A DNA stretch of 64,000 nucleotides from assembly GCF_032062135.1 (NCBI RefSeq), contig NC_092862.1:64039930-64103929 (forward strand), written 5' to 3'. Positions 1-64,000 of this stretch are shown in pieces; positions within the stretch are counted from its first letter, which is position 1, and every line of letters starts with the position of its first letter. Below the pieces are notes generated by a model. It was not told the DNA's origin. It did no database searches and saw nothing but the letters and a program-made list of their open reading frames with translations. The translations under genes were made by a program, and so were the position numbers. The stretch comes from Pyxicephalus adspersus. Lineage: Eukaryota; Chordata; Amphibia; Anura; Pyxicephalidae.

Positions 1-120
1 GTAAAGCTGCCGGAGATGCGCGGCTCCGGCCGCGAGCTTTTTCAGTTGCTGAATAGCGCGACGGCGTACGATTTCGGATCGCGAATACGAATGCGCGAGC
101 GATCATCCGATTCTGCTTGA
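1..120. other. CpG-rich segment at window edge
   Basis: This stretch holds about 19 CpG dinucleotides, whereas the following kilobases are AT-rich and CpG-poor. It includes CG-dense words such as GCGCGAGCGATC. It could be the end of a CpG-rich foldback repeat cut by the window border, or the edge of a CpG island. No open frame or RNA gene is recognisable. Confidence 0.4.
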
Positions 121-453
121 TGAATTAGGGCCATTGTCTATGTGCAACCAGACAGACCATAACGTCTTTTTGGAAAAGTACAGATGTTCCGAATATGTCT
201 GACAGTAGGTTTAATTTACAAGATTTTTTATTTGAGAAAATGTTTGCTGAAAATGCAGATAAAAAGCTTAAATTTCATGCATATTGGTCCCCATGGTTTG
301 CGCACCCAAAATGCACTGTGTGAATATAATTGAATGTGTTTGATCCTGTTTGTTCTGTTTTGTTTTTATTAATATTTCTTCTTTTTTATATATTGTCTGT
401 ATTTTATACTGCAAAAATTAAAAAAAAAATATCTTTGAAAAAAAAAAAAAAAA
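121..453 (+). repeat. 3' end of an L1-like retroelement with poly-A
   Basis: The segment becomes progressively T-rich, with TTTGTTTTTATTAATATTTC, and ends in a 16-nt poly-A run at 438-453. This is the usual look of a Tx1/L1-type 3' UTR with its tail. No ORF2 coding sequence is visible upstream before the window edge, so the assignment rests on composition and the tail only. It could instead be another poly-A retrocopy. Confidence 0.35.
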
Positions 454-460
454 GGGGGGG
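438..460. repeat. Poly-A to poly-G junction (A16 G7)
   Basis: Sixteen A are followed directly by seven G. The A run is probably a retroelement tail. The G run begins the next interspersed repeat. Homopolymer length here is prone to sequencing error. Confidence 0.8.
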
Positions 461-814
461 TCACGGTACGTGCCCACCCCACTACACCCCTGTCTGTGTC
501 ACTCAAAGGGGAAGAAACTTCCCCCAGAGTGATGTCATTATACCAGAACCCGTCCATTCTCCCATCACAAGTCTGAGCCTGTAATGGGAGAGTGGGCGGG
601 TTGTGTTAAGTGAGACAGCCCACCCACCGCCCTGAGCCTGCAATGTCTCTTGGAGACATGGACTGCTGCTCTGGCCGGTGCACCCCCGCAAGTGGGTCCT
701 TCTCCTGAGGGACCACCAAAGAATACTTTGTAAAAAATGAGTGGGCATGCTTGCCCACTCCCGAAAAAAGTGAGGGCGTGGTGTTCCCACCTGTGCCCAC
801 CTGCTAAACCCCTG
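461..814. mobile_element. hAT-like non-autonomous element, two similar ends
   Basis: The segment is GC-richer than its surroundings and ends with GTGCCCACCTGCTAAACCCC plus TG. On the minus strand this reads CAGGGGTTTAGCAGGTGGGC, a hAT-style terminus. A similar end, GTGCCCACCCCACTACACCC plus CTG, lies in the same orientation at about 470-492, so two copies or a duplicated end are likely. A perfect hairpin GAGTGGGCA/TGCCCACTC sits near 739-760. No coding capacity is convincing; the 154-codon antisense frame is incidental. Confidence 0.45.
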
Positions 815-1031
815 GTTGTAAAGCTCCAAGAATATAGGTCCTCTGCAAAGAGACTCACAATGAAGACAAAAGGCAATCTGTGCACCAGGGAGACATGGAA
901 GCTAATATTGACCTCCCTTAAAAAAGTCTGCCTGGTTGTTATACTGACCCTGTGCTTCAGTATGCACTGACTGTAAACTAGCTTGAAGATTAGGGCTTCT
1001 GAAGAAAATCTGACTTTCCTGATCTGCAAAG

Positions 1032-1198
1032 TAAGGGCTCTATTTATGAAACAGGGAATCTGACATTCCCTCAGGAATTCCCTGGAGGGAATTAATTTTC
1101 AATTGCCAATTGAAATTGAAATACATGGACCTAAAAGATTCCCATGAGGTAATGTTTGAGGGAATGTCTAACTCCCTGTTTTATAATAGGAGCCCTTA
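1032..1198. mobile_element. 167-bp MITE with TA duplication
   Basis: The ends form terminal inverted repeats: TAAGGGCTCTATTTATGAAA on the left and the complement of GTTTTATAATAGGAGCCCTT plus A on the right. Matching continues inward through ACAGGGAATC...GACATTCCCTC against its mirrored copy. The outermost TA on both sides would be the target duplication of a Tc1/mariner-type element. There is no coding sequence. The superfamily is inferred from the TA only. Confidence 0.75.
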
Positions 1199-3415
1199 GT
1201 GTTGACAATAATGTACAGTTGAAACTACAGGTTCAGATGATGGCCAGGCAGCTATAAATTTATCTTTCATCATAATAAATAATTATATTTAATTCTGCGT
1301 TTTTGCCAATACATACAAAACCAGATTCCTATTTTAATGGCCCTATTTGTTCTCCTTTTACTGTTTGAATAAAATATTAATTTTCTTTCAGAAATCACTT
1401 ACACCTTTAGTCGAGTGTCAGTCAAGCAATTAATATTTTCACACCTTGTGCACTCTTTGGTAACAAGTTAAAATTTTACGCCTCATTTTCAACAGTCTTG
1501 AATGTAGAACCTGATAAGGGAGCTATATTATAGCAATTATATTTTATTAAGCAGGTGTGCATGTGAACCCTGAAGGTGTAAGGAATAGAACATTCAGTCT
1601 TTTTTTTAAGTATTGACTCTTCCTAATTAGTCAGAACAATATTGATATGCTAATAAAGGATAATAAATTTTAATTGTGTATCACTTATGAAACCACCCTA
1701 TAAAAGGACAATGGGCACCTAGAGAGGCCTATGCTACTGAATGAACCCCAGGAGCCTGAGTTCTCCACCATGCTAAAAACTTCAGCTAAAAGGTCAGCAC
1801 TTTGTTCTGCCAACCAAAGTTACACGCTGATATAGCTAGCAAAAGGTAAGTTCTGACCTCTGCAGGTGCTGTGCAGTCATTTTCATTTTTTTTTTTTGCA
1901 GTATTGGTAGAAAAAAGGTACCTTGAGGTAGCCAGATGTATTTTGTGTTAATTTCAGAAATTATGTCAGCAGGCACTCTGCAAGGTCTCTCTGCATATGT
2001 GGGTTGGAAAAATGTCTCATGGGCACCTAACAAGCTGCCGGTAGGAGAGAAGGAGCAAACCACACTACAGTTTTAACGTGTTGCCCTTGCGATTGCAGTG
2101 CAGTTCTTCCTCGAAAATTAAAAAGCAACTGTGCAGCCAGAATTAACTTGTCGTTTCTAGGAACTGTCCCCCAATCCACTTCAGCCATGACCATTTGCAA
2201 ACACGTGTGGTTGAAGTTGGAAGAGTGGTAGAAGGTGGTAGTGAAGCCAGTAGTAGAATGCTGCAGTTAACTACAAGTCTGATAGGCTTTAACTGTTTCA
2301 AACATTCAGTTGGTTTGTTTTGCTCCAATGAACAAAAAAGGAAGATTAGATTAGTACTGCCACTGATCTAGTCATAAATCCTCTTATTTTTAAAATAATC
2401 AAATTAACTTTATTTTCTATGAGAAAATACAGCTTATAAAAAGTACATTTTGTCATCAGAATCAAATTACAATTATGTAAATAAGTTATGTTTTCATTTA
2501 CATAAATACATTTGCATAAATATTGAAACAATAGATAATTGTTGGAATGGGACAAATATGACCTAACAAATGACATTTATCAACTGTGCATTAGACTGTG
2601 ATGTGCAAAGTAAATTTTACCATAACGAGAAGTGAACAAGTGAAACTATGGAAGATAGAATAATGATCCAATAACACAATTAAATCCTACAGTCACAAAA
2701 TCACCACTAAGTGCATTTTGCTTTTAGTAATCTTGTTTTACATAGAGCACAGAATATTGATGGTAAAGAAGATACACATATTTCTATGTATACTCCAATT
2801 CCAGCCAACAAATAAAAATATTCACGAAGCTACGAATGCTACTTTCTATGATAAAGTCAAAATATTTGCTAAGTGAACACTAGTGTCAATTCTTTGTACA
2901 CTTCTGCAAGCACAATCCAAACAGAACATGGTTGTTGAGAAAATTATTGTATTGTGACCCTTCCACACTATCTATCCACCTCATATCTTCAGTTACATTA
3001 CATTTTGGGCCATGCTTGGGTATCATAGGTGGCTTTTTAAAAAATTATTGGAACTCACATTTTCTCTTTAACAGGGAAAACCACCAAGCTGGTGTAATAA
3101 AGAATATGGCATCTGAATTCAAACACAAGTTCCTATATTACTGGAATATTAACAAAATGTAGGGGGTGGATTTATACATTACAACTACTACTGGATGGGG
3201 AAAATGAAGTACAGAGTAAGTAGATAGAACTCCCTGCATATACTTATAAATGTACATCTAGGTACATCTAATTTTAATGTCAAATAACTTAAGCCCTAGG
3301 CTAGAAGAAGAAGGATCCTTAAATGTTATTTAGGGAGTTTATAAATAAACTCCCTAATAAACTCTCTTTGTTTAATGACTTTATTACTTTAGGTCAGCTT
3401 CACATCTTATATAAG
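1199..3415. other. AT-rich non-coding DNA, nothing recognised
   Basis: No repeat family, splice-flanked exon or RNA gene is recognised. The open frames here (up to about 76 codons) are short, AT-driven and lack recognisable domains. Confidence 0.5.
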
Positions 3416-3423
3416 CACATCTC

Positions 3424-3773
3424 TTAAGCTACGTACACGCGTCAGATTTTTATCGCCCGATAATCGGCATCGGCCAATTATCGGGCGAAAATCTGCCGTG
3501 TGTACAGTCGGTGTCGTCCATTGTCCGGACGACCGACCTGCCGGATCCACGGACGATGGACGACAGCCGATCCTAATGAAAGGGAAGGGGAGAGCGTGCA
3601 GCAGGGTGCCGCTCCGTCGCTCTCCCCCCTCCCTCTCCATAGAGCATGAACATGTATGTATGTACGTGCTGTATGTACAGCACCGTTCATGCATAGTGCA
3701 CTCCCTTGTCGTTGGAAAGGATCGTGAAAGATCCTTTCCAACGACAAAAATTGCAAGTGTGTACGCAGCTTAA
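3424..3773. mobile_element. 350-bp MITE, TTAAGCT(A/G)CGTACAC termini
   Basis: Inverted ends read TTAAGCTACGTACACGC on the left and the complement of GTGTACGCAGCTTAA on the right. Outside them CACATCTC (3416-3423) and CTCATCTC (3774-3781) match at 7 of 8 positions, as in a hAT target duplication. An alternative reading is a piggyBac-like TTAA at each end. The interior is palindromic: ATCGCCCGATAATCGG pairs with CCAATTATCGGGCGA, and GTCGTTGGAAAGGATC pairs with GATCCTTTCCAACGAC. It is far more CpG-rich than its neighbours. No transposase is present. Related copies lie at 35600-36023 and 40323-40405. Confidence 0.8.
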
Positions 3774-4396
3774 CTCATCTCTCAGCACAGATTCCCTTAC
3801 CAAAGTAAGGAAGTATAAATGCAGATTCTAATGACTTAGAAAACATGAAACCTTTTTACAGTTCTATACCACATGTCTACATCCAATTTTCTTTAAGGTT
3901 GAAAGGGTAAAATTTATATCTTGATATTTAAGTAACTTGAAGCCCCATTTGAAATCAATGGTTTTTTTGCTGATAGCATGAGATGATTTAAGGTAATATA
4001 TATGGCTATTGTTTTACTGTTGACAAGCCAAAACTCAATCATAATAATGGTTCTTTATGAGAATTTCATCATTTATTGAATTTTTGCCAGTTTCATTTTT
4101 AGGACTTTTTGATAGTATATTTTAGATAATATTCATATAACATTTCAAAAAGATCAAAAAATCCAAAAAAAGGTTTACATGTACCATGTAACTAAAACAA
4201 TTGGATACATTAGGATTCATAGGCAATTGGTACACATATACTGCACCGTAAAAAAAAAATTAAACTCAGATGACAGCCCAAGATGTGGAAAAGATACACA
4301 CCAGAAAAAAAATGAAAATGAAGCATACAAAAAACACAATTTGCTTTCTTAGTGTTTCAGTTTTCCCCTGAGGTTTGCTATTTTCTATTGCTATTG

Positions 4397-4403
4397 ATAT
4401 ATA

Positions 4404-4452
<49 letters not shown>

Positions 4453-4491
4453 GCTATAGATATATATAAATAGATAGATTTATATATATAT
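4397..4491. repeat. (TA)n microsatellite, partly interrupted
   Basis: A long alternating TA tract to about 4450 is followed by interrupted TATA/TAGA stretches to 4491. Confidence 0.95.
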
Positions 4492-7400
4492 TGCTATCCT
4501 GTTGTCGATAATCTGGTATTTTCTAAACACACTAGGGATGAGGCTTAGGTTTGCCATCTCCATGGGTTCAAGGAGAATCCTGCGTGTTTTAGATTTTGAT
4601 TCAGGGGCAGTATTATATTAAGGGTGTAATTTCTGTTCTATTTTTATCTAACGTTAACATGACCTTTTTTTCATTTGCAATGCTTAAAGAATACACCTGC
4701 TATAGACTACCTGGTTAATATATATACCCCATTTCTTGCCTTGTCCTCGTCTTTTGCTTGCCCTAGCTCGGAGATTGTTGTCTCACTGAATGTCAGATCA
4801 TCTGTGTTATAAATACCCTTAAAAAGTCTCTTTAAATTTAAATTCTTTCAAAAACTAAAAAAAGAAGTTGTCAATGCAGCCGGTCTGGCTTTCATGAATT
4901 ATCATTTTTTATGATTGGCTGTTCTGGGTTAGTCTGGTCAGATACAATGCAATATTTTCAATCCATATGACAGGTCAAACAATTCAGAATATAAAAGTTC
5001 TCTCGTGACTATTCTTTATTCTCTTTTTACAAGTAAGGAAGGGAATGAGCAGGAAATAATACTAACAGCAAAGCATTAAACACAATTCATTGCATGAAAG
5101 ACAGACAGATCTTCAACATGATCTACCTGTCTGCGGACACCTATTTAAACAAAGACATCAATTTTTCATTTTCTCTGGGTACAAGCTGTGACCTCTTTTC
5201 TTGACAAAGAAGTCACGGAGTAATTAAGTCACCTAATTTTGTGGCATATAAGCTTTTCTTTCTGGGAAAGCCTGTGTATATGGACAATATTACTCATGAT
5301 GAATTCTAATGGTCAGTGAATCACAGAGATTATAAAGCTCAACTAGAGACACTTCACTTGAGTTTCGAGCAGTGCTAGTAATTCAACACCTTTTTTAAAA
5401 AATACCACTTTATCATAATATACTAAGACAAGTACAGAAAAATCAATGGTTGGGGATCTACATCTATCACAGCGTCTCGAAAACCCCTGTGAAAGTATTA
5501 GACCGCAGGATGAAGCTCTAATTATCTGGCATAGTGCTGCAGTATACAGCCACCTGATTTTATCTCAGTGACATTAAAACAGATATCTCTCTAAACCCAA
5601 TGCATCACTTCAATCTGAGGAAATAAATCAGCCCTTAGCTTCTGCCGACACTTCTGCTCAGACCAAAAAGAGGTCACAGTGCCTGAGTAACATCACAGCT
5701 ATATTTATTACTCTCCCGCAAATAATTTATAGATTAACATATCAAAACAAGTCAAAGTTTATTGACCTTACACAGCTATTCTGATGAATCATCAGACCAG
5801 CACATAAAGGTCCCACAGAGTATTTTTAAAAGAAACCATATTTTTTCTCATCATACTGTGGTATCAGCTAACACAATTGAAATGAAATGTGTTATCAAGA
5901 GTATTGCTTTTGCATTGGCTTGTTTGAATGTACAGGTTTATTGCTAATAAAAAAAAAGTTTTAATAGCTTAATCTAAAATGATTGACCTGAAGGCTTTTA
6001 AAGTGTTGCCTATGGGTGATTTTTGGTACTGTAATTAGTTGCAGTTTCATGGGCATACAATGTTTTGAAGTTTGTTTTTTTGTTTTACAATTTGGGTTAA
6101 ATAAAAATATTTTATGTGACAAATAAATTCGGCTACCAATATTTAATTCTTCTTTCTTAAAACATATAATGTTTGAGGGTTTTTAGTATTCTTCAGGCCT
6201 AAAATGTTGTGCATGTTTAACAAATTAAAAAAGACAAAAATAACAGCATGTAACAGGGTTACTGATACATAATATGATTATCTAGATTATGAAGTGCTGA
6301 TAGCGGTGCATTCCCTTTCATTGTATTGCCATTTGCATCAATGCCCACACTACTGGGTGATTTTATAAAGGAAAGAGAAATTAAAACATTATGGTGAATA
6401 TTTCCACAATATGTCATCCTAGTGATTTTCTGGTGGGTTTTCAGCATTTCTTTTTGCTCAGGTGGGATTCAGGGATGGGGACCAATTAAGAAAACACAGT
6501 TTAGACAACAAAGATTATCACTGTTAGATATAGAAACCAAACAAATAAAAAATAAAAAGTACTTTCAGCAAATGCTGTAAAAAGTACATGGAGGAAAAAT
6601 CCTAAGTATAAAAGAAATTATATATGTCTACTAAGAATCACAACATAAAAAACCTGCCCTGTACAACTGTGTAAGACTACAATCAATTTGCTAATATTAT
6701 GATACTACCAAAAAGGTAATAAAGAACACAAACACAGAACTGGAAACAAAACTGGAATAAGGGGTTCTAAGTGTTGTATTTCCCTGTGCTATTGCACAGC
6801 ACCAGTATTGGGTGTGTGCCATTTGTTATCAGTTGCTGATAATCTTGAATGTGGTGATAAGGAGTGTGGTTTGATCCGTATATTTGCCCTGATCATATCA
6901 GAACTTTGAGAAGAGATACAAATCATTTTCTGATAAAGTTTTACTCCTAACTGAAAATCCTAATACAGACGGTGCCAAAAATGGTTGTAAATAACATTGT
7001 GTTAATGTGTGTGGGTGTTTAAGCCCGTATGTATCTCTCTCTCTCCCTCAGTTTTTAGTCCAGTTGTCAGACTCAGCGGATCAGAGAGACAACACATAGA
7101 CACCAGCTGGAGTGGAGGAAGATTTCTTTGCTAAGGTGGCAAATAATTACTGTTGAAAGGACAGTACTGTATATTAGAATGTAGAATTTTAAGAAAGAAT
7201 ATTATGTGTTTTGTTTCTAGTTTGAATGGAATGGGAAAAAGTTTGAGTCTCTTCACTTTCTGTCCTAGTGATTTAAAGTTGATGTCAACCTGAATAATGA
7301 ACTTCTATTAAAGAAAAAGAAAATTGTTGATCTTGTTGATCTGTTCGTGACCTTAGCAGACTTATTATGCTATTGAAAAGAGTCCTACTAGTTCTTAGTT

Positions 7401-10400
7401 TGGTCTACTGAGTATTTAATCTTAGGACTGATTAAGTCATTTAGCAAAATGCAATGGGAGGAGTTGATACCATAAAATCCTATGTGTTGTCAGACTAAAA
7501 CAGGCAGACTCACCTGTCCGTGTTTCAGTGCCAGGTGCTGCCATCTACATTCTCTTCTTCTTCTAGGCAATATGCACCCATCTTGATTGGCCATGCTAGG
7601 ATGCTGTTAGCTTTCTGCCAGAAACCCAGGCAGGGGAGATGCATTATTGAAGAAAGGACATCACTTTTAGTTCCAATTTAGGAGTTGAGTATATTTCTGA
7701 AAAATCAAAAGGTATTTTTCAGTTCTTTGGAGAAAGGAGAGGGCAGGACAAGTGAGCTGCACCTGCTGTGCTCTCCTCCTTAGGGGTGAACAGCAGTCGT
7801 TCACAATCAGTTGTTCTTCAATCCACCATGGAATCCATGACAATGGGGGATCACTGTACATGTGTTAGATTTTTCCCAAGATGAACATGACTATTTGTCT
7901 CAGGCAACTATTATTTGACATGCATATGTATGTATACATGGATGTATTTGTGGTTGTTTGTGTACTATATTGGTATCTCTTGCAATTACTATCCTGCACG
8001 CCTAATAAGATATGTCACAAATTTCATGAAATATATTACTATTTTTTATGCAATTATACTTGAGCGATATTACACAAGGAAATACTGTTCTTTAATTGTT
8101 TGTTGTATGGATATCTCCGTTGGGGTCAAATATGTCAAAAGAATGACTTCACGTCAATAGCTGACTTGAATTAAAAGAGCAACACTGAGCTGAAAGTAGC
8201 ACATGCATAAGGTTTCCCGTGTCCAATCCTTCCACCTATTACAGTGTATGTGTGAGACAAATAACTTGTGAGTTTTTTGAGTTTTTTTTGAGGGGGGTTG
8301 TCAGCTATGTGTATGACTATTACAGTGACATGCTCTTTGCCAGTAAATTTGGTAAGTTAGAAAAGAAATAGCATGAAAATTGTTGAGTGTTTTATCTGTT
8401 ACAAAGCTATTCACATTTTGACAGACAACATAGTTTACATTGCAAAGTCATATAGCTCCATTTTGCACCCTTTCTTGTTTTTTTTGTTTTTTTTATTACA
8501 GTGGCCGTTCAGTGAAAATTTTGAAAATCATCATCTTTATCTTCAAAATAAAGAGGACGCAGACCTAACATTTTTTTTACTCTGCTTTATTTTGTCCCAT
8601 TGAATAGATTATGCTTCCCAATCTTTCCTGAGGAAATTTCCAGGATATGTACCCCAATGGGAACACAGACAGCAATTAAAATCTAACACAGGATCCAACC
8701 TGTTCCTACCCACAATAAATACAATTGCATTACATAAATATACAAATCTGGATGGTACAAGTTATTAATTTTATACATATTTATAAGCAGCCCATGTAAG
8801 GTTTTAAAAAAAGTTTGAAAGTGAATAATAATTGCTTCTCATACTAACACACAGTGGTGTATCTGGTATAGTCCACTTGGGCACAGCCAAGTTAGGGGTG
8901 CTTTAGCACCACATTTGCATTTGCGTGGCTCTGAAGGCCTTTCAGCAACAACCTAAATGAAATGGTCTTCTAGCAAGGAATCTGTCTTGATACTGTACTA
9001 ATTACCCAAATGCAAATACAAATCTATAGAACCCAAAATTTAAAAACTTATTTTTGGGTCTTGGCTGAATTTTATGTTCTTTGTATGCCATATCAACTCC
9101 AAGGACCAAAGGAAAGGAAACGGCTCCTGGACTTATAGCTGGATCCCAGCTACCATAAATAGGTGACGGATCTAAAAGTGAAGCTTTCTGTTTGGATTCC
9201 TGTTGTTGAACTATGCAGTTTGCTTCATTTTCAAATGGCACTATAGTCCTTTGAGGAATACATATGTTAAATTTGGCTCAAAACCTGTTTATATAATAAA
9301 TAATAATGTGAGCTTTAGGTGAGTGATGTTTTGTTTAGTTATTTTAATAACTCAGGTCAACCTTGTCATCAACACAATAACATGGCAATAACAAAATCTA
9401 TTGGTGCTGCCCTTAATGGTGTGTGTGAATAATTTGTTATCGGATCAGCCTCTAGATGACTGCCAATATTTAATGTGCTGAAATAAATCCCTTTATCTTC
9501 TTGCCCTCTATTTGATCCCTGTCAGCTGCATTGGTTGCTGTCCCAAAAGACTGATCACCAGGCTCTGAGAAATGTCTGTTTCCAGTCATTTCCAGTCAAG
9601 AACTCGTGGGGATACTTTGATGCTAGAAGGAAGGACAGAGCTTATGACGTTACCACAAAGTAATAAGCATCATATAGTTTGTTCACCTTACAGTGTTTTT
9701 GTTATTGAGTACAATACCTACACACCACTATATGTTAAAAGTATTTGTTGCTTTTATGAAGAAGTTTCAGTTTTTATTGTTGATTTGATGTAAAACATGC
9801 CAGGTTTAACATTTTAATATTTTCACACACTATAATATACACTTTAACATAATACCACAAAACAAAAGTATTAATCATGTCACTAACTAATAAAGACAGA
9901 AGAAACAAATATTACTGATATATTATGTAGGTATAGTATACATTTTACAGATAGGCAAAGTACAATAAAAGCGCCTGTCAGGGTAGAAAAAGTAGAGACA
10001 ATATACATAATGACAATTTTTGGTTAGATTTTTAGGAATAATTCATAAGGAATCTCCCCTTGCGGTCTCACACAATGCTATGGCACAGGAGGCGAATGTA
10101 CATACAGATTACATTTTTCATACTCGCTGTAATAAAATACATTGTAGAGTTCACATGCCCTGTGTTGAATTAATTCAATCATTGGAGACATTTATTAGAT
10201 GCTCGGAGGCTTTCAGTTCTGAGCTATAAACAATTAACAAATAGTCCAGAAAATCAATTACTAAGTTTTTTTGTCAAATCAGTTTCATGTATTGCATTGC
10301 ACTGTTTTAGCCAATTTCCATCATTCCCAAGATACATGTGGCGAACAGACATTTGTAACCTTGTTTTTGATAATATTGTGTGGACAATTTTGTTTCATGT

Positions 10401-12197
10401 ACTTTCTGATCTGAAATTGTCATTAAGAATAATCCCTGGATGTAATATTTCTCAGATTTTAAATGGAACACTATTATCTACTACAACTACATGAGATAAA
10501 TCTCAGATGGACAAGTAGGGCACATATAAATTACATCAGTCCACTTATTTAAATACCATTCCAGGTTCTATGTAAGGCTAAGTCCTTAGCATGGACATAT
10601 TTGGGTGCTATTCACTTTGAAATGTTTATACCAGTTAATTTTATGGAAAGAATAAAGGACACATGGGCAAGGTGGAGAGGAAACCAGGACATTAAAAACA
10701 CGGTAGGCTTGCAGTAACTGTACTTCTCCAAGCACCTCCAAGGTGTTGGCCTAATCCAGGTCCTCATTAGCCAGGGTTCCTGTATATGCTTGACTATTGA
10801 CTAATGAAAGAACAGGTCAGCAGAGGGGGTTCTCATTCCAGCCAATCCTCAACCACTTCTCCTATGTTGGAAACTTTAAGTAACCTATTAAAAGCTAACA
10901 TAGGGTCCAGGAATACAGACATTCATGCTTTTAGCTCTACCTTTTGGGAAGATTAAAACAATTAAAATGATAAGGCTCTTTTTTTCCACGGCATGATCCA
11001 TTGGACTACACTATGCAGTGAATGGCCAGACTAATAAGTATTAGTGATTTTCTAACACTGTAAAAAACCTAAATACTCCTTGCTTTCAATATGACAACCT
11101 GGTGGCATTAATGGTAAGTGTAAAGAACTCCCCTAGTACGCCCTATTTACTACTTTTTATTTAGAAGTTGAGATACTCGGCACTCCTGACCAAGGCTTGG
11201 TTTATTTGCTACAGTGACTTCTATGCTCCGCAGTGACTCATTGACTTATTTAGGAAATGTGGGTGGATAAGTAGTAAAGCAGACTGGATTTAGGCAATGC
11301 ATATATAAGAACAAATATAAAGTAAGCAGAAAGTCAGAACAAAGCCAAATTTTTAGGAAATAATTTTATCATCGGCTATTCCATCTCTGTGAAAATATAT
11401 ATTATAACCAATATTAAATGGCATCTTTGGAATTTTTATACAAAATTGGCTTTAATATATTAAATAGTTGGGTCCAAACTAAGAATACGCATTATGCCTG
11501 CAAGAGGGGCTCATTTATAGAAAGGTGCTGATCACATAACAGATTGCCACTTGTTTGTCATCTGATCACTATTCAGTTAAATAGAGTAACTGATCCCAAT
11601 ATTTGAAAGTGTCATATAAAGCTATGATCACATATGAAGTGGGAATCAAAGCGATTAAAAAAAATTATTGCTGTCCATTGTGGGATATGGCAGTTCACAC
11701 CTGTAAAATGGCAGTCATGATAATCACCAATTTATAAATGCTGTGGTAGTAGTAAAACCTCCACTAAATGCAAGTGATTAATGAATGACTTGGTGATTAT
11801 TTAGAAAACTAATGATCATGTCAGCTGATCAGCACTATTATGAGTAGGGCAATGTCAATTGTGCCAATAATTCTGCAGAATAAATGGCATATTGCCAACA
11901 ATCATATTGATCACCAGCCTTTTAAATGGGTCCTTTACTTTCTTTTTAATGGTTACTTGGCCTGTAAGACTTGTTCAATTACTGCAATCAATAAACAACA
12001 GTGGGAATCTTTTTTCTCTTTTCTGGAAAATAATTAAAAAGAGAACATAAGCAAAAATTATCTTACACACAATATACACACAAAAGACAGTTTAGAGAGA
12101 TATTTTTTAAGCTTTTATTTCACTCAGTGTTAAAGAATAGGCCAGGGTTTGCCATATAGGGAAATAAAAATAGCACATCCTGATCTTTCCTTTACTA
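4492..12197. other. Long non-coding AT-rich stretch
   Basis: I see no exon, RNA gene or intact transposon. The stretch 5030-5720 looks less degenerate and lacks repeat signatures, so it is a candidate conserved non-coding block, but conservation cannot be judged from one sequence. One repeat-like piece is listed separately at 7500-7670. Confidence 0.4.
7500..7670 (-). repeat. Repeat piece with CACCTGTCC...CTTCTTCTTCT
   Basis: The order CTCACCTGTCC, then CTCTTCTTCTTCT, then TTGGCCATGC(T/C)AGGATG recurs in looser form at 35240-35350 (CTTACCTGTCC, CCTCTTCTTTC, TTGGCTGGGCCAGGATG). This suggests two copies of one interspersed family. On the minus strand the start reads as a splice-donor-like GGACAGGT. 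The family is not named. Confidence 0.35.
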
Positions 12198-12540
12198 CAG
12201 GGGTGTCAAACCCTGTCCCACAGGCCCATTTTGGCCCCCAACATCCTTTCCCAAAGGAATCCTAAATATAAACTGTAGCTGGCCTGCTGCTGCATTGAAA
12301 TAGTGCCACTACTACAATTCCTGCCATCATTCGCGTCTATAGACCAGCGGGCTCTCTGCCTATGCGTGGCCCCACATTGTACTGTTTTCTAGAGGCAAAT
12401 AATGCCGGGAATATTAGTAGCGGCGCTATTTCAGAAAAGATGGAGTTTCAGTGGCGGCCCACTCATAAGATTTAGCTTGCATTGGCCGTGTCTGGCATTT
12501 CCAGCACTCCCCCTCAGCTGTACTTTTCCTTGCTACTCCA
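12198..12540 (+). mobile_element. hAT-type element, left end only
   Basis: The left end CAGGGGTGTCAAACCC is the widespread hAT/Charlie-type terminus, followed by a GC-richer body with GGCCCATTTTGGCCCCC. No matching right end (TTTGACACCCCTG) occurs within the next kilobase, so the right part is lost or decayed. The right boundary is set where composition returns to background. There is no coding sequence. Confidence 0.65.
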
Positions 12541-12761
12541 AGGCATGGACTTTAATGGTTTTTCATAGAAAAATATGATTTTCATAGAAAAATATTGTTC
12601 TTATTTTTGTGCAAAAATGTTTTGAAATTTAATTCAGAAGGCTACAAATAGAGAAATAGGCATTACATTTTTTTCCTAAATTAAATTGAAAAAAATGTAT
12701 GCCTCTTTCTCTAATATAAGCTTGTTCCAGATTGAATGTGAAGCAAAACCTTTGTTTCCAT

Positions 12762-12937
12762 ATCAGTGAAGCTTTGCGATCCAGCAAACCTGGAACAGAT
12801 TTCCTTAAAGTCATTTGCTATTTGCTAGCAAAGGTTTTGAATCCTGGACCAGATCCATTCCAGGTTTGCTAAATCACCCAGCTTCACTGATAAAAGTCTA
12901 TTCGCTCCAGCCTTGGAGAGCTTTAACAAATCAGGCA
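12762..12937. mobile_element. Palindromic MITE family A, copy 1 (left end lost)
   Basis: The copy contains the inner arm ATCAGTGAAG...GATCCAGCAAACCTGG and the full right arm CAGGTTTGCTAAATCACCCA...GAGAGCTTTAACAAATCAGG. It pairs with itself like the other family copies (28058-28267, 48375-48600, 59883-60105 and a fragment at 40695-40771). The outer 40 bp or so of the left arm are missing. Confidence 0.8.
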
Positions 12938-13361
12938 CTTTGTCTTTTGTAGGGTTTGCCATCTTGGCAGGGCATTTCTTCATGGTAAAGCTGCTCCACT
13001 GATGAATACTCCTCAGATGACAGGTGGGAGAATAAGCATGCATCACCAGGAGAGGTTCCAAAAAGCACAGATCCGCAGACTTAATTAGGCAGAAACATTG
13101 GCAGGTAATGTAACCCACGTTAGGTCAATGGACTTCTAAAACTGGGTTGTGATTACTACAGAGTTACACTATTGGGACAGAAAAAAAAAGATTGATGTTA
13201 CATGTGTAACTTTATACAGCTGATGTTTGTGCACTCCTCTAAAAGAAATATATGAAAACAGCATGAAACACAGATACAAATATATTTTTAATAAACATAT
13301 GTGCACTCCAATAATGTGTTTACTTTTCCATACCCTTATCCAAACCATTACATTTGTGCCT

Positions 13362-13530
13362 TAACCTCCTTAGCTGTAATCCCGAGTGTGGCTCGCAGTT
13401 AATTTTTAGTACCAAAAGCTGTAACCCTGAACCACACTTGGGGTGGAATTGCCAGGGAGTTTATAAAGCTTACCTGGTAAGCAGTGCCCACGGTGTCCTC
13501 CAGCGATGCCAGCTTCTTCTTCCTGTGTGA
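13362..13530. repeat. TTAACCTCC-type foldback repeat
   Basis: It starts with TTAACCTCCTTAGCTGTAAT and contains CCCGAGTGTGGCTCG, which folds back on AACCACACTTGGGGTG. CCAGGGAGTTTATAA and CTTACCTGG follow. The TTAACCTCC start is shared with 18497. The TTAA edge would fit a piggyBac-like terminus, but no second TTAA end was paired, so the class is open. Confidence 0.5.
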
Positions 13531-16500
13531 CAACCATGGCCTTTTCATAAATAACTACAAGTAAAATGCCCAAACAAAATTTGTGTACAGTACATCTAAA
13601 AACCTAAATTCTGCAATACATTACAATTTTGTTTTTAGATTAGGATATAGTTTACATTATTTGCATGTGGGACTATTTCAGTTTATAATGCCATACCTAA
13701 AACCCTGGCAATGACCCTCTCCCATAATATAATCTTAATAATAGCCAATGAATTTAAAGCTTTAGTAAGTAGCATTCTGAGGATGTCATTCAGGACATCT
13801 GATATTGAAAAAAAAATTTTGAGAGATAAGTTTTATTCTCTTTTCACAGATTGATTAACCCTGTGACACTCTGCATATGTAACATGCTGGTACATTTCAA
13901 GTTCCTGTATAGTTCCTGACAAGTTGCTGCATTCTGTATTCCCCAGATACATTTGCATGTAAGTAAGATGAATGTAGACAGTGTGGAAGACAGAAAACAT
14001 TTCTGAAGCACTAATGCGTTTCAGTTCTACCTCCAAGAGTCCATTAATAAGCTGTAGAGGAAGTATTTGTAGAAGGATTAATGAAGTCTCCTAAAAAAGG
14101 AAATGGTTATAAAGTATAATAAAGTATCCAGCACTTCTGAAAAGAAAAATAGCAAGCACTGTGGTTATACTGAAAATGTATGTTTTATTATCGTGGGTGT
14201 TTGATTTAATGGGTGAGCTAGAAACACCGGGAATAATTTACAAACTACAGAATATATTGAGATCAAGCTTGCTGGGACAATCTCAGTAACAATTACCTAT
14301 CCCACGCCTCTATGAGTCACTATGAAACCCCAAAGAGAATTTGCAACTATAACTGACATATGTGCATCAGTCCTAAACAGGGCAGGACACCCCCTTAGAA
14401 CTTTAAGGCTTGTCCCACAGTCATGTCTTGTTCCAAAATCAGCTTAATTGCTGGTTCTTTTTCCAGGTTTAATTAATCAAACCTCATTTATCGCACATGA
14501 ACCCTGTTGCTTCTTAATTACACACCTTTTTGGGGTGCGTCATCACATCTCTCAAGGCAGAGAATGGCACTGAGGTTATGACTTTAAAGGGAAAGCCTCT
14601 CTGGAACTTAAAGGTAACTTTGATAAGGTCATGAAGGTCCCAGTTTTATAAATGTAAATCAATATTTAATACCTATAGTACTATTTGTTTTGCATTACAA
14701 CTGTGGCATGTACATCATCTGACTTTAGTAGTTGTTTATTATTGTAAATGACAGAATTTAGGATTAAAAAATGAAATGAAAAAAAAAGTTTTTTTGTCAA
14801 AGTTTACAGAGTGTATGTAATGAGTCTAAATACTAATAGAATTTTTAAATGAAAAAAATAATGATTGCCAGACAGGCAAATTTAATTCTCAGGACTTAGT
14901 ATGTTCATTTGAACACCATGTTGTAAAAACAATGCATTTATTGATGTAGTTCAGCAAATGTGTGAAAATCCTTTGCCTGTTACCAAACTGATGTGTGATC
15001 TGCAATTTTGTATTTTATTAAAATTCTTGTTAATCTGGGATTTGGTATTTGAATTTATGTGTTCCAATGAAGAAAATGTAATATATATTAAATATATCAA
15101 TTCAGTAGTATTTATAGATTCTATATTATTATATAGATTACTTTAGATTTGTTTTTTGTTTTATAATATACATAAATATATCATTATATATATATATATA
15201 TACTTTCAAGGGGGAGTTTGTTTTTTTGTGTGTTAAATAACATTACTTTGTTAATTAAGGGTTAGTACCATAATTCATGTTCGAATGTTACATGACATTG
15301 GCATTATGTTTAACTAGCACAGAAACCCACAGAATATTACCTTAAAGTATGCTGAAAAAAAAATGAAGCAGTTAAGTTGGTCCTTGCACAAATATGTGTT
15401 GATAGCCTACACAATATGAATATATATATTTTTTTACATATATGAATATGACAAAAAATAATAATTTTTGGGAAGGAGGAGGAGAGGGAGGAGAGTGCAG
15501 CGGTGTGCCGCCTATATACATCGCTTGTTTGTTCATCAAACACTTATGTAAGTACCACTTATGTGCTCCCCGTGCCAACTCTTTAACATAGCATGGCATA
15601 GCTGTTAGTGGTGATGGAGACCACTCAGAATGACTTCCACTGGTTACCATTTTTCCCAAAGCAGAAAATGAATTATTTTGGACAAATAATTTAGCTCACT
15701 GGATTTTACAAGCCTTTTTGCATCTTGGTAAACTGAGACAATATAGTTAATAGTTTTTATTTCAAAATCCAATTGCACCTCGGTCATTAAAAAGTACAAA
15801 AGTTTTTACTGGGGCTGCATTTTTTATTTTAACCAAAACCAAAATGTCCTAATTGACCTTTTCATAATAAAACGTCGTTATTGACTTGTATAGCTTGTTG
15901 ATGCTCCAATGATTCCACCATTATTCTGCATTTTGTTATTTACCGCACATCTCTGCTTTATTATAAATGACCAAGTTTCATGTCTCTAAAAAAAAAAAAA
16001 AAAAAAAAAATCTCATGTGATTGATGATGATTTAGTCATTTAAAGAAAAACATTTTGCTTATTCTTTACAATTAATTTAACGTATTGTTTTGTAGCAACT
16101 GAAATACTTAAAATACATATAACATCTGCTGGTGTCATATTAGAAGTGCTTGCAGGCTGTACAACTGATGTATGGACTTTCCTACCCTTCTGTCACACTG
16201 TATCCATTCTACTTTTTTCATTGGAACAAAGTGAATCCATTTCAAGGAAGTCTTTTTTGCAAAAAAATTGATGTCCTGACTGATCCAGTATTGCCAGGGC
16301 CAATTTTTTCTGCTGCATTGCAACAGTCTTTTCATGTGCTGCTACCAAGCAAGAAAAAATGTGATATATTATGGACTATACTAAAAAAAAAAACAGCAAT
16401 ACATTTCAATGCAGTGCACATATAGTGCAATTTTTTTGTGTGCCTTGCAAAGAATGTTAAGCACTTACATATAAAAGGAGAAAAACAAGAGAAAATTGAG

Positions 16501-17690
16501 ATTTAGGTTTAATGTCTGCTTTGGACAACACAGAAACATCTACTTGAGACCATTTGATAACTGATGTCTACTGCCCTACAGAAAAGTAGCCATCATTTGG
16601 GTAAATAAAATAATGCCAACACAGCCTTTAAAAAAACACATGGGCAGGGCTGATGCCACTCACTCCTGTCCCCCAACTTTCTGGCAGATCAGCCACTAAT
16701 TATTTTCTACCAATGGCTACTTTAAAATGATACCATAGAAAAAAAATGCTTTGCAAAAAAAGTTTTGCAGTTATGTTCTGCATATTTTAGTCCAAAGCTT
16801 GACCATCGGATGCCTAATTAGTTTTCAGGAACCCAAACAATTTATTATGGAGTCTGCTAGTATCTCTTGCAGTTAGTGTAAGTATATACACGTAGGATGA
16901 GACTGTCCACTGTATTGCGGGTGAACATTTATTTAGCATTAATAGTTGAACATATTGATTGTTTTAGCTGCAATAAAAAAATATATTTTACACACACTGA
17001 TGAAATCAATTCAGTAGAAGAACTGCACTAACTGTGAAGCATAGTGGTTGTAAATGCTAATGTTTAGGATTGCTTTGCTACTTCAGGACCTGGACAGCTT
17101 GTAGTCATCAAACTAACTATGTATTCCCCATGATATCCTTGGCCTTCAGGCTTAAGGGCCCTGAGAAGCTCAGAATAATACTTAATGATAAAGGAGTCAA
17201 AAGGCACAGGTAGCCTTCCTTCTGGGAGGCCAAGCTCCATAAGTAGAAGATTCCTTTAATAAAAGGAAAGCGCTACTTTTTGGCCACATTAGCTCATTTA
17301 AAAATAAATCATATGGTTGATTATCAGTGATGTCCTAATGAATACCTCTTTCAAGACCTTTTTAGTAGTGGCTGATCTTAAATGTAAATTGCAATTCAAC
17401 TTCAAAACAAATTCCTATTTAAATTTACTGCCACACACAAGAGGCTCATAAAACCTTACAGGCAAATGGTAATATGTGACCAACAAACTAAAGGGCACAA
17501 AACATGGTTCCAAGAACCTCTGTAACCAGCTGTAGATTTCAGGGTTTTCTGAAACCTGTCTTTCTCCCACAAAAATGCAGTGCCTTCACAAGTTTATTTT
17601 ATTTCTCCATTAAAACATTATTGAAGCTGCCCAAGTTACAAATAGTATGTCATTCTGCCAACACAAAGTCCTTTTATACGACTAAAACAA
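13531..17690. other. AT-rich non-coding stretch with simple repeats
   Basis: There are no recognisable genes. A (TA)n run sits at 15185-15202. The block 14180-14640 is free of repeat signatures and holds several TAATTA homeodomain-type words (for example near 14470 and 14514), making it a weak candidate for a conserved regulatory element. Confidence 0.4.
15988..16010. repeat. Poly-A run of 23
   Basis: An uninterrupted A homopolymer. No retroelement body is recognised upstream, so its origin is unclear. Confidence 0.9.
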
Positions 17691-17699
17691 CTTCAGTTT

Positions 17700-18435
17700 A
17701 GATATCCATTGATAGATTACACTGGTCAATAAACATTTTCTTGCCAAACAGGATAAAGCTATTAAGGTTATGTTTTATGCACAGATTCCAAATGAGTTAT
17801 TGGTTTTGCTAGATTGGCTCTAGTTTTTGATATAATGATCTCAATAATAATCTCAAAGAAAACTAATGAAACATGAAAATTAAGCAAAATTAAACTTACA
17901 TACTTGCCTACATATACAAAAATAATTTTTTGAAATATTTAATGTCAATATATTCTATATTCGGTATATTTACAGAACTAATCACAAAGAAGTCATTGAA
18001 AAACTCAGTTTGTATTATTTCCTTTTATGCTGATGATAAAGAAAATCATGTTAAAGGCTCCAGCAGTAGTCTGCCATCATGTGTCTATCCTATCTTCCCT
18101 TTATATCTTGATGGAACCTATCCCCTTGTTCCTCACTGAAATCGCCGGGGTTTTCTGGAAATTTTTGGAAATGTGTTTAGAGATAGTGTAGCTTTATGCT
18201 CATAGTAGCACCCACATTTTTAAAGTTTAAGAGCAAGTTTTGTACCAGTTCTTCATAATTTTTTACTTTATGGTTTCCCAAGAGTTCTTGACAACCATGA
18301 CATAGCTGTGCCTGGCAGAAGCTTCAGTATCAGTCATGTACCTTGTGAAATTTGAATAATTTATTAGTTTCCGAATCTGGGGTCCATCAAAGGTTCCTGC
18401 TTTTAATTTTTCAGTACTCAATCCAGAGAAGAATC
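17700..18435 (-). pseudogene. Eroded transposon-associated ORF, copy L (minus)
   Basis: Read on the minus strand, this region is a diverged copy of 26640-27330. Shared landmarks include GAGTACTGAAAAATTAAAAG, CACAGCTATGTCATGGTTGT and AATTTCCAGAAAACC, then the stretch for FHQDIK, and the 3' flank with AGAGCCAATCTAGCAAA. In homologous copies this C-terminal part has the order GERFHQDI, RYQGRW, ADYCW. I remember that order from a widespread family of uncharacterised, repeat-encoded animal proteins; I cannot name it further. Stops and frameshifts interrupt every frame, and the RYQGRW segment itself is deleted here. Confidence 0.6.
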
Positions 18436-18496
18436 TTCAAATGTATTTGAAGCTATCACCGTCCTAGTTCAGAGCTCTAACAAATTGCTTCATTAA

Positions 18497-18800
18497 CCTC
18501 CCTAGCGGTCCAATTCCGTCCAGCGGAAGCGGAAAATTCTTTTTCATTGTAGGCTGTAATTCTTAGGCATAACTCACTGATATTTAATAATTTTAATTCA
18601 TTTAATAATAAACTTTAATCAACAAAACACAAAAACACAAAAAAAATATTTAACCATGTAATGTAACTGTATAGGAGCACATATAATATATATATAATAT
18701 AATTGTATATATAAATAATTTATATGAATATTTCTTTGTATTGGACTCAATACAGTTATTTTGTTCTGAAACCAAAACAAAATTATTTGAATTTTCCGCC
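18497..18800. repeat. TTAACCTCCC-type element, AT-rich body
   Basis: It begins TTAACCTCCCTAGCGGTCC and ends with a module TCAATACAGTTATTTTGT (18747-18764) followed by GAATTTTCCGCC. The same module in the same order occurs at 22938-22990, so both are copies of one family. The interior has degenerate TA repeats at 18680-18730. It directly abuts the 3' end of the L1-like ORF2 on the minus strand. Confidence 0.5.
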
Positions 18801-20830
18801 GATCCTTCCGCCCGGTATAAATTTTTACCATTGTTGCAGAAAATGAGACATCACCTTGAATTTGAGCTTCCAGCATTTCTCTGTTGAGTAAAGTTTTTAG
18901 AGATAGAACTACGTGCTCCACCTCAGGCGACTGAGATTGGACCCACATATTCATAAAAGTGCGTCTAGCTGCTAATAGGCAGACACTTATCCAGGCCCTT
19001 GATGCCTGAGGCATGACTGTAGGAACCGTGTGGCCCCTGAAAAGCAAAAGGGATGGGTCATCTGGTACAACGTAGCCTGCCACATTGTTCACCCATAACA
19101 GCATTTTTTTGCCAGAATTCAGCAATACATGGGCAAAACCATAAACAATGAGACAATGAAACAGATAAATAGTTACATTTAGGCCATTGAATATGCCACG
19201 CTCTGGTATGGGTTTCGCCCTCAGATGGCCTAAATACCTTATAAGCCCTGTGGAGTATCATGATTTGAGATTCTCTCCAGATTTCATTTATCATGCTTTT
19301 TCTATTGAATTGGTAACCTTGCACTGCGCAATCTACTATATCCTGATAAGGAAAATTCCTGTGCCAGCGCTTCACGTTAGTACCAGATATCATGGCACTG
19401 GGCTTGCGGGAACATCAGATGGCGACATATTGGTATTTATTTAGACACACCTATTGGCACCTTAAATGTTTTCTGAAGTTCTTTCCATGTGGCTACAGTA
19501 TCCCTGATCAGAATATTACACCTCAGGTAAGGGTATATATTTTACAATGACACACAATTTCCAAGGGTATACCAGTGCACTCTCCAAATGAATATTAGAA
19601 CAGTAGGAGGTTTCCTTGATCCAGTCCACCATGTGTCTAGATATACTAGCCAGATTATATAGTCTGACGTTTGGAAAACTAACACCGTCTTCATTTTTAG
19701 GCAAATACAACTTTGCTATATTTATTCTCGGGCGCTTGCCTTTCCATAAAAATTTGATAAAAGCATTAATAATAGCATTAACATTAGTATATGGTATTAA
19801 CAAAGGCATAGTCGGCATAGGGTAAAACAGCTTGGAAAAGGACATCATTTTGATTAGATAGCAATGACCCATAAAGGAGAGGGGCAGAATTTCCCATAAT
19901 TTAAGTTCTTTTTGTATTTTGGCTATCAAAGTGGGGTAATTCAATTTGTACAAAGAAGAGGGTACACGACCAATGTGTAGTCCCAGATAGGTGACGTGAT
20001 CCTTAGCAATCTTGAAGGGAATGTGGTCTCGCCACTTATCAACCAGAGATGTAGAAACAGACAAGCGGTATACCATGGAGAAGTGGCGTTTGGTCCATAT
20101 ATCGAACTAATGGCTCCAGTGCTAAATTAAATAGGAGGGGAGACAAGGGGCAACCTTGCCTAGTCCCCCCATGTAAAGCAATAGTGTGGACAGAAATCCA
20201 CACTATTACTATGCACTCTGGCTGTAGGTGATTTATACATTTAGCTGCTATTAGTCAATGCTGTTCTGCCTTGGACAAATACCACCAAGATGAGATGAGA
20301 GAGGGAAGGAGTTTGGCCAGCCTATCTGCAAGTATCATGGAAAGTATTTTCGCATCCATATTCACCAAAGATAACAGACGATAAGATTCAGGGGCACAGG
20401 GGTCCTTATCTTTTTTCAAAATAAACTTAATGAAAGCCTCTTGGCCTAACGGAAAATAACATCCCCTCACCCACGTGACTTAGTATAATACCACTTGGTC
20501 ATCCACAATATCATCCTTTAAGATCTTAAAAAATTTGTCCGTGATACCGTCAGGGCCATGGGCTTTACCATTTTTTAGAGCATATTTAGTTGCTAAAATT
20601 TCAGGTGTCGTAATTGGTGCATTAAGAGTGTCGAGGTCACTGTAGACGGGGAGTACAGATCTTGGAAAAAATGTGCTAAGTGATGGTTAACATCCTTAGG
20701 GTTAGTAACAATTTTCCCCAAGGGCATGCACAACCTAGGTATATGCATGGGCTTAAAAAGCTAGTTATTTTTAATGAGCCCAATTAGAATCACTTTGAAG
20801 GTTGCAGTCCAATTTGCTTTTTGAGTGTTT
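18800..20830 (-). pseudogene. Tx1/L1-like ORF2 remnant A
   Basis: Minus-strand pieces follow ORF2 order. GKAHGPDGIT lies near 20570-20540. SYRLLSLVNMDAKILSMILA is at about 20400, TRQGCPLSPLLFNLALEP at about 20165-20110, and YLGLHIG with the following thumb region at 20000-19520. A C-terminal WPKCNYLSVSLSHCLWFC zinc-knuckle-like motif is near 19200, and ARRTFMNMW near 18970. The block that should carry the catalytic F/YADD motif between LALEP and YLGLHIG is deleted, and several frameshifts separate the pieces. The endonuclease and ORF1 are absent (5' truncation). It cannot encode an active reverse transcriptase. Confidence 0.85.
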
Positions 20831-20974
20831 ATGTCTTAAATCTCTGCTAGACTGGAAATAAGGAATAAAAAACATTAGTTAGTAATTCACAAAACTTTAA
20901 CACACTTAAACAAATATTTGTTTTTCAACTACTGAGGACCTTTAATAGCTAGGAGGGGACACAGGTGCTTGCTG

Positions 20975-21570
20975 GATTGTAGGGTCTTGCAATGTCAGGC
21001 AGACCTCGATTGATGTACCAAAAAACTGATTTTTCAAAAATGTCTTGCTGTAAAAGCTTTGTGAATTGAGAAAAAAAGAAACGGTTGGATGATGTAATTG
21101 GGGCACATGTGATTGCTGCATTGTAAGGCCTTGTGCAGACAGGCTGACCTGTATAGACATACCAGCTAACTGTTATTCTTTGAAAGTGTCTTGTCTTGTG
21201 AATCAGTTGGACAATGCCATTGATCAGTCAGCTGTGATGTCATCGAGTAGAGCACCAAAAAATTGGCTAGGAATGTAAGGACTTGCGCAGACGGTGACCT
21301 CAATAGACATGACTGTCATTCTTTGAAAATGCCCTGCCTTGTGAATAGGTTGGACAATGCCATTGGTCAGTCAGCTGTGATGTCATTGAGTAGAGTACCA
21401 TAAATTGGCTGGGAATATAGGGCCTTGTGCAGACAGGCTGACCTCAATGGACATACCAAGTAACTGTCATTTTTTGAAAATGCCTTGTCACGTGAATAGG
21501 TTGGACAATGCCATTGGTCAGCCAGATATGAGGTCACAGCATAAAGTAGACAGATTGAAGCTGTGGGTTT
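20975..21570. repeat. Tandem array, four units of about 147 bp
   Basis: The unit starts GGCCTTGTGCAGACAGGCTG and runs through GTCATTCTTTGAAAATGCC, GTTGGACAATGCCATTGGTC and AGCTGTGATGTCATTGAGTA. Starts lie near 20977 (diverged), 21125, 21278 and 21420, giving periods of roughly 141-153 bp. Units 2-4 are similar; unit 1 is the most diverged. The array ends about 245 bp before the ATG of the RING-H2 gene. It could be its promoter-proximal repeat or subterminal repeats of a transposon; neither is proven. Confidence 0.8.
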
Positions 21571-21814
21571 TTGTCACTGCTAAGGAGGAGCCATTTTGGA
21601 AGCACCTCCAAAGCACTTTGACAGAGACTTTGTGCGGATTGCAGATTTCTATTTGCTTTTTTGCAGACTTACCTACACCTACACTTTAATTACCTATACC
21701 TACACCTTATTTACGTGCACCTTTTTCGCTTACACTTCTTCACCTTATTTACCTGCACTTCAATCACCTTCACCTACACCTCATTCACTTAAAAGAGCAT
21801 CTTAAATCATCAAG

Positions 21815-21890
21815 ATGCCAAGAAGAAATGTCAGAGGCCATTCACTGCCCAACATCCATCAAATGCCATCGCAGGAGGAAGGCCAGTCAG
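21815..21890 (+). CDS. Exon 1 of the RING-H2 gene
   Basis: It encodes 25 codons plus one base, starting MPRRNVRGHSLP. The preceding 150 bp carry a pyrimidine-rich CCTACACC-type repeat and no TATA box. The donor TCAG|GTAAGA matches the consensus well. The start was chosen because it is the first ATG before the donor in the frame that continues into the RING finger. Confidence 0.65.
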
Positions 21891-22211
21891 GTAAGAAAAC
21901 ATAAACATTACTCATTGTGCTTCAAATATTTAAATTATTTATGTCTCTATTGTTATATTTGTGGATTCATATTTCACAGTCCATATAACTGTAAAGGTCA
22001 GGAAAGGCTTGCATTAAAGCTTGTTTACTGGTTTGAACATTAGTTCAATGATGGCTGATGTCACAAACATGGCAAACAAACCATGATTTTTTTGTTTTTT
22101 GTTTTTTTGCAAAACATGGCAATAATAAATGTTGGGATCATTAAAATAATTGGTTTAGAGGTAAGCATCTCCCATTCAGAAATAACTAACCATACATATT
22201 TGTCATTGCAG
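21891..22211 (+). other. Intron of the RING-H2 gene (GT-AG, 321 bp)
   Basis: It opens GTAAGAAAAC and closes CATTTGTCATTGCAG-like before exon 2. It is AT-rich compared with the exons, which supports real exon-intron structure. The retained intron argues against a reverse-transcribed origin of this copy. Confidence 0.65.
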
Positions 22212-22739
22212 GCCAATATTCTTCAATTGCTCATCGGACCAGATCCAGAGCTCCACTTGGAGGCAGGGTATCTGACCATCAGCTGCCTCAAAGACCTAGA
22301 AGAAGAGGACGTCCCAACACCAACACCAACTCACAAAAGGACCAAAGCCGTTCTCCAGCTGGCCACAGGGATAAATACCATCCAGGACCCCAGAATGACC
22401 AGACACCGCCAGCCAATGACCAGCAGACTAAGGATCAGCCAAGCTGCAGCAACTGCTTGATTGAATTTGAACACGGGGAGCAAACTGAAATAACACTGTG
22501 ATCATGAATTCCACCAGGCCTGTATCATCAGATGGCTGAGTGAAAGACGTATCTGTCCCATGTGCCGGACACCTATACCTCGAACAGTGGTTTGTTGCAT
22601 GTCCTATCAATCTTTTCTATATTGGGTGATGCTTTTATTTTTTATTTTATTATCCTTTAACCTTCCTACATTTCTGTCTGGATTTATTTGTCTAAAAGCG
22701 GTAAATTGTTTTTTCATGAAAATGTATTTTACAGTATAA
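22212..22739 (+). CDS. Exon 2 of the RING-H2 gene (frame broken at 22499)
   Basis: The upstream frame (22214-22498) encodes the basic, Gln/Asn/Pro-rich linker, the AT-hook and the first RING Cys pair (CSNC at about 22445-22456). The frame restarting at GAT 22500 encodes DHEFHQAC, RWLSERRICPMC and a hydrophobic C-terminus, ending at TAA 22737-22739. The two frames meet with a 2-nt deficit in a TG dinucleotide run. Confidence 0.65.
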
Positions 22740-22990
22740 TATATTAGTATGAGCATAATAAAGTTTCAAACACAAAATCATGTAAAAATAATAAAATAAA
22801 TAAATTCAAAATAAAACATTATTTTGTTTTTTTAATTAAAAAAAAATATTATACTCATACAATTATATTATACTGTATAATAAATGTTCATGAAAACAAT
22901 GCACTGCTTTTACACATAAAAAACCAATGTATTGCATTCAATACAGTTATTTTGTATTGAATGCAATACAAATGGATTTTGAATTTCCCG
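22653..22990. repeat. AT-rich foldback module
   Basis: It begins TTAACCTTCC and has weak inverted symmetry: CATGAAAATGTATTTTACAG near 22714 against a mirrored stretch near 22870-22900. A perfect 16-bp inverted repeat follows, GTATTGCATTCAATAC (22929-22944) and its complement (22954-22969) with a 9-nt loop, then GAATTTCCCGCC. It shares the CAATACAGTTATTTTGT module with 18747-18764. It overlaps the 3' end of the RING-H2 gene, so that gene's C-terminus and UTR may lie in repeat sequence. Confidence 0.55.
22757..22762 (+). terminator. AATAAA polyadenylation signal
   Basis: A canonical AATAAA lies 18 bp after the in-frame stop of the RING-H2 gene. The surroundings are very AT-rich, so a chance occurrence is possible. 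Confidence 0.4.
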
Positions 22991-23058
22991 CCCCACTGCC
23001 AACGTACACACGCACCAACGTCACCGGGAACTCCCTGGTGACTCATCGTGTGCAGAAG

Positions 23059-23608
23059 ATGCCGAAGGAAGAAGAAAGAAGACAGGGATTGCGGCGATAC
23101 ACAACACGAGACACTGGTGGATTAGAACGTCGGGGGGGTAAATTTTAACGAGGGTTTTCACTTTTTCCCCAGGACATCGGCTTTGAGGAGGAGAGGCTAG
23201 TTTTTTGGTGGTCTGAAGAACTGCAAGAAGAAGTCCAGTTCCTCGCCCCTACAGAAGTCATAGATGCACTGCCATTCAGTAATGTTCTTTACAGATGAAA
23301 ATGGAGAACTTTATATGTATTATGCATAGATCTCAAACATCTGAGTAACATCTGGATGGACATAACATCTGGGAGATCTGTTGGCTGGTTCCTTTGTGAG
23401 TAATCACCTCAACCCAATCAGGTATGTGATATATCAATTACTTTAATGTCCTGTATCAGTAGCTCTAATAAATGATATCTTTTTTCTGCAGGGCGAGAAA
23501 ACCATCTTGATGGGAAAAGATTGCCTCCCCCGCAATTGGGCAGAGCTCCTGTCTTCAAGGACTACCAGTGCTGCATCAGGCTGCATGGGATCTGATTTTT
23601 AGACATCA
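23059..23608 (+). pseudogene. Unrecognised exon-like coding remnants
   Basis: An ATG at 23059 opens MPKEEERRQGLRRYTTRD, running to a possible donor near 23139. An acceptor-like TTTTTCCCCAG precedes a reading frame from 23175 with FEEERLVFWWSEELQEEVQF. After a shift, the text DENGELYMYYA is readable, and then DLKHLSNIWMDITSGRSVGW in the first frame. A donor CAG|GTATGT is at 23420, an acceptor TTTTTTCTGCAG ends at 23492, and a last piece GEKTILMGKDCLPRNWAELL ends at TAG near 23600. I do not recognise the protein. Splice-like signals plus non-random residue content suggest a decayed gene carried by the same repeat as the RING-H2 gene, but this is inference. Confidence 0.35.
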
Positions 23609-23659
23609 TTAGATCTTGCAAAGGTAATTATAAGTTAGTCTGCTTTTGCCAAAGGGAAG

Positions 23660-24350
23660 GGGGCTACTCACTTTTTGCCCCCATTCTATTATGGCCTATC
23701 CAAAAAGGTCCCAAGCCCATAAAAGATCTGATCATCATCTCATCATCTCCATCTACTACCTGTCCACTTGACCCAATTCCCTCTGATCCACTCCGTGCCC
23801 ATTCCTCCACCCTGGCCCCTGCCCTAACTGAACTATTCAACCTCTCCCTTTCTACTGGTAAATACCCCTCAGCTTTAAACATGCCATAATTCTATAACCC
23901 TATCCTAAAGAAACCCTCACTGGACCCCTCCCGACCCTCTAACTCCCATCCTATCTCTCTTCTCCCATATGTCTCCAAACTTCTTGAACGCCTTGTCTAC
24001 AAAAGACTCACCCTTTACCTGAGCACCAACTCTCTCCTTGACCCCCTCCAGTCTGGTTTTAGAGCTGCCCACTCCGCTGAAACACCCCTTACTAAAGTGG
24101 CCAATTAGTTCATCAGAGCTAAGTCTCAAGACAACCTTTCCCTGCTCAATCTCCTTGATCTTTCCTTACTTTTGACACTGTTGATCACCCCCTTCTAAGA
24201 CAAATCATGCCCTCCATTGGTATCAGTGACACTGCTCTCTCTTGGTTTGCTTCCTATATTAGTCTGTCATTTGCAATCCCTATTTAATGTACAGCGCTGC
24301 GTAATATGTTGGCGCTATATAAATCCTGTTTATTAATAATAATAATAATA
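23660..24350 (+). pseudogene. L2-type non-LTR reverse transcriptase remnant with 3' tail
   Basis: Plus-strand pieces read [73 protein letters not shown] and then FDTVDHPLLRQIM...ALSWFASYI. These are in the fixed order of L2/CR1-group RT motifs. In-frame stops (for example near 24108) and frameshifts disable it. After motif A (FDTVDH) the sequence jumps straight to the typical 3' tail TGTACAGCGCTGCGTAATAT...GGCGCTATATAAAT with (AAT)n, so the catalytic YADD part is deleted. Confidence 0.85.
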
Positions 24351-24354
24351 TGGC

Positions 24355-26440
24355 CTGTGTAATTTTGTTTAACACTGTATAGAGAATGGATATCAATTTT
24401 GAAGCTAGTGGGGTTTGAAGACATGCATGCTCTAGAACTTACAACCCATTGCATGTCAAGGACGAGATCCAGTGATTAAGTTGGATATAACGGAATAATT
24501 CTTGACTGGGAGCTTGGTGGGTGTTGATAAATGCTTTCCAGCCTAATATGCATGTTTTCCCTATCAGAGAGAGTAGCCATGGTCTATCCACCACTGGAAT
24601 GCTTTGGGGGATTCCAGGCCTGGAAGGAAAAATGGGTTGCACTGAACAGACAGTAATGGCAAGTCTAGGGATATAAGACCACTGCAATATTAATATTTTA
24701 TTCCATTCCAAACCTGCAGAATCTGCCTAAGGTGCCATGACTATGGACTTTGAACAGCGCTGTGTAATATGAAGGCGCTATATAAATACTGTGTAATAAT
24801 AAAAATAATAAGGTGAGGGCTCACAGGAGGTCTAGATTTGGGTGGGAGCCAGGGAACTGTGCTACCTTCCACTGTATAACAGTGAGAGGATTCCAGTTGA
24901 ACCCAAAGTGGGGCTGCCCTACCCGCATATAGACTTGTGATGAGAGCATTTTGTGCAACCTGACAATATTTAACTATATTGGGAGCTCCCAATCCACTCT
25001 GTTTCTTGTGTGCGAACATGGTTTTTTTGGAAAATCCTTGTTTTTTTTTGTTGGCCCAGATAAATAAAAATATTGCTTTTTGAAGCGAACATAAAACTGC
25101 CATAGGGGCTGGTACTGGGAGGATTTGAAAATAATACAATAATTTGGATAGAATTGTCATTTTTGCTGAGTTTACTCTTCCCCGCAACTAAATATGGATG
25201 GATGCTTCATTTAATTAGTAATGCTTTTAATTGCCTAAATAATGGTGCATAGTTCAAAGTGAATACAGAATCAGGTGTATTCCCAGATAATCTAAATGGC
25301 AGGATGCCCACTGAAAACAGAAAGAACGTTGTAAGGAAAGACGTTTCTCATTAGATAAAATTAAGTCTAATGCTGTCGATTTGATTACCAGACCTGATAT
25401 TTGTGCAAAATCCCTCAATAATACCAATAAGTTTGGAAGCAAAATTATTGGCAGAGAGATTGTTAACAGTATACTGTCCATGCCATGGATATTAGGGTTT
25501 GATCTGATTAATTGTGCCAAGGGTTCCAGAGCTAGAAGGAAAAGCAATGGGGAAAGGGGTCAGCGTTGACTGGTACCGCGTTCAATTTGGAAAGCTGCTC
25601 AGAAATAGTAAGACTACCGTACTTTTTGCTGATGGACTTGAACATAGGGCCTTGAGCCATGGCATAAAATTGGATCTGATCCCCCGTTTGGGGAGTATAT
25701 ACAGTAAAAAAATCTCAGGACAGGGAATCAAAAGCCTTAAGGATATCCAAGGCCAGGAGTATACTCTGCAACTTCCTTTGTTGTGTTATTTGGAGAAGAC
25801 TGATAACCTTCTGAGTGCAATCCAGTGCCTGTCTGCCCAACACAAAGCCTACCTGATCCTTATGGATTACGATTGGTAAAAATAAATTCAATCTGGTAGC
25901 TAAAATTTTTGTATTGAGCTTTATATCTATGTTTAAAAGTGATATTGGTCTGTAGTTCTGCAGATCTAACGTGTCTTTTCTTGGCTTGGGAATCATGGCT
26001 ATGTGTGCCCGTAGGGACAAATTAAGATCATGCTGATGGTTTCTAAGATAATCAAAATGATTGGCTAGATGTGGGGCCAATATGGTGGAGAATTTTTTAT
26101 AATAGTTAGTCGAGTACCCATCTGACCCCGGAGATTTATTTAATTTTAAAGCCTTGATGACCATCAAAACATCAGTTGTTATTTTTGCTTCCATTCTCTT
26201 CGCCATGGATTTAGTTAGAGTAGGTAGAGTTATATGTTCCAACAATATTTCTGCATTATGTTGTTGAAATGGCAGTGGTGCGACATATAGTTTGTTAAAG
26301 ATATGCTTGAAGTGATCCACTTTTTTATGAGGATGAGTGATAGAACCTTTGGGAAGTTTTAACATGGTAAGAGGTGTTCTTGTTGATGTATCATTAGATA
26401 ACTTCACTAGTATAGGACCAGGTTTGTTCGCCCGGCGTAG
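24355..26440 (-). pseudogene. Tx1/L1-like ORF2 remnant B
   Basis: Minus-strand order: LNKSPGSDGYSTNYYKKF (about 26150), MIPKPRKDTLDLQNYRPISL and ILATRLNLFLP (about 26000-25900), DQVGFVLGRQA, LALDILKAFDSL (motif A, about 25720), LALEPLAQLI (about 25520), YLGIHL (about 25270), and GRVNSAKMTILSKLLYYFQI with LFIWANKKKQGFSKK (about 25180-25030). The C-terminal connection region follows to about 24440. At the expected FADD motif the bases read GCC AAT AAT and are out of frame, so both catalytic Asp codons are lost. Remnant A is a separate element: both carry overlapping parts of ORF2. A SINE-tail insertion splits it at 24732-24811. Confidence 0.85.
24732..24811 (+). mobile_element. SINE/L2 3'-tail fragment inside L1 remnant B
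   Basis: ACAGCGCTGTGTAATATG...GGCGCTATATAAATACTGTG with an (AAT)n end interrupts the minus-strand L1 reading order. It therefore inserted after the L1. The same tail is at 24290, 32400, 58781 and, reversed, 58899-58970. Confidence 0.75.
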
Positions 26441-26639
26441 CAGTTTCGTTTAGACCACCTCAATGGTGCTTTGCAACCTGATAGTCTAATTGATTTAATT
26501 GAAGTTTAATTTGTGTGCATCCCAAAGCGTGACTTGGGAAATCATACAGTGGATATTGAACTCAAAATATTGTTCCAGTGCTCACTCAATTTCCCCTGTC
26601 AACTCAACAGGGGACAACAACAAGGTATCATTTAGGTAT

Positions 26640-27330
26640 CAATCTTCCTTGGATTGAGTACTGAAAAATTAAAAGCAGGAATCTTTGATGAACCCTAGAT
26701 TTGGAAATAGATAAATTACTGATACTGCTTCTGCCTAGCACAGCTATGTCATGGTTGTCAAGAACTTCTTGAGTAACCATAAAGTACAAAATTATGAAGA
26801 ACTGCTACAAAACTTGCTTACTATTAACATAAAGCTAAACTATCTCCATAGGTGTTTGCAAAAATTTCCAGAAAACCTTTTAGTGTAGAACAAAGGTAGA
26901 GGTTTCATCAAGATATAAAGGTGTTGGAAGAAAGGTATCAGGGCAGATGGGATAGACACATGATGGCAGACTACTGCAGGAGCCTTCAACATGATTGTCC
27001 TGATCATCACCATAAAAGCAAAACATACGAACAGAGTTTATGACTTCTTTGTGATTAGTTCTGTAAATTACTGAATATAGAATATATTGACATTAAGTAT
27101 TTTACTTAGTATTTTACTTGGGCATAGTTTAATTTTCATGTTTCATTAGTTTTCTGTTAGGTTATTATTGAGGTCATTATTTCAAAAACTAGAGCCAATC
27201 TAGCAAACCCAGTACCATATTTGGAATCTGTGCATCAAACATAACTTAAAATGACTTTAATCTGTTTGGTAAGAAAATGTTTGTTGAACAGTGTTATCAA
27301 TGAAATTAACTGTTACAGATCAAACCTTTC
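26640..27330 (+). pseudogene. Eroded transposon-associated ORF, copy R (plus)
   Basis: This is the inverted partner of 17700-18435. Readable pieces are HSYVMVVKN-like text, then INIKLNYLHRCLQKFPENL. After a 1-nt loss comes HQDIKVLEERYQGRW with DRHMMADYCRSLQHDC, ending with a stop near 27040. I recall the order FHQDI, RYQGRW, ADYC as a conserved C-terminal block of a widespread repeat-encoded protein family of unknown function. The non-coding 3' flank to about 27330 also matches copy L. Internal stops show it is dead. Confidence 0.65.
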
Positions 27331-27364
27331 AGTTAAAGTTTAACTAAAGTCATTAAAAAAAAAT

Positions 27365-27450
27365 TAAACTCAAGCAGGTGGGTTATTTATTGCAAAAGGG
27401 ATAGGAGATGTCCCTTCTGCAATAAAAGAAACGTATGTGCCTGGTTTCAT
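27365..27450. repeat. Foldback repeat piece around TTTATTGCA...TGCAATAAA
   Basis: TTTATTGCAAAAGGGATAGG pairs with CCCTTCTGCAATAAA a few bases on. Similar words (TTTATTGCAAAAAGTCCC) occur near 35189, suggesting one interspersed family. Confidence 0.4.
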
Positions 27451-27477
27451 TATTTTTATTATATTAGTTCTACTTTA

Positions 27478-27478
<1 letters not shown>

Positions 27479-27534
<56 letters not shown>

Positions 27535-27551
27535 TTTTATTTTTTTTTTTA
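27479..27551. repeat. (TA)n then poly-T
   Basis: About 26 TA units (27479-27530) are followed by a T-rich run to 27551. Confidence 0.95.
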
Positions 27552-28057
27552 AACAAAGCACATTTAAAACATTATATTTAGAAAACATTAGAATTGTTTT
27601 TTGCTTTGTAAAAAGTCTTTGCAACATAAAACGGTAGATTTGCAAAAGTCAAAGACAGTAAGATTTATGTCAAGCAGAGATAATCCATAGTCAAAGGTAA
27701 ATGAGAAGGTTAATTTTTAATGATATATTCATCCCACTCATACTTCCACTCTTGGTGTACTCTAACATGCCAGTCAGTAGATCACTTACAGAGTTAAGAG
27801 TTTTCCAAAATGCAAAAGTGAAGTGAAGTTTTACTTTCTTTTACTTCTTTCTCATTTAGGCTGTATTTACACTGTCATCATGTCTTAACTCCTACCCTTA
27901 ACGTGCATGTGTAAATATTTCTATGCATTGTGCGGGCTGCCTAATACAGCAAATGACGCACACCAGCAGTGCAATAACATGATTGTTATGGGTTGCAGTT
28001 TTGGTGCATTGGGGTGCTATTTAGAATGAATGGCACCACAACACATAATAACACATT

Positions 28058-28267
28058 GGACCTGATTTAATAAAGCTCTGCAAGACAGGAGAAGATACAC
28101 TATAATGAGTAGACGTGGGTGATCCAGTAAACCTGGTAACATCATTTGCTGTTAGTTTAAAAATGTTTTCAGTCCTGGACTAAATCCATTCCAGGTTTGC
28201 TGGATCACCAAGGTTCTCCCATGACAATCCATCATCTCTATTCTTAGAGGTTTCATAAATCAGGCCC
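28058..28267. mobile_element. Palindromic MITE family A, copy 2 (full length)
   Basis: The ends GGACCTGATTTAATAAAGCT and the complement of CATAAATCAGGCCC pair through most of the 210 bp. Inner words are GGGTGATCCAGTAAACCTGG and CCAGGTTTGCTGGATCACC. CATT lies just outside both ends (28054-28057; 28267-28270, overlapping the last C), a possible 4-bp target duplication. There is no coding sequence. It may be nested in another element, because GTATTTACACTGTCATCATG at 27870 and the block after 28268 look like halves of one repeat. Confidence 0.85.
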
Positions 28268-29030
28268 ATTGTGTTACCCCCACATAAAGATTGTTGTTAC
28301 CTAAAGAACGTGTTATAATGGAAAATAATTCTTACAGGGGTAAATGTGTCACATGCAGACAGAATTTTGCTAAATGCTGTCGGGTTCAACTGCTGCCTTT
28401 ATAAATCCATTTGAAAGTAATATTTTTCATGCAAATTGCTTATCTGACTTGACATTTTTTGCCTATTTATCATGGGTGGCAGCGCTATAGAATCATACTA
28501 CAATTGCTGGAAATGAGAATTTCCTGCTCATCACCATGGCTACTTCGAGCTTTGTAGTTGTAGTTTTCCAAAGATGAGGATATATTATGAAATACAAAAT
28601 ATATGTCACCGATTAAAAAAGTTGCCAATTGTAATATATGAGGCATTTTAAATTCTAATGCCAACAAATTGTAGTACAGATTGGAAAAATACCTATTTGA
28701 AGATGGCCCTTGTATGAAATCAACAATCAATTTAGGGTGTAAAATTCGGAACTTGAGAAAAATTAAAATAACCTCGTCATTATGTTGAATGTGATATTGG
28801 AGAAAAAGATCTACAAAATCATATTAATATGATTATGAATACCACACATAATTTAAAGAAAAAACATTTAAGAGGCTAGCAAAAACATATTTGATTGTTA
28901 ATGTCTTTTGCACAGGGGGTTGGGGTAAATGACATTGGAGTTTCCATAAACTTCTGATAATAGCATATGCATAGCTTTCAATAATATTTAATCATAGGTC
29001 ATAGGTAATACAATTATATATTTTATAATA

Positions 29031-29074
<44 letters not shown>

Positions 29075-31770
29075 AAGTCTTATGGATTTAATTACTATAA
29101 TATAGACTAAGAGGGTATTTATCATTTAGTAAGGCCTTTCTAAAGCTACTTTGACCTCAATTAAATATCATCTATAATCATTTGGCATCTTGAAAGTAAT
29201 CAAATATGTCAGTCTTCTTCGAAGTTCTACTGAAGAAACTTTAGAAAACTGCAAAACATCTCCAATGTTATAAGAACATATCCAGGTAAATGTGACTAAA
29301 TACTACTAGATCTATAATGCTCAGATAAATGAGAGCCTTCAGGGACAAGTTAGAGTAATACTGACTGTGCTCTAGTTGATGGGTGCAACTATGGTTCCAT
29401 GGAACCCCAGTTGACAAACATTGAGATAAGATATTAATATCTCCAAGGAAAGTGTTCCTACTGTTTACAATAACAATTGGCAGAGTAGTCTTGGAGATTT
29501 ATATAGCATGGAGTTCTTACAATGGTCTACATTAGTCTTTGGAAAAGAGAGGGAAGACAATGGAGTGATATGGGAACAGACAAAGGTTAAACATTTATGA
29601 TCATTATTCAATATATTGATCAAACCTATACCTAACTTATTTTATTCTGAGCAGATGATCTCATCTTATCATGCCTTATCAATCTGAAGACTCAATCACC
29701 ATGGAATATTTTTCGCTTTTCCTCATCAAATCCTGATTAAATCTCCCCAGATGTTCTCTTAGTTCCTTCTCTTTAATACCAAATGATGGAAGAGTTGACA
29801 AGATGACATTGTGTGACTGTAATTGTAGTTTTATAATGCCAATATAAAGTAATTCCTTCCTGTAATAACCAATCAATTGTTCCATCATCTTTTAGAAACA
29901 TTTTTGTAAATTTGCTTTCCATTGTTACTTTAAAGTAGAATCTATATTTCGGACATTTGGAAAGATCTGATCTGATTTACTAATATACCATTTACTAGCA
30001 TAGGATGGGAACACATCTCCATATGTTGTGGAAAGCTGTACAACTATATGTTGTAAACAAAAGACAGGTACACTCAGCAGTAATATCCAGATTGCTATGT
30101 ACAGCTAGCACAAACATAAAAACAAGTGGTTGATGTATATGCATTGAACTATATACTACACGCATTATATATATTATATAAGTATAAAAGTATATTCTAC
30201 TTCATAATCATTCATAAGTTCATAAGGTGTAACATGTGTGGCAAATGTATGCCATATTCAGCAGATATGCACAGCATACTAGCCAACTGTGGCACAGACT
30301 TACAATAGTTATTTGTGGACACTACATGTTCAGAAACCAATCACTACTGCAATTCACAAAGCCGCCATCTTTTCCACTGACTGCACAGAAAATTTTTGGG
30401 TCCACGCAATCATCTTAAGTTATTGGATGACCACTAAAGATATAACTTATGCACATTGTCCCTAGCGTTTGGCTCTATATCCTTTGTTTCCTTATACAGA
30501 GCTGACCTCCACATCGCTTGGTGCATGCACTATGCTGTGTAGGAAAAAAAAACAAAAAGCAACCAAAAGCCAGGGCATTTTTTTTTCTAACACCTCTACC
30601 TCCAGCTGACTTCTTTTTCTTGGTTTACATACCTATAGGCTTGCCTATGACTTGCAATGTAAAGTATAGTAACCCAAGGACAACTATTTCTATTTCATCC
30701 TATTAAAGTCCGATTAATGAAATGTGAACAGATTGCTACTCATTAGTTATAACACTTTGAAACAGAAATAGCAAAAATATGGAAGAAACATCAAACAAAA
30801 TAAACCAACCTTACCGTATGCTATTGTTAGAGTCTTCCTTTAACAAATAAATAGACTTGTACATCAAATTGAAATTGCAACCATGGCTTATAAAGACAAA
30901 TTTGTAAGCAGCCCCCTGCTGCCCTACTGTAGAAGCTAAAGATGATTAAGAAACACAAAAATGATACCAACAATAGCAAACACTGCATTGTAAACGTGAA
31001 CAAAAAAACAACAAAAATTTGTAATACATATGGGATAGTGTTTCCATGGAAACTAGCATTACTGCTTGCTTCCAATAATTAATGGAGGGTTTTGCTATTA
31101 CAGTAGGTTGAAACTTCTTTCCTCTGCTGCACTGCAGAATGTAGTATCATTTCCCCATTCATAAATATTTCATTAGCATAGGTTGCTGTGTTTCATCACA
31201 CCGTGTGCCTAATCTTCCCTTTGCTGAATGCATGTAACCCTGGCAGTGCAGTAACTTTCATTTTCCCCTTTTACTTGTGCTGTCTTCATTTTTTCTCGCT
31301 TGATGATTCTGTGTTGCTCAAACGTATCAATGTGCTCCATTTTCCTAGTCCACTGGGCTTTTCTAGCTCATTTAAAGAGAAGGTTATCAAAAAATGTACA
31401 GAAACAATAATTCAGAGTAAGGCAGGTAATATTCTCTATGGGAAATGAGACAAAATGAGGTTAAATTTAGAAGAAGAGAAGAAAACTGCTGCTCGTCTTC
31501 AGTTCCCAGTGTATTGTTTACTCTTATAAGACCTTCAAATTTTATTTTATGCCTTTGATTTCGTTTCTTGCTCAAAGATAAAAAAAGTGTCCTTTGATTA
31601 CATAGCAGCACAGTTGCTGCATATCACCACTGACTGCAGATCTCATCAAGAGGATCAAGGCTGCAAATATATTCTAGTAATACTGTGCATATGTGTGCTA
31701 AAGCTGTGCGAAAACAATTCAACTAGTGCTTCATTGTACAACAATGGTGCTTATCTTAAGTATCTTAAAC
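28268..31770. other. AT-rich non-coding stretch
   Basis: A (TA)n tract at 29021-29072 is the only clear feature. No exon or RNA gene is recognised; short open frames of about 60-85 codons have no domain. Confidence 0.5.
29021..29072. repeat. (TA)n microsatellite
   Basis: Pure TA from about 29037 to 29072, preceded by imperfect TATA. Confidence 0.95.
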
Positions 31771-32255
31771 CAGGGGCCGGCAAACTCTGGCCTTTAGGCC
31801 AGATACCGCCTAGCCGGTAGTTTGTTCCAGCCTAACACCCCCAGGCTGATCTGGCCTAATGACACCTGGCAACCCAAGGCTCCGAAGCTGCGGGTTGCCG
31901 GCCGGCATTAGGTCAGAACAAACTACCAGAGCCGGAGCTGCCGGAGCCGATGCGGCTCTTGAGCCTCTTATTTCTGTGGCTCCCTGATGGGAATTCCCTC
32001 TCCTCTGCAATGCATGCGGAGGAGAGGGAATTTTACCTATTGACCCCGGCGGCCAAAGTGTTAACGCCAGCCAGGGTAAAATGGGGAACATTCACTCTCC
32101 TCTGTATGCATTGCAGAGGAGAGGGAATTCCCTTCAGGGGCGTTCCTTGTGGGGGGCAGAGCCATTAGGGCGGGACTCGAGATAGGGTCCGGACTAGTGT
32201 GCTTCTGCCCACCCCTGAAATGGCCTAGTGGCCAAAAAAAGTTTGATGACCCCGG
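31771..32255. mobile_element. 485-bp hAT element with perfect 8-bp TSD
   Basis: The left end is CAGGGGCCGGCAAACT. The right end, ...AAGTTTGATGACCCCGG, is its imperfect complement. TCTTAAAC flanks both sides exactly (31763-31770, 32256-32263), diagnostic of hAT insertion. Inside, 31989-32015 and 32106-32132 form a perfect 27-bp inverted repeat (core CCCTCTCCTCTGCAATGCAT). It is GC-rich against an AT-rich background. No transposase is present, so it would need a partner element. Confidence 0.92.
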
Positions 32256-32263
32256 TCTTAAAC

Positions 32264-32485
32264 CCTCACTGCTCACTATTCCATATCTCCTTTCCTATTG
32301 TGCGCTATATCCCCCACCTCCTAAATTGTAAGCTCTTTCAAACAGGGTCCTCCTCTATCATTGTTTGTATCTGTCTGTCATTTGCAAACCCTATTTATTG
32401 TACAGCGCTGTGTAATATGTTGGCACTATATAAATACAGTTTATTATTAATAACAATAATAATTTTAATAATAATAATAATAAAT
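32264..32485 (+). mobile_element. L2/SINE-type 3' end with (AAT)n
   Basis: ATTGTAAGCTCTTTCAAACA, GGGTCCTCCTCTATCATTG and TGTACAGCGCTGTGTAATAT are followed by CACTATATAAATACAG and an (AAT)n-like run. This is the 3' UTR shared by L2 elements and the SINEs they mobilise. The 5' part is missing. The hAT element inserted at its left edge. Confidence 0.75.
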
Positions 32486-33270
32486 ACAGATACAAACTCT
32501 CATTTATGGGGTACTCATATATAATTTGACCACCATATTTTTGTGTAAAAAGTTTTTATTGTAACTTGTCTGGCTGCTGATGATAGTTTGTGTTGTTTTA
32601 ACACTCTTTATTTCTTTTTTTTTTTTTTCTTGTAATTTTAAAATGTAATTTTGACTTTTTTATAAAATGTATGGTATTCATTAAATGCCTATCCTTCTAA
32701 TATGGCTACATTATTTTATTAATATTGAAGACAAATTTAATAATAATAATAATACTCCATTATATCTCGCATGGGTGTTCGCCATACTACTTTATGGTTT
32801 ATATTTTGGTGAGTGGGCTACCCTAAGCAAATATCTAATCATAATTACATTTTTCCCATTTTTCTATTTAAGTCACCCATTTTCCCACTTTATAACTTAC
32901 ACTTTATGTAACATAAACTTACAAGCTGAAAAGCAAACAGACTTCAGTGCCAAAAACAGAAGACATAAAATGTCAGAACTAATCGCTCTTCTCTTGTCAG
33001 CTCTAAAATTCATATGCCTAAAACCCTTTAAAACATGCTTGACCGGAAAAAAGGAAGATAAAGCTGAGAAAACAATGAAACACCAGCCCTAGATTTATGT
33101 AATAGAGTAAACAAACAAAAGACAGTGCAATTTAACCATCAACAAAATGAAAACATATGTTGAATGGTTAAAAATTAACACCATTTGAACCATGCTAAGA
33201 AATACTTATAGGATATCTCTGAGAAGACTGAGCTCTATCTGCAACCAACTTTCAACCCAACTTCCAGAAA
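32486..33270. other. AT-rich stretch, nothing recognised
   Basis: It contains a short (AAT)n at about 32738-32754. The 135-codon frame at 32685-33092 has no recognisable domain and AT-driven codon content, so I do not call it a gene. Confidence 0.4.
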
Positions 33271-33275
33271 CTAGT

Positions 33276-33876
33276 TGTAAGGAACTTACCCATCCTGCGA
33301 GCCCACGGTGTCCCTGGGGGTCCCAGCCACAGAGGGAGACGCCGCTGTAGCAGGCAGCATGGCCGAGGCTGCTGCTCTGCTCGCAGCTTGTCTCTCTCTG
33401 CAGGCGGAGCGATCCGTCCTGGCCAAACTACTGTTCAGCCAGGTGGCATCCCTTGCATCCCTTCGGATGTGGTTACTGAAACTCCTGCTCTCAGCACGGC
33501 GCCAGGCGCCAGGTCAGACGGCGCCTGGTGGCGCAAGGTCATTGGTCACTCTGGCCATTTAAGGAGAGTCTGTCCTGTACACCATTGCCCGCTATAAGCC
33601 TCTGTGAACACAATGTGCTTGGGTGCATCCTTGTGTTGGTTAAGTTTACCTGCTTTTGTCATCTCCATAGTGACCTGGTCTGAAGTTGACTCTGCTTGAA
33701 CTCTGCCTGCCCTGACCTCGGATTGTTACTGACCATTCTGCCTGCTGCCAGCCCTGACCTCGGATTGTTCTTGACCTGTCTTTGCCTTAACCCTTGCTGT
33801 GCTTTATGACATTGATTAAAGCCTGATTGAAGGATATCTGGAGTTGGTTGTGGTTTGTGTGCCCAGGCGCATTACA
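33276..33876. mobile_element. Solo LTR, 601 bp, 5-bp TSD
   Basis: It begins TGTAAGGAACTTACC and ends GCGCATTACA, giving TG...CA borders with TGTAA/TTACA inversion. CTAGT flanks both sides exactly (33271-33275, 33877-33881), as left by integrase. Inside are a TATA-like TTTAAGG at 33558-33564, a candidate ATTAAA poly-A signal at 33815-33820 and a direct repeat of CCCTGACCTCGGATTGTT (33710, 33752). Length and duplication size suit a Ty3-like element. No internal region is present, so it arose by LTR recombination. Confidence 0.88.
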
Positions 33877-33881
33877 CTAGT

Positions 33882-35374
33882 GAATTGAAAGTGGGAAAGG
33901 AGTCTGCAATGTTGGATATAGAAGGAATGTATGTGTACCTTCAACCAGCTATTCACCTTCATACAAGTTAAAAAATGTATCCCAATATAAATAAATTATC
34001 TGTTGCAGATTTAGTACTCCAACATTACCAATGGAAAGCTTAAGTCTTTTGATAAAGCCAAATTCCTCTAAAAAAGTTACAATATCTTATCCAGACCATT
34101 TTATACATAGGCAGACTGAACAGCATATTTTTAGAATCAATAACCCTTCTCAAGGATTTCTGGTACCAGATGGAATGGCTTTTTTCAAAGCAAATGGAAA
34201 ACCAACAAGCAACCAGCAACTAAAGCGGAGTAAGATGAAGGAACTAGGGCCGAAAAACAAACAAATAACAGTCTAAATAGTGAAGTATACCATCACATTA
34301 GGATTCAAGTAATATCACCTACTGTAGTATAGAGGAATAAGCTATGAAAAAAAGCAAGATAGGGAGAAACTCATAGGCACACACCTATCATAATCATGCT
34401 TAGATTCAAAATGGAAGTCCATGAAATTAAAGCCAGTAACACTAACTGTTAAAAGGTGCGCCCTTACCAATTTTTTAAGATTTACTAAAACATTTTTAAA
34501 TGATGCATACAAAAACCAAGGCTTAAGCCTTACTGCCCCCATCAATGTTAGATGCACCACTGGGAAAGGAAGAGAGTTGATGTGTTCATCGTGATGTACC
34601 CTTGTAATTTTTGAGCATCAAAAAGAAAAACAAAACTGAAAAAATAGGTTTAGTGGAAAGAGCTCTACCTTCTTAGGCGTTTTTAAGTATTTTTAGGCAA
34701 TTTTCCTATAGTTTCTTTACTGCCGCCATCTTGAGATCTGGGTACATCAAGGTCTATCTATTGGGTATTGAAGTGGGAATTTTATGGAAGCATCTTACAA
34801 CTGGTTGTGCTTTTCAACCAATGATATACATGAAAACATTTTTATTGAATTTGCACTGTGATCCATTAAAAGGAATTTGTAGTTGTAGTTGTATACATAT
34901 TTTAGGGTTGTAATGCTTGAGACAATGGTCCTATTTCTTCATCAGATTTTTTGACAAAACTTTTTTCATACTTTGATATATTCAGAAAGAGAAAGCAATG
35001 ACATAAGGTCAATATATTCCTATTTCCATAATTTTTCTTTTCTAGACAACAGGTAATTCCCCAAGGGAGTTAGTTCACATGAAATAGTCTCTTTAAGGCA
35101 CATTTCTGCTAAACCAGAAGATTTGATATTAATTGTAGAGAAGCAGAGTTAAACCCTTACAATCAAAAATTGTGACCAAGAAGGTCCTTTATTGCAAAAA
35201 GTCCCTTTACCTGCATGATCCCAATTTTTTAAAATACTTACCTGTCCATATTCCATCGTGGGTGTTGTCCTCTTCTTTCTTTTCCTCTTGCTGGTTCCAA
35301 TCTGCAGCCATCTCCATTGGCTGGGCCAGGATGGCCACTCATGCAAGAATTCAGTCCCAGCAGCCCCGGGGAGT
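33882..35374. other. Non-coding stretch with a repeat piece at its end
   Basis: 34031-34276 is an 81-codon frame without known domains. The last part (35160-35350) carries CTTTATTGCAAAAAGTCCC and CTTACCTGTCC words shared with 27365-27450 and 7500-7670. Nothing else is recognised. Confidence 0.4.
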
Positions 35375-35599
35375 GCCAGAATTAGTGTTGGTCGAATAGC
35401 TCACTATTCAAATCGTCAGCTATTCGCTCGAATGAGAAAAATTATGACACTATGAGCTTCTACAGCCTCCAAACAGACGTAAAAAGATACATTGTAAAAA
35501 TATACATGAAAAGATACATTATAAAAGATTCATAACACTATTACATACCCCTGTACTTCACATGAAGATTAAAGAGCACCTGTCACATCAATATTAGGC

Positions 35600-36023
35600 T
35601 AAAGCTAGGTACACACTTCCAATATTTATTGTTAGAAAATGAACGATTACGACCGATCCACGATTATGCACGATTATACTTGAACAATCATATTGTGCAC
35701 AATTCTGTACATGCTGTAACAATATGATCGTTCAAATATAATCCACCAACAGTGTCGACGCTGGATACAATCGTTTGAACGATGCAGGGAGGGACATGTA
35801 AAGGAGAAAGTGTACCGCAGAAACATGCACAATCACTGAACGACCGTACACACGTTAGTGAAAGATCGTTGGCCAATCAGATCCACCGTGGCGGTCGTTC
35901 ATTTCCAACGACAATCCTCGTTCGTCAGCGTCCTTGGTCACTTTTTTTTGGCCAATCGGTTGTTCATCGGTAGTTCGTCGGTAGTTTTTAAAGATAATTA
36001 TTGGACGTGTGTATGCAGCTTTA
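35600..36023. mobile_element. MITE with TAAAGCT(A/G)GGTACAC ends, nested
   Basis: TAAAGCTAGGTACACACTT on the left and the complement of GTGTGTATGCAGCTTTA on the right are the terminal repeats. They resemble those at 3424-3773. Inside are repeated ATCGTTCAAA/GATCGTT words that fold back. No clean target duplication was found, which may reflect decay of the host element. Confidence 0.65.
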
Positions 36024-36905
36024 GTCTACACGGACTGTTTCCCCAGCGTTTAACCTGAGGCTTTTTAAAGCCCATGTTTGAAGTCCCCATGCATTCCCAT
36101 GGGCTAATCTACACCAGGACGTTTCCTTCAGGCACGTTTTTGAGCGTTATCTTAAACGTTGCTTGCAACATTTAAAAAATTAAAACGCTGGATAAACGCG
36201 GGAAAACGCTTACATTGAACTCCATGGAGGCTTTTTCAAGCATTTTTAAGCTTTTATGAAAGCTTCCATTGAAAACAATGGGGGCGTTTATAAACATTTT
36301 TAGCAGGCCTTTGGAATCTGGAAGCCCCCTTTAATAAGGAGACTCTCAGATCTCCACCACCCCACCCTGGGGAATGAGTACAGGGGTACATAAAACCCCT
36401 TACTCATTCCCTGAAAGGGTTAAAATATAAGTAAAAAATAGGACAAGGCTTTAATGTTAAAATATTTTATTAATGTGTGTGTGTTTGTGTGTTTTTTTTT
36501 TACAGGTTAACCCAATGACAGGAGGATTTCCAGGGTTGCAATGAACACAGCCCTGGAAATTCTCCTGACAGTGAGGGTTTGCAGGGCACTAGGGGTTAAA
36601 TGAGGACAAGCCTCTCCATTCACCCCTAGTGCTCTGGCTGAGGTTTTACATTTCTCAGCCATTCAGGACTAGATATGAATGGGGAGACTTGTGCCCATTC
36701 ATCTCTAGTGCTCTGTGATTGGCTGAGAAATAGGAAATCCTGATGACAGCTCAAGCATCATCAGGATTTCCCTTTCCTCGGCCAATCAGGGAGCAGAACA
36801 GTCAGCAGAACTTTACTATACTTTACCGTTCTGCTCCCTGATTGGCTGAGGAAAGGGAAATCCTGATGATGCCTTTGCTGTCATCAGGCTTTCCCTTTCC
36901 TCGGG

Positions 36906-37089
36906 GGCAGAGCAATCAGCGGAGCTTTACCATGCTGACAGCTCTGCTCCCCTGATCACTCCTGCAGCCCTAGGGGAGCTGTGACATGTGTTCTGTATAT
37001 GTAATACATGTCACAGCTCCTCTAGGGCTGCGGGAGCGATCAGGGGAGCAGAGCTGTCAGCATAGTAAAGCTCCGCTGATTGCCCTGCT
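36906..37089. repeat. Near-perfect 84-bp-arm hairpin
   Basis: Arms 36906-36989 and 37006-37089 are complementary with only about four or five mismatches around a 16-nt loop. The tip is GAGCTGTGACATGT paired with ACATGTCACAGCTC. Such symmetry is typical of foldback transposon interiors and would form a stable cruciform or, if transcribed, a long double-stranded RNA. Confidence 0.85.
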
Positions 37090-40000
37090 CCCTGATTGGC
37101 TGAGGAAAGGGAAATCCTGATGATGCTTGAGCATGGTTTTCTATTTCCCAGCCAATCACAGAGCAGTAGAGGTGATGAATGGACATATGTATCTCCATTC
37201 AACCTCTATTGCCCTGGTATTGCTTGCGGTTACAGCTAATTAAAGGCACCTGCTTTCAATTAGCTGTAACCGCAAAGTTCCTACGGTCCGGGACTCCCAC
37301 AATGACATTATGATTCATAATGTCATTGTCGGATAACCTGTAAAAAATAAAAAAAAAACAAGTTAAAATAAAACACATACAAATAAAATTCATTTAAGAT
37401 TAATTTTTATTTATTTTTTAAACTTTTTTTTCCCGAATTTTTGCTGTCGAATCCCGTGTTTTTCGGGTCGGGTCTATCTGAATTCGAACAGCCATATTCG
37501 GGTCGAATATAAGGACAACCCGTATTCGAACATCAACACTAGCCAGGATACCCAGCAGATTCCTTGAGTTGTACACTGCGCTGTTCATACACTGCTTTTT
37601 TTCAAAAGAAGACTGAAATAATGAACCTGCCTGATTGATTTGCACATGGCAAAAATGACCAGCAGCAGCCCTGCCTGTAGATCTTTTTTGCTATATAAGT
37701 TCGCAGCACCATAAAATGCAAAGGAAATTTTTTTTCTTAGACTCGGTTTGAGAGTTGCCACCAACCCTGATCTCTTATATATCCAGGCTATGATCTAATG
37801 TTTGTAACTTGTCTGGCTGCTGTCAGCTGTTTCAAGTCTAGTTTATCCAATCGCCACATTTTGGAAGCCATCCACACCCAAGTTCATAACTTGTACAGCA
37901 GACAAGTGAATACCAGATGGCTTCATTCTGCACCTTTACTTTTTCAGGGTCATTTTGTGAAGCAGAAGGTTCACTACAATGGTGACAAATGAAACTGATT
38001 GTTTCCATTGGTTTGTGCTGGTCCTAATATACTCATCAGTAGGATAAGCCACAAACATACGATGGCGGGTTAATGTTTCAGAGTTAATGTAATGTTTCAT
38101 TGACAATTGGCCAGGTTGTCCACCTAACTATTGACAGATTGTGACCTGATCCATAAAACAGCCAACCGGGTCAACATTCATCTATGTTTATAGGCTCCTT
38201 AAAATAAAACTTTAGTTAGAAAGTAGAAGAAAAAACAAATAGTCAATTAACATATAATGTAAACATTCATGGACAGAGAAAAAGTAGCACCATGGTTAGA
38301 CTAGAGTGGACTTCTTTGGTTACTATCCCTTTACTGCCTGATCAGAAGATGGTGGATGGGTAAGTGAGTGTACCCAATGACCTACCAGAGTAAATAACAT
38401 GACCACCCTTCTATGTGTATCTGGCAGAGGTTTATGTATATTAAAATAGCTGGGCAGACTTACACATCCTTTTGCAAATAAGACAGATCTCAAATGTTTA
38501 TTTTAACCTCATATTCAGCAATCTGCCTGAAGTTCAGTTGTAAGTCACAAAAATAGAAAAACCCTATAAAATACAGGTATTCAAGTGGCCAGGTGACATA
38601 TTTGACTACCTAGAAAATTTAGTTGCTGTTAGATCCACACTAAAATGTTTTCTCTGTTTTTTTGTTTTTTTTGAAAGATGAATTCAAGTCCTCAGGCAGC
38701 ATTTTCTTCTGCTGAATCAAAGATATTGCTTTTCTCTGCAGGTAGAAATCCACAGCACAAGGAATAGCAAGGCTGCTTCTAGAGAACAACAAAGACCTGC
38801 AAATGTACTGTCAGCACACACATCTGTCCACTTTAGATTTGCTGCTAAAATCAACATCCACAAAACTCAGTTTCTATTCATTATGCTGTTAGAAAAAGAA
38901 CCATTTAAGCTCTTCAATTGGCAAGTATCGTGAGACTCCATTTTAAGGATACTTAAGTACTACTATAAAGAGATTTTTTTTTTCAGCAATGTATTATTGA
39001 CTAATATTACTTATTAGAATGCATTTTGTGTTTTATATTTCAGACAAGAGATTAATATTGTGCATAAAAGTTGATTATTCAAAGCCCTAAAGAATATTCC
39101 GTGTTAAATAAGTGTAAATTCTAATGCTGGTATTTTAAGAATATTCTTTACAGTCTTTACAGTATCAATTCCCCCAAAAAACTTATTTTAGTAATGGGTA
39201 GGACAATGTATGTTTTGGATATTCGAACAGTTAGTTCCCCCTGCCAGAATTCCAACTAAATTTTCCCCGTTCAATTTGTAGTGTTTTGAACATCTACATG
39301 AACATCTTTTAGCATTGCAGCACCTTGTTTGCATTTTCTACATCATATGGTAAAGAATTATTATAAGGACAAAATATTATAGGTCCAACAGAAAGAATGT
39401 GATCACATCATAATGGTTACAGGAAGTGTGGAGACATAAAAGTAAGCACAGGTATCATGTCAATAGAGATTAAAAAAATGTCTGGTGGTTTTACTGTTCA
39501 GTATCTCCAAACACTGTAATTTTAGTGGGCCAATGCTATAAAGTAAAAAAAATGTAATGTATTAAAATTGAGGTTTCTGCAAGATTATAGGCATGCTTCA
39601 TACTGCCACTGGAGCCCCCTGAAAGATTTACCCTTTCTGACATGGAAGCTAAAAGGTGTGACTATGAGCAAATAACAACTTTGGGAAAGCAGGTATATGC
39701 AATTAACTGTACCAGAGGCATAAGAATAGGGAAGAGGAGCACATCCAGGAGCAAGAGAGGTAAGTATGCAAACAGAGGTTATGTTTATATTAGTTGGGGG
39801 AATGTTGGAGTGAATAGAAAGGTAAAATGAGGGCTACAAGTGGGATCAGGGAGTTTTGAAATGAAAACTTATAGTGCTAAGCTACCTGTGCTGAAAGCTA
39901 ATGTATCAGTTATAGAGGGCTGCAGTCATTTATACTGTGTGAACTGTGGCACCTCTGCAGGCTGTAAATAGATTTGGATTTTTGGTTGGCCAGGACACAG

Positions 40001-40322
40001 ACACAGGATAATTCTGACATCTTGTTTTCACTGAAGGCAAAATTAAAATGGAATTAACATCTGGCACAACATACACACCTCCATAGGTGTTACGGCATCT
40101 GCATAAAAAAACACTATTTACCCTTTTCACAATACAGTTTGTGACAGCAGCCATGTACACGTGGTTAGGTCAAACCCAGTTTGGAGTAAGGAATATACAT
40201 GACAGAGAAAAAAAAACATTTTACTGTTTGAGATCAGTTTACCAGGCAGATTATCCTGTTTTGTTTACTTAGCAATTAGAAGCTTATCCTTTGCCTATAC
40301 ATCTTTTCACAGTAGGGAATCT

Positions 40323-40405
40323 AAGGCTACCGCTACGTACACACTTAAAATGCTCCGTCGCTCTCCCCCTCCCCACTTCATAGAGCAGAACAGTGCTTTT
40401 TACTT
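40323..40405. mobile_element. Deleted copy of the GTACGTACAC MITE
   Basis: GCTACGTACACACTTAAAAT is joined directly to GCTCCGTCGCTCTCCCCCTC and CATAGAGCA, which lie far apart in the 3424-3773 element. This is therefore an internally deleted, right-truncated relative. Confidence 0.65.
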
Positions 40406-40694
40406 TACTTTATTTTACTGCTGCTAACATAATTTTCAATGTTCGCCTTTTAATTGCCATGGTAAATCCAGGATTAAATGAATTATTGTTTTAAGCTACT
40501 ATCAGGAAACCAACAAGTGTAAATAAGGGCAGATAACCTTGATGTTTTGAATAAAGTAAATCAGAGGTGTGAGTTCAGAAACTCATAGGTCTTCAGCTGG
40601 TCAAGCTCTGCAATCATTTGTATACACAAAACTAACCAATGAACATTACAATATTCAGATCTTTACAGGAACATATTTGCCAATATAAGTTTGA

Positions 40695-40771
40695 CTCTCA
40701 AGATTTTCCTGAGACATTCTCCCATGATAGTCTTTCTTTTCCAGTCTTGCAGAACTTTAATAAATCAGGCC
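40695..40771. mobile_element. MITE family A, right-end fragment
   Basis: ATTCTCCCATGATAGTC and CAGAACTTTAATAAATCAGG plus CCC match the right third of the 28058-28267 copy. The rest is absent. Confidence 0.65.
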
Positions 40772-41587
40772 CAGTATATGAAAGCAAGGAATTGTAAGTG
40801 CAGTGGCAGAGAATGAAAAAGAGAACATTGGTGCCTTGCTGGAAAGAAATGTATATCAAGATTTACAATAGCAGTTATCAAACGTGAGCAGTGCATGCTG
40901 TTTCAGTGAAAGCAAGTGCAAAAGTAGGTAGTAGTGAATGTGAAACTGCTGTGGTAGTAATGAATGTAGAAGTGCACGAGATTCCAGTGGCAGTGATTAT
41001 ATGTGTTTTAGTTCTGTGTATAACATGGCAAAATTCCCAGTTAGCTAGGTCATGGGTTACCCATTATATTTTTGGGGGGATTATGTTCAAGAATTTTTTA
41101 AACTAGAAAGACTAACTGTGAAGTTTCGGACTAGTCACAGAATAGGAACTATTGTGTGGAATACCAAACTCTTCTAAAGAAGGAAAGACCCAGAGTTTTA
41201 TCAAACACCAAGAATAGACAGAATTCATGTAATATATACTTGTTCTTTCAGAAACCTATACTGACTGACCTAATGTGCTTTAGAGTCCATTTTTGTACAA
41301 TATAAGCTCTCAAGCAAAACATTAGTTCAACTTTTAAAATTATGACCTTAAAAACAGCATGTCATTCAACATAGGAAAGAAAACCTCAGAATTCAGTGTT
41401 AATCCTCCAGAGTATCGAAATGTAAGACTTTTAATACCAGTATAACAGAATGTGTCCATTATTGGTAGTTAAAGCGTGCAAAAATGCTTTATTAGAAGCT
41501 GAAAGTAATTATTTCTGTATTTCACTGAAGTGACTAATAGGAACGGTATCTGGAATTCATTTTCTATAAATAGGTGAACAAATAAAG

Positions 41588-41588
<1 letters not shown>

Positions 41589-41638
<50 letters not shown>

Positions 41639-41640
41639 TN

Positions 41641-41684
<44 letters not shown>
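41589..41684. repeat. (TA)n microsatellite containing the only N
   Basis: Alternating TA with a few A insertions; position 41640 is an unresolved base, so the true repeat length is uncertain. Confidence 0.95.
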
Positions 41685-41685
41685 G

Positions 41686-41935
41686 TTACATAGTCATCAT
41701 GTTCAACCGCTAAGGAAATAAACATACTAGAAAACAGAATATCCCAGATAAAACCTTAAAGACACCGTTGATCCAGAGGAAGGTAAAAAAAACCTTTATA
41801 AAACATTGTTCAATTTGCTCCAACAGGGGGTAAAAATCCTTTCTGATCCTGTAAGGCAATTGGATGTTCCCTGGATCAACAGTCTCTGTTGTCATTCCTT
41901 AAAAACTTTAATACCCAGGTATATTCTGAGCTTCT
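41686..41935. repeat. Interspersed repeat, GGCAATTGGATGTTCCCTGG type
   Basis: The words ATGTTACATAGTCATCATGT, TTCAACCGCTAAGGAAATAA, CACCGTTGATCCAGAGGAAG, TTGCTCCAACAGGGGGTAAA and TGGATGTTCCCTGGATCAAC are ones I recognise as a common frog/fish interspersed sequence. The class is unknown to me. It sits next to the (TA)n tract, which may have grown from its edge. Confidence 0.55.
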
Positions 41936-44900
41936 AGGTATTTACTATTTAATATTATACCTGCATAGTTGCTTAACGCCCTAAAAAGTATTGTAGTTAG
42001 AGGGTTAGCATGAAATCCTGGCTACTAGTAATACTTTAAAAGAGGTAAGCAATGCAGCTCATGTGTTTTAGGGGACACTAAAATATTAATATTTACAGAT
42101 CTGTATATTTTGGAAGACAGTTCAGTGGGTTATTTATTTTTTTTACAGCAGTGCAACATTCAGCAAAGCAGCCAGCGCAGAAGGTACATATTTCCTTTGT
42201 TTTGTAACAGTAAATAGCATTCCCCTTATAATATTTTATTCTCCACCAGTTATCATGTTATATTTAGCTAGAAATATCCAAAGGTAGAAAAAAATTAAAA
42301 TTCTTGTTCTTCTGCCCTAAGTTCTGGCCCAGTTAATTATTATAGATCATTTAGGTCCCTGCACACCAAGCATGACATTACTCTTTAACTGATAGTTTAA
42401 AATAATAACACGAGCATTTGGGTATTTTATTGTAAAATGTAAAACTGTAAAATGTTTTTACGTTATAATTTACTGTGTTGTTCTATAGGTTTAGTGTAAA
42501 TCACCTGCTGGCAGTATGTGTGCAGCAGAGGTGAATATGTATTGTTTGTGTACAGTTTATTGATCTAATTCAAATGCAATTTAAAGCTCAAGGTGGGTTA
42601 CTAATTGGCTGCGGTTCAGGGGGTGACAGAGCCTTTCACTTCAGTTTCCTTTAGCCTGTTTCAAGGTCCTCCTTGATTAATGTCTTGACCAGCTCATGGT
42701 TTTCATCTTTAAGTTGAAAAATGTTTTCCTATATTTATTATCTAATGCCAGCTTCAAGCAAGAAAAGATAATCCAATTTCTTCTCCTATCATCACAAGTT
42801 ACTATCTGCATGCATTAATCATGGTGCAGCATCATGACAGGCTAGTGTTGATTTAATTAATATCAACTAACATGTTCATTATATTGCAGGAAATATAATA
42901 CTTCAACCCCTGATTTCTTAAAAATTGCCTAGTTCCAGTTTTTTTAACTGTAAATCCTACTATGAAAAAAGCTATGATATGGTTTTACCAAAATGCTAAC
43001 TTACTGGAACTTCAAAAAAGATTTTGCATTATTTTGCCCAAATAATATTCCTGAATAAAATGCACAGAAAATTAAAGATTACCTAGAAAGATTTTACACA
43101 TCTCTAATTAAAAAAAGTATTATTCCATTAGAATGACTGCTGGTATCTTGTAACAGAGGGGACCTAGTGTGAGTGACAAATCTTAGTTTAAGGTAAGAAT
43201 TGTGATAAGGATTGCAATTTCATTTTAACTTTTACTGGGCTAATTATTTTTTTTTTGTTTTATAATCACTGCTTAAAACCATAAAATACTGGAACTACTT
43301 TGGCTAAAAGAGGCTGACATGCCACATGCCTCCACCACAAATTAAGATAAAACAAGTTACATCCATTTGTGAGCTGATTAACTAAAGTAACACATCATAC
43401 TCCTTGGTTTGTACCTTTACACACACATCTTGTGAAACGCGTTGAAAAATAGAAAGACATATGGGGCTGTAATTTACGTCGTGTCTGTTCAATGAGGTTG
43501 GTACATGTATGTTGTAACATTTAAATAAATTATGAACCCATTTGTGAATATCCATTGATAAAAGGTGCCTTAAAAATCTGTAATAACGTTTGTTTGTATG
43601 TTTTGTATTCATGGCGATATTGGATGTGGCGCCACACCTTTACCAGTTCCATTTGCTAATTTATAGAATTTAAGCAGTGGTAAAAGCTATCAGTACCACA
43701 AAAAACTGTCAACAGTTTACCAATGACAATTGGGACTGAAAATTGTTCTGTGAAGTATGTTTTAACCATTTAATTTGTCTCTCAGATTGTCTGACTTATG
43801 TTGACCAAAACACTTGTTTCAGGGCTCAGAAAGTATCAATGCCAACAGATAAGCATAAAAGTCAGGAACTGGCAGCATTCAGCATTACCCATTTTCTCTG
43901 AAGAAATATTTTGGTACATGCTATAACAATAAATTGTTAGTAAACCCACATTTATTTCCTTAGAAGCTCAGAAATAAACAAATCCATTTCTGAGTGCTAT
44001 TCTTTTAATGTTAAACTGTTTAAGTAAATACCTAGTGATTTCGCCAGCAGCCTGGCATTCTAGTAACATTCAGTAACATTCTACAGACGGATCTTTCCTC
44101 TGCAGTGCTGCCACCCATCTTCACATGCTTTATTTTATTATCTGAAATTGCTCCAGTCTGTTCTGCCAGAGAAATACAGCACTTTTTCCTTGTGTCAGAA
44201 TGCATAAAAAAATCATATATTCACTAGTGTGCCAATGACTGCTGCGTCAATACTCCAATGTTCTGCCAGGAATACATACAACATTCAATACAGCAGTAAT
44301 GGCAAAAGGTCACCTGATGCACTGCTAAGCCTGAAGAATGAACCCTATCAAGTCACCTTGACTTATAAGCTTAAAAAAGCAAATGTAAGTAAATACTAAT
44401 CTATATTCCTAGAGTTATAAGAAAAAACTGATTAGATATACTTTTGGGACCCATTCACATAAATAGATTACTGTGAGCATTGCAAGAGAGTAATTCGATT
44501 CCAGTAGTTCCATTAGCTAAGGTTGGACAGGTGGCCAAAACACCTAAAAATATACAACTGGCTTCCTGCTAGAGAATTATGTTACTTTTAAGGAAAACAT
44601 ATTAGTTTCACCCAAATATGTCCTTTGGCTCAAAAATAAAGTTCACAAAATTTCTGCAATGGTTCATTTTTTCCCCCACAATCTAAATCTTGATACATGC
44701 TCCAATTTAAACACCGCAATATACAATATTTAGGTAGTATGTACATATGGCATCCTAAATACTTATTAGGTAGTCTCTAACCTGCATAACAGGCCCGGCA
44801 TTTTCAAAATAGTATTGAGATAAACCAGCTATTTTACTACATCAACTAGTTATCTGATTTTATGGATGTTTAGAGATAACTTGTTGAATTTTAATTGAAA

Positions 44901-47718
44901 CTATGTAAACAAATGTACCATATCTGCTTAAAATAAGCAAGGGAGTCATTTTAGTTATAAAATCTACTCTTATCATTTTACAAAATGTTCCCACCAAGTA
45001 ACATAACTCCAATGAATACCTTCATTATGGTCTGATCTACAAGAATTCTTGTAGTTCCTTTGGGCACCATGGTTTAGTAATTTGTGAGATATGCATGGAT
45101 TAATCCTCACCTATCTCATTTTATATCTGTCCCTCGTGTCTCCCTGTACAGAGGAGCTTCAGAATTGCTTTCATAAGAATTAGCTCAGTGACTATGACCA
45201 CTTTATAACTGTACAAATTATATCTCTGATTACACTGTGTTTACAGTAAATTACATGTTAAATGATATTCATATATAAGTTGCATTTAAAACCCTTAATT
45301 TTAGTTTTTTTTTTTTAATGCCTGTGATACATGAAGATATGTGCTCATACTGAAGATACATGCTCATACTAAAGTATTACCTATGGTTGTGTAACCTAAA
45401 GCTTTCCTACAAAGAATATGATTACCCCAGAATATTTGCTATAGTAATGTGCATTGTATTACCCACTAGATATACATAAATTCCAATATGTTGCATATCT
45501 GTATACACTGTCTGCTTGGAGATCTATATATCACCCACACAGAGGTATTACACTATTATAATAATGTGTCCTTTAAAGCTGAAAACACATATTATGATGT
45601 GTTTTCTGCCATATGCAATATGGTGCTCTGCCAATGATATACATGCAAATGTTGTATATAATGTGTATTATGTATAAAGCTGCATAACAGTCATCCAAAT
45701 CCATTTAGGCATGAATTGTTCAAATTACAAGCACCCTGGAATGTTAACATTTAACTTGTACCTGCAAATAATAATTATAAAATACAATGCAGTTGTGTAT
45801 GATAACTGTGTATTAGAGATACAGCACTAAGTTTACAATGCTTGTTAATACTCTTATATTTAAACTTTATGTAATGCTAAACAGGTTGTAAGCTACAATT
45901 GACTTAATACTTTAGTTTTGCTACATGGTTTTTATTTTGTATTTGTACTATTGTATTTATCATAAGAATTTACTTTTCTTTGCCCAATTGAACTTTTAGT
46001 TTAAATGAGCTAAATATATTCCAGATGCACCTAAACAAAAGTAACAGAAAAAAATCATGGTCCCTACTTCCATGAGCTTTCCTGACTGCAGAGCTATAAG
46101 TCTCACAGACACATGTTAGTCCTCTGCAATGAGACCACTGATTCCCAGCAGGAACTTGAATCTCATTTATTACTTGTTACATACTGTATATATGTAAATA
46201 TTTGAATGTTCATTGCCTGGCTCCTTTCACATGATGGACACATACAGCAATTAGCACAGTGCACAAATATGATTGTTTGTGTCATTTATAAGTGTTAACA
46301 ACCACATCCTTCTATGTACAATACATTTACCTGTGTGAAGAGGAAATTATATCCCTATTTGACCATTCAATTTTCTGATAATGTCATAAACTGATGTTAA
46401 CTGCAGTGAACTGATAAACAGTAACAAGACATTCAAATTGATGTTCACTGATATAAAGGGATGTACACTGCAGTACCATAAGACCATTTTAGTTACTAAC
46501 TTTTTTTACCTGCTTCAGAAAGCTGCTCATGTTTATGAACTTTAAAGCACTATCTTCAAGCAACACAGTTTATTCGGATGCAAGTCCTTCTGGACAAATG
46601 TGTATCGTGATGTACTGCATTGGCAAGCAAGGATCCCTGAACACCATCTTACAGGCTTATGTTTTTGATAGATTTCCTGCCAGAGAGACAGGACCCTACC
46701 TGTGAGGAAGAAGTGTTTAGTTTTCAGCAATGATAATATGAATGCTGATGTGTTGCCTGCCAGGCAGATATGTATCTTAATACTTTTTTCAGTTGAACAG
46801 ATTATGTGTCTGAAGCTATGCGTTAAAGGCATATTTGTGTATACATCACTATGTATTACTTAACAGGCCAATGGTTGCTTTGATGCATTGTATGACAATG
46901 CTTGATACATTTGAAAGTGCTTGGAGGAATATATGGAACCTTAAAATGCATTGTTGCAATGAAGCTATAATAATAACAGGGAGGAGACAATTATCAAGTG
47001 ACTTAAGACTGTATTGCAAAGTGGATCCAGGCTGCACAGGGAAAAATAGCTGTATAAAATTAATAGGGAATAGTGCAACATAGGGATCCAGAAATTGTTA
47101 GTTGGGGGCAAGGTAGGAGAACAATGGAGGCATTTCCCAAAGGCAGTCATAACTTTTCATGCTTAGTTGAGTTAATATGCATGCATGCCACACAGATTTC
47201 CTACCTAATGTTTTGCTTTCACATAATGATCTTGAAGCATTGGCTGACATACAAATGGATAACCCAGTCGATTTCCTATTTGCCATTTGCATATTTTGAT
47301 ATAGGCTTTGATATAGTTTTATCTTAATAAGCTGCCCAGATAGATGTGTATATTATATTTCTTAACAGATAATAGTGTCTCTTGAAGGACTACTTGCCAG
47401 TTGGATATGCAGTTTGCCATATCTGCCTGTCAAATATGTATTTTCATATAATGTCTTCCAGGCAGATGATCCATATATCCACTTGAAATATAGTATATAA
47501 ATATAATATAATTTGTTTGGCTGTAAATTAAATTGCCTTGGTATTATATACTCACTAACCTGTATATTAAGAACACCTGTACACCAAATAGATAATCAAA
47601 CTGTTGTAGTTGTAGTAGCAACACAATATAATAAATCATGGTATTAGTAAGCAATTCAATTACAGCATGCATAACCCCAAAAATTCAAAATCATTTATCA
47701 GTATTCTTGGCAATATTG
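41936..47718. other. Long AT-rich non-coding stretch
   Basis: No gene is recognised. 42590-42890 is free of repeat signatures and contains TAATTA and TGATTAAT words, so it is a weak candidate for a conserved regulatory block; only cross-species alignment could tell. A repeat-like copy is listed at 43395-43640. Confidence 0.4.
43395..43640 (+). repeat. Repeat with GTGAAACGCGTTG core
   Basis: CTTGTGAAACGCGTTG followed by an AT-rich body and TAAAAGGTGCCTTAAAAATC resembles a repeat family common in amphibian genomes. It has an unusual CpG pair in an AT-rich context. The class is not assigned. Confidence 0.4.
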
Positions 47719-47722
47719 GTGG

Positions 47723-48318
47723 TGTCACAGATCCCCGCAGGATCTGTGCCCTCTTCAGTGTCACCCTCTTTGCACTCCCCTGCTGCCTGCACCAACTCTG
47801 CTCAGGAATTACCTCCTCTGCTCACTTCCTGGTCCAAGTCATGTGGCTCCCAGTCAGCAGCTCCCTTACCTCATAGGTATAGAGGATTTTGGTGGTAGGA
47901 TAGGATGCCTGCAGGTCACATGGCTCCCACCATCACCTGACATTCCCTATAAAAGGAAGTGACTGGCAATAGGGAGTTCTGAATAGGGAGTTACCTTAGG
48001 CTCTGTTTCCAGGTTCCAACTATTCCTGTCTGCGTCTCCACTTACTGATTCTTCTGTGTACCACTCTGGCTTTGACCTTTGACTACTTTTGTTTGCCGCC
48101 TGCCCTGACCTCTGTCTTGTTTGACCACGCTTCTGTCTCACGTTCTGTCACCTCACCTGATTCCTATCTACCAGTAGTCACCTGTCTCTAGATGCATGGG
48201 GGCTACAACCTTGCAGTTGCCAGCAGTGTAACTCTCCTCTAGAGGCTCTGGTGAGGACTGGACAGCTGCTTAGACTCTGCACCCCGTGGATGTCTCTGCC
48301 AACTGGGCTGGTGACACA
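47723..48318 (+). mobile_element. Solo LTR, 596 bp, 4-bp TSD
   Basis: It starts TGTCACAGATCC and ends CTGGTGACACA, with TG...CA borders. GTGG flanks both sides (47719-47722, 48319-48322). A TATA box is at 47948-47955, defining plus orientation. The R/U5-like half contains CTGCCCTGACCTCTG words like those in the LTR at 33276-33876, so the two are related Ty3-like families. No internal coding region remains. Confidence 0.78.
47948..47955 (+). promoter_or_regulatory. TATA box of the solo LTR
   Basis: TATAAAAG in a GC-richer context about 225 bp into the LTR, where the core promoter of an LTR retrotransposon is expected. Confidence 0.6.
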
Positions 48319-48374
48319 GTGGGTCCACCATCCTGCCCTGCTTCAACTCTTGTGGACTGGATGACTCATTCATC

Positions 48375-48600
48375 GGGCCTGATTTGTTAAAGCTCTCAAA
48401 GACTGGAGAGGATCCACTTTTATCACTGAACCTGGGTGGTCAAAAAAAACTGGAATAGATATGTTCCAGGATTAAAACCATTTGCTAACCAATAGTAAAT
48501 GACTTTAAGAAAACCCATGTCAGGTTTGCTGGATTACCCGGGTTCACTGAAGAAAGTGTATCCTCTCCAGCCTTCGAGAGCTTTAACAAATAATGTCCCT
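48375..48600. mobile_element. Palindromic MITE family A, copy 3
   Basis: GGGCCTGATTTGTTAAAGCT...GACTGGAGAGGATCCACTTT on the left pairs with AAAGTGTATCCTCTCCAGCC...GAGAGCTTTAACAAATAATG on the right. CAT lies just outside both ends. The 84-codon frame inside it is incidental. Confidence 0.85.
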
Positions 48601-51600
48601 CATCTCAGTCACAGTAGAGAGAATAGTACAGTGATCATGATACATTACCCTGGATCCAGATTACCTCTGCTTCTTTTGCAATGCTCATGTGTGAGGATAC
48701 ATGTTCTCAATAGCCTCTTCGGTTTTCAGATTGTATCCTTTCCTCTCTTGTAAAGTAGTTTGTGTGAATCACAGGAAACAAGAGCTAATAAGGTAGAGTA
48801 GCTGTGTCAAGGTGCACAACATTTATTAAATCAGAAGGAGCTACAAGAGAAAAATGCTGAATAGAAGAGCATTGACAGTGACACAATTACTATTCACTTT
48901 GTTTGTTTTGCAGCTGGTTTTGAGAGTGTCAGTAATAGTGATTGCTGGTGGTTGCAGTGGTAGTAGTAGTAATAATTGTGGGAAATTTTTGGCATACTAT
49001 TGGTAAGGGTCAGACGATAATTAAATGTTGTTCTGGACAGGACATGAGATCTGGGTGAAAATTATGTGGAGGAAAGTAGTGGGATAATAAAGAAAGTAAT
49101 CTACTACAATATTAAACCTAAAAAATCATGTTTTTCTAAGATAGGGCTTCTCATAAAGTTTGTATATCTATGCCAATTTAAGCTGCAGATACTCTTTCAG
49201 AAAGCCCAGAGAGCTCCTGATGACCAACCAGGAACACATTATTTGACATCACTCATCTTTCAGCACATTAAGAAGCATCATCTGCTTAATTGTGAGAAAC
49301 ATTTTGTTCAGGAAATCCTACCTCTATCCAAATCCCATAAGGGTATAAAATCAAATTTTGGTGCTGATTCTCCTGAGGCTGGTACTGCTGTTGCCCGTAT
49401 GGGCCAGATGTTATCAGGGCGGGAATTTTGTACTTTGGATATACAGGGAAGGCCATCTTCACTAATCCCACAGAGTTCACTTCCTTTTCCCACTTGTCAT
49501 CTCGTAGTCATCAGTCCTTAAATGGAGAGTGTTTAGCCGGGAAACAGAAGTATGCTTTCAGGTATTCCCTTCCATGCCAACTGAATGCTCTCTTGACCAA
49601 GCTACTGGTGTAACTGATGTACAATTTGGTGGAAATCCATCTCTTTTATTTAGTGTTTTCATAATGTGTTCACTTCCCTGAAATGTACACTGTGTAACCA
49701 GGTCTATGCAACAGAAAATTCCTGGAGCAGTGGCTATAGGCAGGGCAGTACATGCTCTTCGTGGTCTATTGGGTGAATGTCTTGCACATCACTGAAACAT
49801 CTCTACAGTCCATCAATTGGATCTGTTATAACTCAGTAGATTGTTTAGGAGCAAGCACTACATAGTTGGCTTCTTCCTCTTCACAAGAGTGCCACTCACC
49901 ACTAAAAGCAATACGACAAAGCAAATAAAATTTGTAAGCTACGTTTCTCTCATGCAAAACACCATTTAGTCAGTTTGGATGGAAGAAGTCATACCATGAG
50001 CAAGTTGCTTTCCACCACGTAAAAACAAATTGTATACTGGCTCTGCTTATGAAAGTTGTATACAGTGAAGCAATACCAAACATACTCAAATGTGTATTGC
50101 ATTTTTAAAATCCTGCTAATATTTGTTATTAGTATATTAGTTAACTCCATCAGCTTTTTTTAAAACTTACATAGCTGCTACCTAGCAATGTTGAGCTGGG
50201 GCTGAGAAGACACAGCAGCAGTCACACTTCTGGGTTCCCACTGCATTGCAGTACACTACTCAGTCATGTTGGTGCAGTTATACTTTGTATAAAATCAGAA
50301 CTGTTGTCTATCATACGTCTTGATGAAATGATAAGCTGCAATTGAGACTCCCATTGTATTTTAAAGGTACTAAAAATGTAATAAGTAAGGCACAGTTTAC
50401 ACATCAAACATTAGAATAGGGGAAACATTTGATCTTTTGACTTTAATGTTATTTTTTATTGACTGTTACTACCAGATGAGGTTGGATTTGCTTGTAACTA
50501 CTGGTCTGCTAACATTTTCAAGTGTGATAATCTCTGGAGTCTATTCAAAATAGTGTTTAAAGTAGCTTCCTACACATACCAGAAAGCTGCAGGCATTCTG
50601 GGTGGCCACAGTATATCAAACATAGTGAAACCAGTGAGGACAGCATTCAATTTATTCTTTGATAAAGGCTAGAGAAACAAGCTGAGATTTAAAAAATATA
50701 CATAAAAAAGATAGAAATATATGTTGAATTCATATAATTGTTTTTCGGTATGTTTGGCAATATGTCTTCCTGTATATAGTTTTATTAAGCAAATTGTTTT
50801 TCATGATTTTTTCAAAAAGTTTCAATATGAGGACCCTGTTTCAAACTGACAATGGTAAGCTGCTGTCTCATGATTAGTGGTAGCGCTGCCTCATAATTAG
50901 TAGTAGTGGTACAAGTAGCATTGTCATCCTGCCCTGTGTACTCCTTCAATTTGCTGTTGGGTTTGCTATCTGCTAGACTTCATAGGCTGTTCATTGTTGA
51001 AATAGAAGAATGCTGAAATAATGTACACAGTAGGATGACACGCTGGTACTTAATGCAGTGCGGCAGCTTAGCACTGCCAGCCTGCAACAGTAATTGTTGT
51101 TACTGGTGGGATTTCCAGCTAAAAAACTTCTTAACAAATTAAACGTTATACGTGAGACATAATGTAAAAAAATACTAAAAAAATTATTTTGAGGTTTTAT
51201 GTCCTTTAACAATTAGTTCTGCAGTAGATGCACCAAAATACACAGCAGTAATTGTCCAAGTTACTATAAGACTTCTGTGTCACTAAAGGTAAAAATAGCT
51301 TCAACCTGTAAAGATTTACTTCCTACTTTTATGAGAAAGGAACTGCCCTTTGATATGATGATAATATTATACCATTTGTTAAACTGTGTTAAGTACAAGT
51401 CTATTTAACCTTTTTGTGTCTAGTATCATATTAGTTACACACTTGGAGTCTTATTGTTCTTTTCTGCTGCAGCAACTCCCTGAAAAAATCAGTATTGGAT
51501 TTGATCAGTTGATTACAAAACAAAACATTTGTTAGGGAAAAAAATACAATAAAAATCAACAAACTGCCAGAATCGGTTCAACAAAATACAAAGATGTATG

Positions 51601-52060
51601 CTTTGGGTTGAATAGAGTGTCTTAGTACCAATGGTAATTGTTCAAATCTTCATTGAGTGCTCTTTGATGGCAATCTTGTTCAATCCTTAATCCACAATGC
51701 TATCTGATCAAAGAGGTCAGATGCTGTATGGTACTAATTGTCTATCAATTTGTTACACAACAGCCTCCTATTAGGGCAGAAAAAGTCTGATAAAGTAAAT
51801 TAAGCTGTAAATTTGCTGATAGCCTGCTGAAAAGGTAGCCTGTGGCATATAACAAATTATCTCTGCTGTTCCCTAGTTTGATGACAAGGGAACTGAAACC
51901 AGTGACATTAATTAATGAATGTAATGCATTAAGTATCTCATCTTGGCACACAAAATTAAAATTCAATCTAAAACTGAAAGGTAAATTAACTTATTGTAAT
52001 CTTCACTATAAACAGACCATGAAGAGCATTTCAAACAAGGTAATGTAAACATTATAAAAA
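48601..52060. other. Non-coding stretch, no gene recognised
   Basis: The longest frame (49066-49521, 151 codons) has no recognisable domain, no homology I can name and ordinary surroundings; I do not call it a gene. Small trinucleotide-like GTAGTA runs occur near 48958-48975. Confidence 0.4.
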
Positions 52061-52068
52061 ACAAATTA

Positions 52069-52330
52069 CACTGATCATTCAAAGCATTAAAACCACCTGC
52101 CTAATATTGCGTAGATCCCTTTGTGACACTAAAAAAGCTTTTACCCATCAAAGCATGGATTGCAGAAGACCTATGAAGATGCAGTTTGGTATCTGGCACC
52201 AAAATGTTTTCTCTGTGTTTTTGTCCAGCAAGTCGCGCTTTAGTAGCTCTTTCTGAACCACTTATGGTAGCTACCAACCACTTCATACCAGAAACACCCA
52301 ACAAGTCCTAAGCTCTGACCCAGAACTCAA
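52069..52330 (-). mobile_element. Tc1-like transposon remnant
   Basis: TGATCATTCAAAGCATTAAA plus ACCACCTGCC is the end of a well-known vertebrate Tc1-like family. Next to it the minus strand encodes a VTKGSTQY-type C-terminus and LVPDTKLHL. ACCACTTATGGTAGCTACCA...CACCCAACAAGTC matches the transposase N-terminal region of the same family as I remember it. N- and C-terminal parts are directly fused, so the catalytic middle is deleted. Confidence 0.65.
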
Positions 52331-53997
52331 ACCATTACATAAAATGTTATATGGCTAAAGATGTTTTACATTTTTGCATTCTCCTCGTAAATTGTGTTAT
52401 AAGTAGACCTTTATTCACAGAAAATTGTCTGTGTTTGTACTATTTTATGAAAATAATGTGTTCTGTGCTAAAATGGCAAAAGACCCTGCATGCCCCACAA
52501 TACATATCCCATTACACCTCCTCTGTCTGTGCTCCAGTAAAACATGTTTTTAATCAAATGCACAGTAGTGCGCTGATACGCTTACTTATTACATAACCAT
52601 GGTGGTCTGCCTCAGCACTCACGTCCCTAGTCAATGAGTAATGATAAATAATGTGTTACTGAAGCTTGGATAGCTTTTAGGTCTCTGGTATACTTTGTAG
52701 CTGTCCCTTGATGGGTCTCTACAGACTGGAACCAGTAAAATATATGAATAGAGACAACATTTTTTTTTTAATGCTTATGCAAAAAATAAATAAAAAACTT
52801 AGACAAAATAACGAAACCCAATAAGGAAAATCAATATGTAGGTAAATGTACTAATCTCAGACACTAATAGGCAATCATCATCTGTCTTTTGATCTTGTAC
52901 ATCTCTCTCAGCTATCCTTATTTTATTAAAATGAATAATATTGCATCATTTTCTAATGTGCATATTGCTACTCTTTTAAAATAGGTTTCCCTATAAACAA
53001 TAAGTACTGTAACAGTTATACTAATGGCCATTCTACAAGAGCAGGAACATTTTGTGCATATCAAACTTGAGTAAATGTGATAATGCTGTACCCATTAATG
53101 TAATTTGCTATATTTTGTAAAGCAATTAGATAGATCTGCAGAGGCGATTTATGTCTGGAATTTCAAATAGCCAGAAAGACAATAGAGAACAACTGGGTGA
53201 AAAATAATGCTGCAACCTCCATTCTTGAGCATTTATGCACCTCATATTATTTTAGCTGATAAGTGGCCTAAACGTAGTCATAAGAGATATTTTTAAAAAT
53301 TAAAATATCATGTTAAGTGTGCCAAATAAAAATGATGCCATAACTGATATGCAGTATGCAGTCAAGGCAGGCATGCAATCCAGCTCACGTTATTAAAAAT
53401 AATTTGTGGCATGGACAATCTTCTTACCCATCCTGTTGGGTCCTCACTCATTCACATGCCTGGGTTGGACATGGGACGTTGCAGCATATGTAGCTGCACA
53501 AGGGCACCAGGAGTCCCCAAACTTCTGCCCTCAGAGCATTTGTTATTCACCCTCACAGTTTTAATTTATCTTCTGGGCTCTGACACTAATGGGGAGTTAC
53601 TGCTGATCCTGACACTTGTTGCTAGATGTTGAGGAGTTCAATTGCTAGAACTGTCTGGGAGTTACTGGTGGACTCCTGGCCATGGCCATTACTGGGGGTT
53701 ATGGGTGTGTGTGTGGGGGGTGATCGTTACTGGACCTGAGTTATCAGTGCTGACCTGGACACTCACCTGTGCTGCAAAGTTATTTAGTTGTTTATTTCAC
53801 TGGTTCTGCTCACAAAGATTCTGATATCTGCTTGTGTTTTGACGGGAATACGATGATTGCATTTGCTATGTGGGGCACATAATATCTGCATTTGTTATGT
53901 AGATAAACATATGTTAATTGAAACATGTTTAGCCCCTCTCATTGCATAGAGTGACCACATGCACCATTCAGTGTGCTGCTTCACTGTCCCTTTAGAG
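52331..53997. other. Non-coding stretch with one degenerate repeat block
   Basis: No gene is recognised. A degenerate repetitive block is listed at 53570-53790. Confidence 0.4.
53570..53790. repeat. Degenerate GGGAGTTACTG minisatellite-like block
   Basis: GGGGAGTTACTGCTG, TGGGAGTTACTGGTGG, ATTACTGGGGGTTATGGG and CGTTACTGGACCTG recur at irregular spacing, interleaved with TGATCCTGACACTTG and GCTGACCTGGACACT. This suggests an old tandem repeat with diverged units. Confidence 0.45.
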
Positions 53998-54388
53998 CAG
54001 CGGTCCCCAACCACCGGGCCGCGGCCCACTACCGGTCCGCGGCGGTGTTTTCAGTGGGCCGCGAGTACATGATCCATTATTGAAAACGAAGCGGCATCCA
54101 ACCACCATCCGCGGACCGGAAGTGGTCCGCAGCGGTGTTTGTATGAGATGCCGGTAAATGTACACAGTAGTCTGTGTACAAGCAATGCGAGCACATGACA
54201 TGCAGCTCGATTGGCTGTCAGATGTCATGTGATCGCTTTGAAGCAGCAGAGGTGCACAGAGAGAAAAGAGAAGACGCCATAGTATGTCTTCTCTTTTCTC
54301 TCTGTGCACCCCCCCCCCCCCCCCGGTTCTCAGAGAAATTTCCTTCCGTGAAACCGGTCCCTGGGGCCAAAAAGGTTGGGGACCGCTG
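53998..54388. mobile_element. 391-bp hAT element with perfect 8-bp TSD
   Basis: The ends CAGCGGTCCCCAACC and GGTTGGGGACCGCTG are exact inverted repeats. CTTTAGAG flanks both sides (53990-53997, 54389-54396). An internal perfect 24-bp inverted repeat lies at 54252-54275 and 54286-54309 (core CACAGAGAGAAAAGAGAAGA), followed by a C16 run (54309-54324). It is strongly GC- and CpG-rich. No transposase is present. The intact duplication and ends imply a fairly recent insertion. Confidence 0.93.
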
Positions 54389-54732
54389 CTTTAGAGTGTC
54401 CGTAAGTCTTCAAAGAACATAAATGTTGGCTTGATTCCAGCTAACATGTTGAATATTCTCCCTTTGCTCCAAGGACAGTTCAGGCAAATGGCCTTAGGGG
54501 GTTCTCACTTTCTGTCCTGGATTTCACTATCTCCAGAAAGAAATCTTCACATTTATGATACAGACAACAATAAAAAAACAAGTACTTTAGCCTTCCCCAG
54601 TCTACCCTAATAAAGTTTTTTTTATATAATGGTGATTTGCAATAAATCAAATAAGCGATGGGGGTCTAACAAAATATTTATTGAAAGAAATATGGGGCTG
54701 CATTGCTTTACTTTTAAAATACTGCTTGCTAT

Positions 54733-55360
54733 AAGGGATGAGCGAGAAGGCCTCTGCCATTCTTGCAAACATTTCCTCGAACTTCCGATGGGCCTGCAAA
54801 ATTTCGGCGAATCAATTTTGTGTAACCATTGGAAGTTCGAGGAAATTACAGGATGATTCCCATGGCTGCATTTATTTATGAGCACAGCCGCAAGAATACT
54901 CCTGTCAGTGTGCGATCCCCAGGCACCAGAGGTTAAATGAGGACAAGTCTCCCCATTCATCACCTCTAGTGCTCCCTGATTGGCTGAGGAAAGGTGAACC
55001 CTGATGACGCTTGAGCTGTCATCATCAATGACAGTTGTGTTCATCAATGAATGCAGCCATATTGAAATAATCACAGGATGATTCCCACGGCTGCATTCAT
55101 TCATGATCACAACTGCGGGACTCCTGTGTTCTTGGATAGGGAATATCTATCCAAGAACACATACTACAGTTCTGGTAGGGCTGCAAGAGCAATTAGAAGA
55201 GCGGAGCTGTCAGCTCCGCTCCCGATTGCTGTTGCAGGTCCCAAAAAATTTGAATTCGATGGCCGAATTCACAAGGCCGCTCTCGCTTACATGTTCGGTA
55301 AGCGAGAAAGGCCCAACTCGCTGCGAGATCGAATTTACAAATCTCGCTCGCTCATCACTA
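54733..55360. mobile_element. 628-bp foldback hAT-like element
   Basis: The ends AAGGGATGAGCGAG and the complement of CTCGCTCATCACTA are inverted. Flanks CTTGCTAT (54725-54732) and CTTGCTGT (55361-55368) match at 7 of 8. The inside has a perfect 14-bp hairpin (55126-55139 with 55147-55160) and a direct repeat of ACAGGATGATTCCCA(T/C)GGCT (near 54848 and 55071). It also has the GGTTAAATGAGGACAAGTCT...GATTGGCTGAGGAAAGG module found in 36590-37110. The 162-codon antisense frame is incidental. Confidence 0.82.
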
Positions 55361-55368
55361 CTTGCTGT

Positions 55369-56197
55369 AATGTTATAATCTTAAATATTACAATTGTTAA
55401 TATCTCTACCTGGATTATGTACGTAGGTCAGGAGTTATGCATTTGCTGGCTGTATACTGTTCTGGATAACTGATTCAGAAAGATGGAAGTCAGCCAGGCA
55501 GCATGTATGTTGAGAAATGGAAGCTCATATATAAATTTCAAAAAAGGTTTTCTTTAATTCGAAATACTTAGTGAAAAGACACAAATAGTTTTCCTTAAAA
55601 GGTTATGACTTTGGCAATAAATACAATTTTCTATTACAGCTGGGAAACACAAACCCTAAGGCGATCCACATTGCAGGAGGAAAACACAAAAATTTGCCAT
55701 GCCCAGCAGAATTTAAAGTTCATGTTAGAGTTTCACCTTCTTGACATTCACAATGTTTATCCACCCTGATGGTGTTATTTTAAGTTGGCAGTGTTATTGT
55801 TTATTACTGGGTAAGTGGCTCTAAAAAGAGCAATTTTTATGCTACTGAGTTAGGAGACAGTCTGCATTAAAAGAGGCTAATTTGCACTTTGTGACCTTCG
55901 CAAAAATAGCTTGCGATATTCTGTTTGATGGGGGATCATTACGGGAGTTTTTATATCCTCATATTTTCTCATTTCATAGTTAAAGGAAAACTCTGCTACA
56001 CATATTCTAAGCAATAGTTATATAACACAACTCCAAAGCAATTTTTTAAAAGCTGCAAATCTTCCCCTGTGGAAAACATTTAGTTGTTATGAAGACCTTG
56101 TCCCTGACTATCATATACATGTGGAAGTAATAAACTTTTAACGTGTGTTAAATTTATTTTTGTGGCTTAATACTACATGATGTTTGAAATTGCAATA
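55369..56197. other. AT-rich stretch, nothing recognised
   Basis: No exon, RNA gene or clear repeat. Confidence 0.45.
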
Positions 56198-56933
56198 CAG
56201 TGGTACCTCAGCTAACAAATGGCCCTGCTAACGAATTTTTCCGCTAATTTTATGTTTATGGGACTCAGCTCACGAATGTATAAAAAAAAAGCTGGAAGTA
56301 AGACACCCGATAACATACTGCATGATGAATGTACAGTACTTCCTGTATACTGTATCAGAAAGTGAGAGAGAGACATCGCTTTGACCAATATAGAGAGGAG
56401 CTTCCAGGGTGCCACAGAGAGGAACTCTTCTCATGCCAGTGTCAGTACGGTGCATGCTCCATATGGCTGTGAATTTGAGAGGTAGGTGTGATTTATAGCT
56501 TGTGTGCAGGACAGAGCAGTTTGCATGACTTGCAGAAGAAATCTTTTGCTAAACACAGCTGAGGTTGTGGGTGATTTTAAGGACTGAGCTCTTTTGCATC
56601 CTTTTGTAACCCTTCAATGACCAAGACAAACTCTGCAGTTGTTTCTTTTTGCATATCAAAGCACAACTTGCTCCAGGAGTTATTAAAAGTTTATGCTCCA
56701 TGAAGTTTTTTTTTTGCTTTGTTTTCTTGCTTTGTTTGTGATTAACTCACAGTGAGGATTTTATACAGTAACTGACAACACGATGCCTAATATAAAGTTG
56801 AGACAAACATCTGTCTTAATTGTGGGCAGCATCCAGAACGAAACCTATGGGAAATCATGTTTCAGCTATCAAAGATTTCGGCTAAAAAATGTGATTCTGA
56901 GACAAATTATCTTTGTTAGTCGAGGTATCACTG
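56198..56933. mobile_element. 736-bp Tigger-type MITE with TA TSD
   Basis: CAGTGGTACCTCAGCTAACA on the left and the complement of GTTAGTCGAGGTATCACTG on the right are typical Tigger/pogo-like termini. TA lies on both sides (56196-56197, 56934-56935). The interior has no transposase frame. It lies about 1.2 kb beyond the FARS2 stop codon, in the 3' flank. Confidence 0.85.
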
Positions 56934-57049
56934 TACTTGTTTTTTAATAGCCACATCATTTTTAAATGAATCCTGCAGACACTGGTACTGGCCAAGTGTA
57001 CCTTCCTGACAAAGAGTCCAATTTCATCAATGACTTCTATACAGTAAAT

Positions 57050-57222
57050 CAGGGGTCTTTAACTCCTGTCCTTGAGGGTCTCATGCAGGCCAAATTTGGG
57101 TTCACACAGTAATTTTCTGTTTCTTTGTAAACCATTTCTTACTTTATTCACTGTTGTCTAACAGACAAAAATACAAATATTTGAAGCTCCCAGCCATCGA
57201 GGACTTGAGTTTAGGACCCCTG
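57050..57222. mobile_element. 173-bp hAT-like MITE
   Basis: CAGGGGTCTTTAACTCCTGT...CCTTGAGGG pairs with the complement of CATCGAGGACTTGAGTTTAG...GACCCCTG. Arms are about 34 bp with several mismatches. No good 8-bp duplication was seen, so it is probably old. Confidence 0.7.
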
Positions 57223-57299
57223 AATTAGAGCTAGCACCATACATGACATAATAAATGTTATATATACTGTTTGCTAAATAAATAAATCTTGGATAAAAA

Positions 57300-57712
57300 A
57301 TGACTTTAATAGACTCAATACAAATATAGAATCTGTATTGTTTTAAACTTGTGTTTTTTTAGTTTAATAAACCTTCTTTGATTGGGTTTTATCTTTTGTC
57401 CTTTATTTTGGATTTGTTTATCATGTTGCATTTTCAACTTCATCTGTGCTGCCAAATAGCTTTAAAGCCTTTTGTGAATTACATTTTTGTACTGGGTTTA
57501 TACTGTGTTTTATACCAGTACATGGTTTGTTTAGGAAAGGCATCTCCGGGAGGCCGTCTTATGCAGATGTCTCATATATCTATGATGTTTAGTATATTGT
57601 TGACCAATATTCATCTGTATGTTTTGACTATGTCATGCAATTTTCTGTAATGTTTACTGTTGGTTTCTTGGATGTCAAAGTTAAAAATAAAGTTTAAAAA
57701 AAATAAAAAGAT
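57300..57712 (+). repeat. Possible L1-like 3' tail
   Basis: A T-rich segment ends with TGTCAAAGTTAAAAATAAAG then TTTAAAAAAAATAAAAAG, like an AATAAA-containing retroelement 3' end. The body is not recognised. It lies in the region that may also be the FARS2 3' UTR on the other strand. Confidence 0.25.
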
Positions 57713-58042
57713 TACACAAGGGATTTGTTGAGGGGCTTTAAAGGTAGGCCAGAAGCTCGAAGGCATTCATAAACCCAAACACCATGTCAAGCTGGTAACC
57801 ATATTTAGAATAAGTAATAAATGTGTAAAAAAAGCCAACTTGTTATTGTAATATAGAGGGTCAAGTAGATGCAATTTGAAGACATGGATCAAACTCATAA
57901 AGTTGTGTCTTTTAGTTCAACAGCATCTGTATACAATAACTTAATCATTTAAAAAAATATCTATGTATCAAGGGACTAAGAAGGAAGACAGACATAAAGA
58001 CACTGTTAAAAAAAAACAAATATTCACCGTCTGAATCAATTG

Positions 58043-58048
58043 TTTAAT
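58043..58048 (-). terminator. FARS2: ATTAAA poly-A signal candidate for FARS2
   Basis: On the minus strand ATTAAA lies about 55 bp past the FARS2 stop codon, which would give a very short 3' UTR. A canonical AATAAA at 57407-57402 (minus) is the next alternative, about 700 bp past the stop. Sequence alone does not decide between them. Confidence 0.3.
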
Positions 58049-58102
58049 ATATTATAAACCAAGAGAGTCCTGTTTAACAGTTTACATTATTTATAAGTTG
58101 AT

Positions 58103-58241
58103 TTAAAATCTTCCCTCCACACGGAGCTTTTCTGTTGCTGATTGTCCAATTTTGCCATGTATTAAGCGGACTTCATTTTGTGTCAGAGTGCGCTCCATGT
58201 GTCGATATTTGATACGGTAGCAATGACTAACTCTCTGGGTC
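58103..58241 (-). CDS. FARS2: Last coding exon of mitochondrial phenylalanyl-tRNA synthetase
   Basis: On the minus strand TTTTTTCTTTTCTCAG precedes one base of a split codon, then 45 codons and TAA (58105-58103). The peptide contains HCYRIKYRHMERTLTQNEVR and ends LRVEGRF. From memory, vertebrate FARS2 ends with CYRI-YRHMERTL--EVR-IH and VEGRF, so the match is specific. This is the end of the FDX-ACB (ferredoxin-fold anticodon-binding) domain. The enzyme charges mitochondrial tRNA-Phe in the matrix. Only this exon is in the window; earlier exons must lie beyond 64000, consistent with the very long introns of this gene. The frame is intact and codon use is ordinary, unlike the repeats around it. 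Confidence 0.93.
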
Positions 58242-58262
58242 CTGAGAAAAGAAAAAATAATA
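58242..58262 (-). promoter_or_regulatory. FARS2: Splice acceptor of the last FARS2 intron
   Basis: A long pyrimidine tract, TTATTTTTTCTTTTCTC, ends in AG at 58243-58242 on the minus strand, immediately before the coding match begins. Confidence 0.88.
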
Positions 58263-58747
58263 TCATATTTGTTCTTAAAAAAGGAATTTCAAAACCCTAC
58301 AAAGTTCAACTATGAATACCATTTTTAACAATTAACAATGAACACAAAATTTCATGGGAAGAGAGCAAATATTTGAAACCCAACTGACCTCTTGTTATTT
58401 AATACTGCAATGCAGTCAGATTGCATTTATTATAAATAGGTTATACATATGTTTTTTTTAAACTTTTTTGCACAGCTAAGTGTTGCAAAAAAGGTAACAA
58501 TACCCTGTGCTCACATTTCATACACCAAGCAGTGGTTTTGTCTTTAGTGCCTGGACTTGTTACACCGCAATAATTACAGCATTCCTGCCTCCTTAGCTGA
58601 GCTGTTGACTAGAACAGTGTTTTATTTCCAATATTTATTACTGTATATGTAACATAGTTGCATTATAGTAATACATATACAGGGTTTAATTGGGTTTTCC
58701 TCCTCAGATTTTGATAGCATAGCTAGTTTTTATCCAGGGCAAATGAT

Positions 58748-58850
58748 CCCCTTTGAGGCACAGCTAGTAACACGACTATTGACTTTGTACAGAGCTGCGT
58801 AATTTGATGGTGATATAAAAATACTATGTAATAATAATGTTATTATAATA
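58748..58850 (+). mobile_element. SINE 3' fragment (plus)
   Basis: CCCTTTGAGGCACAGCTAGT...GACTTTGTACAGAGCTGCGT, GATATAAAAATACTATG and (AAT)n correspond to the 3' third of the reversed SINE next to it. The two tails face each other. Confidence 0.7.
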
Positions 58851-58898
58851 ATACAGCATCAACAATGGAGGTTTGGATACTATATTAATGACCGGTAT

Positions 58899-59230
58899 AA
58901 TAATATTATTATCAATCTTACACAGTATTTATAAAATGCCAACATATTAAACAATGCTGTACAAAGTCCATATCCATGTCACTAACTGTCCCTCAAAGGG
59001 TTTCACAATCTAATGTCCCTGCCATAGTCATATGTCTTTATTACAGTCTAAGGTCAATGTTGAAAGGAAGCCAATTAACCTATCTTCATGTTTTCTTTTG
59101 GATTGTGGGAGGAAACTGGAGTCCCCAGAGGAAACCCATGCAAACTCTATGCAGATAGTGTCCCAGCTGAGATTCATACCTGGGAAACTAGTGCTGGAAA
59201 GGCCTAACCTCTGAGCCACTCTGCTGCCCC
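58899..59230 (-). mobile_element. tRNA-derived SINE with L2-type tail (minus)
   Basis: Read on the minus strand it starts GGGGCAGCAGAGTGGCTCAG plus AGGTTAG (A-box-like TGGCTCAGAGG). A decayed B box, GGTATGAATCTC, follows; the usual form is GGTTCGAATCC. Next comes the characteristic CACTATCTGCATAGAGTTTG...GGGTTTCCTCTGGGGACTCC...TCCTCCCACAATCC body. The tail is GACTTTGTACAGCATTG...CATTTTATAAATACTGTG. Such elements are transcribed by Pol III and moved by L2-type reverse transcriptase through the shared tail. It is nearly full length but diverged. Confidence 0.85.
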
Positions 59231-59882
59231 AGCACTAAAATAGTTTAACTTACTTTGAACTATATTAGTCTGGCATTAAAGAAAACCCGTGTAGCCCCCT
59301 ATGGTCTATACCTTCAAAACATTTTTAATCAATATTGGAAATGAGGAGATTTGAAAGTATACTGTGACTTTACCATGTGCAAAAAGAGTTACTATATTTT
59401 CTTATCTTATTTACTTATCCCAAGATAATACACATTAAATGTATTATTTATAGTACAAGTATATACAAGCTTTTGTGTTATTACATACATGATTTTGCAA
59501 ACAAAGTCTTTACCAAAGAATCACTAATATTGCTATAGAATGGGGTATTCCACTACTTTTAAACCACGGAAAATGTAGTGCCTGCCTGTCTCAATAAAAG
59601 ATCAAATCTATTGGAATTTCTAGCTTTCGTACTCTAAAATGATTGATAAAATATAAAATGGACTGTGTTTAGCTGCAAAACAAATACAAATAATAATATC
59701 AAATGTTACAAAATTGAAGTGCATAAAGCTTTTTTTGCAAAAGGTCTTAGTATAATGAAAAAAAAACCTCTAATTATACCAATGGATGGGTGAATATTTG
59801 TCCCAGTTATTTTTTATTCATGTTGCTTTTTGATAAAAAAACCCCTCCAAACAGGCACCCTGGAGTAGTGAATGGATACATT

Positions 59883-60105
59883 GGGCCAGATGTATTAGAG
59901 CTTTCCAAGACTGGAGAAGATACACTTTAATCAGTGAAGTTGGGTGATCCAGCAAACCTGTAATGGATCTAGTACGAGATTGAAAAACATTTGCTAACAA
60001 ATAGCAAATTACTTTGAAGAAATCCATTCCAGGTTTGCTGGATCATCCAGCTTCACTGATGAAAGTGTATCCTCTCCAGCCTTGGAGCACTTTAATAAAT
60101 CACTC
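59883..60105. mobile_element. Palindromic MITE family A, copy 4
   Basis: GGGCCAGATGTATTAGAGCT...TTGGGTGATCCAGCAAACCT pairs with CAGGTTTGCTGGATCATCCA...GCACTTTAATAAATCACTC. It lies inside the FARS2 intron. No coding sequence. Confidence 0.85.
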
Positions 60106-61024
60106 AGTTTGAGTGGTATGTTGGTAATGATACAGTTGCAGTGTAATACACAAGAATGTGTGTGCATGAGGCAGCATGACAGAGATCGAAGCTAAAGATA
60201 CAAAAATTGTTAAAGCAAGTTTGTGATATATCTTTCAGACAATTGCTGATGTTTGCATCTTGGTGTCTGTCATACCTGCTTCCTGTTACAATATCTCTAT
60301 TAATTAGACAAAGCCATTTTCAAAATCGTACCCTATACTGCCTTAAAAACTAAAAACAAATTGCAAATACAAAATTTAAACAGAAAGTGTGACTTTAAGA
60401 AAAATCACAAAAAGTGTGTCAGAGGAATTTATTGTAAAGGACAGAAGGTCAGTTGCGCTGCCAATCTTGTATTCTTAAGAGAACATGTTCTATTCAGTCA
60501 AAATACAGCAAAACTTTGGTCTACTGGAGACCTTTATCAAGGTTACTAATAGAAAGAGACATTGTTAATCTTAAAAAGAAAATGATGGCAACGATAACCT
60601 TCCTTTCATAAACTTTAGATTTTATTTTTAGCTTCAGAAAGCTATACTATCCAAAAACTTAGGTCAGTAATAACTATGCTACATAACTAGCTGGTTCTCT
60701 GATTGTCTGGTAGCATTTACTTTTATGCCAATTAATTTGGTAAAGGAACAACTAAGTAATTTACTAAAGGCTTAGCAAAGTAAATAACCCCTTGCAAGTT
60801 TGGTAAAAGAGATTCAACCATCCAATCATGTACAAGAAAAAAATATTGTTTTTAGATATACTTGCATGTGATAGGGTATTCTTTGCAAAGTGAAGTTTCA
60901 CCGTATTTACTACGCTAAGTGAAATATCTCTTGCAAGAGAATTTTTCATTTTGCTAATAAAACAGTCTTTTAGTAATTTAGAAAGTAAATGTCTATGTCA
61001 GTTGTATGTGTCATATGGTAAAGT

Positions 61025-61310
61025 ACAGATACTCCTCACGGAATGACGAGGTTTGGTTCCAACAACCTAGTCATTAAATGAATTGGTCATCAAGCGAACA
61101 GCATAGAAAAGAGTCAATCTGCAAGCGAGCAGTGTGTGCCAGTGACAGGTTCACTGACAGCATGTAGACGTGGATTGAGAAAGAGTGCTACAAAGGAAGG
61201 AAGATGAAGCCAGGTGGAATGAAGAGGAAATGCTGCGCAGCTGTACACTGTACAGTTGTTGGAGAGTGTACTGGTCACAGAGCCAGTTGTAAGTGTGAGC
61301 AGTCACAGGT
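61025..61310 (+). mobile_element. Tigger-like element, left part
   Basis: TACAGATACTCCTCACGGAA, TGACGAGGTTTGGTTCCAAC, CTAGTCATTAAATGAATTGG and TCATCAAGCGAAC follow the usual terminus of Tigger-type elements (a CAG(T/A)-start, then GTTCCNNC and a mirrored GTC/GAC core). A matching right end was not found before 62000. Confidence 0.55.
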
Positions 61311-62249
61311 AAGTTGTTAAATGGGGAATAGCTGTATATCTCCTTTATCTTCAGGCACTGTTTAAATGAAGATCCAATATTTGCTTGTTAAAATAAGCTA
61401 AAAATTATGTATTATGTAATATGTATTTCTTCTATCTTTTACTTGTACAACTACTATGTTTCACTGGTTGAAACTATAAATATATGCAACCTTTCAAAGA
61501 AAAAGCCAGTCCACTGACCTTAAGACTTAAAGAGCTGGACTGTAGTCATTGGGAGAAGGAAATGCCCTGTAGTCATAAAAAGTAAACAATGACAGGGGAC
61601 AACGTCAACTATACCAGTTGAATCTTTTCTGACCTCCTCTAGTCTTTTTCTGATCATACTGCTCGATACATGTGTTTAACTGCAATTTTGGATATTCCCC
61701 TTTTCCCTCCTGGCTAAAAGGAGTATTTCCATCCCTTTCTAGATGGGAATGTTCAAAGCTTTCCACTTTCTACATTGTGATCAATGGCCCACCGTCTTTG
61801 ATGAATATCTTGATGTGTTCCTTTTGTTTTGTTTTTTTAAAGTAGACAACTCTCTCACTTCCTTGGTTCACTCCTACACCCTAATCTAATATACAAAACT
61901 CTTACCTCTTATAAGCGTGAATGTGCTGGAGAAGGCCCTACTTGACACTACTTTTTGTTAAAAGCTTCTGCTCCAGAATGAAGAGGAATCTCTCTTACTA
62001 AACTTAGCTATGTGAAAATGTTGACCTGAGTGTACAGTTTACTCAACAAATTTGGCAAAGCCTTCTCTCCCTTTCTTTTAGCTCCTCTATCTGTAATAAG
62101 TTTTAAAAGTCAGGTGCAAAAGTTTACTAGGTGATATCGGATTTTGCATATTTTGTGCTTAATTTTTCGAGACACTTGTTATATGTTACTCCTATTAGGT
62201 GATCTATCTGAGATGTACAGAACACAAAAACTTTGGTATAGTAGATACA

Positions 62250-62330
62250 ACAGAAAGCTTACATTCATATGTCTAGTATTTTTTTTTAACAGAAAGCTTA
62301 CATTCATGTGTCTGTAGTATTTTTTTTTAA
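62250..62330. repeat. Two-copy tandem duplication, 39-bp period
   Basis: ACAGAAAGCTTACATTCATA and ACAGAAAGCTTACATTCATG, each followed by TGTCT(GT)AGTATTTTTTTTT, start at 62250 and 62289. The second copy carries one substitution and a GT insertion, so the duplication is recent. Confidence 0.9.
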
Positions 62331-63794
62331 AACTACTACAGTGTAACAGCATAAAATGTGAAATAATTCCTCTAACACAGAATAACTGGAAAAAAATTGA
62401 TGTTCCCGAGAGATCTCTCTAACCTTTCAGTTATGTCCACAAATGGCAGCACATATTAAAGCTTGCTGGTGTGTATCACTCAAGGGTTCCTTTATCAATT
62501 CACATTTACAGTTAATAAATATTTGTACATCTTACTGGGCTTAACATCAACACACTTAAGATATCATTATATGCTTCAATCAGATGGATGCAAGCGAAAA
62601 GATGTTCTCCAATTATTTATTTATTTTGTTTAAGATAAACAGTCTCTTGCAGATTCCCTGAGCCGTGTAATATTGACAAAACGAACTGACAGAAAGTATA
62701 TAGTTCTAGCCTTTTAGCACTACTGCTATAAATCTAATTATGTATGGAGAATAAAGCCTATATATGTCTTTAATACCAACAAATCCCAGCAGCATAAAAC
62801 AAGGTTCACCCTCTAGTATGAAGATTGATTTTTACCTTGAAAAATGTCTGCTACTTGCGGCACCTCTGCATACTTACATCTTGAAAAATGACAGTCAAAA
62901 GCAAAATAAAACTGATAGCTTTAGCCAAAAGATTTGGAAAGTTCATGAATAACACCATTCAATAAAATTTCAAGAAATAAAATAGTAAAGCATAAATATG
63001 CATATACCTTTACCCTATGAAATCAGTTTCTCTGCAATGTTAAGAAAATGTGGTTGTTCATGGGAAAAGACATAAAACCTAGGTACAGTCAGAACTGGTA
63101 AACAATGATGAGTCAGTATATTGCTAAACAGTGTTTATTAAAAGCATCTTATTTAAATGCAATCAATTGTCTTTAGGGGCTTAGGTATATGGTGGAACTG
63201 AGCAAAATGATCACAGTATGATGCTAGTGCTTTCACACCATAGTACTATACATGCCTTTTCTGCCACTGACTCATAGAAAATACATATATATAGCCGATT
63301 GCTGTCTACTCTTTTATCACTTTGCATCTCAAAACACCTCTTTCCACAAAAATAGAAGATTTATCATGCTTTGCTCTGGATAGAGTAATTGAGAACCATC
63401 ATAAAATTCCTTTAGAAAGAAAAGTCTGTTAGAAGTGAGGAATAATATGAGCCTGTTGTAAGACTTTGGAAACATGATAAATGGTGCATCGGGTCAAGAG
63501 GTAGGGAGGTGGTCAATATATTTTATTACTAAAAAATGTCACAGGGTAAATTCATGACTGGTGTTCTGCCATTTTTTTATGAAAATTATTTCCTATACTT
63601 ACTTCCTACAGAAATACTGTTTCTAGGGCATACAATTTTATAGAAATAATCATATCTAATAACTTGAGAGAACAGATAGCATGCCACGTAATGATAAATG
63701 GAAGAGAAAAAAAAAATGTATACGTACACAATAACATTCCTGTTATAACAGTAAGCAATATACCATTAGGTTTCATTGGTTGCTGATTTTATAT

Positions 63795-63922
63795 TAAAAA
63801 GTATAGAAAAAGAGAGGGAAGAAAGAAAGGAAGGGGAGAGGGAAAAAAAAGAAAGAAAAGGGGGGGGGGAAGGGGCTGTCAAGGGACATAAAAAGAAAAG
63901 AGGGTGGGGGGGGGGGGGGGGG
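63795..63922. repeat. Polypurine A/G tract with G runs
   Basis: Nearly pure A/G with GAAA/GGAA repeats, a run of about ten G near 63861-63870 and about seventeen G near 63906-63922. It has triplex and quadruplex potential and is hard to sequence, so lengths are uncertain. Confidence 0.9.
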
Positions 63923-64000
63923 GAGGTAAGGCTTGATAAACAGTGGAGGCGCCGTATGCTCACGGTAGTGGGCGGAGCAGCCGCAAATAATCTCCAGCGG
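63923..64000. other. GC-rich segment at right window edge
   Basis: Composition rises abruptly after the G run, with GGAGGCGCCGTATGC and GGGCGGAGCAGCCGC. It is probably the start of a CpG-rich repeat cut by the window border; no gene is recognised. Confidence 0.35.

Follow-up and report, generated by a model that had tools for sequence, protein, structure and literature searches.

A dead member of a probable dispersed RING-H2 gene family in Pyxicephalus adspersus and a delta-type ribozyme candidate in the 3′ UTR of its relatives

A stretch of 64,000 nucleotides of the Pyxicephalus adspersus genome (the window) carries a small, interrupted gene in which a basic N-terminal stretch precedes a RING-H2 finger, and the question it raises is whether such a gene belongs to a mobile element, to a single host locus or to a family of its own. 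In all likelihood it is the dead member of a dispersed multigene family and not the gene of an element. Many relatives carry a conserved RNA element in their 3′ UTR, considered further below.

All features of the window given here lie on the forward strand. The gene starts with an ATG at 21815; exon 1 (21815-21890), for which homologous sequence is found in 19 of 20 relatives, is followed by a GT-AG intron 1 of 321 bp (21891-22211) and joins in frame at 22212, as an earlier note on this DNA had modelled. Exon 2 (22212-22586) encodes the basic N-terminal stretch (HRTRSR, RRRGRP) and the RING-H2 finger (about 22445-22567); its 3′ end is approximate and the donor of intron 2 is non-canonical in this copy. 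The broken RING frame described in that note is real, the reading frame being interrupted near 22500, where relatives read on. Pfam scores the second half of the finger (22494-22739) as zf-rbx1 (34.1 bits, cut-off 31), and against zf-RING_2 the half finger reaches 26.2 bits, below the cut-off of 27.3. What had been described as a natural stop and a hydrophobic C-terminus (about 22586-22739) is read-through of intron 2 (22587-23172, left end approximate), which contains a TTAA-type repeat at ~22657-23125; the hydrophobic tail is not protein because the gene resumes after intron 2, at 23173, where the acceptor reads ...CCCCAG/GACATCGGC... The C-terminal exon (DIGFEEERLVFWWSEELQEEVQF...; 23173-23345, end approximate) is homologous to those of the relatives L025, L019, L015 and L011 and, as judged by eye, carries a further frame shift near its middle. 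It is followed by a 3′-UTR intron-like stretch (GTATGT...TTCTGCAG; 23422-23491), whose donor end recurs in 14 of 20 relatives, and by the rest of the 3′-UTR homology (23492-23704), past which the relatives' RNA element is missing; the window holds no match to the RNA core at up to three mismatches and none with model R1. After the shortened 3′ UTR, and outside the gene, comes a LINE reverse-transcriptase fragment (23890-24108; RVT_1, 22.2 bits, E 0.00013, below the Pfam cut-off of 29.6). With its RING frame broken, its C-terminal exon shifted and the 3′ end that bears the RNA element lost beside a LINE, the window copy is a pseudogene.

Upstream of the gene, in a promoter-like position, lies a tandem array of 2.8 copies of a 143-bp unit (21124-21536), a period that had been put at 147. 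Sixteen of 20 relatives have, 5′ of exon 2, a match to the stretch 20754-21536, which includes the array. Because its units hold CCATTGGTCAG and TGATGTCAT, which we take to resemble CCAAT and ATF/CRE-type sites, the array may amount to a promoter in repeated form.

The relatives were found by direct search of the same genome (1.44 Gb, 8082 contigs). Exon-2 DNA returned matches for 40 of 40 scored candidates (1165 at first look), the window copy among them, and the best match other than itself reaches 83% over query positions 1-369; the gene is thereby more than the chance pattern of RING spacing for which the earlier note had allowed. A search with PF13639 yielded 149 matches from 150 scored candidates (526 at first look), a number that includes other RING genes such as the RLIM-like L008. 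With the 197-aa sister protein P0001 as query, 279 candidates appeared at first look, of which 150 were scored, and the matches numbered 160. Among the 150 matches listed, 97 span the RING, with a query start at or before residue 80 and an end at or beyond residue 110; they include the query's own locus, not the window copy, and one or two may duplicate a single locus. Stops interrupt 35 of these, and the other 62 are stop-free, which together with the array common to 16 of 20 loci bears out the expectation of multiple unbroken copies that share their flanks; the alternative of one syntenic ortholog is excluded. Another 22 of the listed matches begin at residues 118-121, and 17 of these are stop-free. 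Family copies are dispersed over 12 large contigs (C1-C8, C10-C12 and C14), a spread that would not be usual in an ordinary host gene family and counts against that reading. Twenty 10-kb loci were fetched, and because they were picked by RING score the conservation of the RING among them is biased upward. A strict pattern finds an open RING frame in 15 of the 20; L015, L019, L020, L023 and L027 miss it, yet an ORF is present there.

By sequence, the family is predicted to encode small (about 200-280 aa) proteins with an Arg-rich basic N-terminus, one RING-H2 finger and a fast-evolving C-terminus. Pfam recognizes zf-RING_2 in all five relatives submitted (53-57 bits, cut-off 27.3), with the C3H2C3 zinc ligands in place, and no family over the N- or C-terminus of these five. 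The AT-hook proposed earlier fares less well: RGRP is present in the window, but no AT-hook family appears at E ≤ 1 among the Pfam hits of the five relatives, and the GRP core is kept in 7 of the 13 copies that cover the stretch (15 aligned rows less L017, which has N there, and L021, whose frame misses it). We regard the assignment as weak. The RING of P0001 resembles that of RNF38 (2.7e-14), RLIM and RNF165. These proteins, RNF165/ARK2C and Praja among them, share the RING-H2 ligand pattern and are the best sequence matches; the family differs from them in that the match is confined to the RING, the protein is small, the copy number is high and a conserved 3′-UTR RNA is shared. None of 15 candidates from a large protein collection, whose vertebrate coverage is uncertain, was homologous at E ≤ 1e-3.

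Selection on the protein was estimated by the Nei-Gojobori method (NG86) on codon alignments of the 15 copies with an open RING frame, L017 and L021 being only partly readable. The median dN/dS is 0.40 for the N-terminus and 0.39 for the RING (105 pairs each), values drawn from non-independent pairs and biased by the choice of loci for the RING, less so for the N-terminus. For the C-terminus the median is 0.79 (78 pairs, again not independent); L024 and L025, whose C-termini do not align, were omitted.

The introns vary among copies. Intron 1 is missing from 17 of 19 readable fetched copies (L017 has N at the site); 10 of the 17 read CAACAG/GCCA contiguously, at exactly the junction 21890/22212 for which the earlier note had sought confirmation, and the remainder differ by a few bases, L025 retaining 12 extra bases. 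A GT-AG intron stands at the same place in L011 and L015, and that of L015 is homologous to intron 1 of the window (72 bp at 88.9%), from which intron 1 is read as ancestral. In a 20-row tree L015 and three intronless copies form a supported group of four, the window and L011 being placed in the other half. The three close relatives of L015 that have no intron 1 are L027, L020 and L023. Because intron 1 is homologous and its bearers occur in both halves, the tree as drawn requires at least three losses. Of the copies inspected, only the window copy, L015, L019 and L025 have intron 2 between the RING and the C-terminal exon; in L037 it shows as a read-through frame. The donor end of the 3′-UTR intron-like stretch is present in L009-L015, L020-L023 and L026-L028, 11 of these 14 loci having an acceptor-like end as well; the stretch is not seen in the other six of the 20 loci checked (L016-L019, L024 and L025), the donors that turn up in L019 and L025 being those of intron 2.

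How, then, did the copies spread? Their number, their dispersal on many large contigs and the upstream array common to 16 of 20 loci would suit a mobile element, for instance an undescribed DNA transposon with the RING protein as its accessory or sole gene, as the earlier note had envisaged, and the 22 listed matches that begin at residues 118-121 share a common start. We nevertheless consider this origin improbable, since its marks are missing. Besides the RING frame no ORF of at least 130 aa recurs, by eye, in the 20 loci, and neither a recurrent transposase-like ORF nor terminal repeats nor sharp unit ends were seen there by eye and by collinearity. Pairwise collinearity gave no common left or right homology ends in 173 locus pairs; the ends vary widely (deciles from -1365 to -142 on the left and from +223 to +2390 on the right), and a target-site duplication was not seen by eye for the close pair L022/L026. 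As to the common start, L029 and L043-L046 are matches of this kind and L030 begins later; in all six a dispersed repeat with a common tandem array of ~98 bp, a period deduced from alignment offsets, surrounds 3′ fragments of the RING gene. The inspected fragments are taken as passengers of another repeat because they lie beside this shared array, and because two of the four fetched (L043 and L046) are without the RNA element in the stretch read. Near the 3′ fragment of L030, ORFs at ~630-1550 (minus strand) resemble, as judged by eye, a Harbinger-type transposase. The two RNA elements inspected away from a RING (L029 and L030), candidates for independently mobile solo elements, proved to be gene 3′ fragments; the genome search with the RNA element had returned 40 matches for 40 scored candidates (176 at first look). 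The TTAACCCCC repeat was rejected as a pair of unit ends: 13 of 23 stretches hold its strict pattern in the forward and two in the reverse orientation, once far upstream (L010) and once in an inverted duplicate (L013). This repeat (TTAACCCCC...) occurs in the window (22657-23125) and in L013-L017, L021, L023, L025, L026 and L028-L030, nearly always in the same orientation near RING genes, and a number of its copies apparently descend from a single insertion.

The frequent absence of introns invites another account, that LINEs copied spliced mRNAs and carried promoter monomers along. That 17 of 19 copies lack intron 1, with repeated losses, and that few have intron 2 would fit such retroposition; however, the 3′-UTR intron-like stretch is retained in 14 of 20 loci, homology extends beyond AATAAA, and no poly(A) tail with a target-site duplication was seen in a non-systematic look. 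L015, which has the introns, and L027, which lacks them, moreover have homologous blocks in both flanks of the gene (L015 3439-8446 against L027 3556-7590, gapped), which suggests that intron loss took place inside a copy made at the DNA level. We hold retroposition to be very improbable indeed. The earlier note had argued from the retained intron to a DNA-level capture; the 3′-UTR stretch supports the level of copying, but intron 1 itself, gone from most copies, does not. A multigene family is thus the reading we retain, and we read its spread as mainly at the DNA level, with repeated intron loss, because the 3′-UTR intron-like stretch was kept in 14 of 20 loci despite the loss of intron 1.

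The RNA element of the relatives, ~150 nt long, lies 0.9-2.4 kb 3′ of the RING in 18 of the twenty 10-kb loci. It is uninterrupted in 16; its core falls in an N run in L012, the element of L013 holds an insert, and none was recognised in L023 or in L011, where Ns are present. Twelve later loci, read over 2.4 kb each, gave six strong matches, a weak one in L032, where much of the core is gone, and no convincing match within the stretch read in five. The core is 98.6% identical among 12 loci whose RING DNA is 77.2% identical. AATAAA follows the element within about 260 bases in 7 of 16 copies.

The element can be drawn as a double pseudoknot in the order P1a-P2a-P3-P1b-P4-P2b, with a P1 of 7 bp, a P3 of 3 bp and an L3 of 7 nt. 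This delta-type layout was noted after a weak first Rfam listing and before any Rfam alignment had been seen; the later Rfam alignment to the F. prausnitzii delta ribozyme agrees with it on P1, P3 and L3 and puts J4/2 elsewhere. The Rfam scores (24.8 bits, E 0.0067, in a 201-base search; 21.5 bits, E 0.04) miss the gathering score of 44, and whole-locus scans (E ≤ 5 or 3) list the element in 4 of 11 loci that bear it. A fold descriptor composed with knowledge of the element recovers 14 of 16 copies, L009 and L015 being missed, and matches neither the window nor any further site in the 20 loci; order-2 random sequence (83.2 Mb) yields seven matches. Viral contigs gave no match to one pattern of the RNA core.

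Across 24 copies standard pairing holds in 97.6% of 695 pair cells, compared with 28-48% for slid structures. Two-sided changes occur in P4 alone (2 pairs, 10 cells), P1, P2 and P3 hardly varying, and shuffles reach the observed counts in 30 of 500 cases for pairs and in 0 of 500 for cells. P1, P3 and P4 also come out of RNAalifold, which draws no pseudoknots and gives the P2b stretch another partner. A nested partner of P2b, AGAGT upstream of P1, was rejected, since it is broken in 6 of 16 copies (L015, L016, L017, L018, L020 and L027); P2a is kept in these six except for one mismatch in L015. In J4/2, C132, A134 and A135 are invariant in all 24 copies and the N position varies (C, with T in L019 and A in L041); from its position C132 would be the catalytic C. 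The base at +1 is C in 23 of 24 copies and T (U) in L036, never G. On its modelled fold we propose the element as a delta-type ribozyme candidate; it is not filed as a member of the class because +1 is not G and the Rfam threshold is missed.

Similar to known delta ribozymes (F. prausnitzii RF02682, those of R2 5′ ends and of the CPEB3 intron), the element has the helix order P1a-P2a-P3-P1b-P4-P2b, a 7-bp P1, a 3-bp P3 with a 7-nt loop, and C-N-A-A before P2b. It differs from them in its C/U at +1 in place of G, its long P4, its Rfam scores of 21.5-24.8 against 44, and its site in a protein-coding 3′ UTR, not in a retrotransposon 5′ end or an intron. Published accounts place delta-type ribozymes at retrotransposon 5′ ends (PMC3774820; PMC7761336), beside phage tRNA genes, where the first base after the cut is written G1 (PMC10879173), and in the CPEB3 intron (PMC10919898). 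Neither a delta-type ribozyme in a frog or in the 3′ UTR of a RING gene nor ribozyme-type control in protein-coding 3′ UTRs appears in the titles and opening lines of abstracts that made up our partial sample of mainly open-access literature.

Taken as a working scheme, the family would consist of E3 ubiquitin ligases in which the RING recruits an E2 and the target is selected by the variable C-terminus; the copies would have spread by DNA-level duplication, and the 3′-UTR RNA with its delta-ribozyme topology may cut or stabilise the mRNA. Tentatively, and with the balance of our judgement against it, we suggest that many family members carry a delta-class self-cleaving 3′-UTR ribozyme that severs the coding part from the poly(A) tail and so acts in cis on expression, a control more strongly conserved than the protein itself.

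TRIM and finTRIM genes are lineage-specific expansions of RING genes in vertebrates. The present family shares this kind of expansion with them and differs in having a RING-H2 finger and, among the Pfam hits of five relatives, no B-box or B30.2.

A cutting RNA element would be a rare natural example of ribozyme control over protein-coding mRNAs, dozens of them, in a vertebrate; were it only to fold, a 3′-UTR core so much better conserved than the RING DNA (98.6% against 77.2%) would still signal a strong function. The expansion of genes of putative E3 type, together with a fast-changing C-terminus, is the pattern expected of genes in conflict.
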